A stretch of 52,402 bases of DNA from Sulfurimonas sp. (GTDB taxonomy: Bacteria > Campylobacterota > Campylobacteria > Campylobacterales > Sulfurimonadaceae): assembly GCF_014859695.1 (NCBI RefSeq), contig NZ_JACUTS010000006.1, forward strand, positions 1 through 52,402, in the 5' to 3' direction. The number at the start of each line of letters is the position of its first letter. The first letter of the stretch is position 1. The notes under the pieces are model-generated. The model saw only the letters and a program-made list of their open reading frames with translations. It ran no database searches and had not been told where the DNA came from. Shown one piece after another: positions 1-52,402 of the stretch. A program made the position numbers and the translations under genes.

Positions 1-101
1 CTAAAAACGCAAGAAATGTTGAAGAGATTGCGGCTGCCGCAGAGCATCTAAATGCTATGACTGATGAGCTACATGCGAAGTTGGAGACGTTTAGAACGTA
101 A
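1..101 (+). CDS. Methyl-accepting chemotaxis protein, C-terminal end (partial)
   Basis: The window opens inside a plus-strand frame whose last 32 codons are visible before TAA at 99-101. The peptide includes NVEEIAAAAEHLNAMTDEL followed by LHAKLETFR, the Ala/Glu-rich heptad pattern that ends the cytoplasmic signalling coiled coil of many chemoreceptors. The sensor domain, membrane segments and signalling tip lie upstream of the window, so the ligand is unknown. It converges on ftsY with a 2-bp gap and no obvious hairpin. The family call rests on a short peptide. Confidence 0.6.
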   Translation, partial: KNARNVEEIAAAAEHLNAMTDELHAKLETFRT

Positions 102-103
102 GA

Positions 104-985
104 CTAACTCTCATCTTCGATAAAAATGGCATCAAGCAATCCATCGACAAACTCATACTTGTCAAATGGTGTTAAGTTTTCGGGTTGCTCGCCTGTTCCA
201 ACGTAAAGAATAGGAAGTTCAAGTGCGTAAGCAATGCTGAAGATGCTTCCCCCTTTTGCCGTTCCATCAAGCTTTGTGATGATAATGCCGTCAATCCCTA
301 CCATCTCGTTAAAGGCTTTTGCCTGAGCGATTGCGGAGTTGCCCTGCGTGCCGTCAATGACAAGAACAGTTCTGTGCGGTGCGCCGCTATGCGCCTTATC
401 GCAAATTTTAGCTATTTTTTTGAGCTCGTTTGCAAGATTTGTCTGCGTATGAAGTCTTCCTGCAGTGTCTATAATGACGTTGTCAAATCCTCTTGATTTT
501 GCAGAGTCTATGGTGTCATAAGCAACTGCAGAGCTGTCGTGCCCCTGCTTGGAAGCGATGATGGGGATGTCGAGTTTTTTTGCCCAAAGGGTTAGCTGCT
601 CTATGGCTGCTGCTCTAAAAGTATCTCCCGCTCCAAGAATGACTTTTTTGCCCTCACTCTTGTAGCGAGCTGCCAGTTTAGAGATTGTAGTTGTTTTTCC
701 TGCACCGTTTACTCCGACAATCAACTCAACAAATGGAGAAGTGAACTTTGGTTCTTCGTATGATGTGTAGGCGAGGGTGGAAAGCAGCTTTGAGCGTAAA
801 ATATCACGCGTTACTTTCTCTTGGTATATTTCGCGAAGTATTATCTCTACAAGAGCGTACTCGACGTCGGCTTCGAGTAAAATATCTTCAATCTCATCTT
901 TTGTAAATGATACTTTCTTTTTTGGAACTACCGATTTTAATGCTTCTGCAGTTTTTGAGAGAGATTTTTTTATAAAACCAAACAT
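104..985 (-). CDS. ftsY: Signal recognition particle receptor FtsY
   Basis: This is the SRP-family GTPase that docks ribosome-SRP complexes at the inner membrane for co-translational insertion. The 293-aa protein has a short basic, helical N domain (about 1-80) and lacks the long acidic A domain of E. coli FtsY. The GTPase motifs are clear: [10 protein letters not shown] at 91-100, DTFRAAA at 121-127, DTAGRLH at 173-179 and [10 protein letters not shown] at 237-246. [11 protein letters not shown] and the length separate it from Ffh, which would carry a Met-rich M domain. Its ATG directly abuts the stop of the upstream tlpA-like gene, so the two are probably co-transcribed. In H. pylori, as I recall, ftsY also lies near the RNase Y gene. 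Confidence 0.95.
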
Positions 986-1546
986 CTATTTACCCAAAGC
1001 ATTTCTGAGGTCGCTGTCAATAAACTCCTCCTCTGTAGCGCCGACATAGTAGTTTATAAGCTTTGCATCTTTGTACATTGCCATAGTTGGAATAGGAAAT
1101 CTCTCTCCAAGCTCTAGCTCTAGTACTAGTTCGTTTACAAGGCGGCGATTCTGGTCTGAGTTGACAAGAAGATATTTTGCGCCGTAAGTAGTTGCAAAAT
1201 CTAGAAGTTTTGCATCCTCAATCTTATCCTCAACAGTTATGCCTATAATGACTAAACTATCTTTGTATTTCTCTTGAAGTGAGCTTAGATGAGAAGCGGC
1301 TGAGCGACATGGAGGGCACCATGTGGCAAATATATCAAAAATAACTATTTTGCCATCTGCACCCTCTAGCTTAAATCCTTTGCCCTCTTTTTTAACGATA
1401 TACTGTTTTTTATCAAGCCCTGTTAAGACATACTCTTTTGCGGCAATCATCTCATTTGCACTGCTTTTTTTATCTTCGTTGCTTGAACAGCCTTGAAAAA
1501 GTATTGCCGATATAACCGAAAGAACTAAAATATTTTTTTTAAACAT
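986..1546 (-). CDS. TlpA-like thioredoxin-fold lipoprotein
   Basis: A 186-aa exported thiol-disulfide oxidoreductase. The N terminus is a lipoprotein signal (basic MFKK, hydrophobic core, lipobox LFQGC with Cys20 as the predicted lipidated residue). A thioredoxin/TlpA domain follows with active site WCPPC (Cys77, Cys80) and a cis-Pro region at FPIPT. Family members usually keep periplasmic cysteines reduced, for example for cytochrome c maturation; the partner here is unknown. The ATG is preceded by AAGG at a suitable distance. It is the first gene of a minus-strand pair with ftsY and is divergent from the cyclo-ligase gene. Confidence 0.85.
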   Translation of the reverse strand: MFKKNILVLSVISAILFQGCSSNEDKKSSANEMIAAKEYVLTGLDKKQYIVKKEGKGFKLEGADGKIVIFDIFATWCPPCRSAASHLSSLQEKYKDSLVIIGITVEDKIEDAKLLDFATTYGAKYLLVNSDQNRRLVNELVLELELGERFPIPTMAMYKDAKLINYYVGATEEEFIDSDLRNALGK

Positions 1547-1578
1547 TTGCTTACCTTGTTTTTAGTAAAATGAGCGAA

Positions 1579-1584
1579 ATTATA
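1579..1584 (-). promoter_or_regulatory. -10 box for tlpA-like/ftsY
   Basis: The minus strand reads TATAAT here, 33 bases upstream of the lipoprotein ATG, inside the 54-bp divergent gap. No convincing -35 is seen. Assignment is by motif and position only. Confidence 0.45.
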
Positions 1585-1600
1585 GCCATAAAGATTTTAT

Positions 1601-2218
1601 ATGCCTCTTACAAAAGCAATTTTTAGACGAAATTGTCTACAAAAAATTAAAAGCAGTCCGCTGCATAATCAATTTTACAAAAATGCCAAAATAGATGCTA
1701 AGCTCCTTAGGGAACTTAAAAGATTTAAAAACAAAAGAATACTTTTTTATACTTCACTCCCTTTTGAGGCAAATACTTTTAAATCAATTCAAAAGTTGAG
1801 AAAAAAATGTGATATTTTTGTTCCATTTATGGAAGGCGAAAGTTTTAAGATGGTACCATTTAGGTTACCGCTGAAAAAGAAAAAATTTGGTATTTATGAA
1901 GCGGGAAAAAGTTTAAGAGATATTAAAAAAGTTGATGTAGCTATAGTGCCCATTGTTGGCGTAGACGGAAATTTACAAAGAGTTGGTTTTGGAAAAGGGA
2001 TGTATGATCGTTTCTTTGAAAAGTTAAAAAAGAGACCGTACACGATTTTTATACAATCAGAATTTTGTTACACAAAAGAGTTCATTTGTGATGCATACGA
2101 CATTACATGTGATGTAATTATTACGCCAAATATTAATGTGCAAAATAAAAATATAGCTATAAAGAGGAATCAAAATGCTAAACGAGATACTAATTGGAGG
2201 CTCAATCGCTTCTGTTAG
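1601..2218 (+). CDS. 5-formyltetrahydrofolate cyclo-ligase family protein
   Basis: Predicted 5-formyl-THF cyclo-ligase (methenyl-THF synthetase), the ATP-dependent enzyme returning 5-formyl-THF to the one-carbon pool. The 205-aa protein has the family nucleotide/folate signature GFGKGMYDRF at 129-138, preceded by the hydrophobic strand VDVAIVPIVGVD. The N terminus (FRRNCLQKIK) also fits. The ribosome binding site before ATG is weak. The last 44 bases overlap the start of rny in another frame, implying translational coupling. The gene looks more AT-rich than its neighbours. The basic C-terminal tail is not conserved family sequence and may be incidental to the overlap. Confidence 0.8.
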   Translation: MPLTKAIFRRNCLQKIKSSPLHNQFYKNAKIDAKLLRELKRFKNKRILFYTSLPFEANTFKSIQKLRKKCDIFVPFMEGESFKMVPFRLPLKKKKFGIYEAGKSLRDIKKVDVAIVPIVGVDGNLQRVGFGKGMYDRFFEKLKKRPYTIFIQSEFCYTKEFICDAYDITCDVIITPNINVQNKNIAIKRNQNAKRDTNWRLNRFC

Positions 2219-3743
2219 TGGACTTTTAGGTTTTTTCATTTCTAAAAAAATAACGAGTGCTAATTTTGATATATATGTCGAAAAAGCAAAAGCTCAAGCA
2301 AGTGCGATAGAAAATGAAGCGCAGTTGCTTCTTTATAAAGCAAATATAAAATCTCAAGAGATAGAGCTAGAGGCTACAAAGTTGTATGAAAATGCAAAAG
2401 AGAGAGCCAAAGCTGATCTTGCACAAAGAGAAGATGAGATTGTTAGAAAAGAGCAGAGTTTTAAACGCTATAAACAAAATGAAGAGAGAAGACTTCAAGA
2501 TGAAGTATCTCTCTTAAAAGCAAGACAAGTTGATTTAAAAAGAAATGAAAAATCCCTAGGCTCACTAAAAAAGAGATACGAACAGAAGATAGACGAGGCG
2601 CTAAATGCTATAGAACACTGTGCAGGAATGACAAAAGATGAGGCAAAAGCCGTTTTGCTTGAAAAAGTTGAAGAGAAGTCGCGAGCAGATATAGCGCATA
2701 TTGTAAGACGTTATGAAAATGAGGCAAAAACCGAGGCTAAAAAGAGAGCAAACTACATTTTGGCTCAGGCTACAAGTAGATATGCGGGCGAATTTGCCGC
2801 AGAGAGGCTTACAAATATTGTCCATCTCTCCGACGATGAGCTAAAAGGGCGCATCATAGGCAAAGAGGGCAGAAATATTAAAACCCTAGAAACTCTTTTG
2901 GGAGTTGATATTATTATCGATGATACCCCAAATGCGATTATGCTCAGCAGTTTTAATCTATATAGACGTGCTATTGCTACAAAAACTATAGAGCTTCTCA
3001 TAGAGGATGGGCGTATTCAGCCTGCTCGTATTGAAGAGATTTACGCCAAAGTGTGCGATGAATTTGAGTCTGAGGTTTTAAGCGAGGGCGAGGAGATATT
3101 GGCTGATTTGGATATCGGCGTAATGCATCCTGAGCTTATAAAACTTATCGGAAAGCTTCGTTATCGTGCAAGTTACGGACAAAATGCACTTGCGCATACG
3201 CTTGAAGTTGCACATCTTGCAGGAATAATGACGGCTGAGATGGGCGGAGACGTGAAGCTTGCAAAAAGAGCAGGGCTTCTGCATGACATAGGCAAAGCTC
3301 TTACACACGAGAACAACGGAAACCATGTCGACTTGGGTGCGGCTATTTGCAATCGCTATAACGAGCATAGCGTAGTTATAAATGCTATTTATGCGCACCA
3401 CGGGCAAGAAGAGATAAACTCTATAGAGTGTGGCGCAGTTTGTGCGGCAGATGCGCTCTCGGCTGCAAGACCTGGTGCCAGACGCGAGGTGCTTGAGAGC
3501 TTCTTAAAAAGAGTTACCGAGATAGAGGAGATAGCCTCAGAGCATACGGGTGTAAAACAGGCTTATGCAATCAATGCAGGACGAGAGGTGAGAGTAATTG
3601 TTAATGCCTCTTTAGTCAATGACGACGAATCTGTTTTAATGGCAAAAGAGATAGCCAAGGAGATAGAGCAGAAGGTTCAATATCCGGGCGAGATAAAAGT
3701 AAATGTCATCAGAGAGAACAGAGCTGTAGAGTTTGCAAAATAA
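2175..3743 (+). CDS. rny: Ribonuclease Y
   Basis: Membrane-anchored endoribonuclease that initiates mRNA decay in bacteria lacking or complementing RNase E. The 522-aa architecture is classic: an N-terminal membrane anchor (about 6-23), a long charged coiled coil (about 30-200), a KH RNA-binding domain with the GxxG loop in RIIGKEGRNIK (226-236), and an HD domain with HTLEVAHLAG (341-350) and LLHDIGK (368-374, metal ligands His370/Asp371). The start is set by AGAGGAA just upstream of ATG, within the end of the preceding cyclo-ligase gene. It ends at a hairpin shared with the convergent CDF transporter. Confidence 0.95.
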   Translation: MLNEILIGGSIASVSGLLGFFISKKITSANFDIYVEKAKAQASAIENEAQLLLYKANIKSQEIELEATKLYENAKERAKADLAQREDEIVRKEQSFKRYKQNEERRLQDEVSLLKARQVDLKRNEKSLGSLKKRYEQKIDEALNAIEHCAGMTKDEAKAVLLEKVEEKSRADIAHIVRRYENEAKTEAKKRANYILAQATSRYAGEFAAERLTNIVHLSDDELKGRIIGKEGRNIKTLETLLGVDIIIDDTPNAIMLSSFNLYRRAIATKTIELLIEDGRIQPARIEEIYAKVCDEFESEVLSEGEEILADLDIGVMHPELIKLIGKLRYRASYGQNALAHTLEVAHLAGIMTAEMGGDVKLAKRAGLLHDIGKALTHENNGNHVDLGAAICNRYNEHSVVINAIYAHHGQEEINSIECGAVCAADALSAARPGARREVLESFLKRVTEIEEIASEHTGVKQAYAINAGREVRVIVNASLVNDDESVLMAKEIAKEIEQKVQYPGEIKVNVIRENRAVEFAK

Positions 3744-3751
3744 GATATAAA

Positions 3752-3778
3752 GAGGAGGTCTATCTAATAGACATCCTC
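3752..3778. terminator. Bidirectional hairpin between rny and the CDF gene
   Basis: GAGGAGGTCTAT (3752-3763) pairs with ATAGACATCCTC (3767-3778) as a 12-bp stem with one mismatch and a 3-nt loop. It covers the stop codon of the minus-strand transporter gene, so it can act at the end of both convergent transcripts. There is no strong T tract. Confidence 0.55.
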
Positions 3779-4687
3779 GGTAACATTCATCTCTGAATCA
3801 TCGTATGGGTCCATGTGGATAAGTACATGCACATGTTTATCTTCAAAAAGTGCGCGAAATTTTGCTTCAAGTCTATCTGATATAAGATGCGCATCATAGA
3901 GCGATATGCTAACATTAAAGACCACATGAACAGAGATAAACATGTGAGAACCTGACTCTCTGGTTTTGAGGTCATGGTAGCCGTTAATATCGTTTTGGGT
4001 ATCTAAAACCATTTCAATTTTTGTTAAATCTTCGGGTGAGAGAGCAGCATCCAGGAGCATAAACATCCCCTCTTTTATAATCGGAACCGCAGAGTAGATC
4101 ATATAAAAGGCAATACCTATACCTAAAACAGGGTCTATAAGATGCTCTCCCGTAATTGAGATAAGTCCAAGCGCAAGCAAGATGGCACCGTTTGAGAAGA
4201 GGTCTGTTTTGTAGTGAAGTGCATCTGCTCTTATGACCATATTTTTTGTTTTTTTAGCGACATGGTTTAAAAAAGCGACTAAAAATGCAGTGATTACAAA
4301 AGAGGCAACCATAACGGCAATACTTGTTCCTATATACTCCATTGGCTTGTAGTTTACAATTTTTGATATCGCTTCATAGAGAATGAAAAGTGCAGAAAAA
4401 GAGATTATAAACCCCTCTATGACAGCGGCAAGAGGTTCGATTTTGCTGCGTCCGAAATGAAATTTATCATCGGGGTCTTTCTCTGAACTATTGAGAGCAA
4501 AATAGTTAAAAAGAGATACCGTTAAGTCAAGAAGCGAATCAATCGCCGAGGCTAAAACAGCAATAGAACCACTAAATATACCAACAGTCATCTTCATAAG
4601 TACAAGCACCGCCGCCACACTTGTTGAGACAACCGTAGCTTTCTTTTCCAATCTCATCAAACTCCTTATAGCTATCTTTTGATACAA
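3764..4687 (-). CDS. Cation diffusion facilitator (FieF-like) metal efflux protein
   Basis: Inner-membrane divalent-metal/proton antiporter of the CDF family, 307 aa. About six membrane segments are followed by a cytoplasmic C-terminal domain with a His/Asp-containing end (HVHVLIHMDPYDD). The transport site residues are in place: SAIDSLLD gives Asp50 and Asp54 in TM2, and HYKTD gives His158 and Asp162 in TM5, the DD-HD tetrad of FieF/YiiP-type Zn/Fe exporters. HFGRSKIEPLAA (77-88) is the conserved cytoplasmic loop. It is divergent from cmoB across 33 bp and convergent with rny. Metal specificity cannot be read from sequence alone. Confidence 0.9.
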   Translation of the reverse strand: MYQKIAIRSLMRLEKKATVVSTSVAAVLVLMKMTVGIFSGSIAVLASAIDSLLDLTVSLFNYFALNSSEKDPDDKFHFGRSKIEPLAAVIEGFIISFSALFILYEAISKIVNYKPMEYIGTSIAVMVASFVITAFLVAFLNHVAKKTKNMVIRADALHYKTDLFSNGAILLALGLISITGEHLIDPVLGIGIAFYMIYSAVPIIKEGMFMLLDAALSPEDLTKIEMVLDTQNDINGYHDLKTRESGSHMFISVHVVFNVSISLYDAHLISDRLEAKFRALFEDKHVHVLIHMDPYDDSEMNVTEDVY

Positions 4688-4688
4688 T

Positions 4689-4694
4689 TATAAT
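4689..4694 (+). promoter_or_regulatory. -10 box for cmoB
   Basis: TATAAT lies 26 bases upstream of the cmoB ATG. The flanking ATTATAATTG could also be read from the minus strand for the CDF gene, so the divergent pair may share this site. Confidence 0.45.
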
Positions 4695-4720
4695 TAAATT
4701 TTTTTAAGATAAAGTATAAG

Positions 4721-5617
4721 ATGAATATAGATGCACTAAGAGAAGAGCGACAAAAGTGGATGAAGTGGAAAAATATAGCGCCGCTTCGTGAAGCTCTAGA
4801 TGGTTTAGAGGATGGTTCATGGGAGGTAACTCTCGGCGATGCGGTAAAAATAAGCGGCAATTACCCAGACCTACCTGAGATACAGAGAGTGGCACGCATG
4901 ATGATGCCTTGGAGAAAGGGACCGTTTGAAATATTTGACACATATATTGATTCCGAGTGGAGAAGCAACATCAAGTATAACTTACTGCGCAAACATTTTA
5001 ATTTAAAAGATAGAAGAGTTGCCGATATAGGGTGCAATAATGGATACTATCTTTTTAGGATGCAGGAGGATGCACCGAAACTTCTTGTAGGCTTTGATCC
5101 TTCGCCGCTCTATAAGACGCAGTTTGATTTTATAAATCACTTTGTTAAGGGTAGCATTGTTTATGAGCTTTTGGGCGTAGAGCATTTAGAGTTTTATGAA
5201 GAGAAATTTGATACTATCTTTTGTTTAGGGGTTCTTTATCACAGGAGTGATCCGGTTGCTATGTTAAAATCTCTCTACAGAGGGCTTGATAAACAAGGCG
5301 AAGTGATACTTGACACTTTTTATATTGAGGGAGATGATGAGATGTGTCTGTGTCCCGAGTCCTCATACTCTAAGATACCAAATATCTATTTTGTACCGAC
5401 TGTAAAAGCTCTAAAAAACTGGTGCACAAGAGCTGGATTTAGCGGATTTGAAGTCTTGGAAAAAACCGTAACAAACAGCGATGAACAGAGAAAGACCTCA
5501 TGGATAGAGGGGCAGTCGCTGGAAGATTTTTTAGATAAAGATGAGAGCACAAAGACTGTAGAGGGGTATCCTGCTCCTGCAAGGGTATATGTAAAACTAA
5601 CTAAGGACAGCAAATGA
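4721..5617 (+). CDS. cmoB: tRNA U34 carboxymethyltransferase CmoB
   Basis: Transfers the carboxymethyl group from carboxy-SAM to 5-hydroxyuridine-34 to give cmo5U in tRNAs that read four-fold degenerate codons. The 298-aa protein has the CmoB-specific [10 protein letters not shown] (63-72) and [11 protein letters not shown] (79-89) before a Rossmann SAM-binding site [11 protein letters not shown] (100-110) and GVLYHRSDP (170-178). These motifs distinguish it from CmoA and generic methyltransferases. The partner CmoA, which makes carboxy-SAM, is not in the window. The stop overlaps the thioesterase start as ATGA, so the two are translationally coupled. Confidence 0.93.
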
Positions 5618-6114
5618 GCGAGAGAGAAGATAGAGATTTTGACGATAATGAAGAGCTCGAAGTAGAAGATTATAGAGCTAAAGATGATGTACTGCTAAAA
5701 ACACATGAAGAGGTCAATCATGATCTCTGCGGAGAGATAGAGAAGATGGACATCGGGTATGTTGAATTAAAACTTGTAACCACCCATGATATGATTGCCG
5801 ACTCAAAGGGCTTAATCCATGGAGGGTTTGTTTTTGGCGCGGCAGATTATGCCGCTATGGCTGCCGTTAATGAAAGAAATGTTGTTTTAGTCGCAAGCAA
5901 CTGTCAGTTTTTGTCTCCTGTAAAATTTGGCGATATAATAAATTTTACGGCTAAAGTGCGTCATAAGGAGGGTAGAAAAAGAAACGTGCATGTTATCGGC
6001 AATGTTTTGGATATTAAAGTTTTTGACGGTGAATTTAAGACCGTTGTGACGGATAGACACGTACTAAAGCTAAAACTGACGGAAGAGGAGGGTGACAACG
6101 ACGACCACGAATAA
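5614..6114 (+). CDS. PaaI-like hotdog-fold thioesterase with acidic N-terminal tail
   Basis: A 166-aa hotdog protein. The core (about 35-155) has the PaaI/4HBT signature [17 protein letters not shown], where the HGG loop caps the long helix, followed by beta-strand sequence ([18 protein letters not shown]). Members hydrolyse acyl-CoA or related thioesters; the substrate here is unknown. The first ~30 residues ([19 protein letters not shown]) are strongly acidic and lie outside the fold, as does an acidic C-terminal tail ending DNDDHE. It is coupled to cmoB by a 4-bp overlap and ends at a hairpin shared with the convergent metallo-hydrolase. Confidence 0.8.
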
Positions 6115-6133
6115 CAAATCTATTAAAGATTTG
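6115..6133. terminator. Short hairpin at convergent thioesterase/MBL ends
   Basis: CAAATCT (6115-6121) and AGATTTG (6127-6133) form a perfect 7-bp stem with a 5-nt loop. It begins right after the thioesterase stop and covers the stop of the minus-strand gene. There is no T tract, so termination strength is uncertain. Confidence 0.4.
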
Positions 6134-6716
6134 CTATCCAGTAGTCGCTGTATTGCTGCTCTTGCTTGATTGTTGTCGTGTTTCCATGTCCCGGGTATAT
6201 CGTTTTGTCGTAGGAGATTTTTTTAAACTCTTCTAGAGACTCCCTCATCTGTTGCGGCGAGGAGTATGGAAAATCTGTTCGTCCTATGGAGCGTTCAAAT
6301 ATAAAATCACCGCTAAACATCGCATCATTTATCTCTATTGTGGAGCACCCCGGTGTATGTCCTGGAAAATGGCGAAACTTTACTTTTACCCCGTTAAAAT
6401 CAAACTCCTGATTTGGTTCTACTTCTACGTCAGGTTTTGAAGGCGGCAGATCAGGACTCCATGAACTTCCCAAAAGAAGCATTACATCCTCTTTTGGGGT
6501 GTAGAGTGGAACTTTTAATCTCTCTTGCAGCTCTGCATTGCTCCAGACATGGTCGAAATGTCCATGCGTGTTTAAGATGGCAACAGGGTTTGTAACATTT
6601 TGCATAACCCACTCGGTAGCGCCAATACCCGGATCAATTATAAAATCCATCTCCTCAACGGTTACTATATAGCAATTCGTTTGGTACTCTCCCATAGCTT
6701 TTACTTTTATTTTCAT
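6123..6716 (-). CDS. Metallo-beta-lactamase-fold hydrolase (glyoxalase II-like)
   Basis: A 197-aa cytoplasmic metallo-hydrolase of the hydroxyacylglutathione hydrolase/YcbL-like group. The dinuclear site is complete: THGHFDH (50-56), His120 in FPGHTPG, Asp137 in SGDFIF and His177 in YPGHG. It may hydrolyse S-lactoylglutathione or another thioester; the genuine substrate is unknown. I place the start at 6716 because TAGGAG sits about 8 bases upstream of that ATG; an in-frame ATG nine codons further out lacks such a site. The gene is convergent with the thioesterase and divergent from nadE. Confidence 0.85.
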   Translation of the reverse strand: MKIKVKAMGEYQTNCYIVTVEEMDFIIDPGIGATEWVMQNVTNPVAILNTHGHFDHVWSNAELQERLKVPLYTPKEDVMLLLGSSWSPDLPPSKPDVEVEPNQEFDFNGVKVKFRHFPGHTPGCSTIEINDAMFSGDFIFERSIGRTDFPYSSPQQMRESLEEFKKISYDKTIYPGHGNTTTIKQEQQYSDYWIANL

Positions 6717-6741
6717 ATGTATACTCCTACTAATTAATCTC

Positions 6742-6769
6742 ATATAATTTGAACTCGTCCAAATTATAT
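6742..6769. promoter_or_regulatory. Perfect palindrome carrying TATAAT on both strands
   Basis: ATATAATTTG (6742-6751) and CAAATTATAT (6760-6769) are perfect 10-bp inverted repeats around an 8-nt spacer. Each arm contains TATAAT: 6743-6748 on plus and 6763-6768 on minus. The minus box is well placed for the metallo-hydrolase gene. The plus box would fire into the short terminated stretch upstream of nadE. It could equally be an operator for a dimeric regulator that overlaps both -10 boxes. Confidence 0.45.
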
Positions 6770-6826
6770 TCAGGCACTAAAGCTTTGCCCATAAGGGCAA
6801 GAGGAGTCATTTTGACTCCTTTTTTT
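6755..6826 (+). ncRNA. Candidate small RNA upstream of nadE
   Basis: Between a plus-strand TATAAT (6743-6748) and a strong terminator (to 6826) lie about 70 bases with no open reading frame. They hold two tandem hairpins: TTGCCC/GGGCAA (6785-6800) and the terminator stem. nadE has its own TATAAT after the terminator, so the terminated transcript would not be needed for nadE expression. The 5' end is a guess from the -10 position. Alternatives are an insulator against read-through from the thioesterase gene or a nadE leader attenuator. No known RNA family was recognised. Confidence 0.3.
6802..6826 (+). terminator. Rho-independent terminator before nadE
   Basis: AGGAGTCA (6802-6809), loop TTT and TGACTCCT (6813-6820) form a perfect 8-bp stem followed by a run of seven T (6820-6826). 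The T tract orients it on the plus strand, although no plus-strand gene lies immediately upstream. Confidence 0.75.
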
Positions 6827-6858
6827 ATGAAAGTATAACATTGGTAACTAAAATTCGA

Positions 6859-6864
6859 TATAAT
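6859..6864 (+). promoter_or_regulatory. -10 box for nadE
   Basis: TATAAT followed by a T-rich stretch, 31 bases before the chosen nadE start and downstream of the terminator. It probably drives nadE and the aminotransferase, lpxK and argB genes that follow. Confidence 0.5.
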
Positions 6865-6895
6865 ATTTTTTGTTAAACTGCTTTAAAGGCTGATG

Positions 6896-7702
6896 ATGGG
6901 AAAGTATGAGCTTATAACAGAGTATCTACAATATTTTTTGGATGATGAAGTTCGTAAAACAGGCATTCAAAACGTCGTTTTAGGACTCAGCGGAGGCATT
7001 GATTCAGCTGTTGTTGCCGTGCTTGCCCAAAAGGTATTTAAAGAGAACCTCTTATGTGTAAAAATGCCTTCTCACTACTCGTCGCAAAGCTCTTTAGATG
7101 ATGCGGATGAACTTTGTCGTGATTTTAAATTAAATGCCGTAACCGCATCTATTGAGCCGATGCTGAGAGCCTATGAAGAGCTGAACCCCGATATGGATAA
7201 TCTGCGACGCGGAAACCTCTCGGCAAGACTTAGGATGAGCACTCTTTTTGATATTTCTGCAAAGCAAAAAGCTTTGGTTTTGGGAACTAGCAATAAGAGT
7301 GAGTTAATGCTTGGCTACGGAACTATTTACGGTGATTTGGCCAGCGCGCTAAATCCTATAGGCGATCTTTACAAGAGTGAGATATATGAGCTTGCGGAGT
7401 ATTTGGGTGTAAGTAAAAGCATTATACAAAAAGCACCATCTGCAGATTTGTGGGCTGGGCAGAGCGATGAGGCTGATTTGGGCTATAGCTACGCCGACCT
7501 TGATGAAGCGCTAAAATATTATGTTGAAGATAGACTGAGCAAAGAAGAGATTGTGCAAAAGGGTTGTAACGAGAGTATGCTAGATATGATTGTAGAGCGT
7601 ATTTTTCGTAACCAGTTTAAGAGGAAAATGCCTCTTATTGCCAAGTTGACATCCAGAACAATAAACCATGATTTTAACTATCCAAGAGATATAACACTAT
7701 GA
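6896..7702 (+). CDS. nadE: NH3-dependent NAD+ synthetase
   Basis: Final step of NAD+ synthesis: ATP-dependent amidation of deamido-NAD+. The 268-aa protein is only the synthetase domain, with no N-terminal glutaminase, so it should use ammonia. The PP-loop LSGGIDSAVV is at 31-40. GTSNKSELMLGYGTIYGD and APSADLWAGQSDE are further family hallmarks. Two ATGs are adjacent; I chose 6896 because AAAGG (6885-6889) then has a 6-base spacing, against 3 for 6893. It heads a tight cluster with the DegT aminotransferase, lpxK and argB. A nadE-lpxK neighbourhood also occurs in Campylobacter, as I recall. Confidence 0.93.
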   Translation: MGKYELITEYLQYFLDDEVRKTGIQNVVLGLSGGIDSAVVAVLAQKVFKENLLCVKMPSHYSSQSSLDDADELCRDFKLNAVTASIEPMLRAYEELNPDMDNLRRGNLSARLRMSTLFDISAKQKALVLGTSNKSELMLGYGTIYGDLASALNPIGDLYKSEIYELAEYLGVSKSIIQKAPSADLWAGQSDEADLGYSYADLDEALKYYVEDRLSKEEIVQKGCNESMLDMIVERIFRNQFKRKMPLIAKLTSRTINHDFNYPRDITL

Positions 7703-7713
7703 AGGAACAGAGA

Positions 7714-8835
7714 ATGAAAATTGCATTTTATAGATATGAGAGTAGCAGAGAAGCACACTCAAACGTAAGTGACGTGCTAGATGGAGAAGATATAGACCAA
7801 GTTGAAGAGCTTGAGGGTGAATTTGCTTCGTACATAGGTGTTGATTATGCTTTGGCAACATCACATGGGACTTCGGCTCTTCATTTGGCAATGCTTGCAA
7901 TTGACTTAAAAAGAGGGGACAAAGTAGTCTGTTCCGTAAATGCGCACCCTAACGTTCCGGAAGTTGTGCGTCATTTTGATGCCGAGCCTATTTTTATAGA
8001 CATTGATTTTGAGAGCTATAATATAAATCTGGATAAGCTAGAGGCATATTTAGAAGAGAACAGCGCAAAAAAACTAAAAGCCGTTATTGTTACGCACGTA
8101 GCGGGGCAGTGTGTTGATTTAGACAGACTTTATGCGATGGCAAAGAGGTATGATGTAAAAATCGTAGAAGATGCTTCTGAAGCACTGGGAGTAACCTACA
8201 AAGGCGATAAAGTTGGTTCAACAGGAGCTGACATCTCTTGTTTTAACTTCTCTGCTCATCTAAAAAAAGATATTTGCAACGGCGGTATGCTTGTTTCAAA
8301 TTCTGCAAAGATTATAGAGCGCGCAAAACTGCTTCGCTCACATGCCATGAAAAGAGATAAGGACTCTCTAGAGTATATCTACGATGTGGTTGATATCGGA
8401 TTTGACTACACTATGAGTCAATTAAGTGCTGCGTATATTAGAGCGCAGATAAAAGAGCAGGACAAGAATCTACAGAGAGTTCAAGAGATAGCTCAGATGT
8501 ACAATAAGGCTTTTGGAGAAGTAGAGCATGTTATGATTCCAAAACCTCAAAGAGATGACCATCCTTACTCTTTATATATCATTAAGGTAGATAAAAACAG
8601 AGACTCTTTTGCGCTTGAGCTTAAAAAACATGGTGTTGAGGTCGGACTTCACTATATCCCTCTTCATTTTTTGACCTACTACAAAAATAAGTACTCGCTT
8701 AAGGTAAATAATTTTCCGGTTGCACTCAAAACATATCAGCAGGTTATGTCGCTTCCAATTTATGCAAGTATGCAAGATAAAGAGGTGCAGTACGTTATTG
8801 AGAAGATAAAAGTAGTAGCATCGACAAGAGTTTAA
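7714..8835 (+). CDS. DegT/DnrJ/EryC1-family PLP aminotransferase
   Basis: A 373-aa sugar-aminotransferase-type PLP enzyme. Visible features are the PLP phosphate loop region ATSHGTSALHLAM (48-60), the Asp of VEDASEALG (Asp153) that contacts the pyridine nitrogen, and the Schiff-base lysine region SAHLKKDICNGGM (Lys184/185). Such enzymes usually aminate a keto-sugar nucleotide for surface polysaccharide. The start at 7714 is chosen because AAGGA lies 7 bases upstream; an ATG at 7699 overlaps the nadE stop and has no such site. The lpxK neighbour fits an envelope role, but the sugar substrate cannot be deduced. Confidence 0.85.
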   Translation: MKIAFYRYESSREAHSNVSDVLDGEDIDQVEELEGEFASYIGVDYALATSHGTSALHLAMLAIDLKRGDKVVCSVNAHPNVPEVVRHFDAEPIFIDIDFESYNINLDKLEAYLEENSAKKLKAVIVTHVAGQCVDLDRLYAMAKRYDVKIVEDASEALGVTYKGDKVGSTGADISCFNFSAHLKKDICNGGMLVSNSAKIIERAKLLRSHAMKRDKDSLEYIYDVVDIGFDYTMSQLSAAYIRAQIKEQDKNLQRVQEIAQMYNKAFGEVEHVMIPKPQRDDHPYSLYIIKVDKNRDSFALELKKHGVEVGLHYIPLHFLTYYKNKYSLKVNNFPVALKTYQQVMSLPIYASMQDKEVQYVIEKIKVVASTRV

Positions 8836-8846
8836 AAAGCAAAAAA

Positions 8847-9770
8847 TTGAAAAAAAAGCTAATCTTTTGGGTTGAAGAGTATTTCTACAACCCAAACTCC
8901 ACTCAAAAAGTTCTCTCTCTTTTACTTCTTCCTTTTAGTTTTATTTACTGTTTTTGTATGTTTTTACGCTTTAAAAGCAAAAAAAGCGAAGATTTGGGCG
9001 TAGATGTTATCAGCGTCGGAAACCTAAGTGTCGGCGGAAGCGGCAAAACCCCTTTAGTAACTGCTCTTGCGTCAAGATATGAAGATGCGGCAGTGGTTTT
9101 AAGGGGTTATGGGCGTGAGAGCAGCGGTCTTGTAGTGGTAAGCAGTGGCAGTGAGATTTTATGCGACGTAGCCGCAAGCGGTGATGAAGCGATGATATAT
9201 GCACACAAAATCCCAAGAGCAATCGTTATAGTAAGCGAAGATAGAAAAAAAGGGATACTAAAGGCTAAGGAGATGGGTGCTAAGATTGTTTTTTTAGATG
9301 ATGCCTACTCAAAACATGAGATAAAAAAGCTTGATATTGTTATAGATGTAGAGAGTAAAAACTCATCATGTCTGCCCTCTGGTCCATTTAGAGAGCGACT
9401 TTGGAGTCAAAAAGAGGCTCTTGTCGTAAAAGAGGGAAGAGATTTTAAAAGAGTGGTTGAACTTAAAAATAAAAGTGATAAAATGTCGCTTATAACTGCC
9501 ATAGCAAGACCTGAGAGGCTTGATAGCTATCTGCCTGAGGTTGTTAGTAAAAACTACTTTGAAGATCATCACTCATTTACAAAAGGTGAAGTTTTTGATA
9601 TTCTTCAAAGAGACAAAGCTGAGTCGATTTTGGTAACATATAAAGATTTTGTAAAATTAGAGCAGTTTGATTTAAAGCTTTCACTGCTGGATATGCATGT
9701 GGAAGTTGATGAAAATATTTTTAAAACAGTAGATAATTATAGGGGACGAAATAGTGCAAAAAAAGATTGA
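8847..9770 (+). CDS. lpxK: Tetraacyldisaccharide 4'-kinase LpxK
   Basis: Phosphorylates the 4' position of tetraacyldisaccharide-1-phosphate to give lipid IVA at the inner membrane. The protein (307 aa) has an N-terminal hydrophobic anchor (about 21-40), a Walker A site GGSGKTP (63-69), RGYGR (86-90), a DEA motif (113-115) and the family Asp pair in DDAYSKH (151-157), where most homologues have DDGFQH. It starts with TTG and has only a weak upstream ribosome binding site. Its last 17 bases overlap argB. Length and motif order match the family. Confidence 0.88.
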   Translation: MKKKLIFWVEEYFYNPNSTQKVLSLLLLPFSFIYCFCMFLRFKSKKSEDLGVDVISVGNLSVGGSGKTPLVTALASRYEDAAVVLRGYGRESSGLVVVSSGSEILCDVAASGDEAMIYAHKIPRAIVIVSEDRKKGILKAKEMGAKIVFLDDAYSKHEIKKLDIVIDVESKNSSCLPSGPFRERLWSQKEALVVKEGRDFKRVVELKNKSDKMSLITAIARPERLDSYLPEVVSKNYFEDHHSFTKGEVFDILQRDKAESILVTYKDFVKLEQFDLKLSLLDMHVEVDENIFKTVDNYRGRNSAKKD

Positions 9771-10605
9771 AACAGTTCAGACGCTTCTTGAGGCCTTGCC
9801 GTTTATAAAAGAGTTTAACAAAGAGATAGTGGTTATAAAATATGGCGGTTCGGCACAAGAGTCTCCGCAGCTCAAAGAGAGATTTGCGCAAGATGTTCTG
9901 CTTATGTATCTAGTCGGTATTAAGCCCGTTATCGTTCATGGCGGCGGCAGACAGATAAATGAGATGCTGGATGCGCTTAGTATCGCTCCTAAATTTATAG
10001 ACGGTCAGCGTGTAACTTCAAAAGAGGTAATGCGCATCGTCGAGATGGTGTTAAGCGGAGAGATAAACAAAGAGATAGTCTCGCTTCTGAACTCTCACGG
10101 GGCAAAAGCGATTGGAATCAGCGGAAAAGATGCGAAGTTTATAAGCGCTCGCGCAAAAGATTTTGCTAAATGGGGACTCACCGGCAATATAACAAACGTA
10201 GATGCCGATGTCATCACAAACCTCATTGCAGAAAAGTTTATCCCTGTAATTGCTCCAATAGCAGACGGCGGAGAGATGGGGCACCCCGGTTTTAACATCA
10301 ACGCGGATTTATGCGCATCCTATGTTGCCAAAGCCATAGGTGCGAATAAGATAATATTTTTAACCGATACCGCTGGAGTGCTCAACAAAGACAAAGAGCT
10401 TTTAAGCACTCTAAACAAGGATGAAGTAGAGATTCTTAAGGCAGATGGAACAATCCACGGCGGCATGGTCCCAAAAGTGGATGCATGTCTTGAAGCAGTG
10501 GAGGGCGGTGTGCTTAAAGCTCACATCATTGATGGAAGAGTAGAGCACTCTCTTCTTTTGGAACTTTTTACATCCGCAGGTGTCGGAACGCAGATAGTTC
10601 TCTAG
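9754..10605 (+). CDS. argB: Acetylglutamate kinase
   Basis: Second step of arginine synthesis: ATP-dependent phosphorylation of N-acetylglutamate. The 283-aa amino-acid-kinase fold shows KYGGSA (29-34), VHGGGRQIN (61-69), the substrate/ATP region FLTDTAGVL and IHGGMVPKVDACLEAV near the C terminus. It begins with GTG, with AGGGG about 9 bases upstream, inside the end of lpxK. The N-terminal helix preceding the kinase core is the type seen in arginine-inhibitable hexameric enzymes; feedback control is inferred. The gene ends one base before the stop of a convergent gene. argH lies 10 kb away. Confidence 0.94.
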   Translation: MQKKIETVQTLLEALPFIKEFNKEIVVIKYGGSAQESPQLKERFAQDVLLMYLVGIKPVIVHGGGRQINEMLDALSIAPKFIDGQRVTSKEVMRIVEMVLSGEINKEIVSLLNSHGAKAIGISGKDAKFISARAKDFAKWGLTGNITNVDADVITNLIAEKFIPVIAPIADGGEMGHPGFNINADLCASYVAKAIGANKIIFLTDTAGVLNKDKELLSTLNKDEVEILKADGTIHGGMVPKVDACLEAVEGGVLKAHIIDGRVEHSLLLELFTSAGVGTQIVL

Positions 10606-10606
10606 T

Positions 10607-11749
10607 TTAGCTCTTTCTAGCCATTTTGTAAAAAAGCTTTTGGGTTGATATCTCTTTGGGTATCGGCTCACCGTGCAGGATATTTTGAGTCAGGATTTTT
10701 GCCAGATAAGGACCGTAAACAAAACCTCTTGAACCCAATGCATTTATAACATACATATTTGGATAGTACTCTAACATCTCGGGCGGGATTTTTGTTCCGT
10801 TTTTGATACAAGGGTGTTTTTTGAGACTATTTTCATAATCAACCACTTTGCCGATTACCGGAAAGTAGCTTTTTATGGTTGCTCTGGCACCTTTGTATGT
10901 TTTTACAACCTCTAAATCCTCAAGTTTTATAAGCTCCTTTGCCTGTTTTAAAAGAGTCTGGGTCTGCATCTCATCGCTATCTTCATAAAAAGCGCACTTA
11001 TCACAGGTTGTGAGACACTCCATTTTAGCACTATCATGTCTCTCCTGCGTAGCTCCAATGGAGAGAGTACCGTCTTGTTTGTTTGTTGAGACGGAGATTG
11101 ATTTATGGATATTAAATGGGACTTTAGTCGTTGTTTTTACATCGATTCTAAGTCCAAAGATCGGCGATATCTGCATATAGGGAATCTTTACCAAAGAGTT
11201 GCTTACCCCCTGAGCCAAGATGATATTTTTGGCTTTTATATCCTCTAGAGTGTAGATGCCATCTTCAAAACAGAGCTCTTTTATATCTTTTTTGTAAAAA
11301 TCACACCCTTTGGTTAACTCATGACAGATTTGCACAGGCTCTATAACTGCCGCGTTTTCATAAAAGTAACCCTCGATATCCATAAACTCTTTTGATATCT
11401 CATGTAGTTTTTTAGTGTCATAATGCTCACATGTCATGCTGTTTTGGGAGAGTTTGTCTTTATCGAAATTACCGTTTGCAACCCTAAGAACACCCTTTTT
11501 ATCCACTGCACTTGGCAACAGATTTTGATAAAAATCCAAACAGTATTCAAGTGCATCATTGACTAGAGAGTTGTAAGGATTTGTCTTGCCGGGTAGAGGA
11601 GACAAAAATGCCCCTGCAGCACCGCTTGCACCTCCCGCAATCGCCTCTCTGTCTATGAATGCAACGCTTTTGTTCTCTTTGTGCAAAAAATAAGCCATGT
11701 TGCATCCAGCACTTCCGGCTCCGATTATTAAGAAGTCATATATTTTCAT
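10607..11749 (-). CDS. MnmC2-like FAD-dependent oxidoreductase (stand-alone)
   Basis: A 380-aa DAO-family flavoprotein. The dinucleotide fold is at the N terminus (IIGAGSAGCNMAYFL, GxGxxG at 10-15). GGASGAAGAFLSPLPGK (39-55), YKGARATIKSYFPVIG (285-300) and NALGSRGFVYGPYLA (336-350) follow the order seen in the C-terminal oxidase half of MnmC, which converts cmnm5(s2)U34 in tRNA to nm5(s2)U. No methyltransferase half is attached and none adjoins. A Cys cluster CLTTCDKC (Cys245, 249, 252) sits in the middle and is unusual for the family. It could instead be another amino-acid oxidase type. It is convergent with argB. Confidence 0.7.
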   Translation of the reverse strand: MKIYDFLIIGAGSAGCNMAYFLHKENKSVAFIDREAIAGGASGAAGAFLSPLPGKTNPYNSLVNDALEYCLDFYQNLLPSAVDKKGVLRVANGNFDKDKLSQNSMTCEHYDTKKLHEISKEFMDIEGYFYENAAVIEPVQICHELTKGCDFYKKDIKELCFEDGIYTLEDIKAKNIILAQGVSNSLVKIPYMQISPIFGLRIDVKTTTKVPFNIHKSISVSTNKQDGTLSIGATQERHDSAKMECLTTCDKCAFYEDSDEMQTQTLLKQAKELIKLEDLEVVKTYKGARATIKSYFPVIGKVVDYENSLKKHPCIKNGTKIPPEMLEYYPNMYVINALGSRGFVYGPYLAKILTQNILHGEPIPKEISTQKLFYKMARKS

Positions 11750-11810
11750 TTCGGCATTATAGAAAATAAAGCCTTAATGGTTAATTTTCAAGTATATATT
11801 GTTTTTGTGA

Positions 11811-11819
11811 TGTTATAAT
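11811..11819 (+). promoter_or_regulatory. Extended -10 promoter of the DUF2018-ubiD operon
   Basis: TGTTATAAT: a TATAAT at 11814-11819 preceded by TG, 30 bases before the DUF2018 start. It is the clearest promoter seen ahead of nine tightly packed co-directional genes ending at 20039. Confidence 0.55.
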
Positions 11820-11848
11820 CGTGCAAATATATAACTATAGGGTATAAA

Positions 11849-12151
11849 ATGTATGGACTTTTTGATGATGAAGATGATCTACTAACCGGCTCGCCTAAGA
11901 GCAAACTAATGGATGTTATTTTCAATGCAAACAACGATGTAGTAAGATATGAGATTGAAAAATTTATCGACAGGGCTGCTGCCATGGAGATGATGATGAG
12001 AGAGCGATGCGGCGATAAATTTAGTGATGACGGCGATGAGGTAGAAAAAGAGATTCGCGCTTACACTCTTTCTAGAAGAGATGAAGTTGATGATTTTGCA
12101 AAAAATCTGTATATCGAAATGATGGGTGCAATTTTAACAAAGAGCGAATAG
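11849..12151 (+). CDS. DUF2018 family protein (HP0242-like)
   Basis: A 100-aa acidic, all-helical protein. The pattern LLTGSPKSKLMDVIFNANN near the N terminus and the ending MMGAILTKSE resemble my recollection of H. pylori HP0242, the type member of DUF2018, whose structure is a knotted helical homodimer. Function is unknown. The family is essentially confined to Campylobacterota. It is first in the operon, followed by a TTG-start exported protein with no gap, as HP0242 precedes HP0241-HP0237. Assignment is by eye; a profile search would settle it. Confidence 0.7.
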   Translation: MYGLFDDEDDLLTGSPKSKLMDVIFNANNDVVRYEIEKFIDRAAAMEMMMRERCGDKFSDDGDEVEKEIRAYTLSRRDEVDDFAKNLYIEMMGAILTKSE

Positions 12152-12577
12152 TTGAAAATTATTTTACGGCTATTTACTCTCTTGCTACTTAGTTTTAGTT
12201 TCATATTTGCCAATAATTTTGTACAAAGCAGAGAAATGTCACTGAAAAAAGATGAGCAAAAGAAAATTCTTGTAAAATATGACAACAGAGAGAAAGTTTT
12301 TAAATTTAGATGGACGCTCTATAAAAACGGCGGATTGGTAGTTTTTAGATCATACGACAAAGTTGTTGCTCAAAATGTACTCTACTCAAGGCATAAAAAC
12401 CAAAGTTTCAGAGTTGAGTTAAAGCCAAGAGGCACCGATTTTTATAAAGTGCCTTACATGTTAGTAAAATTTAAAGAGTTTGATCAAAAGTCACAAGAAG
12501 CAAAATTCGAAATATTTTTATCGGATGATAGAGGGCAGATAGTGCTTGAAGATTTAAAAACGCTTAAAGAGGGATGA
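12152..12577 (+). CDS. Small exported protein of unknown function
   Basis: A 141-aa protein starting at TTG immediately after the preceding stop. Residues 1-20 are a signal peptide (MKIILRL, a hydrophobic run, then FIFA before NNF), so it should be periplasmic. The mature part is basic and beta-rich (FKFRWTLYKNGGLVVFRSYD) with no cysteines and no motif I recognise. It overlaps the polyprenyl synthase by 4 bp, so it is part of the operon. Its position corresponds to HP0241 in H. pylori as I recall the order. I do not assign a function. Confidence 0.7.
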   Translation: MKIILRLFTLLLLSFSFIFANNFVQSREMSLKKDEQKKILVKYDNREKVFKFRWTLYKNGGLVVFRSYDKVVAQNVLYSRHKNQSFRVELKPRGTDFYKVPYMLVKFKEFDQKSQEAKFEIFLSDDRGQIVLEDLKTLKEG

Positions 12578-13464
12578 TGCAAAGAGTTGAGAGCGAAATA
12601 GCAAGATTGATTAGGGAGATAGAGTATGACGAAGTAACACGTCTTTTTAGTACGCTTTCAGGCGGTAAAAGACTCCGCGCAAAATTGATTTTAAAGATAG
12701 CCGATACAAATGAAAGAGCTCCTCTTTTAGCAGCTATTGTTGAGCTTATCCACGCTGCGAGCCTGCTTCATGATGATGTAATAGATGAAGCAACCCTAAG
12801 ACGCGGAGCTGCTTCTGTGAATGCAACTGAGGGAAGTAAAAATGCCGTGATGCTAGGAGATATTTTATACTCCAAGGCTTTTAGTGAGCTGGTCTCGTTT
12901 GATAGAGATATTGCCAAGATAATTGCTTCAAGTGTTACCGCCTTAAGCAAGGGTGAGATGATGGATGTTAAAATGGCTGAGAGTTTTAATGATGATGAAG
13001 AGAAATATCTTGAGATGCTATACCTTAAAACAGCCACCCTTATTGAAGCTGCAGCTCAAGGGGCTGCCATTTTAGAAGGCAAAGACCCAATCTCTCACGC
13101 ACTTTATGGAAGAAATCTAGGGCTCTCTTTTCAGATAATAGACGACATACTCGACATCACAAGCGACGAAACAACTCTTGGAAAACCTGCAATGAATGAT
13201 TTTGTAGAAGGTAAATGCACACTGCCGTATATTTATCTTTACAGAGTCATGCATAACGACGAGAAAGAGAAGCTAAAAAATCTTCATGCTAAAGTTTTAA
13301 GCGAAGATGAGAGCGCATGGATCAGAGAGAGGATGCAAGAGCACAAAGCAATTGAAAAATCTTTTGAGTTGGCGCAAAAATTATCAGACGAGGCGATGAA
13401 TGCGATGAGAGATGACGAACAGCTCATAAATATTTTACAGAATATGATAAAAAGAAGTTATTGA
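12577..13464 (+). CDS. ispB: Polyprenyl diphosphate synthase
   Basis: Trans-prenyltransferase making the long isoprenoid side chain of menaquinone. The 295-aa protein has GGKRLR (29-34), the first Asp-rich motif LLHDDVIDEATLRRG (DDVID 66-70) and the second QIIDDILD (DDILD 189-193), then GKPAMNDFVEGKCTLP. Chain length (octaprenyl or other) cannot be fixed by eye. Two ATGs are adjacent; 12577 gives a small but better spacing from AGAGGG than 12574. The UbiD-family gene later in the operon fits quinone synthesis. The symbol follows the usual annotation of the H. pylori orthologue. Confidence 0.88.
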   Translation: MQRVESEIARLIREIEYDEVTRLFSTLSGGKRLRAKLILKIADTNERAPLLAAIVELIHAASLLHDDVIDEATLRRGAASVNATEGSKNAVMLGDILYSKAFSELVSFDRDIAKIIASSVTALSKGEMMDVKMAESFNDDEEKYLEMLYLKTATLIEAAAQGAAILEGKDPISHALYGRNLGLSFQIIDDILDITSDETTLGKPAMNDFVEGKCTLPYIYLYRVMHNDEKEKLKNLHAKVLSEDESAWIRERMQEHKAIEKSFELAQKLSDEAMNAMRDDEQLINILQNMIKRSY

Positions 13465-14762
13465 TGCACTATTTAAATATAAGTTTTTCACATAAAAACT
13501 CAACAATGGAAGTTAGAGAGAAACTCTCTTACAAAGATGAACAGGCAAAAAGGGGATGTTTGACTAAGTTAAACGCTAGTCCCGCAATAAACGAGTCGAT
13601 TTTAATCTCTACGTGTAATCGTATGGAAGTATTTTGCAGCTGCAGCGATGTAGAAGTCGCAACTCGGCATATTTTTGAGATGCTGACGGCAAGATCCGGC
13701 ATCTCAATCGATGAGCTTGAGGGAAGGGCGAGCATATTTGATGACAGCAGCGCCATTCATCATATATTTTCCGTTGCATCATCTCTTGACTCCATGGTTG
13801 TCGGCGAGACGCAAATCGCGGGACAGCTAAAAGATGCTTTTAGATTCTCATACGACAAGTGTTTTTGCGGTCAAAAGCTAGCTCGTGCAATGCACCATGC
13901 TTTTAAATGTGCGGCAAAAGTTAGAAATGCAACCGATATATCTTCAAAACCGGTTTCAATAGCGAGCGTAGCAGTTGCAAAACTAAAGTCTGTTTTAGAG
14001 AGTGTTGAGGGTAAAAAAGCTTTAGTTATCGGAGTCGGAGAGATGTCTGAGATTACAGCTAAACATCTTATCTCCAGCGGTGCCGATGTCTATATTATGA
14101 ACAGAACAGCTAGCAAGGCTAAAAAATTGGCAGAGGAGTGCGGTGCTAAAACTTTGGATATGTGCGAACTTCCAAAAGCAGTAAATGAGTTTGAGATTCT
14201 TTTTACCGCGACTTCAGCCTCAGAACCTATAATAACAGATGAGATTATTGAGACGCGTGATTTTGACAGATTTTGGTTTGATATGGCGCTTCCGCGTGAC
14301 ATCAATTACCATAAAGGCGAGCGAATAAACCTCTATGTAATCGATGATTTGAAGAATATTGTAGATGAAAATATGTCTCTTCGTGAAGATAGCGCAAGAA
14401 AGGCTCACACCATTGTGGGCAGAAGTACCGTAGAGTTTTTTGAGTGGTTAAACACCTTAAATATTGAGCCTATGATTAAAGAGATATATGAAAAAGCTTT
14501 TGAAGCCGTAAGATTAGAGACGCAAAGAGTTATAAAAAAAGGGTTTGTTCCAAAAGAGTATGAGGCGCAAATTACCAAGATGAGCGAGCAGACGATGAAG
14601 AGATTCCTTCATGAAATGACCTCAAAAATGCGCAGTATTTCAGAAGAGTCAAAAGCGGACATGGTAACGAGTGCTCTACAGTTTTTAATACAAAAAGATA
14701 AGAAAGATATGCCGGATAAATATAAATGTGAGCATGCCTTAAACATTATAGAAGGAAAATAA
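13464..14762 (+). CDS. hemA: Glutamyl-tRNA reductase
   Basis: First committed step of C5-pathway tetrapyrrole synthesis: NADPH reduction of glutamyl-tRNA(Glu) to glutamate-1-semialdehyde. The 432-aa protein has the catalytic Cys51 in STCNRMEVF, the substrate loop MVVGETQIAGQLKDA (111-125), a Rossmann segment ALVIGVGEMSEITAKHL and a helical C-terminal dimerisation domain. I start at ATG 13464; the TTG one codon earlier is in frame but unnecessary. It shares one base with the preceding stop. hemC is five genes further along in the same operon. Confidence 0.94.
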   Translation: MHYLNISFSHKNSTMEVREKLSYKDEQAKRGCLTKLNASPAINESILISTCNRMEVFCSCSDVEVATRHIFEMLTARSGISIDELEGRASIFDDSSAIHHIFSVASSLDSMVVGETQIAGQLKDAFRFSYDKCFCGQKLARAMHHAFKCAAKVRNATDISSKPVSIASVAVAKLKSVLESVEGKKALVIGVGEMSEITAKHLISSGADVYIMNRTASKAKKLAEECGAKTLDMCELPKAVNEFEILFTATSASEPIITDEIIETRDFDRFWFDMALPRDINYHKGERINLYVIDDLKNIVDENMSLREDSARKAHTIVGRSTVEFFEWLNTLNIEPMIKEIYEKAFEAVRLETQRVIKKGFVPKEYEAQITKMSEQTMKRFLHEMTSKMRSISEESKADMVTSALQFLIQKDKKDMPDKYKCEHALNIIEGK

Positions 14763-16070
14763 TTGAGAAGAAGCAGAGCGTTTGTCCCGACAACAAAAGA
14801 GGCACCATCCGATGCAACACTGCCAAGCCATAAATTTTTACTCAGAGGCGGTTTTATAAACAGCCAAGGTGCCGGACTTTATAATTTTATGCCTTTGGGC
14901 AAGATTGTGTTAGAAAAAATCAGAGCAATTGTGAAAGAGGAGTTGGACCTTGCAGGGTCTCAAGAGGTACAGCTGAGCTTTGTAACGCCAATCGGGCTAT
15001 GGGAGCGAAGCGGCAGATCTGAAACTATGGGAAAAGAGATGCTCCGTATAAAAGACAGACATGCAAGTGAGTTTGTGCTTAGTCCCACAAATGAAGAAGC
15101 TATGGTTGAGATGGTAAAAAACAGAGTTACTAGCTACAAAGACCTTCCTCTGAATCTCTACCAGATTAACACCAAATTTCGTGATGAAGCAAGACCAAGA
15201 TACGGGCTTATGCGCGGTCGTGAATTTTTAATGAAAGACGGATACTCTTTTCACTCATCTGTAGAGGATATGATTAGAGAATTCGATCTTATGGAAGCGA
15301 CTTATAAAAAAATCTTTACAAGGCTCGGGCTTGATTTTAGAGTAGTTGCGGCTGATAGCGGGGCAATCGGCGGAGAGGGCAGCAAAGAGTTTCATGTTTT
15401 GGCAAATAGCGGCGAAGACACCCTTGTTGTATGTGAAGCTTGTGACTATGGTGCAAATATAGAGACTATCTATGAGAGCGAAGAGGAGATCGATGCTCTT
15501 AAGGCGAAATCTTATGAGGAGATTCAAGAGCTAAGTATTGAAAAACGCTGCTCTTGCGGATCTGAACTCCATTTCAAAAAGGGGATTGAAGTTGGGCATA
15601 TCTTTCAGCTTGGCACCAAATACTCATCGGCTCTAGAAGCACACTTTAATGATGAAAACGGCAGAGCAAAACCTTTTGAGATGGCAACATTCGGCATAGG
15701 CGTAAGCAGACTTGTGGCAGCCGTTATTGAGCAAAATCATGATGAAGAGGGGTGTGTCTGGACAAAATCAACTGCTCCATACATGCTAAATATCTTAGTC
15801 TCAAACATAAAAGATGATGCTCAAAACTCTCTTGGCGAAGAGCTTTACAACAGACTAAAGGGCGCAGGCATAGAGGTTACAATAGATGATAGAAAAGAGA
15901 GATTCGGTTTTAAGATGAAAGATGCAGAGCTTATAGGTTTTCCATACACCGTCATAGTAGGAAAAGAGCTTGAGAACGGCATAGTTGAGATATTTGATAG
16001 AAAAACAAAAGAGAACACTCCTGTAAACGCGGATGAAGTTTATGAAAAAATAACGGAACTTCTTAAGTAA
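14763..16070 (+). CDS. proS: Prolyl-tRNA synthetase lacking the editing (INS) domain
   Basis: Charges tRNA(Pro). The class II core is complete: SPTNEE (107-112), motif 2 [17 protein letters not shown] (139-155), [14 protein letters not shown] (275-288), motif 3 ATFGIGVSR (308-316) and an anticodon-binding domain. At 435 aa it is about 130-140 residues shorter than the usual bacterial enzyme. Between [11 protein letters not shown] (224-234) and [12 protein letters not shown] (263-274), where the ~180-aa INS editing domain normally sits, only about 28 residues occur. The CxxC...CxC flanks may bind zinc. TTG start with AAGGA well placed upstream. No stop or frame break is visible, so the short form looks genuine. 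Confidence 0.93.
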
Positions 16071-16498
16071 TGATATATTTTATAGTTTATCTCTTTTTGG
16101 AAGTAATTATCTCGGTAAACATATCATCTGCCATCGGCGGATTGGCAACATTCTTTGAGATACTCATCAGCGCATCTGTAGGTTTGATGATATTGGCAAA
16201 TTTCAAAGCAACGCTTAGAGAAAATTTTATGGCTGTGTCATACAGCTGTATTGATTTAGAGCAGTTTCAAAGACTTAACCTCTTTACTATTTTTGGAGCG
16301 ATTTTGCTTATAGTTCCCGGTTTTTTAACGGATATAGTAGGGGCTTTGCTACAGTTTAGTATATTTACGACTATGCTTGTTAATCGTTATAATGTAAAAT
16401 CAGAGAGATGTAAAAAAGAAGAAGAATACAACAGTTTAAAAAAGGATAATGATGTCATTGATGTTGAAATTATTAGCGACAATACTAATAACAAGTAG
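16070..16498 (+). CDS. FxsA family membrane protein
   Basis: A 142-aa inner-membrane protein with about three hydrophobic segments and a charged cytoplasmic tail. The signature of the family named after E. coli FxsA (a suppressor of phage T7 exclusion by F) is present: FLEVIISVNIS near the N terminus and IVPGFLTDIVGALLQF (81-96). Physiological role is unknown. Its ATG shares a base with the proS stop (TAATG), and its last ~50 bases overlap the Dsb-like gene in another frame, so it is translated as part of the operon. Confidence 0.85.
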   Translation: MIYFIVYLFLEVIISVNISSAIGGLATFFEILISASVGLMILANFKATLRENFMAVSYSCIDLEQFQRLNLFTIFGAILLIVPGFLTDIVGALLQFSIFTTMLVNRYNVKSERCKKEEEYNSLKKDNDVIDVEIISDNTNNK

Positions 16499-17282
16499 TT
16501 TTGCATACGCGCAAGATTTAAATCAAAAAATAGAGACTTTTATAGAGAATAGTTTTGATAATAATCCAAACGTAAAATCTATGAATGTTAGAATTTTGAG
16601 TAAAAATAGAGTCCAAGGACATGAAAATTGGAGCGCGTATATCGTCGAGTTGGATGCTATTTTAAAAAAAGATGGGCGACAGGTAGTTCAAAAGATGCTC
16701 TGGTTCTCAGATGGAGAGGTTATAACAAAAGAGCTCTTTGATATAAAAAGTGCCAAAGAGATGGGTGATTTTGTCTCTATTCCTTTTAAAGAGGAGTATT
16801 ACAAAAGAGAGAACCTGATCTCAGGAAATACAAATGCAAAATACAGAGTTGCAATTTTCTCAGATCCGCTATGTCCGTTTTGCAAATCTTACGTTCCCGA
16901 AGCAATCAATCATATGAAAAAAGAGCCTAATAAATATGCCCTATATTATTATCACTTCCCACTAGAGACGCTTCACCCGGCTGCAGTTGAGTTGGTCAAG
17001 GCGGCTATTGCGCTTGAGTTAAAGGGGAGAAAAAACGTAGTCCTTGATCTCTACAAAGTCAAGGTAGATCCAAAAGAGAGATCTCATGAGAAGATTTTAG
17101 CAGAGTTCAACAAGGCTATGAACTCAAACATCAAGCCGTTTGAACTTCTCTCAAAAGAGGTTACGGCTCATTTTAAGAGTGATATGGAGATAGCAGATAT
17201 GATGATGGTCAACGGTACTCCAATGGTCTTCTTTGACGGAAAACTAGATAAAACAAAAATGAAATATAAAGAGGCAAAATAA
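16452..17282 (+). CDS. Periplasmic thiol:disulfide oxidoreductase, DsbC/DsbG-like, CPFC
   Basis: A 276-aa exported thioredoxin-fold protein. A signal peptide ends at SFAYA (about residue 20); an N-terminal domain (21-125) of dimerisation-domain type follows; then the catalytic domain with FSDPLCPFCKSYVPE (Cys141, Cys144) and the cis-Pro loop VNGTPMVFFDG. Domain order and length resemble DsbC/DsbG. H. pylori HP0231, a DsbC-fold protein working as an oxidase, lies near hemC in that genome as I recall, so oxidase or isomerase is open. The ATG at 16452 has AAAGGA 5 bases upstream. It overlaps fxsA and touches hemC. Confidence 0.8.
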   Translation: MSLMLKLLATILITSSFAYAQDLNQKIETFIENSFDNNPNVKSMNVRILSKNRVQGHENWSAYIVELDAILKKDGRQVVQKMLWFSDGEVITKELFDIKSAKEMGDFVSIPFKEEYYKRENLISGNTNAKYRVAIFSDPLCPFCKSYVPEAINHMKKEPNKYALYYYHFPLETLHPAAVELVKAAIALELKGRKNVVLDLYKVKVDPKERSHEKILAEFNKAMNSNIKPFELLSKEVTAHFKSDMEIADMMMVNGTPMVFFDGKLDKTKMKYKEAK

Positions 17283-18223
17283 TGGAAAAATTGGTAATAG
17301 CGACAAGGGGTTCACAGCTCGCACTTTGGCAGTCAAATCATATAAAGGCTATTTTAGAGGAGCAAAATCCCGGTTTAGAGGTTGAGCTTAATATTATAGT
17401 GACGACTGGAGACAGGATTCAAGACAGAGCACTTTCAAAAATAGGGGGCAAGGGTCTGTTTTTAAAAGAGCTTGAGGAGGCGATGCTAAGAGGCGAGGCG
17501 CAAATTGCTGTTCACTCACTTAAAGATGTTCCGACTGTAATGCCTGATGGGCTTCTTTTGGCAGCAATTACAGAGAGAGAGGATTGCAGAGATGCACTTC
17601 TTTCCCAAAAGTACGCAAACATCGATTCGCTTCCACGGGGTGCTGTAGTTGGAACATCTTCTCTTCGCCGCCGTATGCAGATAGAGAAACTTCGTCCTGA
17701 TTTAACCATCAAAGATTTAAGAGGCAATGTAGACACAAGAATAAGAAAGCTAAAAGATGGAGAGTTTGATGCTATTATTTTAGCGGCAGCGGGTATAAAC
17801 AGACTCTCACTACTTGATGCAGTTCAACATGTCTACCCAATTTCATTAGATGAGATGATTCCATCTATGGGGCAGGGAGCGCTAGGAATTGAAGCGGTAA
17901 ATGATGCGGAGGTTTTAAAAATAGTTGCCGGACTTGAAGATGAGTACAGCAGAATAGAGACAACTATTGAGAGATCTTTTGTTGATGTTCTTGAGGGCGG
18001 ATGTCAGGTGCCAATCGGTGTAAATGCATCTGTTTTAGAGGATGGAAACGTAAGCATTAGAGCAGTTTTGGGTCTTCCTGATGGAACAGAGATGCTTAGT
18101 GATTCAAAAATAACTTCTAAAAAAGATTACCAAAGCGTAGGCAGAGAGATGGCGGCAGAGTTTATAGCAAAAGGTGCTAAAGAGCTGCTTGCACGTGCTG
18201 AAGCCATGATGGAAAACAAATAG
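17282..18223 (+). CDS. hemC: Hydroxymethylbilane synthase (porphobilinogen deaminase)
   Basis: Condenses four porphobilinogens into hydroxymethylbilane. The 313-aa protein starts MEKLVIATRGSQLALWQ. It has HSLKDVPT (78-85, catalytic Asp82), GTSSLRRRMQ (124-133), LRGNVDTR (146-153) and LEGGCQVPIG (237-246) with Cys241 as the dipyrromethane attachment residue. Its ATG shares one base with the preceding stop. With hemA it makes this operon a tetrapyrrole locus; the intervening proS, fxsA and Dsb genes are shared passengers or linked to cytochrome assembly. Confidence 0.95.
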   Translation: MEKLVIATRGSQLALWQSNHIKAILEEQNPGLEVELNIIVTTGDRIQDRALSKIGGKGLFLKELEEAMLRGEAQIAVHSLKDVPTVMPDGLLLAAITEREDCRDALLSQKYANIDSLPRGAVVGTSSLRRRMQIEKLRPDLTIKDLRGNVDTRIRKLKDGEFDAIILAAAGINRLSLLDAVQHVYPISLDEMIPSMGQGALGIEAVNDAEVLKIVAGLEDEYSRIETTIERSFVDVLEGGCQVPIGVNASVLEDGNVSIRAVLGLPDGTEMLSDSKITSKKDYQSVGREMAAEFIAKGAKELLARAEAMMENK

Positions 18224-18224
18224 A

Positions 18225-20039
18225 ATGAAGAGAACCATCGAGCTTCTTAGACAAAATGAAGAACTAAGAGTTATTAAGGAAGAGCTTGATATATATCTTG
18301 AAATACCTCACTTGGCTTATGCGGAAGTTAAGAAGAAAGATGGCGGTAAGGCACTACTTTTTACAAACGTAGTCGATAAGAAAAGCGGGAAAAAGTTTCA
18401 AGAGAGCATTTTTATGAATGTCTTTGGTTCATACAGACGTTGTGAGCTGCTCTTTGGAAGAAGTATAGAGTCTGTTGCAGATGAGATTACAAAACTGCTT
18501 CATATGAAGCCGCCTGAAGGGTTTTTTAATAAACTCTCAATGGCAAGCGAACTTTTTGCTCTTAAAAACATCTTTCCAAAAAAATTAAAAGGCAGCGGCG
18601 CATGCCAGCAGGTAAAATATTTAGATAAAGATATAGACCTCTATACTCTTCCGGTTCTCACTACATGGGAGCAAGATGGCGGACCTTTCATTACTATGGG
18701 TCAGGTCTATACGCAGAGTTTGGACGGCGAAATGGTAAATCTGGGCATGTATAGACTTCAAGTGTACGATAAAAATCATTTGGGAATGCATTGGCAGATT
18801 CATAAAGATTCGTCTCACTTTTTCGACCAGTATCAAAAAGCGGGCAAAAAGATGCCGGTATCTGTTGCAATCGGCGGAGATCCGCTCTACACATGGTGTG
18901 CAACAGCTCCTCTTCCATACGGTGTAAATGAGCTGTTGATGTATGGACTTATAAAAAAAGAGAGTGCTAAGCTTGTAAAATCACTCACAACACCTCTATA
19001 TATTCCCCAAGATGTTGATTATGTCATTGAGGGTTGGGTGGATACTCATGATATGAAAATTGAGGGTCCTTTTGGTGACCATACAGGGTACTATACGCTT
19101 AAAGAGTCATATCCCGTTATGGAAGTCAGCGCGATAACTACGAAAAAAGAGCCGGTCTTTTTGGCTACAGTTGTAGGAAAACCGCCTCTTGAAGATAAGT
19201 ATATGGGCTGGGCAACGGGGAAAATATTTTTCCCTCTCCTAAAAACGACTGCACCCGATCTGCTTGATTATCATATGCCCGAGAATGCAGGTTTTCATAA
19301 TCTTATTTTAGCGAAGATGAAACCGCTCTATAAGGGGCACGCAAAGCAGTTTATGCACGCTTTTTGGGGTGCAGGACAGATGAGTTTTGTAAAGCATGCT
19401 ATATTTTTGGACGAAAATGCTCCGACGCTCGAGAACTACGAAGCCGTTGCAACATATATACTTGACAGATTTTCACCCAATTCTCTCTTTATAACAGAGG
19501 GAATTTTAGACGCCCTAGATCACTCCTCTCCGGAGACTCTTGTAGGCGGAAAACTCGGAATAGACGCTACGTTGGCAAACAAGGTGGAAGCGCCTCAGCT
19601 ACTAGGTGATGAAGAGCTGTTCGCCAGAGTCAAGGAGATTGTTCCTGACGCTGTTGCTTTACATCAATTTATGAGAAGAACAAAAAATCCCATAACAGTA
19701 ATCTCTGTAAATAAAACAGAAAATGCAAAAAACTATTTTGATGCCCTTATAACGCTCAGTATGCATATAAGAGTTGTCGTATTTGTTGATGAAGCAAAAA
19801 ATGATATATTTAACCCATATATGCTTATTTGGAGAGTTACAAACAATATAGATGCCATGAGAGATATTTTTATCTCTGGATTAATGGTCGGAATTGACGC
19901 AACTAATAAGAATCTGCTTGATGGATTTAGTAGAGAGTGGCCTGATGATGTTGAGTGCACAGAGAGTGTCGTAGATGCCCTAAAACAAAAAGGTGTGTGG
20001 GATCTAAGCGATAAAATGTATGAAAAGTTTCAATTATAA
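18225..20039 (+). CDS. UbiD-family decarboxylase, probable menaquinone pathway
   Basis: A 604-aa prenylated-FMN-dependent decarboxylase of the UbiD family. The long form with GGPFITMGQVYTQ, MHWQIHKDSSHFF, EGPFGDHTGYYT (the Glu/Asp-rich active-site strand) and FVKHAIFLDE is clear. Campylobacterota lack ubiquinone and make menaquinone by the futalosine route, in which a UbiD-like enzyme acts late, so a role in 1,4-dihydroxy-6-naphthoate decarboxylation is the best inference. The polyprenyl synthase in the same operon supports it. UbiX, which makes the cofactor, is not in the window. It starts one base after hemC. Confidence 0.85.
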   Translation: MKRTIELLRQNEELRVIKEELDIYLEIPHLAYAEVKKKDGGKALLFTNVVDKKSGKKFQESIFMNVFGSYRRCELLFGRSIESVADEITKLLHMKPPEGFFNKLSMASELFALKNIFPKKLKGSGACQQVKYLDKDIDLYTLPVLTTWEQDGGPFITMGQVYTQSLDGEMVNLGMYRLQVYDKNHLGMHWQIHKDSSHFFDQYQKAGKKMPVSVAIGGDPLYTWCATAPLPYGVNELLMYGLIKKESAKLVKSLTTPLYIPQDVDYVIEGWVDTHDMKIEGPFGDHTGYYTLKESYPVMEVSAITTKKEPVFLATVVGKPPLEDKYMGWATGKIFFPLLKTTAPDLLDYHMPENAGFHNLILAKMKPLYKGHAKQFMHAFWGAGQMSFVKHAIFLDENAPTLENYEAVATYILDRFSPNSLFITEGILDALDHSSPETLVGGKLGIDATLANKVEAPQLLGDEELFARVKEIVPDAVALHQFMRRTKNPITVISVNKTENAKNYFDALITLSMHIRVVVFVDEAKNDIFNPYMLIWRVTNNIDAMRDIFISGLMVGIDATNKNLLDGFSREWPDDVECTESVVDALKQKGVWDLSDKMYEKFQL

Positions 20040-20074
20040 TTATTTAATCTCTTTTTCTGTTATTATAAGGTTAA

Positions 20075-20080
20075 TATAAT
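20075..20080 (+). promoter_or_regulatory. -10 box for the small cytochrome c gene
   Basis: TATAAT in TTAATATAATAAAT, 43 bases upstream of the cytochrome ATG, in an AT-rich 84-bp gap. No clear -35. Confidence 0.4.
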
Positions 20081-20123
20081 AAATAGTGATGTAACATAGC
20101 TAATCATTATAGGGGTTTGACGT

Positions 20124-20459
20124 ATGAATAAGTTTTTAATGCTCGTCCTTTCGGTAGTTATTTTTACATCGATAAGTGCAAGCGCTGCGATATATAAAGG
20201 GCAGAGAGAATTCGTAAGAAATTGCGTCAGTTGCCATAAAGCCGGACAGAGTTATGTTGCAACAAAAAGAAAGATGGAGTGGAAGAGTTATACGAGAGCT
20301 AATGGAAAAAGACTTAAAGAGATTCACTTAAACAGCGATAAGGCTAAAAAGTCTCATAAATATTTTGAAAGTAAAAACTTTTCAAAAAATACTAGACATT
20401 TAGAAGACTTTTTACTTGAATACGCAAAAGATAGCGGGAACGTACCGGCTTGTAATTAA
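20124..20459 (+). CDS. Small monohaem periplasmic cytochrome c-like protein
   Basis: A 111-aa exported protein. Residues 1-21 form a signal peptide (MNKFLMLVLSVVIF... SASA). CVSCH at 34-38 is a single haem-c attachment motif. The rest is basic and helical (KKSHKYFESKNFSKNTRHLEDFLLEYAK) and ends with a further Cys (VPACN). It is shorter than many class I cytochromes, and the axial Met ligand is not obvious; Met46 in KRKMEW is one candidate. It probably carries electrons in the periplasm, but the partner is unknown. It appears to have its own promoter and ends at a hairpin. Confidence 0.7.
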   Translation: MNKFLMLVLSVVIFTSISASAAIYKGQREFVRNCVSCHKAGQSYVATKRKMEWKSYTRANGKRLKEIHLNSDKAKKSHKYFESKNFSKNTRHLEDFLLEYAKDSGNVPACN

Positions 20460-20472
20460 ATATACTTCTAAG

Positions 20473-20500
20473 AGAGATGTGAAGCATTTGCTTCATCTCT
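20473..20500 (+). terminator. Hairpin after the cytochrome c gene
   Basis: AGAGATG (20473-20479) pairs with CATCTCT (20494-20500), and the inner AAGC pairs with GCTT around ATTT, with a 2-nt bulge. No T tract follows, so it may be a weak terminator or an mRNA 3'-end stabiliser. Confidence 0.4.
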
Positions 20501-20575
20501 GAAAGAGTCTGCACTTTGTAAAATCACTTAATTTAGCTAAAATACCAAACTTTTTAATCTATTAAGGAAATAATT

Positions 20576-21955
20576 ATGCAAAAATTGTGGTCAGGTCGTT
20601 TTTCTGCGGGCGCATCAAATCTTTTAGATCAGTTTAACGCCTCCATCATGTTTGATAGAAAACTTTATCGTGAAGATATTGAAGGCTCTTTGGCCCATGC
20701 TGGGATGCTTGCAAAACAGGGCATTTTAACAGCTGATGAGCTTGCTCAAATCAAACAAGGTCTCTCTCAAGTCAAAGATGAGATAGAGTCGGGTGTATTT
20801 GAGTGGAAAATATCAGATGAAGATCTTCATATGGGAATTGAGAAGCGTTTAACTGCTATTATCGGCGATACAGGGAAAAAACTCCATACTGCAAGAAGTA
20901 GAAATGACCAGATTGCAGTAGATTTTCGCCGCTATGTTCTTCGTAAAAACTTAGAGCTTGTAGATGCCATAAAGTTGCTAATGAAAGAGATATTAGTCGT
21001 TGCATCTAAGCACACAGAGACTCTAATACCTGGCATGACGCATCTGCAGCATGCTCAGCCTATCAATTTTGCTTTTCATCTGGGTGCTTATCTCTCAATG
21101 TTCAAAAGAGATATAGAGAGATTTGAGAGCTCGTATGCAAGAAATAACGTCTCTCCACTTGGATGTGCGGCACTTGCTGGAACTCCGCATAAAATAGACA
21201 GAGATATGACGGCAAAGCTTTTAGGGTTTGAGAGCGTTAGCGTTAACTGCTTAGACACCGTAAGTGACAGAGATTTTGCACTGGAGATTTTGTTCAATAT
21301 CTCTACTATGATGATGCATATCTCCCGCCTAAGCGAAGAGCTTGTTATGTGGTCAAGCTACGAGTTTAGATTTGTGGAGCTTAGTGATGAGTACTCTACG
21401 GGCTCTTCAATAATGCCACAGAAAAAAAATCCTGATGTTCCGGAACTTCTTCGCGGCAAAACCGGTCGTGTTTATGGCTCTTTGATGGGACTCTTGACTG
21501 TTATGAAAGCTCTTCCTTTGGCGTACAACAAAGATACGCAAGAGGACAAAGAGGGTGTTTTTGACTCAGTAGAGACGGCAGAGATCTCTTTAGAGATACT
21601 AAAAGAGGCTATAAAGACTATGCAGGTAAAAGAGCAAAACATGAGTAGTGCTTGTAAAGTGGGGCACTTAAGTGCTACCGATTTGGCGGACTATTTGGTT
21701 CAAAAGTGCAATATTCCTTTTAGAGAGGCACACTTTATTACAGGCAAAGCAGTTGCAAAAAGCGAAGAGTTAAAGATAGACTTGAGCGAAATAGAACTTC
21801 ACTATCTTCAAGAGATAGATGAGAGAATCAGCGAAGATGTTTTAGAGTTTCTCTCAATAACAAACTCAATGAATGCAAGAACTTCTGCAGGCGGAACATC
21901 AACGCAAAGAACTGAAGAACAACTAGAGTATTATAGAAATTTTTTGGAGAAATAG
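20576..21955 (+). CDS. argH: Argininosuccinate lyase
   Basis: Last step of arginine synthesis: cleavage of argininosuccinate into arginine and fumarate. The 459-aa protein has the fumarase/aspartase superfamily signature [11 protein letters not shown] (276-286) on the mobile catalytic loop, HTARSRNDQ (104-112) and THLQHAQP (155-162) with the catalytic-base region. The ATG follows AAGGAAATAATT at good spacing. The OsmC-like gene follows after 2 bp. argB is in a separate cluster, so arginine genes are dispersed. Confidence 0.96.
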
Positions 21956-21957
21956 AG

Positions 21958-22422
21958 ATGAAAGTTACAGTATCACATTTAAACGAGATGAAATTTGAGG
22001 CTAAAACCCAGAATAGCAGTTTTATAATAGACTGCCCGCAGATAACGCCTGTTGAGTACTTTTTAGCTGGAATCATCTCGTGCAGCGCGACAGACATTGT
22101 TTTGTTGCCTAAAAATCAAGGCAAAACAGTTACGAACCTCGTTATAGAGGGGGATGCTATAAGAAACGATGATCATCCAAGAAAGTTCAACACTTTGCAT
22201 CTCGAGTACAGTTTTAATTCAGACGGTGATGATACGATGGCGGCTCGCTGGGTTATGGCATCTTTAGAGACATACTGCTCTACCATCAACACCATCAGAG
22301 ACTCTGTAGTTATCTCATACTCCATAACTCATAACGGAAATAAAATCAGAAAGAATGAGAAGATGATATCGGGCGGCGGGAGCAAGATAGATATGGGCGA
22401 GATCGAGAGCTGCCCCTCTTAA
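21958..22422 (+). CDS. OsmC/Ohr family peroxide-related protein
   Basis: A 154-aa OsmC-fold protein. The paired cysteines expected of the family are present: Cys42 in GIISCSATDI and Cys107 in SLETYCSTIN. Family members reduce organic hydroperoxides through this pair. Whether it is a true Ohr/OsmC peroxidase or the YhfA-like branch is not clear from sequence alone. It ends with ESCPS, a further Cys. It is two bases from argH and followed directly by an intergenic repeat. Confidence 0.8.
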   Translation: MKVTVSHLNEMKFEAKTQNSSFIIDCPQITPVEYFLAGIISCSATDIVLLPKNQGKTVTNLVIEGDAIRNDDHPRKFNTLHLEYSFNSDGDDTMAARWVMASLETYCSTINTIRDSVVISYSITHNGNKIRKNEKMISGGGSKIDMGEIESCPS

Positions 22423-22425
22423 TAG

Positions 22426-22499
22426 CTGATGTTATGCAATAAAACGAACGTGTCCGTTTTATTGGCAGGGACTGAAGTCCCTACAACCCCATAAACTAC
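22426..22499 (-). repeat. Two-hairpin intergenic repeat, copy A
   Basis: Read on the minus strand, this 74-bp segment matches 46115-46189 (plus) over its whole length; by hand about 48 of the last 58 columns are identical. It contains hairpin 1 (AGGGACT/AGTCCCT) and hairpin 2 (AATAAAACG/CGTTTTATT), and ends TAACATCAG. Differences between copies preserve pairing: the base pair next to the first loop is T-A here and A-T in copy B. It fills almost the entire gap between the convergent OsmC and transglycosylase genes and may also terminate both transcripts. Confidence 0.8.
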
Positions 22500-22501
22500 G
22501 G

Positions 22502-23686
22502 TTATTGATAAGCTTTATGATAAGAGAGCATTCTTTCTGAGACTTTTTTTAGGTACTCTCTAGGCTCATCATATTTCAAATCTCTAAGCAGTGCATCGTA
22601 AACTTTATCCGGCGTCAAAGCATTAATGATTGGAGCAGCTTTGTGTATGTTGTTTGTTTTAGTAAATGCCCATGCGACATTTCCAGCTCCAGTATTATAT
22701 GCGGCAATAGTGCAATATAAGCGGCTCTGGGGGTCATTTATCTTGCTTAGATATTTATAGTAAAGTATATGCAGGTATGCACTTCCCATGGTAATATTGT
22801 TTTTGCTGTCATAGAGATAGCTGCTAGAGAGAAGTTTTTTCTCTTTATATAAAAATAGGTAGCTGTCAATGCCTGCAGTTTTAGGGACTATCTGCATCAA
22901 ACCGTAAGCCGGTACATGTGATCTTGCTCTTGGATTGTAACTGCTCTCAGAGTGGATAACTGCAAATATAAGAGGTAGTGGAATATTCTGTTTTAACGAC
23001 TGTTTTTTAACCTCTTCATAGTAAACCCTAGATCTCTTTAACATCGCATCTGAGGGCATTGAGACATTTAGTGTATAGACTCTTGCGCCTTTTACTTTTT
23101 CTGAACTGCTTGATCTGATATTCTTATCTTTTGTTTTTTCGTTGACATAGGAGATAAGAGCATCTTTTGAGGGTTCTTTCTCAAATATAACGGTTGAGAG
23201 AATAGGTTCTGGTTTGATTTTGGCATCTGCCAATGAAGAGGGCTTTTTTACCTTTGTTAATCTCTGCTCAAGAGGATCGCTCTCATGAGCCTTTTTTGTA
23301 TCTATCGTAACCACATTAGCAAGAGCTTTTTTTAGTTTTTCATTCGCCTCCTGCTCGGATGAGGCTATAGTTTCAACAACAATCGTCTCATTTTCAAAAT
23401 CAACGTCTGTTCTGGTTTTTTTATCTTTACTATAAGCTACCCATCGTTTTTTCGTCGACATAATGGGCTCTTCCCAGAATATGCTCAACTCTTTTTTATA
23501 CTCGTCGTACTCTTTTTGGAGTGACTCCTGATAGGAATTAAACTCATCTTCAAGATCTGTTTTATAGGAGTCAAATTGATTTTTTTGAGCCTCAAAAGTC
23601 TCCATCTGCGTGTTTTTAAAATCGTCTGCAATTTGCGCTAAAAGCAGTGAGGACAGAGATAGAGAGATCAGGGTTTTAACGAACAT
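22502..23686 (-). CDS. MltC-like lytic transglycosylase with N-terminal coiled coil
   Basis: Predicted periplasmic murein lytic transglycosylase, 394 aa. A signal peptide (about 1-18) is followed by a coiled-coil stretch rich in Glu/Lys/Gln (24-68), a DUF3393-like region (IFWEEPIMSTKKRWVAYS, 69-86, then strand TDVDFENETIVVE) and the C-terminal SLT domain. The SLT motifs are FAVIHSESSYNPRARS (catalytic Glu247), YGLMQIVP (261-268) and AAYNTGAGNVAWAF. This domain order matches MltC, although no lipobox Cys is present, so it is probably soluble. It lies 6 bp after the HIT gene, in the same direction. Confidence 0.85.
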   Translation of the reverse strand: MFVKTLISLSLSSLLLAQIADDFKNTQMETFEAQKNQFDSYKTDLEDEFNSYQESLQKEYDEYKKELSIFWEEPIMSTKKRWVAYSKDKKTRTDVDFENETIVVETIASSEQEANEKLKKALANVVTIDTKKAHESDPLEQRLTKVKKPSSLADAKIKPEPILSTVIFEKEPSKDALISYVNEKTKDKNIRSSSSEKVKGARVYTLNVSMPSDAMLKRSRVYYEEVKKQSLKQNIPLPLIFAVIHSESSYNPRARSHVPAYGLMQIVPKTAGIDSYLFLYKEKKLLSSSYLYDSKNNITMGSAYLHILYYKYLSKINDPQSRLYCTIAAYNTGAGNVAWAFTKTNNIHKAAPIINALTPDKVYDALLRDLKYDEPREYLKKVSERMLSYHKAYQ

Positions 23687-23692
23687 ACTGTT

Positions 23693-24049
23693 TTAAAATT
23701 TTCCCATTGGATCTGCGTCGCTTAAGTGTGACCATGCAAGTTTAGCGCCGCCTACTATATGAAAGTGCAGGTGTTTTACCTCTTGTCCTCCATTGTCGCC
23801 GACATTTGTTATTACCCTGTAACCGCTTTTATCTATGCCAACTTCTTTTGCAACATCTTGCATGAATTTCGTCATATTTTTCATAGTCTGCGGGCTTACT
23901 TCATTAAAACTCTCTACATGTATCTTCGGGATTGCCAGTACATGGACGGGAGCTTTTGGATTTATGTCGTGAAATGCCATAAAATCCTCGTTTTCCAGTA
24001 TAACATTTGAAGGAATTTCATTGTTTATAATCTTGCAAAATATGCACAT
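23693..24049 (-). CDS. HIT-family (HinT-like) nucleotide-binding protein
   Basis: A 118-aa HIT protein. The histidine triad HLHFHIVGG (93-101) holds the catalytic histidine, and the N terminus CIFCKIINNEIPS has the CxxC seen in many HinT-like proteins, possibly zinc-binding. HinT enzymes hydrolyse adenosine 5'-phosphoramidates and lysyl-AMP. It is divergent from pheS across 115-125 bp; the same pair is adjacent in H. pylori (HP0404/HP0403) as I recall. AGGGG lies upstream of the ATG. Confidence 0.9.
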   Translation of the reverse strand: MCIFCKIINNEIPSNVILENEDFMAFHDINPKAPVHVLAIPKIHVESFNEVSPQTMKNMTKFMQDVAKEVGIDKSGYRVITNVGDNGGQEVKHLHFHIVGGAKLAWSHLSDADPMGKF

Positions 24050-24119
24050 CTGTGCCCCTTTTTTTATTTATTGTAACATATAAAAGAGCAAATGAAGCTA
24101 TATATAAATTATATTTGAC

Positions 24120-24125
24120 TATAAT
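24120..24125 (+). promoter_or_regulatory. -10 box for the pheST-aroA-ispH operon
   Basis: TATAAT in TTTGACTATAATCTAC. The inferred leader of about 40 bases contains a 5-bp hairpin, GAGGG (24142-24146) with CCCTC (24152-24156). No leader peptide or T-box was found. Confidence 0.45.
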
Positions 24126-24173
24126 CTACTTCAAAATTTAAGAGGGTATTTCCCTCAAATATGGGTGAGTCTA

Positions 24174-25166
24174 TTGAAAGAGTGGTATGACGCAATAAAA
24201 GAAGCACAGAGCGTTGAGCGGATTGAAGAGATCCGCATAGCTGTGTTTGGAAAAAAAGGTGTTTTAGCAGCAGAATTTGCAAAAATGAAAACTGCACCGG
24301 ACGAAGAGAAATCAAAAATAGCGCAGGAGTTGAACACTCATAAAAATACGCTGATGAATGAACTCGTGCAGAGAAAAACAGTTCTGCAAACATTGGAGTT
24401 AGAAGCACTCATGAGAGCAGAAGCAATAGATGTTTCTATGTATAGTTTAAGCTCTGAGTCGGGTGCGCTTCATCTGGTTATGGAGACTATGGATAGAATT
24501 GTTGAGTATTTTTCATCTATGAATTTTGCAGTTAAAACAGGAGATATGGTAGAGGATGATTTTAACAATTTTGAAGCGCTAAATCTTCCAAAATATCATC
24601 CTGCCCGTGATATGCAAGATACTTTCTATTTCAGAGACGAGATGCTACTTCGCACGCATACATCGCCTGTTCAAATAAGAACGATGATGAGCACTAAACC
24701 GCCAATTCGTATGATAGCACCGGGTGCAGTTTTTAGACGCGATTACGATATTACGCATACTCCGATGTTTCATCAGGTAGAGGGGCTTTTAGTCGATGAA
24801 GAGGGAAAAGTCTCTTTTGCAAACCTGAAATTTATTTTAGAAGATTTTTTAAAGTATATGTTCGGTGACGTAGATGTTCGTTTTCGTCCTAGTTTTTTTC
24901 CCTTCACGGAGCCTTCGGCAGAGGTTGACATTTCGTGTGTTTTTTGTAAGGGAAAAGGGTGCCGAGTCTGTTCTAAAACAGGATGGCTCGAAGTACTTGG
25001 ATGCGGCATAGTGGATCCGAATGTTTTTGAAGCGGTAAAGTATGAAAATGTAAGCGGATACGCTTTTGGTCTTGGTGTGGAGAGATTTGCAATGCTTATT
25101 CATCATATAGGCGATCTTCGTTCACTTTTTGAGGGAGATATTAAGTTACTGGAGCAGTTTCGATGA
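24174..25166 (+). CDS. pheS: Phenylalanyl-tRNA synthetase alpha subunit
   Basis: Catalytic subunit of the alpha2-beta2 enzyme. [16 protein letters not shown] marks the N-terminal coiled-coil end. [14 protein letters not shown], motif 2 ([19 protein letters not shown]) and [13 protein letters not shown] follow, then a Cys-rich insert [12 protein letters not shown] and motif 3 with [11 protein letters not shown]. The start is ambiguous: GTG at 24165 gives 333 aa, and TTG at 24174 gives 330 aa. I prefer TTG because GGGTGAG lies 5 bases upstream and the length before GKKG then equals that of Campylobacter PheS as I recall it. It overlaps pheT by 4 bp. Confidence 0.93.
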
Positions 25167-27502
25167 TAGTTACTAGAAGTTGGTTAAACGAGTGGATAGA
25201 TTTGAGCGGAGTCTCCACACAAGAGCTTATAAAAACATTTAACTCAATAGGTCTTGAAGTAGATAGCGTATCAACGTACGACGTTCCTAAAAAGATAGTA
25301 TTTGGCAGAGTGTTGGATTGTAAAAAACATCCGGATGCAGATAAACTCAATATCTGTCAGGTTGATTTGGGTTCTAGCGTGCGTCAAATTGTGTGTGGGG
25401 CTTCAAATGTCAGAGCAGGTCTTGATGTAGTAGTCGCGACAGTAGGTGCCGTGATGCCGGGCGGGTTGACAATAAAACCCGTCAAGCTTCGCGGAGTAGA
25501 ATCAGAGGGGATGATCTGTTCGGCTAAAGAGATAGGGCTTGAAGATATTTATGATGGAATAATTGAGCTTGATAGCAGCATCGGAAGTTATACTTTGGGT
25601 GAAGAAATTTGTGAGAACCCTATATTTAGCGATGATATAATAGAGATAGAGTTAACTGCAAATCGCGGAGACTGTTTGAGTATAAGAGGTATTGCGAGAG
25701 ATTTGTGCGCGGCTTATGACAAGTCTCTAAAAGAGGAGAAAACAGATGAGAATGATGATAAAAGGCTAGGAATCGGAAGAATTTTAGCACTATCACATGA
25801 GAACAACTTAAATGTAAATCTTCGTTATAAAGCCGTTGATTTAAAAGAGTTGAAACTCCCCTTTGTCGTAAGATTAAGATTGGCGCAGATAGAAAATTCA
25901 AGAGAGAGCGATATAGAGTCTCTTATGCACTATGCTACTCATAGCAGCGGCGTTATTTTAAGAGCATACAACCATCAGTTTTTCTGTAATAAAAATGAGA
26001 CACTTGCAAAAATATCGCTTTGCCAGGATGAGAACGGATATGCCTCTATAATGACAAAAGAGGACAAAAAGGCGTCCACGGTAGGAATAGTCCAAGAAGA
26101 TGAAGCAAAAGCAACCGATAATGGCGGTATTGTTCTTATTGAGGCAAGTTATATTCCGCCTGATATAATCTCTAAAAAAATGCAAGAGTCAAAGATGATT
26201 GCCGGTCCGATGTATTACAGAACATCAAGAGGAAGCGAACCGGATTTGGATGTCGGTCTGTGCTACTGTGTTAGTATACTCGAGTCCAACTCGGCTTCAT
26301 CTGCTTTTGGCGGTACTATTGAGCTTGGTGATCCGAATGAAGATAAGATTATTAGCGTTAGTAAAAAAGAGATTGATGAGATAATCGGTGCTAATATTGA
26401 TAAGGCTAAAATTACTAAAATACTTAAAAATCTCGGTTTTGATACAACAAAATCTTCTGCAAATAATTTTGTTGTTTGTGTCCCTAAATTTAGACACGAT
26501 ATAACGAATAAACAAGATATAGTTGAAGAGATTGTTCGTCTTGTAGGGATTGATAATATTCCTTCAAAACCTTTTAGTTTCACTGAGGAGAACAGGCTTA
26601 GGGATGACTATTTCACATATAAAAAGAGGCGCGATTATAGACATAAAGCTGCATTTAGCGGCTTTTTTGAGTCGGTTCACTTTGTTTTTGACGAAAAGAG
26701 AGTTTTAGAGCAGTATGGATTTGAGACTATCGATGAGAGTAAAGAGCTGCTAAACCCGATTGTCAATACTCTTGACACGCTAAGGTCTACTCTTCTTAGC
26801 GGTCTTTTAAAAGCTGCGTCAAACAACTCCAAAAACGGATATTCCTCCGTAAAACTCTTTGAAGTGGGTTCTGTGTTTAACTCTCAAAGAGAAGAGTCTG
26901 TGAGGATGGCGGTTCTGTTTTGTGGAGATAGGGAATCGGAATGTTTGTCAAACGCAGGAAAACCGCCTAAAGTGGATTTTGGATTTTTTGTTCAGAAAAT
27001 CTCTAATATCATAGGAGAGTTTGAACTTAAAGAGTTTAAAACTACACACTCGCTCTCACACCCTTTTCAATCTGCTCGTATTATTATCGCAGGAGAGAGT
27101 GTAGGAGAGCTATTTCGTGTTCATCCCGATGTAGAAGAGAGTTATGACCTAGATGCAACTTATATGTGCGAGCTCGATTTCTCAAAGTTGCCAAGCGGAC
27201 TGAAAACTGCAAAAAACAGCTCAAAGTATCAGGCGTCACATAGAGATTTGAGTTTAGTTATGCCAAAAGAGATGCACTATGAAAAAGTCAAGAGTGTAAT
27301 AGAAGAAGCCTCTGTTGAGCATCTTGTTCGTTTCTATCCTGTTGACAAATACAGCGATGAATCTTTGGGTCAAAATATGAGTTTGACCATAAGATTTGTT
27401 CTGCAACCGATGGATAAAACGCTCGAAGAGGATGATATTACCAAATCTATACAGAGTGTTTTAGATGCGCTAAAAGATAAACTGGGAATTAGTATCAGAT
27501 GA
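25163..27502 (+). CDS. pheT: Phenylalanyl-tRNA synthetase beta subunit
   Basis: Structural and editing subunit, 779 aa. The order is: an N-terminal strand, an EMAP/OB tRNA-binding domain (about 40-150, [15 protein letters not shown]), the B3/B4 editing region (about 200-380), B5 (about 395-465, ending [21 protein letters not shown]), a catalytic-like core ([21 protein letters not shown]) and a C-terminal ferredoxin-fold anticodon-binding domain ([18 protein letters not shown]). ATG overlaps the pheS stop as ATGA, and its own stop overlaps aroA the same way. No domain is missing. Confidence 0.95.
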
Positions 27503-28779
27503 GCAGTGTAAAAGTTACAAAAGCGTCGCCATTCTCGCTTGCTATATCTGATATAGCGCCTGATAAGTCAATATCGCACAGATCCGCCATGTTTGCAATG
27601 CTTGCAGAGGGAACGAGCGAGATAACCAACTTTTTAAGAGCCGAAGATACGCTAAACTCGCTTAATATAGTAAAAAATCTCGGCGCAACAGTGGTTGATG
27701 ACGGCATAACTATTAAAATAAGTTCTGAGGGTATTAAAGAGAGCAGTGAAATCCTTGACTGCGGTAATTCAGGAACCGGAATGAGACTCTTTTGCGGACT
27801 TTTAAGCTCGGCAGAGGGACATTTTGTTTTAAGTGGAGATGAGTACTTAAGACGCCGCCCTATGAAGAGAGTAACTGCTCAGCTTCGTGATATCGGCGCA
27901 AAAGTAGACGGAAGAAATAACGGCGATTTGGCACCGCTAAGCATACGCGGTGCGTCACTTAGAGCGTTTGATTATAAGAGCAAAATAGCTTCGGCACAGG
28001 TTAAAAGTGCGATGATTTTGGCGGCTCTTAGAGCTGATGGAGAATGCAGTTACAGCGAGCCTGAACTGAGTCGCGACCATACCGAGAGAATGCTAAAAGG
28101 GATGGGTGCAGAGATAGAGACAGACGGCTTGACAACCAGAATTAAGCCTATGAAAAAACTCCTCTCTCCTCTGAAAATTAGAGTGCCTGCTGACCCATCA
28201 AGCGCATTTTTCTTTGCAGTTGCGGCTGCTATAACGCCCGGTTCCGATGTTCTGCTAGAGGGCGTTACGTTAAATCCTACACGAATAGAGGCGTTTATGG
28301 CCTTAGAGAGAATGGGTGCTGATATTTGCTATGAGACGATTGATAACAAGTATGAGCCAATCGGAAATATACGCGTAAAGTATTCTCCTCTTAAAGGTAT
28401 TGTCGTCGAAGATAATATCTCATGGCTTATTGACGAACTTCCCGCGCTCTCTATAGCTTTTGCATGCGCTGATGGTGTGAGTGTGGTTAAAAATGCCGAG
28501 GAGCTTAGAGTAAAAGAGAGTGATAGAATCTCTACCGTGGTTAATGGACTTAGAGCTTGCGGTATTGAAGTGGATGAAGTTCATGACGGCTACAGTGTAA
28601 AAGGCGGTGAGTTAAAAGCCTCTACAATAGAGAGCCATGGAGATCATAGAATTGCTATGAGTTTTATTATTGCAGGAATGAAGTGCGGCATGCATGTAAC
28701 AGATTTAGAGTGCATAAACACCTCTTTTCCAAACTTTTTTGAAATAGTTCAAAAAATAACAAAGGTAGAGTTTTTATAG
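27499..28779 (+). CDS. aroA: 3-phosphoshikimate 1-carboxyvinyltransferase (EPSP synthase)
   Basis: Shikimate pathway: joins PEP to shikimate-3-phosphate. The 426-aa protein has [12 protein letters not shown] (22-33), the PEP loop GNSGTGMRL (89-97), RRRPM (118-122) and RVKESDRIS in the second domain. The GNSGTGMRL loop has the Thr that follows SG and a Met in place of the Ala common in class I enzymes (GNAGTAMR), consistent with a class II-like, more divergent type; this is inference from the motif. It overlaps pheT by 4 bp and directly abuts ispH. Confidence 0.94.
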
Positions 28780-29616
28780 ATGAAAATAGAATTAGCAGAG
28801 AGTTACGGATTTTGTTTTGGCGTGAAACGTGCAATTAAAATTGCCGAAGAGAATAAAAACTCTTCAACTTATGGACCGCTTATTCATAACTCAAAAGAGA
28901 TTGAGAGACTTGAAAAAGATTTTAAAGTAAGTTTAACCGACAATCATAAGAGCTTCTCTCCCGGTGATAAGGCGGTTATCCGCACACACGGCATACCAAA
29001 AAATGAGCTCGCAGAGTTAAAAGAGAACAATGTAGATGTTGTAGATGCGACATGCCCTTATGTGACAAAACCGCAGCAGATTTGCCAAGAGATGAGTGAA
29101 CAAGGGTATGAGATAATTATTTTTGGAGATGAGTCTCATCCCGAGATAAAAGGCGTTAAAAGCTATGCAACATACGGTGCCAGAGTAGTAACATCTCCCC
29201 AAGAGCTAGAGGATTTAAAACTAAAAGAGAAGATAGCTTTGGTGGCTCAAACAACAAGAAAAGTTGAAGATTATTTAGAAATTGCCAACTACCTGATTCC
29301 GCGTCATAAAGAGGTCAGGGTCTTTAACACTATCTGTAATGCAACATTTGAAAATCAAGAAGCGGTAAGAAAAATCTCAAAAAAAGCTGATGTTATGATA
29401 ATAATAGGCGGAAAAAATTCATCAAACACAAAGCAGCTTTTTAGTATCTCAAAAGACAACTGCACAGACAGTTATCATATAGAAGATGAAAACGATCTAG
29501 ATTTTTCATGGTTTGATGGCAAAGAGTTTTGCGGAATAAGTGCGGGAGCCTCTACACCGGACTGGATTATACAAAATGTTGTTAACGCTATAGAGAAGAA
29601 TCAACAAACAAAATAG
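28780..29616 (+). CDS. ispH: 4-hydroxy-3-methylbut-2-enyl diphosphate reductase
   Basis: Terminal MEP-pathway enzyme producing IPP and DMAPP with a [4Fe-4S] cluster. The 278-aa protein has the three cluster cysteines: Cys12 (YGFCFGV), Cys92 (DATCPYV) and Cys186 (FNTICNAT), with the active-site histidines His36, His70 and His120. TQTTR-type motif VAQTTRK and GISAGASTP complete the family pattern. It begins one base after the aroA stop. It supplies the precursors for the polyprenyl synthase at 12.6 kb. Confidence 0.95.
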   Translation: MKIELAESYGFCFGVKRAIKIAEENKNSSTYGPLIHNSKEIERLEKDFKVSLTDNHKSFSPGDKAVIRTHGIPKNELAELKENNVDVVDATCPYVTKPQQICQEMSEQGYEIIIFGDESHPEIKGVKSYATYGARVVTSPQELEDLKLKEKIALVAQTTRKVEDYLEIANYLIPRHKEVRVFNTICNATFENQEAVRKISKKADVMIIIGGKNSSNTKQLFSISKDNCTDSYHIEDENDLDFSWFDGKEFCGISAGASTPDWIIQNVVNAIEKNQQTK

Positions 29617-29719
29617 AGCTAGAAGATAGCGCCTAATTTCTACATATTTTCATCAGTTAAAATTTCTTTTTATTTTCTTAATTTATATCCAATTAATGCT
29701 AAAGTTATCAATAATTGGG

Positions 29720-29725
29720 TATAAT
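29720..29725 (+). promoter_or_regulatory. -10 box for rpsA
   Basis: TATAAT in ATTGGGTATAATTGCG, 31 bases upstream of the rpsA ATG, in a 140-bp AT-rich gap that otherwise holds no hairpin or gene that I can see. Confidence 0.55.
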
Positions 29726-29756
29726 TGCGAAATTTTTATGTAACAGAGGATAGGTA

Positions 29757-31412
29757 ATGGCGTTCGATAACGAATCATTTGAAGAAGAAGAAAATTTTGC
29801 GGAGATGTTTGCCGCTAGCGAGAAGCAGCAAGAGACAAGTCGCATTGTAGAAGGTGAGATTGTTGAAATCCAAGCGGATGAAAATAGAGCATTAGTAGGT
29901 GTTGGCGATAAACTAGAGGGTATCCTTAGTTTAGACGAAATCAGCGAAAATGGTGAACTTAAGTTTAATGTTGGCGACAAGATTAAAGTAATGGTAACGG
30001 GATACTATAACGAGCGTCCTAAAATATCTTACAAAAAGGTACTTGAGCAACAAAAAACATTAGACTTTATTGATGAACACAAAGAAAACTTCGAAGATTT
30101 GGTTATTGAAGGTGTTATTACCAAGAAGAATCGCGGCGGCTATGTAGTAGAAGCTGACGGTGTTTCTTTCTTTATGCCTCGTTCATTGGCTGCTTTTAAA
30201 GAGACAGACGAGGTTGTAGGTCGTAAGATAAAAGCTCAGGTTGTTAAAATTGATGAAGAGCAAAACTCTATAGTTGTCTCTCGTCGTAAGCTTTTTAACG
30301 ATGAGCGCAAAAAGAAAAAAGAGATTATTGACAAGTTGATGGAAGATGACTCAATCGTAGAGGGAACTATCAAGAAGATAACAAGCTACGGTATGTTTGT
30401 AGATGTTGGCGGTGTAGATGGACTTGTTCACTACAACGAAATCAGCTACAAAGGTCCTGTCAACCCATCTAAACTCTATAAAGAGGGCGATACGGTAGGG
30501 GTTAAAGCAATCTCTTATGATAAAGACAAAAGACATCTTTCTCTCTCAATCAAAGCTGTGCATTCTGATCCATGGGAAGAGGTAGAGAGCGAACTAGATG
30601 AAGGCGATACGATTACCGTAACTGTTTCAAATATTGAAGCATACGGTGTTTTTGTTGACTTAGGAAATGACATCGAGGGCTTCTTACATATATCTGAAAT
30701 CTCATGGGACAAAAACGTTAAAAACCCAGGTGACTACCTAACATTAGGGCAAGAGATAGATGTTGAAGTTATTGAGATTAATCCTAAAACTCACAAGCTT
30801 CGCGTTTCTTTGAAAAAACTTCTTCCAAAGCCGTTTGACGAATTTGTGAAAAACCACAGAGAGGGAGATGTTGTAACCGGAACTGTTACATCACTGACTG
30901 ATTTTGGAGCATTTGTGCGTATCGACGGCGTTGAGGGTCTTCTTCATAACCAAGATATTTCATGGGATAAAAACGTTAAGTGTAGGGATGTTTTAAAATC
31001 AGGAGATGAAGTTGAAGTTAAAATCGCTAAAATCAGCCCTGAAGACCAAAAAATATCACTAAACAGAAAGGCTCTTTTAGAGAGTCCTATAGATGCATTC
31101 GCTAAAACTCACAAGGTAAATAGCGTTGTTACCGGAACTGTTCGCGATATTAAAGATTTCGGAGTTTTTGTATCTCTGGAAGATGGTGTTGATGCACTTA
31201 TTCGTGATGAAGATCTTGCTCCACTAGAGAAGAGTGAGCTAGAGGTTGGTCAACAGCTAGAAGCAGCGATTGCTGCAATCGACACTCGTCGTGACCGCAT
31301 CCGTCTATCTGTCAAAAAACTTGATTACATAAAAAACCAAGCAATGCTTGATGAGATCAATGATGATGAATCACACTCTCTTGGTGATTTGATAAAAGAC
31401 AAATTTAAGTAA
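29757..31412 (+). CDS. rpsA: 30S ribosomal protein S1
   Basis: RNA-binding protein that recruits mRNA to the 30S subunit. The 551-aa protein has an acidic N terminus followed by six S1 repeats at roughly 32-98, 115-180, 200-270, 286-357, 373-445 and 459-530. The later ones carry the canonical pattern GxFVxxGxxEGLxHxSEIS, for example SYGMFVDVGGVDGLVHYNEIS and AYGVFVDLGNDIEGFLHISEIS. Repeats 1 and 2 are divergent, as usual for the ribosome-binding end. A strong AGAGGATAGG precedes the ATG. It follows ispH, as in H. pylori (HP0400-HP0399). Confidence 0.95.
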   Translation: MAFDNESFEEEENFAEMFAASEKQQETSRIVEGEIVEIQADENRALVGVGDKLEGILSLDEISENGELKFNVGDKIKVMVTGYYNERPKISYKKVLEQQKTLDFIDEHKENFEDLVIEGVITKKNRGGYVVEADGVSFFMPRSLAAFKETDEVVGRKIKAQVVKIDEEQNSIVVSRRKLFNDERKKKKEIIDKLMEDDSIVEGTIKKITSYGMFVDVGGVDGLVHYNEISYKGPVNPSKLYKEGDTVGVKAISYDKDKRHLSLSIKAVHSDPWEEVESELDEGDTITVTVSNIEAYGVFVDLGNDIEGFLHISEISWDKNVKNPGDYLTLGQEIDVEVIEINPKTHKLRVSLKKLLPKPFDEFVKNHREGDVVTGTVTSLTDFGAFVRIDGVEGLLHNQDISWDKNVKCRDVLKSGDEVEVKIAKISPEDQKISLNRKALLESPIDAFAKTHKVNSVVTGTVRDIKDFGVFVSLEDGVDALIRDEDLAPLEKSELEVGQQLEAAIAAIDTRRDRIRLSVKKLDYIKNQAMLDEINDDESHSLGDLIKDKFK

Positions 31413-31417
31413 ATATC

Positions 31418-31897
31418 GTGCAAAAAATTCTTAAATGGCTAACCCTGCTCATCGCGGTAGGGGTAGCTGTTTTTGTTGTTTTCTTTCTTATTTCAATTAA
31501 TTCTAATGAAACCACCGTTAACTTAACTCCGCTTGAACACAAAAGTGAAGTTGTTGTAAAAGAACCAAAAAATATATGGCTAGAGAGTTTTTCAAAAACT
31601 GAGAAGCTGGGTTATTTTTATCCGGTTAATGAAGTTTTTATCCAAGTTGATTTAAATGAGAAAGTAGCAAATGAAACTATTTATAAACTCTCTGCTCCTA
31701 TAGCTGATCCTTATCAGCTCTTCTGTTTAAAAGAGGAGTTAAAGCAACATCAGCTAAAATACTATCTTAAAAAAGATAAAAACGGTGCAGAGTTGCTAAT
31801 TTACTCAAAAGAGAGAACCAAGCTGGACTCTCTCGTAGAAGTTCTAAAAAACTATCAAATTTCAGCCACTGTTGGGCTATACAAAGAGGATACATAA
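31418..31897 (+). CDS. Single-pass membrane protein of unknown function between rpsA and serA
   Basis: A 159-aa protein starting at GTG 5 bases after rpsA. A single N-terminal membrane anchor (about 5-28, WLTLLIAVGVAVFVVFFLI) is followed by a ~130-residue exported or periplasmic part. That part contains LFCLKEELKQHQLKYYLKKDKNGAELLIYSKE and a repeated strand-helix pattern vaguely like a SPOR domain, but I cannot confirm this. No catalytic motif is seen. The same position in H. pylori is an unknown gene (HP0398) as I recall. It shares one base with serA. Confidence 0.75.
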   Translation: MQKILKWLTLLIAVGVAVFVVFFLISINSNETTVNLTPLEHKSEVVVKEPKNIWLESFSKTEKLGYFYPVNEVFIQVDLNEKVANETIYKLSAPIADPYQLFCLKEELKQHQLKYYLKKDKNGAELLIYSKERTKLDSLVEVLKNYQISATVGLYKEDT

Positions 31898-33486
31898 TGC
31901 AAAAACATACTATAGTTGTTTGTGACCATATTCATGAAGCCGGTTTGGAGATGCTTCGAAATGATGAAAACATAAACTTTATAATGGCGGCTGACGAAGA
32001 CAAAGTAAAGCTTTTAGATATTATTGAACAGGCTGATGTTGCTATTACAAGAAGTTCAACAGATGTTGACGATAAGTTTATCGCGCATGCTAAAAACATG
32101 AAAGCAATTGTGCGCGCTGGTGTTGGTGTTGACAATGTTGATATTCAGGGGTGTTCAAAAGAGGGAATTATAGTTATGAACGTTCCTACTGCAAACACTA
32201 TTGCCGCAGTAGAGCTAACCATGACGCATATGCTCTCATGTATGAGAATGTTTCCATATTCACACAACCACTTAAAGCAAGAGAGAGTGTGGAAAAGAGA
32301 GAAGTGGTACGGGTATGAGCTTAAGGGTAAAAAACTGGGTGTCATCGGATTTGGAAATATCGGAAGCCGTGTAGCAAAGAGGGCGCAAGCTTTTGAGATG
32401 GATATTGTAGCTTATGACCCATACATAAACCCCTCTAAAGTTACCGACTTTGATATGACATACACGAAAAACTTTGAAGATATTTTAGCGTGTGACATTA
32501 TTACTATCCACACGCCTAAAAACAAAGAGACTCTCAACATGATAAGCAGTGCCGAGATTGCAAAGATGAAAGACGGTGTCGTTCTTATCAACTGCGCAAG
32601 AGGCGGTCTTTACAATGAAGAGGCACTTTATGCAGGTCTTAAAAGCGGTAAAATCCGTTTTGCCGGTATTGACGTATTTATGAAAGAGCCCGCAACTGAC
32701 CATCCTCTTCTTGAGCTTGATAATATCACGGTATCTCCTCATCTTGGTGCGAATACTTACGAATCGCAGTACAACATTGGGGTTCAGGCTGCTGCAAACG
32801 CAATCGCTGCGGCAAAAGGTATCTCATATCCACATGCCATGAATTTACCTATTGATGAGAGCAAGATACCTCCGTTTGTTAAACCATTCTTAGAGATGGG
32901 GCAGAAGATCGGTTTTTTAGAGTCTCAGCTTAACAAATCACAGATTATCTCCATAAAAGTAAGCGGGCAGGGTGAAATCTCAAAATATGTAGATTCACTT
33001 GCTACTTTTGTTGCAGTAGGCGCCATGAGTCAAATAAGCGATGACACGATTAACTACGTTAACGCTGATTTTATTGCTAAAGAAAAAGGGATAAAGATAG
33101 AATCAGAAGCACTTAATGACTCATCTGTTTATAAAAACCTTATTACAATTAAACTGACTACTGCAGAGGGCGGAACTACGACTATCAGTGCTACAATTTT
33201 TGACGATAATGTATTTAGAATCGTTACGATTGATGGTTTTGATATTGAAGTGGCACTCAAAGGCGATATGGTTGTCCTTAAAAACAGAGACGTTCCGGGC
33301 GTTATCGGAAATATCGGTTCTACTTTGGCAAAACATAGCGTAAATATTGCAGACTTTTCACTTGCGAGAAATGACAAAAAAGAGGCCCTTGCCGTTATTT
33401 TAGTGGATAATATCATAAATGATATTACGCTAAAAGAGCTTTTAGAAATTGACGCTTGTATAAGTGTTCAATATGCAAGAATGTAG
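31897..33486 (+). CDS. serA: D-3-phosphoglycerate dehydrogenase
   Basis: First step of phosphorylated serine synthesis. The 529-aa long form has an N-terminal substrate domain (VRAGVGVDNVD), an NAD-binding domain with GVIGFGNIGSRVA (148-160), the catalytic Arg/Glu/His region (INCARGG ... PHLGANTYESQ), an intervening domain (about 320-450) and a C-terminal ACT domain (from about 455, LKNRDVPGVIGNIGSTLAKH), often a serine sensor. AAAGAGGA precedes the ATG, which shares a base with the previous stop. It ends at a decayed repeat and a perfect hairpin. Confidence 0.95.
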   Translation: MQKHTIVVCDHIHEAGLEMLRNDENINFIMAADEDKVKLLDIIEQADVAITRSSTDVDDKFIAHAKNMKAIVRAGVGVDNVDIQGCSKEGIIVMNVPTANTIAAVELTMTHMLSCMRMFPYSHNHLKQERVWKREKWYGYELKGKKLGVIGFGNIGSRVAKRAQAFEMDIVAYDPYINPSKVTDFDMTYTKNFEDILACDIITIHTPKNKETLNMISSAEIAKMKDGVVLINCARGGLYNEEALYAGLKSGKIRFAGIDVFMKEPATDHPLLELDNITVSPHLGANTYESQYNIGVQAAANAIAAAKGISYPHAMNLPIDESKIPPFVKPFLEMGQKIGFLESQLNKSQIISIKVSGQGEISKYVDSLATFVAVGAMSQISDDTINYVNADFIAKEKGIKIESEALNDSSVYKNLITIKLTTAEGGTTTISATIFDDNVFRIVTIDGFDIEVALKGDMVVLKNRDVPGVIGNIGSTLAKHSVNIADFSLARNDKKEALAVILVDNIINDITLKELLEIDACISVQYARM

Positions 33487-33500
33487 AGTATACTTAAATA

Positions 33501-33533
33501 GTTAGGAAGGGACAAAAAGGTTCCTACAGCCCA
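33501..33533 (-). repeat. Decayed half-copy C of the two-hairpin intergenic repeat
   Basis: GTTAGGAAGGGACAAAAAGG followed by TTCCTACAGCCC resembles the complement of the first half of copies A and B (GGCAGGGACTGAAGTCCCTACAACCC). GGGAC still pairs with GTTCC, with one G-T pair, but the AAAACG/CGTTTT half is absent. Like A and B it lies between convergent genes. The relationship is plausible but the similarity is short. Confidence 0.4.
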
Positions 33534-33552
33534 CACATCGTTAAGATGTGTG
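33532..33552. terminator. Hairpin between serA and the RND operon
   Basis: CACACATC (33532-33539), loop GTTAA and GATGTGTG (33545-33552) form a perfect 8-bp stem between convergent serA and the permease gene, which stops at 33558. No T tract, so probably a bidirectional but modest terminator. Confidence 0.5.
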
Positions 33553-33557
33553 AGAAA

Positions 33558-35249
33558 TCACTCCCCTTTATTCAAATCAAAATGTCTCTCTAAGTCGGCT
33601 CTGTATAAAAGTATCGGCACAACCATTAGTGAAGCAATAACCGCCGCAACTGTTCCAAATATAAGAGCAACACCAAGACCTCCAAATACCGCATCTCCAG
33701 CTAAAAGAGTTGATGCAAGTATTATCGCCGCAGCTGTAAGAAAAATCGGTTTTGCACGTGTTGCGGTCGCATAGGCGATTGCTTGGGCCTTTTGCATGCC
33801 ACTCTCTTTCATTAGTGAAGCCGTAAAGTCAATCAGAAGCAGAGAGTTTCTTGAACTTATCCCGATAAGCGCTATAAAACCTATAAGGGATGTAGCGGTT
33901 AAGAAGAAAGTGTCTGCAGTAAATAGATCCATTATCCAGTGACCGACAATGACCCCTATGATTGAGAGGAATGAACCTAGGAGGATTATGCCGCTAAGCG
34001 TATAACTTTTATAGTAGATAACCATAAGCAAAAAGATAAGAACCAAAGCGGCAATAAATGCAGCACCGAGCTCTACAAAGGTGTCTAGTGTTACCTCCAT
34101 CTCTCCGTCCCAAATCAACTTATAGACGTTTTGAGAGCTTTTGTCAGTCAGTTTAAGGTTGAAGAGACCTGTTTTTTCGATCTCATACCTGTCGCTAAAT
34201 GTGTCCAAAATAGTATCTCTTGCCTCCATAAGCGGATAAACCTGTGAAACCATGTTAGTTTCAGCCATGACGTTTGTCATCCGGTGCAGATTTTTGCTCA
34301 TAATCATTGGGTTTGATTTTTTAGGCACAATGGTTACTAACTCCGTAATGGGCGTCATCATCCCCATCTGATTCATAAGTTTCAAAGAGGATAGTTTTGC
34401 TTTGATGGCATTAACATCTTTTGATGAGAATTTTTTAAACTCAAGACTAAGCGATAAATAGATAGGAATCTGATCGTTTGCAACATCTGAGTTTTTTACA
34501 GCAATCTGCATCCCCTCAAATGCAAGATAGAGTATGTCGTTGAGCTGTTTTACATTGATGCCGGAGAGTGATACTTTTGTGCTGTCCACTTCTACCTCAA
34601 AAGTGTCGTAAATCTCATCTTGCATAACTTCAATATCTACAAGACCTTTAGTTTTTTTAAACACCTCTGAGACTCTGTTTGAGAGCTCTCTGATTCCATC
34701 TGCATCATCTCCGTATATCTCTGCTACAATAGCCGCCAAAACAGGAGGTCCTGCGGGTGGTTCAACAAAAGTGATGGTTGTTTTGTCATAAATAGTAGAG
34801 CAGCTTTTTTGGATGTCGGGTCTCATTCTTTGAACCATAAAGTATGAGGGTTCTTCTCTGTGATGTTTTTCGGAGAGATTTACTACGATTTCTGCCACAT
34901 TTTCCGAGTTTTTAAAGTGTGAACCTTTGATAAGACCGGCAAAATCAAGAGGTGCGCCCATGCCCAAAAATATCTCAAAATCTTCAACCTCTTTCTCCTG
35001 TTTTATAAAACCTGCCACGCACTCAGTTACTCTTCTTGTTTGTTCAATCGAGCTTCCCTCAGGCAGAGTTGTGTAGATAGTAAATGTATCATTGTTTTTT
35101 CCCGGAAGCATCTTTGCTAAAACCATTTTGCTAGGGGCTATCATTAAGACCGAGAGAATAAAAGCTATAAGAGTTGCAAAAAGGATCAAGTTCCTTTGAA
35201 GGGGGCTCTGTATTCCGTTAAATACCGCATCTTGAAATTTTTTAAACAT
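33558..35249 (-). CDS. RND efflux permease, C-terminal half
   Basis: A 563-aa protein equivalent to TM7-TM12 plus the second periplasmic loop of an AcrB/CusA-type permease. It starts MFKKFQDAVF, then a membrane segment (LILFATLIAFILSVLMI), a large periplasmic region (PEGSSIEQTRRV... ), and TM8-12 including SLIGFIALIGISSRNSLLLIDF, the usual TM10-11 pattern. It begins 8 bp before the end of the N-terminal-half gene in another frame, with GAGGAG 7 bases upstream of ATG, so it can be translated as a separate subunit. The two halves together (about 1090 aa) equal one normal permease. Confidence 0.85.
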   Translation of the reverse strand: MFKKFQDAVFNGIQSPLQRNLILFATLIAFILSVLMIAPSKMVLAKMLPGKNNDTFTIYTTLPEGSSIEQTRRVTECVAGFIKQEKEVEDFEIFLGMGAPLDFAGLIKGSHFKNSENVAEIVVNLSEKHHREEPSYFMVQRMRPDIQKSCSTIYDKTTITFVEPPAGPPVLAAIVAEIYGDDADGIRELSNRVSEVFKKTKGLVDIEVMQDEIYDTFEVEVDSTKVSLSGINVKQLNDILYLAFEGMQIAVKNSDVANDQIPIYLSLSLEFKKFSSKDVNAIKAKLSSLKLMNQMGMMTPITELVTIVPKKSNPMIMSKNLHRMTNVMAETNMVSQVYPLMEARDTILDTFSDRYEIEKTGLFNLKLTDKSSQNVYKLIWDGEMEVTLDTFVELGAAFIAALVLIFLLMVIYYKSYTLSGIILLGSFLSIIGVIVGHWIMDLFTADTFFLTATSLIGFIALIGISSRNSLLLIDFTASLMKESGMQKAQAIAYATATRAKPIFLTAAAIILASTLLAGDAVFGGLGVALIFGTVAAVIASLMVVPILLYRADLERHFDLNKGE

Positions 35250-36831
35250 GCTTCTTCTCCTCAGAGTGAAAATCCGGTTTTTTCAGCATTCTAGTCGCTA
35301 AATAGGGTGTAAAGATATATGCAACAAAGAGAGATGCAATAAGCGCCACGGGAACATTCGCAGGAATAGGTTTCATAAACTGTCCCATCATCTGCCCAAC
35401 AAATGCCATCGGTACCATAGTCATAATAATAGCCAGTGTTGCTATATTTGTCGGCGGTCCGATCTCATCGGTAGCTTTGATCATAATATCATCAATGCTC
35501 TCATGTTGGGCCTCTTTTGAGTGAAGGTGTCTGTGAATATTCTCTATTACAATAATGGCCGCATCGACTAAGAGTCCAAGCGAGAGTAAAAACGCAAAGA
35601 GCGTTATCCTGTTTATGGTCTGTCCGCTTAAGTAGGCAACAAAAAGCGTTATCGCCAGAATTGCAGGAACCGTAAAGGTTACAATGAGAGACTCCCTCCA
35701 TCCAAGCACCAAGATAAGCAAGATTGCAATGATTACAATGGATAAAAGAAGGTGGTATACAAGTTCGTTAACCGCTTCGTTTGCTCTTTGTCCGTCGTTT
35801 CTAGTAATTACATACCCGATACCGTTCTTGCGAAAAAACTCTTTTGAGTTCTCAAGCTCGCTTTTTACCGCATCTGCAATTATTACCGCATTTGTGCCCT
35901 GAAGTTTTGAGACACTGAGTGTTACCTGGTTTAGAAGAGGAGAGAATTCTCCGTTTTCACCCTTTTTGCTAATGGTCGCAGATTTAAAGTTTTGTATATT
36001 ATGGGAGAGTGTTACTTTTGCAATTTGTCTTAGATATACGGGCGAGTTCATGTAGGTTGCAATGATTATATTGCCTATATCTTCTGCGCTCTCTATTGCA
36101 TTTTTGACACCAAGCATAATTATCTCATTCTCTTTTGTTCTGTTTTTTACTGCCGGAACACTGTATGCAAGAGATTGGACTCCTTGAACAATCTGTCCCA
36201 TAGAGATGTTATAGCCTGAGAGTTTATTGAGGTCCACTTCAATATTGAACTGCTGTTTGTCTCCGCCTTTTACCTCCGTAACCGCTACATTTGCCAGTCC
36301 GTTGATACGGTGTTGAATCTCTTTGACTCTGTCGTAGAGCTCAGTTTTGCTCATCTGTTTGTCTTTTGAGTAAAAAGCAACCGATACGATTGGTATGTCG
36401 ACATCTATGTCAAGCGGCTTGATTATAGGATTCATAGCGCCCCGGGGAAACATATCTGCATTTTGCATTATTTTGTCATAGACTTTTAGGTTTGAATCCT
36501 CTTTTTTCTCCCCGATATAAAATGCCGCGTTTACAATACCTACGTTATCCATCGCCATTGAGGAGATATTCTCAACCCCTTTGACCTCTTTTAGTTTTCT
36601 CTCTAATGGTTTTACTATGACTTTTTGTATCTCCGCCGCACTAGCTCCGGGAAGTGCCACAATGACCGTTGAACCGCTTACAACCATCTGCGGATTCTCT
36701 TCGCGAGGCATGATGTTAAGCGATAAATAGCCGATGGCGAGCAAAAAAATACCAAGAACAATAGTGAGAGGATTTCTTAAAAACCCCGCGGCAAGTCGTC
36801 CTGCAATATCTGTCGGTTTATAGCTGTTCAT
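35242..36831 (-). CDS. RND efflux permease, N-terminal half
   Basis: A 529-aa protein equivalent to TM1-TM6 of an RND permease: TM1 (NPLTIVLGIFLLAIGYLSL), periplasmic porter loops, then five membrane segments. TM4 reads GLLVDAAIIVIENIHRH: the VDAAI form is that of heavy-metal CusA-like pumps rather than the VDDAI of AcrB. After TM6 (TPYLATRMLKKPD) the frame ends within 13 residues, in the cytoplasmic linker. A run of six A lies just there; a one-base change would join the halves, but the downstream half has its own ribosome binding site. It probably acts with the adaptor and TolC-like protein upstream. Confidence 0.85.
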   Translation of the reverse strand: MNSYKPTDIAGRLAAGFLRNPLTIVLGIFLLAIGYLSLNIMPREENPQMVVSGSTVIVALPGASAAEIQKVIVKPLERKLKEVKGVENISSMAMDNVGIVNAAFYIGEKKEDSNLKVYDKIMQNADMFPRGAMNPIIKPLDIDVDIPIVSVAFYSKDKQMSKTELYDRVKEIQHRINGLANVAVTEVKGGDKQQFNIEVDLNKLSGYNISMGQIVQGVQSLAYSVPAVKNRTKENEIIMLGVKNAIESAEDIGNIIIATYMNSPVYLRQIAKVTLSHNIQNFKSATISKKGENGEFSPLLNQVTLSVSKLQGTNAVIIADAVKSELENSKEFFRKNGIGYVITRNDGQRANEAVNELVYHLLLSIVIIAILLILVLGWRESLIVTFTVPAILAITLFVAYLSGQTINRITLFAFLLSLGLLVDAAIIVIENIHRHLHSKEAQHESIDDIMIKATDEIGPPTNIATLAIIMTMVPMAFVGQMMGQFMKPIPANVPVALIASLFVAYIFTPYLATRMLKKPDFHSEEKKHV

Positions 36832-36840
36832 ACTTTTCCC

Positions 36841-37629
36841 CTACTCTATAACTATAGTAGCATACATGCCGGGATAGATGGATTTGTAAACATTTTTAAA
36901 AGAGATCTTGATTTTAAATGAGTGTGTCATAGGGTTTGAGCTCGGTATGATTGCACTTATGGTACCAATGGTTTTTATGTTTCGTGATGGAATATTTATT
37001 ACAACTTTTTTCCCCTCTTGTATGAGACTTAAGTTGTCTTCGCTAATCTCTGCAGATATTTTAAGGTTTGAGAGATCAGAGAGCTCAAGCGCAGGCATCC
37101 CCGGCATTGCCATCTCCCCAACATTGACATTTTTGCTAACTATTACCCCGTCGTTTGGTGCGGTAATATTTAGGTAGCGGTACTGGTTTTTTACCTCTTC
37201 ACGTTGCGCTTGCGCTTGAGCCACCTGCTTTTTTGAGATAATTATCATATGTGCAAGGTTATTTTCTGCAAGTGCGAGATTTTCGACCTCAAATTTTGAG
37301 ACCATATCTTTCTCTAGTAGTCTCCTATGTCTCTCAAGGTTTAGCTTAACGTTCGTGTATTGATTTTGATACATCTGAAGACTGAGCTGTGCTTGTGAGA
37401 TTGCAAGTTCTACTTGAATAAGAGCCGAATCTATCTCTTTTGAATCAATAGTATAGAGAAGGTCTCCCTTTTTTACTTCATCGCCCTCTGAGACTTTAAC
37501 GTCTGTAACAAAACCCATAAAACGGCTTGTAATCATCTTTTTGTTATCACTAATTACGGCGCCTGAGAGTGTAATTCCCTCAGCCATAAGTGAGGCTGCT
37601 ATGCCTAAAAGTAGTAGTAGTTTTTTCAT
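36841..37629 (-). CDS. RND periplasmic adaptor (membrane fusion protein)
   Basis: A 262-aa HlyD/AcrA-type adaptor. A signal peptide (MKKLLLLLGIAASLMA) is followed by the first lipoyl half (GFVTDVKVSEGDEVKKGDLLYTID), an alpha-hairpin (about 70-150), the second lipoyl half (ITAPNDGVIVSKNVNVGEMA) and a beta-barrel domain. It is about 100 residues shorter than most adaptors because the membrane-proximal domain is missing at the C terminus. No lipobox. It lies between the TolC-like gene (4-bp overlap) and the permease halves, so it should bridge pump and outer-membrane channel. Confidence 0.88.
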   Translation of the reverse strand: MKKLLLLLGIAASLMAEGITLSGAVISDNKKMITSRFMGFVTDVKVSEGDEVKKGDLLYTIDSKEIDSALIQVELAISQAQLSLQMYQNQYTNVKLNLERHRRLLEKDMVSKFEVENLALAENNLAHMIIISKKQVAQAQAQREEVKNQYRYLNITAPNDGVIVSKNVNVGEMAMPGMPALELSDLSNLKISAEISEDNLSLIQEGKKVVINIPSRNIKTIGTISAIIPSSNPMTHSFKIKISFKNVYKSIYPGMYATIVIE

Positions 37630-38990
37630 CTATTCTCTCCATTTGCTAATTTTTCAAGTGCGAAAACTCTCTCGTTTCTTTGGTTGATGGTCTGTTGCAG
37701 TTGAAGCGTTTTTTGTATCTCTTCAGACTGCTTGATTATGACATCGCTCATGGAAGCGAGCTTTTCTCTATATCTTGCTTCGTAGTTTTTATATATCTCT
37801 TGAGCCAGTAAAAGCTCTTTTTTAAGAGAATCAATATCTTTTTCAAGACTCTTTATCTCGGTTATTATCTTTTGTGCTGCAAGTTCAATGCCGCTGTTTG
37901 CAAGCTCTAGCTGGTTTTGCATCTTAATATACTCAAGTCTTGACTTCTCGACATTCGCGCTGTCTGAGCCGCCGCTAAAGATGTTCCATGAGAGCCTTGC
38001 ACCTAAGGTATATGCTTTGTGATCATTCGCCTCACCCAAGAAGGTGTCGTCTGCGGTGGAAACTTCGGCAAATGCTCCAAGTGTAGGGTAGTATGAAGCT
38101 TCAGATACCTTTACCATACTCTTTTTGATATCTAGCGCCTTTTTTGCCATCTCTATGTCTAAGTTTTTCTCCACTATCTCCTGCGCAGAAGCATCTACGC
38201 TTTTTGTCTCGATGGAGGGGGTTTGGATAGAGGTTACTTTTTGATTAAGCAAAAAACTGATGTAGTGGTAGAGTAACTCTTTGTTTGACTCCATTTGAGA
38301 GATAAGCCTTTCAACATTGCCTTTTTTTGACTTTACCTCTAAAAGGTCGGTTCTTTTTGCATACCCCTCTTTTATCATCTCTTTTGTCATATTTTCAAGC
38401 GTTTGAATGTTGCCGAGGATGACTTCAAGGTTGGATATCGACTCCTCCAAAAGAGCCATATCGTAAAAACTCTTTTTGGTCTCGTAAATCTTTTGGCTTA
38501 AGAGTTTTGACTTCTCAAGTTTTTTTATTTTTATGACCGACTCAGTTATCTCTTCGTAGTTTGAGATCATAAAACCGGTAAATAGAGGCACTTCATACTT
38601 TAGTTTGCTTTGGAAGTAGTTTCTTGAGCCGGGGTAGTTTAAGTCATTTGGTGGAGTTGTGTATTGGTCTGGCTGTCCCATATTGTTCATAAACTCATTT
38701 GCCCCAAAATCCCCAAAAGTAGCTTCTCGCGAGCTTAGTTTAAACCCAAATACATTTCCTGCATCATCACTTCTTGCAAAATCTTGAATAAAATCAAGTT
38801 TACCGTAGTGGTTTGCTGAAGCAGCTTTGGCATCTTGCAATGCACTCTCTATATCTATCTGCGCACTTTTTATCTCTAAATTTTGAGACTTTAATATCTC
38901 TAGCGCACTCTCAAGATTTAGTGATTGCGAGGCATTTAAAAGGGAACCGCCGATTGTTGCTATGAACATAAAAGTAAGTATTTTTTTCAT
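37626..38990 (-). CDS. TolC-family outer-membrane efflux protein
   Basis: A 454-aa outer-membrane channel component. A signal peptide (1-20, ending LLNAS) is followed by two tandem repeats of long amphipathic helices (LNLESALEILKSQNLEIKSA; VEKNLDIEMAKKALDIKK), the typical duplicated TolC fold, with SWNIFSGGSDSANVEKS as the second-repeat family motif. It is the first gene of the minus-strand efflux operon TolC-like, adaptor, permease N half, permease C half. AAGGATATGT precedes the ATG. The substrate is unknown. Confidence 0.88.
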   Translation of the reverse strand: MKKILTFMFIATIGGSLLNASQSLNLESALEILKSQNLEIKSAQIDIESALQDAKAASANHYGKLDFIQDFARSDDAGNVFGFKLSSREATFGDFGANEFMNNMGQPDQYTTPPNDLNYPGSRNYFQSKLKYEVPLFTGFMISNYEEITESVIKIKKLEKSKLLSQKIYETKKSFYDMALLEESISNLEVILGNIQTLENMTKEMIKEGYAKRTDLLEVKSKKGNVERLISQMESNKELLYHYISFLLNQKVTSIQTPSIETKSVDASAQEIVEKNLDIEMAKKALDIKKSMVKVSEASYYPTLGAFAEVSTADDTFLGEANDHKAYTLGARLSWNIFSGGSDSANVEKSRLEYIKMQNQLELANSGIELAAQKIITEIKSLEKDIDSLKKELLLAQEIYKNYEARYREKLASMSDVIIKQSEEIQKTLQLQQTINQRNERVFALEKLANGENR

Positions 38991-39022
38991 ACATATCCTT
39001 AAATCTGTTTAATTAAGCGGAG

Positions 39023-39028
39023 ATTATA
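39023..39028 (-). promoter_or_regulatory. -10 box for the efflux operon
   Basis: The minus strand reads TATAAT 33 bases upstream of the TolC-like ATG. The palindrome TTAATTAA (39009-39016) lies between it and the gene, near the expected transcription start, where a repressor could bind; this last point is speculation. Confidence 0.4.
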
Positions 39029-39085
39029 ACATATATATATTTTGATTATAATAAAATATATAAAACTTAATAATTATAACTTTTT

Positions 39086-40044
39086 TTACAAAAGTTTAAG
39101 CGCCAAGTGAAGATAAGATTGATTAAATCGATTGACCATGCTTGGATCTCTCATCATCATCTTAAGTGCATCGAATGATGAGTAGTGCGCTCTGTATGGT
39201 CTGTTGTTTGTAAGCGCGTCAAATACGTCGCAGATTGATAAAATAGAGGCAAAGTCGCTTATGTCATCTTTTGTAAGTCTATTTGGATATCCCGTGCCAT
39301 CATAGCATTCATGATGGTGCATAACGGCATCTATTATATAGGGGTCATGGATTTTGTTCTGCTTTAGTATTTCGACGCTATATTGGCTATGTTTTTGTAC
39401 CAGCGCGGTCTCATTAGGTGACAAACTTCTTTTTTTATATATAATATCTTTGTCTATTCTTTTAATCCCAATGTCATGCAAAAGAGCGGCAGAGCCTAGT
39501 TTTAAGAGCTGCTCATCGCTAAATTTTAGTCTATAACCCAGAGTCAAAGCATAGATGGCGACGTGCAGAGAGTGATTTTCAAGCATGTAGTCACTTAGCA
39601 TATGCGGCATAGTATTTTTTATAAAGGCATCATCATATTTTAAGAGATAAATAATAGCATCAATTATTAGCTCAACGCACCCAATATTTAGTCTATTTTC
39701 TTTATTTATCATAAAAATTTCAAAAAGTTGGTTGTTTACTTCATAAAGTAGTTGAAGCCTTTTTTTATGGTCATCTTTATTATATTTTATATAGTGCTTC
39801 AAGGTCTCACATGAGAGTATCTGTTTATCTTCATCTTTTTTGTTTATATAGAGGGCATCTTGCTTTTTTAGTTTGTCGTATAAAGCTTGTGTGAGAGCCG
39901 TACCTGCTTCAATTATGACAATATAGTCTCTCTCTCTTTTTTTATAAAAATATCAAAAAGTGTAACAGCCCCCACAGCAAGTGCATCAATATCTAGCAGA
40001 GTGTATGATTTTGCGTAATTTAGTTTGCTTTTTATAATTTTCAT
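39086..40044 (-). pseudogene. HD-GYP domain protein, frameshifted (c-di-GMP phosphodiesterase type)
   Basis: From ATG at 40044 the frame reads MKIIKSKLNYAKSYTLLDID and stays open for 44 codons, then stops just after a simple-sequence tract. The downstream frame continues at once (DYIVIIEAGTALTQALYDKL) through a helical region to an intact HD-GYP domain: LLHDIGIKR, HHHECYDGTGYP and SICDVFDALTNNRPYR. Removing two bases (one GA) gives a continuous protein of about 318 aa. The internal TTG at 39802 that opens the catalytic part lies in mid-sequence and has no ribosome binding site, so I read this as one broken or phase-variable gene. HD-GYP enzymes hydrolyse cyclic di-GMP. Confidence 0.7.
39927..39943 (+). 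repeat. Simple-sequence tract (TC)5 T7 inside the HD-GYP gene
   Basis: Five TC units (39927-39936) run straight into seven T (39937-39943); on the coding strand this is seven A then (GA)5. The two reading frames of the HD-GYP gene overlap exactly across this tract, so the frame break lies here. Loss of one GA unit restores the frame. Confidence 0.75.
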
Positions 40045-40134
40045 TTTCGAATTATAGCAAAGATTTTTTGGAGTTATACTTTATGGCTAAAGCAATATTT
40101 TGATAGAATACATTTTTTAGATAAAGGCGAAGTT

Positions 40135-40455
40135 ATGCAGAGCGTAGTTGATTCTCTTAGAAAAAAAGGGAAGATTTATAAGAAGATGCAAGAGATTGCA
40201 CCAAGAGATTTGGGTGTTAGAAACAGAATAAAAATATTTAAAGCCACCGATGTCGCCGGCTATTTTTGGGCAATTTTTGCGATAACACAAAAGAGCAAGC
40301 TCCTTATAAAAGATGTGCATAAATTTGAGGAGATATACGCAAAATTGGTTCTTTTTTATGGGCATAACTTCAAACACAAAATTATCTTTATAGATGCGCC
40401 TATCTGCTCAAAAGCAAAAGAGGCGCTTCTGGCACAAGGCTGGAAGATTCAATAA
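40135..40455 (+). CDS. Small protein of unknown function upstream of coaX
   Basis: A 106-aa basic protein with no signal peptide. Visible parts are KKGKIYKKMQEIAPRDLGVRN at the N terminus, a hydrophobic aromatic segment (VAGYFWAIFAITQKSKLLI, 40-58) and FKHKIIFIDAPICSKAKEALLAQGW. No family recognised. AAAGG lies 8-9 bases upstream of the ATG. Its stop shares a base with the coaX start (TAATG), so it heads an operon of itself, coaX, hisG and a methyltransferase. I assign no function. Confidence 0.7.
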   Translation: MQSVVDSLRKKGKIYKKMQEIAPRDLGVRNRIKIFKATDVAGYFWAIFAITQKSKLLIKDVHKFEEIYAKLVLFYGHNFKHKIIFIDAPICSKAKEALLAQGWKIQ

Positions 40456-41072
40456 TGCTTCTTTGTGATATAGGAAATACAACTTACCACTTTTTTGAGC
40501 AGGGGCACAGTTATAAAAAAGATGCAAAACTTTTTGACCCCTCGTCCATAAAAAAACAGGTCTATTATATCTGCGTAAATAAGCAGGTAAAAGAGCTTTT
40601 AGAGCCTCTTAAAAACTGGATTGACCTCTCAGAGTATGTAGATAGAAAAAAGTACTACGAGACGATGGGAATTGACAGAATCATGGCATGTGAGGCGATA
40701 GAAGAGGGCGCAGTAGTCGATGCCGGAAGTGCCGTTACGGTAGATGTGGTAAAAGAGGGCAGATTTGAGGGCGGTTTTATCTACCCTGGGCTCAGAGCAA
40801 TGAGCGAGTGTTACAAAAATATATCGGATGTGCTCGGCTACTCATTTAACTTTGAGCTTGATTTGGATAAAATGCCGAAAAATTCGCGTGATGCGATAAG
40901 CTACGGATATCTAAAGCTGCTTCAGGGCGAAGTAGAATCATACAAGATGGATATATATCTCACAGGCGGAGATGCTGCAGTGTTTGCAAAGATATTTCCA
41001 GCTTCACATGTAGACGAGACTCTGCTTTTTAAAGGGATGAAAAATATTATGAAAAAGGTCAATATATGTTAA
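40455..41072 (+). CDS. coaX: Type III pantothenate kinase
   Basis: First step of coenzyme A synthesis. The 205-aa protein has the ASKHA-fold motifs of CoaX: DIGNT (5-9, phosphate 1), GIDRIMACEA (72-81), DAGSAVTVDVV (88-98, phosphate 2) and GGFIYPGLRAM (106-116), then LTGGDAA (adenosine). It is at the short end for the family, as in other Campylobacterota. It overlaps hisG by 7 bp and shares a base with the upstream small gene. Confidence 0.93.
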   Translation: MLLCDIGNTTYHFFEQGHSYKKDAKLFDPSSIKKQVYYICVNKQVKELLEPLKNWIDLSEYVDRKKYYETMGIDRIMACEAIEEGAVVDAGSAVTVDVVKEGRFEGGFIYPGLRAMSECYKNISDVLGYSFNFELDLDKMPKNSRDAISYGYLKLLQGEVESYKMDIYLTGGDAAVFAKIFPASHVDETLLFKGMKNIMKKVNIC

Positions 41073-41695
41073 CAGTTGCACTTCCAAAAGGACGCATAGC
41101 GCAAGAGACGCTAGAGATTTTTGAGACAATATTCGGCGAGAATTTTGCTTTTGATGACAGAAGGTTGATTTTAGAGACGCCCAAGTTTCGTTTTTTGCTT
41201 GTTAGAAATCAGGATGTTGCAACATACGTATTTCATCAAGCAGCCGACATAGGTGTCGTTGGACTTGACACATTAGAGGAGCAAGGTTTAGACGTTGTCC
41301 GTCTGCTTGATTTAAAGCGCGGTATCTGCAAGGTCTCCATTGGGATGAAAAAGGGCGAGAAGTTTGACTTGAACAAACCTGAGATAAAAGTTGCCTCAAA
41401 GATGGTAAATATTACAAAACGTTATTTTGAGGAACGTGCGGTCTCTGTTGACATTATAAAACTCTACGGCTCAATTGAGTTGGCACCGCTTATCGGACTT
41501 GCCGACATGATAGTTGATGTGGTAGAGACCGGAACTACTATGAAGCAAAACGGTTTAGAGGTGGTGCAGGATATTATGACCTCTTCTACCTATTTGATTG
41601 CAAACAAAAACAGCTACATTGCAAAAAAAGATGAAGTTCTCGATATATACAAAAAGATAAACAGCGTAGTACAAGCGGAACAAAAAGCTAAATGA
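41066..41695 (+). CDS. hisG: ATP phosphoribosyltransferase, short form
   Basis: First step of histidine synthesis. The 209-aa protein has VALPKGRI (4-11), the PRPP-binding loop DMIVDVVETGTTMKQNGL and LKLYGSIELAPLIGLAD-like sequence before it. It lacks the ~80-residue C-terminal regulatory domain, so it is the short (HisGS) type, which in other bacteria needs the HisZ regulatory subunit; hisZ is not in the window. It is coupled to coaX (7-bp overlap) and to the following methyltransferase (ATGA overlap), and no other his gene is nearby. Confidence 0.93.
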   Translation: MLTVALPKGRIAQETLEIFETIFGENFAFDDRRLILETPKFRFLLVRNQDVATYVFHQAADIGVVGLDTLEEQGLDVVRLLDLKRGICKVSIGMKKGEKFDLNKPEIKVASKMVNITKRYFEERAVSVDIIKLYGSIELAPLIGLADMIVDVVETGTTMKQNGLEVVQDIMTSSTYLIANKNSYIAKKDEVLDIYKKINSVVQAEQKAK

Positions 41696-42375
41696 CAAAT
41701 CTTGACCTTTACGCAAAAGCCGAACATCTCCTAGGCATCGAAGAGGCTACCGAGGCGCTTTATGACCTCTACCGCTCAGAGCTTGATGAGTATAAGATAA
41801 AAACACTTCTTGATGTGGGATGCGGACGCGGCGGATTTATGCAGCGTATGATGAGCGATGGAGTAGTCTGCAAGGGAGTTGACCTAAGCCAAGTTATGGT
41901 TGATGAGTGCAGAGCTAAAGGTTTGGATGCAGAGTGTATAGATATAGCCGATGAGGGCGGAAAGTATGATGCGGTTGTGGCTATATTTGACGTGCTGAAC
42001 TTTTTAAATCAAGAAGAACTTTTAAACTTTTTAGATGCAGTTGAGGCAAGACTAAATGATGATGGAGTTTTTATAGCAGATATAAACACTCTGTACGGTT
42101 TTAGCGATGTAGCTGAGGGTACTATGAGCAGTGAAAACGAGAAAGAGTTTTTAGTTGTGGATGCCGTCTTTGAGGATGAAAAACTCTATACAAAGTTTAC
42201 TCTCTTTGAAAAAAACATCAACTCAACATATACAAAACATCAAGATACGATAGTCCAATATTTTCACAAAATCAGAGCTTTTGAGAAGCTCTCTTCTTTA
42301 AAGCTTGTAGAGAAACAGACCTTTTCGCTTTATGATACAAAAGATAAAACGCTTCTTATTTTTAAAAAGAGATAG
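41692..42375 (+). CDS. SAM-dependent class I methyltransferase
   Basis: A 227-aa methyltransferase. Motif I is LLDVGCGRGGFMQRM (39-53), followed by GVDLS (acidic strand 2) and a motif IV region YDAVVAIFDVLNFL. The C-terminal half is beta-rich (EFLVVDAVFEDEKLYTKFTLFEK), as in small-molecule methyltransferases. The substrate is unknown. It overlaps hisG by ATGA and is the last gene of the operon, ending at a hairpin shared with the convergent kinase gene. Confidence 0.8.
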   Translation: MTNLDLYAKAEHLLGIEEATEALYDLYRSELDEYKIKTLLDVGCGRGGFMQRMMSDGVVCKGVDLSQVMVDECRAKGLDAECIDIADEGGKYDAVVAIFDVLNFLNQEELLNFLDAVEARLNDDGVFIADINTLYGFSDVAEGTMSSENEKEFLVVDAVFEDEKLYTKFTLFEKNINSTYTKHQDTIVQYFHKIRAFEKLSSLKLVEKQTFSLYDTKDKTLLIFKKR

Positions 42376-42391
42376 GGTTTATCAATCTATC
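42371..42391. terminator. Hairpin at convergent methyltransferase/kinase ends
   Basis: GATAG (42371-42375) pairs with CTATC (42387-42391), with a weaker inner extension. It overlaps both stop codons. Short stem, no T tract. Confidence 0.3.
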
Positions 42392-43500
42392 CATGTTAAA
42401 AATTCTATTGTAAAAACTGCACCGTCTTTTCCATTGGAGGCAGTTATAACTCCGCTGTTTTTTTCAACAAGAACTTTTGCCAAATAGAGGCTGACTCCGG
42501 AGCTATTTTTTGTACCAAGAGAGGGGAGAAAAATGTCCTCAAAAGATTTGTCCTGTATGCCACCGCCGTTGTCCATTATGGTTATCTTTTTATTCTCAAT
42601 CTCTATGCGGATTTCTGGATTAAAAATCTCTCTTTGTTTCAAAACTTCTCTTGAGTTGTTTAAAATCGCGAAAATTACCTGTGAAAACTCGTTTACATTA
42701 CCATATACGGGCTCTTTTTCATGTGAGAGTATATATATCTTTATATCATCAAAATAGAATGTTCCTTCAATAATTGTCAAGATGTCGATAACGGCATCTG
42801 CAAGAAAGAACTCTTTGTTATCGGCTGATGGAGTATAGAATTTTTTAAAAGTCTCTATGGTCTCTTCTATAAATTCTATGATATCCTCAGAGCGCTTAAT
42901 TGATTTAAGGTACTCATCCTTGCTAACAACCGTATCAGATTGAAATTTTTTTTTCATAAGATTGTTGATCGATTCAAGAGACGCCAAGGGCTGCTTCCAC
43001 TGATAGGCAATATGCATCAAAAGTTCACCCAAAGCGGCTTGCTTTGACTGCTGGAAAATCATCTGCTCATTTATTTTGTTTTTTTGAATCTCTTCTTGAA
43101 CTCTTGATTCCAGATTTTTTTCATAGGCTCTTAGTTTTAAGTGTGTGTTAACACGTGAGAGAAGTTCATTTGGGTTAAAAGGTTTTATTATGTAGTCCAC
43201 GCCCCCCGCCTCAAAAGCCATTTGGATGTCTGAGGGTTTATTTTTGGCACTTAAAAATATTACGGGAATATGCGTTGTTTTTGGATTCTCTTTTAGCAGT
43301 CTGCATATCTCAAATCCATCTATATTATGAGTCATCGTATCAAGGAGAATAAGATCAATGGCACCATCCTCCGCAAGTTTATCGATGATCTCTGTTTTGT
43401 CTTTTAGCGAAATCAGAGTGTACTCTTTTAGTAGATTTGTGAGGGTATTAATGCTATCTGTTTCATCATTAACAACAAGGATAGAGTGCTTATTGTGCAT
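42382..43500 (-). CDS. REC-histidine kinase fusion with Tyr in place of the H-box His
   Basis: A 372-aa cytoplasmic protein with no membrane segments. An N-terminal receiver domain (1-122) has Asp12, the phospho-acceptor Asp54 (LLLDTMT), Ser84 and Lys106 (IKPFNP). A coiled coil (125-150) leads to the dimerisation helix GELLMHIAYQWKQPL, where kinases of this kind read IAHQWRQPL: residue 166 is Tyr (codon TAT). The ATPase domain is well kept (N box FAILNNSREVL, DNGGGI, GTKNSSGVSLYLAK). His163 is three residues away and is the only nearby substitute. AGGAG precedes the ATG. Output may be non-canonical. Confidence 0.85.
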   Translation of the reverse strand: MHNKHSILVVNDETDSINTLTNLLKEYTLISLKDKTEIIDKLAEDGAIDLILLDTMTHNIDGFEICRLLKENPKTTHIPVIFLSAKNKPSDIQMAFEAGGVDYIIKPFNPNELLSRVNTHLKLRAYEKNLESRVQEEIQKNKINEQMIFQQSKQAALGELLMHIAYQWKQPLASLESINNLMKKKFQSDTVVSKDEYLKSIKRSEDIIEFIEETIETFKKFYTPSADNKEFFLADAVIDILTIIEGTFYFDDIKIYILSHEKEPVYGNVNEFSQVIFAILNNSREVLKQREIFNPEIRIEIENKKITIMDNGGGIQDKSFEDIFLPSLGTKNSSGVSLYLAKVLVEKNSGVITASNGKDGAVFTIEFLTWID

Positions 43501-43537
43501 ATTAGTCTCCTTTTTCGCCTTGCTAAATAATGCAAGT

Positions 43538-43543
43538 ATTATA
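43538..43543 (-). promoter_or_regulatory. -10 box for the REC-kinase gene
   Basis: The minus strand reads CCTATAATACTTGC, 38 bases upstream of the kinase ATG, just after the stop of the phosphoesterase gene. Confidence 0.4.
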
Positions 43544-43554
43544 GGATAAAATGT

Positions 43555-44682
43555 TCAATATAAAGCTGAAGGAGTGATAACTATCTCTGTTATCTCTGAA
43601 CTTGCACCCAGTCTCATTGGCGGTCCCCAAAAACCCGTTCCTTTATTTACATATATCTGCAGGTTTTCATTGTGCCTGTGCAGACCGCTTACATAAGGCT
43701 GCTGCAGTTGGACTAAAAACTTAAAAGGGTAGAGCTGCCCGCCGTGAGTATGCCCGCTTAACATCAAATCAACCCCGCCTGTAACTTCATAAATAAATCT
43801 CGGTTGATGCGCCAAAAGTAGAGTAGGGGCATCTTTGGTGTTTTTAAGAGCCTTGTGCAAATCCGGCATATATGTTTTTGTTCTATACCCCATTACATCA
43901 TAAACACCTGCAAGGTTAAAACCTTCTCCCTCCTCTCCTGTATAGACATTTTCATTTTCTAGAACTCTAATACCCAGAGATTTTACAGCGTTTATGATTT
44001 TTTCTACGTTATGAAAATATTCATGATTTCCAACGATATAGTATGTTCCAAATTTTGAATTTAATTTTGCAAGTTCCATTAGCGTCTCTTTTGCAGCTGA
44101 GACATCTACGTCAATTAAATCGCCTGTTACTACTACAATGTCTGGATTTAGAGCGTTTGCTTTTTGCACAATCTCCTCTATGAAACTTTTATCTATAAGT
44201 CCACCAATATGTATATCGCTAAGTTGGATAATCTTGTATGGTTTTTTTAGGTTCTTTATCTCTATGGTAACCTTTTGAACCTCTACAAATTTTGCATTGT
44301 AGATAGATTTTAACGTCAAAGTCGCTGCGGCAGCCATAGATGTAACGTCAAGCGATTTTTTTAAAAAATTTCTTCTTTGTTGTGAGATTGGAGCAAAGGA
44401 GAGTAAAAGCCTTGAAATATCGTAAACAACAGCGCTCCAAAAAAGCAAAAAGAGTACGCCGATAGGAACGGAGAAGAGAAAATAGAGCCAGCTCGGAGTA
44501 TTTACATAGTATCTGGCAAGCATATAACATAAAATGCCGATAAGATTAATGATAAGAAATATACGAAGATAGCGTTTGATTTTTTGGCTTATATCAAGTT
44601 TTGCTACAAGTCTTTTACTTATGTACATGTTAAGCAGGATGAAGACACCGATAAAAGCAGTAAAAAAGAGGATATAGTTCAT
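43555..44682 (-). CDS. Membrane-anchored metallophosphoesterase (YkuE-like)
   Basis: A 375-aa protein. The N-terminal third holds about four hydrophobic segments (starting MNYILFFTAFIGVFILL). The C-terminal calcineurin-like domain has every metal-site motif: LSDIHIGG, VVTGDLID, VGNHEYF, LLAHQPRF and LSGHTHGGQLYPF. The domain resembles YkuE/UDP-2,3-diacylglucosamine-type phosphoesterases; the substrate is uncertain. I start at ATG 44682 because the longer frame (to 44757) would run into the divergent methyltransferase gene, although neither start has a clear ribosome binding site. Confidence 0.85.
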   Translation of the reverse strand: MNYILFFTAFIGVFILLNMYISKRLVAKLDISQKIKRYLRIFLIINLIGILCYMLARYYVNTPSWLYFLFSVPIGVLFLLFWSAVVYDISRLLLSFAPISQQRRNFLKKSLDVTSMAAAATLTLKSIYNAKFVEVQKVTIEIKNLKKPYKIIQLSDIHIGGLIDKSFIEEIVQKANALNPDIVVVTGDLIDVDVSAAKETLMELAKLNSKFGTYYIVGNHEYFHNVEKIINAVKSLGIRVLENENVYTGEEGEGFNLAGVYDVMGYRTKTYMPDLHKALKNTKDAPTLLLAHQPRFIYEVTGGVDLMLSGHTHGGQLYPFKFLVQLQQPYVSGLHRHNENLQIYVNKGTGFWGPPMRLGASSEITEIVITPSALY

Positions 44683-44725
44683 GCCAAAAGTATATCTAAA
44701 TTGAAAAAATGTTATTATTGTTTTT

Positions 44726-45376
44726 ATGAAAAAATGTAAAATATGCGGTAGCGTCACAACTCAAATAATCAAGACAAAAAATCAAAAAAAATACCATAAA
44801 TGTCCGACATGTAGCTATATTTTTCTTGATGAGATTTTTTATGTTGATGAAGTGCGTGAAAAACAACATTATGATAAACATGACAACAATCTTGAGTCTC
44901 TCGGCTATGTTAAGATGTTTGAAGATCTCATAGAAGAGTTTGTCATGCCATATAAAAAAGAGATAAAAAGCGCCTTTGACTTTGGATGCGGAGAGGGTAA
45001 GGTTTTGCCTATTTTATTGCAAAGAGAAGGTATAGTTTGTGACGGCTATGACCTATTTTACTTTCCAAAAAAGGTTTATAAAGATAAAAAATATAACCTC
45101 GTTGTTTCTACGGAGGTGTTTGAACATTTGCAAAATCCACTTGAAGTTTTACAAGAGCTACTCTTGCATGTAGAAAAAAACGGTTATCTTTTGCTTATGA
45201 CCGCCTTTCGTCCAGCTGATGACGAAGAGTTTTTAGAGTGGTGGTATATTCGTGACATAACGCATATCGGGTTTTTCAATCTGCAGACATTTGAGTATCT
45301 CGCAGCCAAGCTCGGTCTTGTTATAATTAAACATAACTTTAAAAATAAAGTTCTTTTTCAAAAGAGAGAAGTTTAA
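44726..45376 (+). CDS. Methyltransferase with N-terminal zinc ribbon
   Basis: A 216-aa protein. The N terminus has paired CxxC motifs, CKIC (4-7) and CPTC (26-29), which should bind one zinc. A type 11 methyltransferase follows: FDFGCGEGKVLPIL (84-97), VVSTEVFEHLQNPLEVL and LLLMTAFRP. The layout resembles enzymes that modify sugars or thiopeptide-like substrates, but no substrate can be named. The ATG has no evident Shine-Dalgarno sequence. It is divergent from the phosphoesterase across 43 bp. Confidence 0.75.
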   Translation: MKKCKICGSVTTQIIKTKNQKKYHKCPTCSYIFLDEIFYVDEVREKQHYDKHDNNLESLGYVKMFEDLIEEFVMPYKKEIKSAFDFGCGEGKVLPILLQREGIVCDGYDLFYFPKKVYKDKKYNLVVSTEVFEHLQNPLEVLQELLLHVEKNGYLLLMTAFRPADDEEFLEWWYIRDITHIGFFNLQTFEYLAAKLGLVIIKHNFKNKVLFQKREV

Positions 45377-45423
45377 AAAGAAATAGAGGATATACTCCCT
45401 CAAAATAATGTCAAGGATTAAAA

Positions 45424-46056
45424 ATGAAAAACACGATTATCTCAGCACTTATGGTTCTTATTTTAGTATCAGGTGCAAATGCAAGCCAAAAAAGCGGATG
45501 TGAGTTGGCTCAAGTGGGTGCTGTTGAGGTTAGTTGGACAGGCTATAAAACAGAGAAAAAGGTAGGTGTAGGCGGAGTTTTTGACAGTGTAACTTACACT
45601 CCTGTTGCAAAAAGCGGAGAGAATTTTCGCTCAATCTTAGTAGGTTCATCTGTTGTAATTGATACTTCGAGCGTAAACTCAAAGAATGAGGGGCGTGACG
45701 AGAAACTTGCTAAATTTTTCTTTAGCATGATGAGTGATAAAAACATCAAAGCAAAAATCGTAGACATCAAAGCTGATAAGAGAGTAAAAAATGCTCCAAG
45801 AACAGGCGTTGTTGATGTAGAGATTGAGATGAACGGAGTTAAAAAAGTTGTTCCTATGAAATACAGCTTTAGTGATAGTATTTTTGAAGCAAAAGGGAGT
45901 ATTGATATTTTAGACTTTAGCGCAGGCGATGCTCTCTCATCAATAAACAAAGCATGTTTTGACCTTCATGAGGGAAAAACATGGAGCGAAGCAGGGATAG
46001 CATTTAAAACTAAGATAGAAGCTATTCTTTGTAATGTAGAACCGTTAAAAGAGTAG
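45424..46056 (+). CDS. YceI-family periplasmic protein
   Basis: A 210-aa exported protein with a signal peptide (about 1-20, ending GANAS) and a YceI-like lipocalin-type beta-barrel. Visible elements are VEVSWTGYKTEKKVGVGGVFDSV, DTSSVNSKNEGRDEKLAKFFF (the usual D-x-R-D-x-K/H-L segment) and DILDFSAGDALSSIN. Family members bind isoprenoids such as octaprenyl derivatives; ligand not established here. Three cysteines remain in the mature part. AAGGA precedes the ATG. It converges on pdxA, with repeat copy B in between. Confidence 0.83.
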   Translation: MKNTIISALMVLILVSGANASQKSGCELAQVGAVEVSWTGYKTEKKVGVGGVFDSVTYTPVAKSGENFRSILVGSSVVIDTSSVNSKNEGRDEKLAKFFFSMMSDKNIKAKIVDIKADKRVKNAPRTGVVDVEIEMNGVKKVVPMKYSFSDSIFEAKGSIDILDFSAGDALSSINKACFDLHEGKTWSEAGIAFKTKIEAILCNVEPLKE

Positions 46057-46114
46057 TATAGAACATAAAAAAAACATAAAGTGTCAGTTTTTCTCCCATA
46101 TCCGAAAGATAGGG

Positions 46115-46189
46115 GTAGCTTTAGGGGGTTGTAGGGACATTTGTCCCTGCCGCTAAAACGGACGAGTTCGTTTTTGTGCGTAACATCAG
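46115..46189 (+). repeat. Two-hairpin intergenic repeat, copy B
   Basis: 75 bp matching the complement of 22426-22499. Hairpin 1 is AGGGACA/TGTCCCT; hairpin 2 is AAAACGGA/TTCGTTTT around a CGAG loop (CACG in copy A). It ends TAACATCAG, identical in both copies. From 46121 on it lies inside the pdxA reading frame and encodes the last 22 residues and stop codon of PdxA. Loop bases differ while stems hold, which suggests that the RNA or DNA structure matters. Confidence 0.8.
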
Positions 46190-47092
46190 TATACTGCTCT
46201 TAATTGCATTTATATAGCTAAGAGTGTTTGCTTTGCCCATGTAGGCAATGTCAAACGCAGTTCCGTGATCTACCGATGTTCTGATTATTGGTAGGTTAAG
46301 TGAGACATTTATACTCTCATCAAAGTAGAGCGCTTTTAGAGGTGCCAGCCCTTGGTCGTGATACATTGCCACAAAGTATCTATACTTCTCTCTGGCATGC
46401 GGCGCAAAAGCGGTGTCAGGCACTAAGGGACCCACAAACTGCTCAAAACCTATCTTTTTGTTTGCACTCTTGATAGCCTTTGTAATTTTTAGCTCTTCAT
46501 CTCCCAACACTCCGTTATCACCCGCATGAGGATTAAGACCAAGAACTGCCACGCTCTCATTTGGTATTGAGTTATGAAGAGTTAAAAAGAACTCTTTTAG
46601 CTTTTTATACTGCACTGCAAAAGCCACATCTTTTAGCGGAATATGTTCGGTAAATAGAGCAACAAACATCTTCTCGCACCCAAGCATCATAATGGCATCT
46701 CTTTTGAAATAGTCGCGAAGCACATCCGTATGCCCTTTGTAGTGCAGACCAGCTAACATCCACGCCTCTTTGTGAATTGGCATCGTTACAACAGCATCAG
46801 CCTCTTTTGCTTCGCAAAGTTTGATGGCGCTCAAAAATGAGTCGTAGGAGTATCTTCCCGCATGTTTGTCAACGCACCCCTCTTTTATATTGAAGCTTCC
46901 ATCAACCTCATGCAAGAGAAAATCGGAGGGAATATAAACATCCAAAAGCTCGCAAGCCTGATTTAACATGTAGGAGTTTATGCAATAGATGGGAGCGCAG
47001 AGTGCGGAGACCTCTTTGTGGGCTTTAAGGGCTATTTCAATGCCGACACCGTTTAAGTCGCCGACACTTATTGCAATGCGCTTTTTGCTCAT
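46121..47092 (-). CDS. pdxA: 4-hydroxythreonine-4-phosphate dehydrogenase
   Basis: Works with PdxJ in pyridoxal-phosphate synthesis by the DXP-dependent route. The 323-aa protein has VTMPIHKEA, GHTDVLRDYF, GLNPHAGDNG, MYHDQGLAPLK and RTSVDHGTAFDIAYMG, all metal- or substrate-site motifs. The family core ends near residue 301 (SYINAIKSSI). The last 22 residues (302-323, containing NSSVLAAGTNVP) are encoded by the intergenic repeat and are probably an acquired tail. The ATG overlaps the pdxJ stop by 4 bp. Confidence 0.94.
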   Translation of the reverse strand: MSKKRIAISVGDLNGVGIEIALKAHKEVSALCAPIYCINSYMLNQACELLDVYIPSDFLLHEVDGSFNIKEGCVDKHAGRYSYDSFLSAIKLCEAKEADAVVTMPIHKEAWMLAGLHYKGHTDVLRDYFKRDAIMMLGCEKMFVALFTEHIPLKDVAFAVQYKKLKEFFLTLHNSIPNESVAVLGLNPHAGDNGVLGDEELKITKAIKSANKKIGFEQFVGPLVPDTAFAPHAREKYRYFVAMYHDQGLAPLKALYFDESINVSLNLPIIRTSVDHGTAFDIAYMGKANTLSYINAIKSSILMLRTKTNSSVLAAGTNVPTTP

Positions 47093-47871
47093 CTTGAAGT
47101 GAGTCTCTTCATCTCTTTTATAGCTTCAGCCAAGCCGCTAAAGACGCTTCTTGCAACAATGCTCTGACCGATGTTTAACTCCGTTATTTCCGCAATCTTC
47201 ATCATCTCATGAACATTATGGTAGTTTAGTCCATGTCCTGCGGCAACTTCCAGCCCTATCTTTTTGGCATGTTTCGCGACTGCGGTAATCTCAGCGATAG
47301 ATTTTTCAAGCCTAATTGCGAGCTCGTTTCTAGGAAGTTCAAGCTCTTTTAGTGAGTGGTTTGAGTGAGAGAGTGACGAGTTGAGCATCGCAAATAGATT
47401 TGCAAAACTCCCCGTGTGAAGCTCAACCATCTCCGCTCCAAGCTTTTTTGACATTTCAACCGCTTCAATGGTTGGGTCGATAAAGAGCGAAACCGGGATA
47501 AGGTAGTCGTGAAGAAGCTCTATCACATAAGCAATCTCATCTTCATAGCCAAAGACGTCAAGCCCGCCTTCCGTTGTGACTTCTTCTCTTTTTTCAGGAA
47601 CCAAAGTTGCGCGGTGGGGTTTTAAATCTGTTACGATATTTAAGATATCTCTGTTGATGGAGCACTCTAAGTTCACGGGAAGGGCAGAGTGCTTCATAAT
47701 ATTGTAGGCATCGACGTCTTGAATATGACGTCTGTCTTCTCTTAGGTGGATAGTAATCTGATCTGCGCCATTTTGACATGCAGCATAAAGAGCATTCAAA
47801 ATGTCAGGGTCATTTACACGTCTAGCCTCTCTCAAAACCGCTACATGATCGATGTTTACGCCAAGCTTCAT
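47089..47871 (-). CDS. pdxJ: Pyridoxine 5'-phosphate synthase
   Basis: Condenses 3-amino-2-oxopropyl phosphate with deoxyxylulose-5-phosphate to form pyridoxine phosphate. The 260-aa TIM barrel begins MKLGVNIDHVAVLREARR, then QITIHLREDRRHI, LECS, TLVPEKREEVTTEGG and AAGHGLNYHNV, all PdxJ signatures. I start at ATG 47871; a TTG three codons earlier is in frame but gives a non-family N terminus. It lies 17 bp after a newly noticed lipoprotein ORF and overlaps pdxA, in the operon order DUF255, lipoprotein, pdxJ, pdxA. Confidence 0.95.
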   Translation of the reverse strand: MKLGVNIDHVAVLREARRVNDPDILNALYAACQNGADQITIHLREDRRHIQDVDAYNIMKHSALPVNLECSINRDILNIVTDLKPHRATLVPEKREEVTTEGGLDVFGYEDEIAYVIELLHDYLIPVSLFIDPTIEAVEMSKKLGAEMVELHTGSFANLFAMLNSSLSHSNHSLKELELPRNELAIRLEKSIAEITAVAKHAKKIGLEVAAGHGLNYHNVHEMMKIAEITELNIGQSIVARSVFSGLAEAIKEMKRLTSR

Positions 47872-47888
47872 GCTATTCAAATCTTTTT

Positions 47889-47990
47889 CTACTTTCTGTG
47901 AAGAGGGTGTTGATAATCATTTCTCTCACAAGCGGTAAAAACACTCATAGTTCCAAGCGCCAAGATTGCCACTATAATAATATTTTTCAT
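47889..47990 (-). CDS. Small lipoprotein, 33 aa
   Basis: A short frame that length cut-offs miss. ATG at 47990 is preceded by AAGGA at a 7-base spacing. The peptide is MKNIIIVAILALGTMSVFTA followed by Cys21 and CERNDYQHPLHRK, ending in TAG. Basic start, hydrophobic core and FTAC make a lipoprotein signal, leaving a 13-residue mature lipopeptide. It sits 9 bp after the DUF255 gene and 17 bp before pdxJ, so it is in the operon. Size and type recall entericidin-like lipoproteins, but I see no sequence match. Function unknown. Confidence 0.6.
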   Translation of the reverse strand: MKNIIIVAILALGTMSVFTACERNDYQHPLHRK

Positions 47991-47999
47991 CACAAATCC

Positions 48000-49934
48000 T
48001 TAAAAACTTTTTTTTATTATATCATTGATTTTGTTAATGTCGTCCGTATTTGCAAAGCAGCTTTTGTTGCCGCAAACCATAAAGTTTTCATCCTCAGAAG
48101 CCTTTTTTTGGATAAACGGATACTCTAAGAAAGCTAGCTCAAGCGTATTGGCTTCAAGCTTTTTTTGGTTTGATTTTATAACCCTCTCACCCTTTAGATA
48201 CCTTAGTATCTGGCGCAACATATAGGGATAAATAACTGGTCGTCTTCCTAATTCATAGGAGTTGTACTCCATCGTTTTAAACGCAAAGTGGCTGTATTTA
48301 TCATCTTCTAGAAGTGTACTGAGCGAGAGCAGAACATCTACCATGATAGAGACCGGACTTGTGTATGTGTTGTCCGAGATTTCAGCTTTTGTCTCAAGCT
48401 CTCCTATGCTGAATCTCCATGTTCCTTTGTCGTAAAATCTCTCTAACGCCATATTTGCGAAGTGCTGTGCACGGATAAGATATAACTCATTTTGCGTAGA
48501 GTTAAATGCTTCGATAAGTGCTTGAGCTAAAAATGCGTAATCCTCTAGAAATGCCTCCACTTTTGGAGTTTTATGAATAAGCGTAGTGTGATATAGTTTG
48601 CCATCAATAAACATAGTCTTAAGAAGCGCATCGAGGCTTTTTATTGCACTTTGTTTATATGTGTTATCAATCTTGCCGAGGTTAAAGAGAGATTTTATCA
48701 TCATACTTGACCAAGAGGTTTGGATTTTTTTGTCAATAAATGGATACTCTCTGCCTGCTCTTAACCCACGGAGCAGAAATTTTATATTTTCAAAATTTTT
48801 GGGTACATCTTCGCCTTTTAATCTGACTATATTTTTTCCCTCAAAATTTCCATCTTCGCTGATACTGAGAAGGTCTAAAATCTCATCAATATCTGTGTAT
48901 CCGTTGTCTGAGAGCAGTTTATAAACTTCATCGTAGCCGTATATAAAGTATGTTCCCTCTTCGCCCTCACTGTCAGCATCGCTCGCACTGTAAAAGAGCG
49001 TGTCTTCGCTCATATGGTTGTGCCAAAAATCCGCAATCTCTTTTGCTACATGTAAGAAACTCTCGTCACTGTATGTGAGGTAGGCGTTTGTATATATTTC
49101 GCAGAGTAGGGCGTTGTCGTAGAGCATCTTTTCAAAATGCGGAACGAGCCATTTATCATCAACACTGTAGCGGCAAAATCCGCCGTCAACCAAATCATAT
49201 ATGCCCCCTTTTTTCATGTTTTGCAGCGTATTTAAAATCATCGCTTTTGCCGCTTTATCGCCGTAGAGTTTGTCTATAACCAGAAGTGTTCCAAGCGTGC
49301 TTACATGCGGAAATTTCGGAGCGACCGAGAAACCGCCGTAGAGTGTTTCATAGTTGTTTTTTACCTGAAGCATAAAGTTTTTAACAAAATCCTCTTTTAA
49401 AACGGTTGCCTCTTTTGGAAGCTCTTTGTGGTTTAAAAAACTCTCAATCTCATCGGCATTTTTAAGCAGCTGCTCATCTTTTGAAGAGACTTTTTCGGCT
49501 ATAAGTTTGGTTAATTCAATAAACCCCATCCCCTCAACGCTCCCCTCACGAGACTGCGGTGCTATGTAAGTCCCCGCAAAAAAGGGCTTATTCTCAGGCG
49601 TGCAGAATATAGAGGTCGGCCAGCCGCCGCTTCTGCGGTTTAGTAGCATGTAGACCTCTTGATAGTGTTTGTCGATGTCAGGACGCTCTTCGCGGTCAAC
49701 CTTTATGCAGATAAAACTCTCATTTAAGATATCAGCGCACTCTTGATTTTCAAATACCTTCTCCTCCATAACATGACACCAGTGGCATGAGCTGTAACCG
49801 ATGGAGATAAAGATGGCTTTGTTCTCTTTTTTTGCCTTCTCAAAGGCTTCGTCGCACCACGGATACCAATCTACAGGGTTGTCACAATGTTGTTGTAGGT
49901 ATGGAGAATCTTCTAGTTTTAATCTATTTGACAT
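48000..49934 (-). CDS. Thioredoxin-domain DUF255 protein (YyaL/SSP411 type)
   Basis: A 644-aa two-part protein. The N-terminal thioredoxin-like DUF255 domain (1-170) has the family motif [10 protein letters not shown] (Cys50, Cys53) and [25 protein letters not shown]. The rest is a six-hairpin glycosidase-like helical barrel ([44 protein letters not shown]). Eukaryotic homologues are spermatogenesis-associated protein 20. The activity is not established in the family to my knowledge. It appears to head the minus-strand operon that contains the small lipoprotein, pdxJ and pdxA. Confidence 0.9.
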
Positions 49935-50013
49935 GTTCGGTTCTTTATAAATAATTTTTTGTAGAGTAGAGAAATGTTACTAATTTTGCGCTTAAAAAAA
50001 ATCTTCATACCGC

Positions 50014-51213
50014 TTAGACACACTCCCCTTTAAAATACTTTTTAAGCAAAAATGGGGGCACAACGGTTGTGATGATGATTACAAAAATAAGCATCGCGTA
50101 GATCTCATTTGGCAAAATAGCGTTGACTCTGCCCATCTCTGCAAATATAAGACCCACCTCTCCTCGTGGAACCATAGAGATTCCTATGAGCGCATTGTTT
50201 TTGGCACACTTTTGTATGATAAAAAAAGCACCTATAAACTTGCTAAAGAAGGCTATAAAGATAAATGAGAGCCCCATTATCCAAAAAGAGGAGGAGGAAA
50301 AGTCGATGATACTAAGATCGACGGAGAGACCGACCATAACAAAAAAGATGGGCGTAAATATCTGGATGATAGGCGTCATGTTTGATTTTACCTCTTTAAG
50401 CAGCGGCTCATTTGAGCTTAAAAATGCCCCAAAAGGGAGAAAAAACCTTCTAGATAGAGCAATTCCCGCTGCAAAAGAGCCTAGAATTGCAGGTGCACCG
50501 ACCAGATGAGAGAGGTATGAAAAAAGAAGAATAAGAGAGATGATGATTGTCGGTATATATCCCGGAACCAAATGACCGGCGTGAAACTTATGAATTGCAT
50601 ACGATATGATTTTTGCAAAAGCGGGTGCTAGGAGTAAAAACGTAACAACCATTCCCGCAACTGAGAGAGTATGCTCAAAATTTGTCTCATGGGAGACAGA
50701 GAAATCATAGATAAAAACAAGAAGAATAATCCCTATGACGTCATCAATAACTGCCGCACCTATCACGATTTGGGCAATGTTTGTGTTTTCCATGTGGATA
50801 TCTTTGAGGACTCTTAGCGTGATGCCTATGCTAGTGGCAGTAAGCGTTCCTCCTATAAAAAGAGAGACGTCAAAAGCGAGTTCAAAGAGGTAGTATGCCG
50901 TGAACAATCCAAAACTAAAAGGCAAAATAACACCAAGGATTGCGACTACGAGAGATTTCGCTCCTGCACTTTTGAGGCGCGTAAAATCTGTCTCCAAACC
51001 AACCTCAAAAAGAAGTAAAATAATACCGATTTCTGCCAATATTTTTAGGACTTCATTTGGCTCTACAATGCCCAAAACAGAGGAGCCAAGAAGTATTCCG
51101 GCAAAAAGTTCGCCAAGAACTGAAGGCACCCCAGCTCTTGCAAAAAGTTCGCCCAATATCCTCGCTGCTATCAGTATAAGAAAGAGTGTTAAAAAAAAGT
51201 TATGCACGTCCAT
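50014..51213 (-). CDS. CPA2-family cation/proton antiporter (Kef/NapA-like)
   Basis: A 399-aa integral membrane protein with about 12 hydrophobic segments and no C-terminal NAD-binding (RCK) domain. ILLLFEVGLETDF (65-77) is the conserved TM3 motif of the family. AAVIDDVIGIILL holds the tandem Asp157/Asp158 expected of electrogenic CPA2 exchangers. GSFAAGIALSR and MVPRGEVGLIFAEMG follow. It likely exchanges Na+ or K+ for H+ at the inner membrane; which ion is not readable here. It stands alone, with the sensor gene divergent from it. Confidence 0.88.
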   Translation of the reverse strand: MDVHNFFLTLFLILIAARILGELFARAGVPSVLGELFAGILLGSSVLGIVEPNEVLKILAEIGIILLLFEVGLETDFTRLKSAGAKSLVVAILGVILPFSFGLFTAYYLFELAFDVSLFIGGTLTATSIGITLRVLKDIHMENTNIAQIVIGAAVIDDVIGIILLVFIYDFSVSHETNFEHTLSVAGMVVTFLLLAPAFAKIISYAIHKFHAGHLVPGYIPTIIISLILLFSYLSHLVGAPAILGSFAAGIALSRRFFLPFGAFLSSNEPLLKEVKSNMTPIIQIFTPIFFVMVGLSVDLSIIDFSSSSFWIMGLSFIFIAFFSKFIGAFFIIQKCAKNNALIGISMVPRGEVGLIFAEMGRVNAILPNEIYAMLIFVIIITTVVPPFLLKKYFKGECV

Positions 51214-51332
51214 GCCAAATTGTACTATATTTATCGGTAAGAGTTTTAATATATAGCTGTTTTTTTATATTTTTTAAACTGTTAAAAGCTTATTGGAACT
51301 TATAATTTAAGCAAGTTGTTATATTTTAGTAT

Positions 51333-51338
51333 TATAAT
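51333..51338 (+). promoter_or_regulatory. -10 box for the Cache-domain sensor gene
   Basis: TATAAT in GTATTATAATAAAT, 35 bases before the ATG at 51374. A second TATAAT lies at 51301-51306. The 160-bp divergent gap is very AT-rich and otherwise featureless. Confidence 0.4.
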
Positions 51339-51373
51339 AAATAAATATATAAAATTAACCCCAAGCAGTGAGA

Positions 51374-52402
51374 ATGAAATTTAGCAAAAAAATTGTAGTA
51401 AGCATCTTGCTGATTCAGATAGTGAGCTCTTTGGTTCATAGTTATTTGAACCATTATCAATACTTGAATGTACTCAAAACAACTATAGAGAAAAAAGAGT
51501 GTGACACAAACTATCTTGTTGGAACTATTTTTAACGAGCTAAGGGAAAAATATAGCAACTATGCAAAAGAGCTGCTCTTGGACCCAAAAATCTTAGATGC
51601 ATTTGCAAACGCAGATCGTCAAAAGTTATATCAGCTGAGTGAACCGATTTACAAAAGCTTAAAGAGAAGCGATAAATATCTTTATATTATGAACTTTTAT
51701 ACAACGGATACGCATGCTTTTTTACGCATGAACAAACCTGAGCAGTTCGGCGGCAACCTTCAAAGTTTTCGTAAGATGATAGTTAGAACCAATGAGACGA
51801 AAGAAGCGCAGTACGGGGTAGAATCAGGAAAACACGGACTCTTTTATAGGGTTATGTTTCCTGTCTTTAAAGATGGGGTGCATATAGGTGTATTTGAGTT
51901 TGGAGTGGATATAAAATATCTTATGTCGAGATTATCTATTTTAAATTTAAACACTCCTATGCTGCTCATAACCAAAAAAGCAGCAGCGCCGATGTATATG
52001 TATGATGAGAATGTAAATGATTACTTCGATGAATTTACAAATGAGTACGTGATACTGAAATTTGATACATCACGTGATAAAGATGTCTCGATTGCCGATG
52101 TTGTTGATAAGCAGATTATAGAGAAAAGCAGCTATATAGTAAAAATAGACTTTAGCGATTATCTGCTCTATCGCGGATATGCTCTGCAGGATTATAAAAA
52201 CTCCCCAATAGGTCATTTCGTCTTTATGGAGAAGATGGATTACTATATGGACACTATTGTCTTTGTTAGACGGGTATCTATCTTGACCACGGCACTTCTT
52301 CTAATAGTCATAATTCTTCTGCTCTATAAACTTATAAGCGATTATGCCAGAGAAATTATGATTCAAAAAGATATTTTAGATTATAGAACTCATTATGATT
52401 CA
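51374..52402 (+). CDS. Membrane sensor with periplasmic Cache-like domain, partial (probable GGDEF protein)
   Basis: An open frame of 343 codons that runs off the window. A first membrane segment (about 7-23, IVVSILLIQIVSSLVHS) is followed by a ~280-residue periplasmic domain with the dCache-like pattern LREKYSNYAKELLLDP, FYTTDTHAFLRMNKPEQFG and GLFYRVMFPVFKDGVHIGVFEFG. The second membrane segment is about 305-325 (VSILTTALLLIVIILLLYKLI). The visible end, KDILDYRTHYDS, is the usual lead-in to a GGDEF domain (HYDSLTGLxN), so a diguanylate cyclase is likely but not visible. No strong ribosome binding site precedes the ATG. Confidence 0.7.
   Translation, partial: MKFSKKIVVSILLIQIVSSLVHSYLNHYQYLNVLKTTIEKKECDTNYLVGTIFNELREKYSNYAKELLLDPKILDAFANADRQKLYQLSEPIYKSLKRSDKYLYIMNFYTTDTHAFLRMNKPEQFGGNLQSFRKMIVRTNETKEAQYGVESGKHGLFYRVMFPVFKDGVHIGVFEFGVDIKYLMSRLSILNLNTPMLLITKKAAAPMYMYDENVNDYFDEFTNEYVILKFDTSRDKDVSIADVVDKQIIEKSSYIVKIDFSDYLLYRGYALQDYKNSPIGHFVFMEKMDYYMDTIVFVRRVSILTTALLLIVIILLLYKLISDYAREIMIQKDILDYRTHYDS

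Follow-up and report, generated by a model that had tools for sequence, protein, structure and literature searches.

Whether a gene for a putative c-di-GMP phosphodiesterase that is read in two frames at a short repeat represents a phase-variable switch, a freshly broken gene or a fault of the assembly is the question raised by a locus of the window, the whole 52,402-nucleotide stretch of Sulfurimonas sp. DNA analysed here (contig NZ_JACUTS010000006.1 of assembly GCF_014859695.1). When a draft genome shows a gene broken at a short tract, this constitutes weak evidence for a switch before relatives and genome-wide tract counts have been checked. The features of the locus are the following:

39913 to 40044, minus strand: N-terminal fragment, 43 amino acids from an ATG plus a stop (44 codons), comprising the beginning of the N-terminal domain
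39086 to 39952, minus strand: C-terminal open frame of 288 codons, with the remaining N-terminal region and the HD-GYP domain
39927 to 39943, minus strand: A7(GA)5 tract, where the two frames separate
40051 to 40056, minus strand: TATAAT hexamer, its end 6 nt upstream of the ATG

The split of the HD-GYP gene is real in the assembly. The N-terminal frame runs on the minus strand from the ATG at 40044 to a stop at 39913, and overlaps the C-terminal frame across A7(GA)5. The preliminary description of this DNA, which had proposed a 44-codon N-terminal frame with a proper ATG and an overlap of both frames at the tract, is thus borne out in coordinates and arithmetic, as is its expectation of a single protein of about 318 residues if the parts were in frame: the frame difference agrees with it, and the intact orthologue in the genome G005 is an ORF of 318 amino acids, to whose start the fragment is 86% identical over 42 residues. 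It was also a fair remark that the downstream frame lacks a credible start, the earliest one (with ATG, GTG and TTG considered) being the TTG at 39802, which would yield 238 amino acids and shows no clear ribosome site when judged by eye.

Of the 288 codons of the C-terminal frame, the last 268 were used as query. The frame carries an HD_5 match of 95.6 bits (cut-off 27.2, E 3.7e-27), and among NCBIfam models TIGR00277 (HDIG) is barely above its cut-off, the remaining matches falling below theirs. HD-GYP proteins are marked by the motifs HDxGK, HHExxDGxGYP and D..DAL..RP, of which the latter two are present in the window protein, and its HD, HH-E and GYP residues are preserved in an alignment of 24 sequences. 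The column of the HDxGK lysine is occupied by I in the window and by K in one of the 24 aligned sequences, window included, and the column after it is K in all 24. Over residues 139-144, numbered in the 268-codon query, the sequence is accordingly HDxGxK in 23 of the 24, with no lysine at the usual HDxGK place. The domain had been described as intact, which holds for the HD, HH-E and GYP residues but not for the HDxGK lysine, displaced by one residue. Judged from these motifs, the window protein is a divergent HD-GYP-like protein and a putative c-di-GMP phosphodiesterase, the displaced lysine being a trait of its subfamily.

The nearest solved structures are PDB 4mcw, 4mdz and 4me4, entitled 'Metal dependent phosphohydrolase' (phmmer E 1.2e-21), which we take to be PmGH of Persephonella marina. 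They have the HD, H, HH-E, GYP and DVFDALT..RPY motifs in common with the window protein; unlike them, the present family has the lysine of HDxGK one position off in 23 of the 24 members aligned and an N-terminal region without a Pfam match, and the gene here lies in two frames. Pfam gave no match for the 43-residue fragment, and on the intact G005 protein nothing outside the HD region except one chance-level match. A structure prediction from three sequences, with L032 and not the window protein as first row, reached a mean pLDDT of 62.7 and stayed below 50 for residues 1-54, so that it is hardly informative on the N-terminal domain; strands at 31-36 and 39-44 are weakly predicted in it on either side of the position equivalent to the break.

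A search of 135 genomes of the genus, the own one included, retrieved 37 with a match at E<=1e-50, that is, 36 others. The orthologue is a single full-length open frame in 31 of these 36, among them G015 and G069, where the start codon could not be placed. In G063, G121 and G154 it is cut off at contig ends, and in G132 it lacks the N-terminal part and is one open frame of 259 amino acids. The nearest orthologue, that of G005, is 83% identical and lies in a syntenic stretch aligning across most of the window. None of the relatives viewed has a two-frame arrangement like the present one. Hence, as is characteristic of a frameshifted gene, intact orthologues exist in relatives, the nearest one at the same locus. 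In G149 (L048), a second species, the orthologue is frame-broken farther downstream, at a site without a comparable tract; the break is independent, and the stop there overlaps an ATG at which translation might restart. This different break suggests that loss of the HD-GYP gene may recur.

At the site of the break and upstream of the gene, 26 rows were compared, window included; all others are of other species, the window being the one representative of its own. These counts omit L008, L052 and L057, for which a start was not located, the frame-broken L048, and L032 and L033 (identical to L047 and L049), and neither they nor the conservation counts given below include G001, G002, G120, G132, G139, G121 and G154. 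The GA run comprises 5 units here and at most 2 in all 25 other rows, whereas the same A7G run occurs, with the frame intact, in 6 of them. The GA repeat, and not the A7 run, is the feature private to this genome. A7(GA)5 as a whole occurs once in the window and in none of 100 dinucleotide-preserving shuffles. In 18 of the 26 rows, window included, a TATAAT lies 6-8 nt upstream of the start codon and is probably the promoter of a near-leaderless or leaderless mRNA.

Sequence constraint bears on the age of the break. Relative to G005, dN/dS is 0.044 over 268 codons, with a dS of 2.2 that reflects saturated synonymous sites, a value inside the range of 0.013-0.216 displayed by 44 other window genes in the same comparison. 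In the alignment of 24 sequences, which joins the window to 23 genomes out of the 36 others, 33 columns are invariant in those 23 and the window deviates at none of them; of 70 columns conserved to at least 90% it deviates at 2, against 3 for G005. With codons and motifs thus preserved, the break is young, reversible or an artefact, and not that of an old pseudogene. The suggestion that the gene is freshly broken concurs with this preservation, with the intact orthologues of relatives and with the shared synteny. When amino-acid changes are polarised by three outgroups that agree, 8 fall on the branch of the window and 3 on that of G005, small numbers that give a hint of relaxed constraint, which would make the break older.

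We therefore favour, with a probability of about 0.62, a recent, one-off and private frameshift, probably inactivating, in a conserved divergent HD-GYP orthologue, and not an evolved switch. Such a recent private frameshift is an ordinary event. Replication slippage in the short AG-rich tract would have changed its length and put the gene out of frame in this genome, a slip there being the simplest origin. Translation from the ATG would then end after 43 residues, and the HD-GYP part would be made little or not at all, either via the weak TTG at 39802 or, alternatively, through infrequent slips of the ribosome on A AAA AAA. The cell would consequently lack the enzyme; its genome has three HD_5 matches, this one among them, and 32 GGDEF matches (31 above cut-off). 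If the lesion is real, the lineage would have lost one of three HD_5-type proteins and retained about 30 GGDEF domains, with a possible rise in c-di-GMP and a possible shift towards attachment. The lesion could in principle revert.

The main rival, unlikely as we judge it but ahead of all others, is a consensus error, with the population in frame and the tract length wrong in the draft assembly. The draft consists of 186 contigs with 2.38% contamination, a single genome of the species is behind the call, and the gene is otherwise conserved, all of which would suit an error. On the contrary, the break is the sole gene-sized one found in the window upon comparison with the G005 ORFs (ATG start, at least 80 amino acids): 67 of them had a match and 9 were flagged, at 55% identity or above, because of a stop or a change of frame. 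Besides the present gene, these were 8 ORFs of 91-142 amino acids that overlap other ORFs, mostly antisense. The window is thus not generally error-ridden, though a single slip may have occurred.

Evolved phase variation, in which slipped-strand changes of the tract would toggle the enzyme and diversify c-di-GMP levels, appears clearly less probable again. In its favour, the break lies exactly within a repeat, as in the phase-variable simple-sequence-repeat genes of Campylobacter described in the accessible part of PMC6321876; the remainder of the gene is well kept; and the genome holds 8 poly-G/C tracts of 8-10 bases, and the one at C124:5127 separates two frames. A phase-variable c-di-GMP phosphodiesterase is moreover on record, pdcB of Clostridioides difficile, and switching here would likewise vary such an enzyme, but according to PMC9286219 pdcB varies by inversion of a promoter-bearing DNA segment and not by slippage in a coding sequence. 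Unlike the Campylobacter repeats, the present tract is absent from relatives and falls under every cut-off given in the accessible part of PMC6321876 (7 G/C, 10 A/T or 6 dinucleotide units), with its 5 dinucleotide units and its A7; no variant of its length has come to light. Nor is (GA)5 itself out of the ordinary in this genome, where it gives 25 overlapping matches at 24 sites, against 38 for the reversed pattern. The other 23 sites all fall within single open frames, none shorter than 129 codons, and three of them (L099, L102 and L104) are no more than 30 codons away from an end of their frame. The proposal of a phase-variable gene thus goes unsupported, the GA run being private, below the cut-offs and of a kind found elsewhere inside one frame. 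A free-living sulphur bacterium just beginning to phase-vary a c-di-GMP phosphodiesterase through a newly formed A7(GA)5, beside poly-G switch genes, is slightly more doubtful still; were phase variation true, it would mean mixed attached and swimming cells. Going by titles and opening lines of abstracts, none of the papers listed on Sulfurimonas, on phase variation and on HD-GYP proteins or phosphodiesterases describes the split HD-GYP gene.

Under the Campylobacter cut-offs, as far as the accessible part of PMC6321876 gives them, the poly-G/C tracts are better switch candidates than A7(GA)5. At C124:5127-5134 (L122), a G8 tract stands between two frames, measuring 198 and 81 codons from one stop to the next, which read like one protein and make a better phase-variable candidate than the HD-GYP gene. 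At C66:10225-10234 (L117), a G10 tract immediately 5' of the first ATG precedes a 455-codon frame that looks by eye like an outer-membrane protein, and is a possible expression switch. Pfam gave no match for three frames next to poly-G tracts, including both C124 frames and the C66 one.

That full-length protein is made by programmed -1 frameshifting on the A7 run, or by slippage of the transcript there, is highly improbable, and this reading was set aside. The downstream frame is indeed the -1 frame and A AAA AAA is correctly phased; nevertheless, the run is shared by the intact orthologues of 6 of the 25 other rows, and so simply spells Ile-Lys-Lys codons, the two-frame arrangement is found in no relative viewed, and the downstream RNA fold is unremarkable, no better than shuffles (z -0.35). 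A functional short protein made on its own from the C-terminal part, for which the naturally N-terminally short form of G132 offers a parallel, is the least credible reading of all, as its first start is a TTG without a clear ribosome site and the probable promoter sits at the upstream ATG.

Returning to the frameshifted gene in its surroundings, it precedes, in the same orientation, an efflux operon composed of:

37626 to 38990, minus strand: downstream gene for an outer-membrane efflux protein (Pfam PF02321)
36841 to 37629, minus strand: downstream gene for an HlyD-type membrane-fusion protein (Pfam PF16576)
35242 to 36831, minus strand: first half of an RND permease (ACR_tran profile 10-493 of 1021)
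33558 to 35249, minus strand: second half of the RND permease (ACR_tran profile 528-1016 of 1021)

The HD-GYP gene is found 2.1-2.4 kb upstream of the RND first half, on the same strand, in this genome and in 12 of the 36 others; the distance is 9.9 kb in G065 and 4.8 kb in G066, and in the remaining 22 of the 36 the two genes lie far from each other or on separate contigs, are cut, or have no match. A functional link between the HD-GYP signalling gene and efflux is possible. The RND permease itself (33558-36831, minus strand) consists of two half-size genes of 529 and 563 amino acids with an 8-base overlap. No description of a half-gene RND permease was found among the papers listed on split RND transporters or Sulfurimonas RND efflux. 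Its first half has matches in 115 of the 135 genus genomes at E<=1e-150, those listed all lying in frames of 412-583 codons and none being of full RND length; six of the weaker matches contain one stop each. The second half was compared between the window and G005 only. An RND permease encoded in half-genes across the genus is perhaps more interesting than the HD-GYP split.
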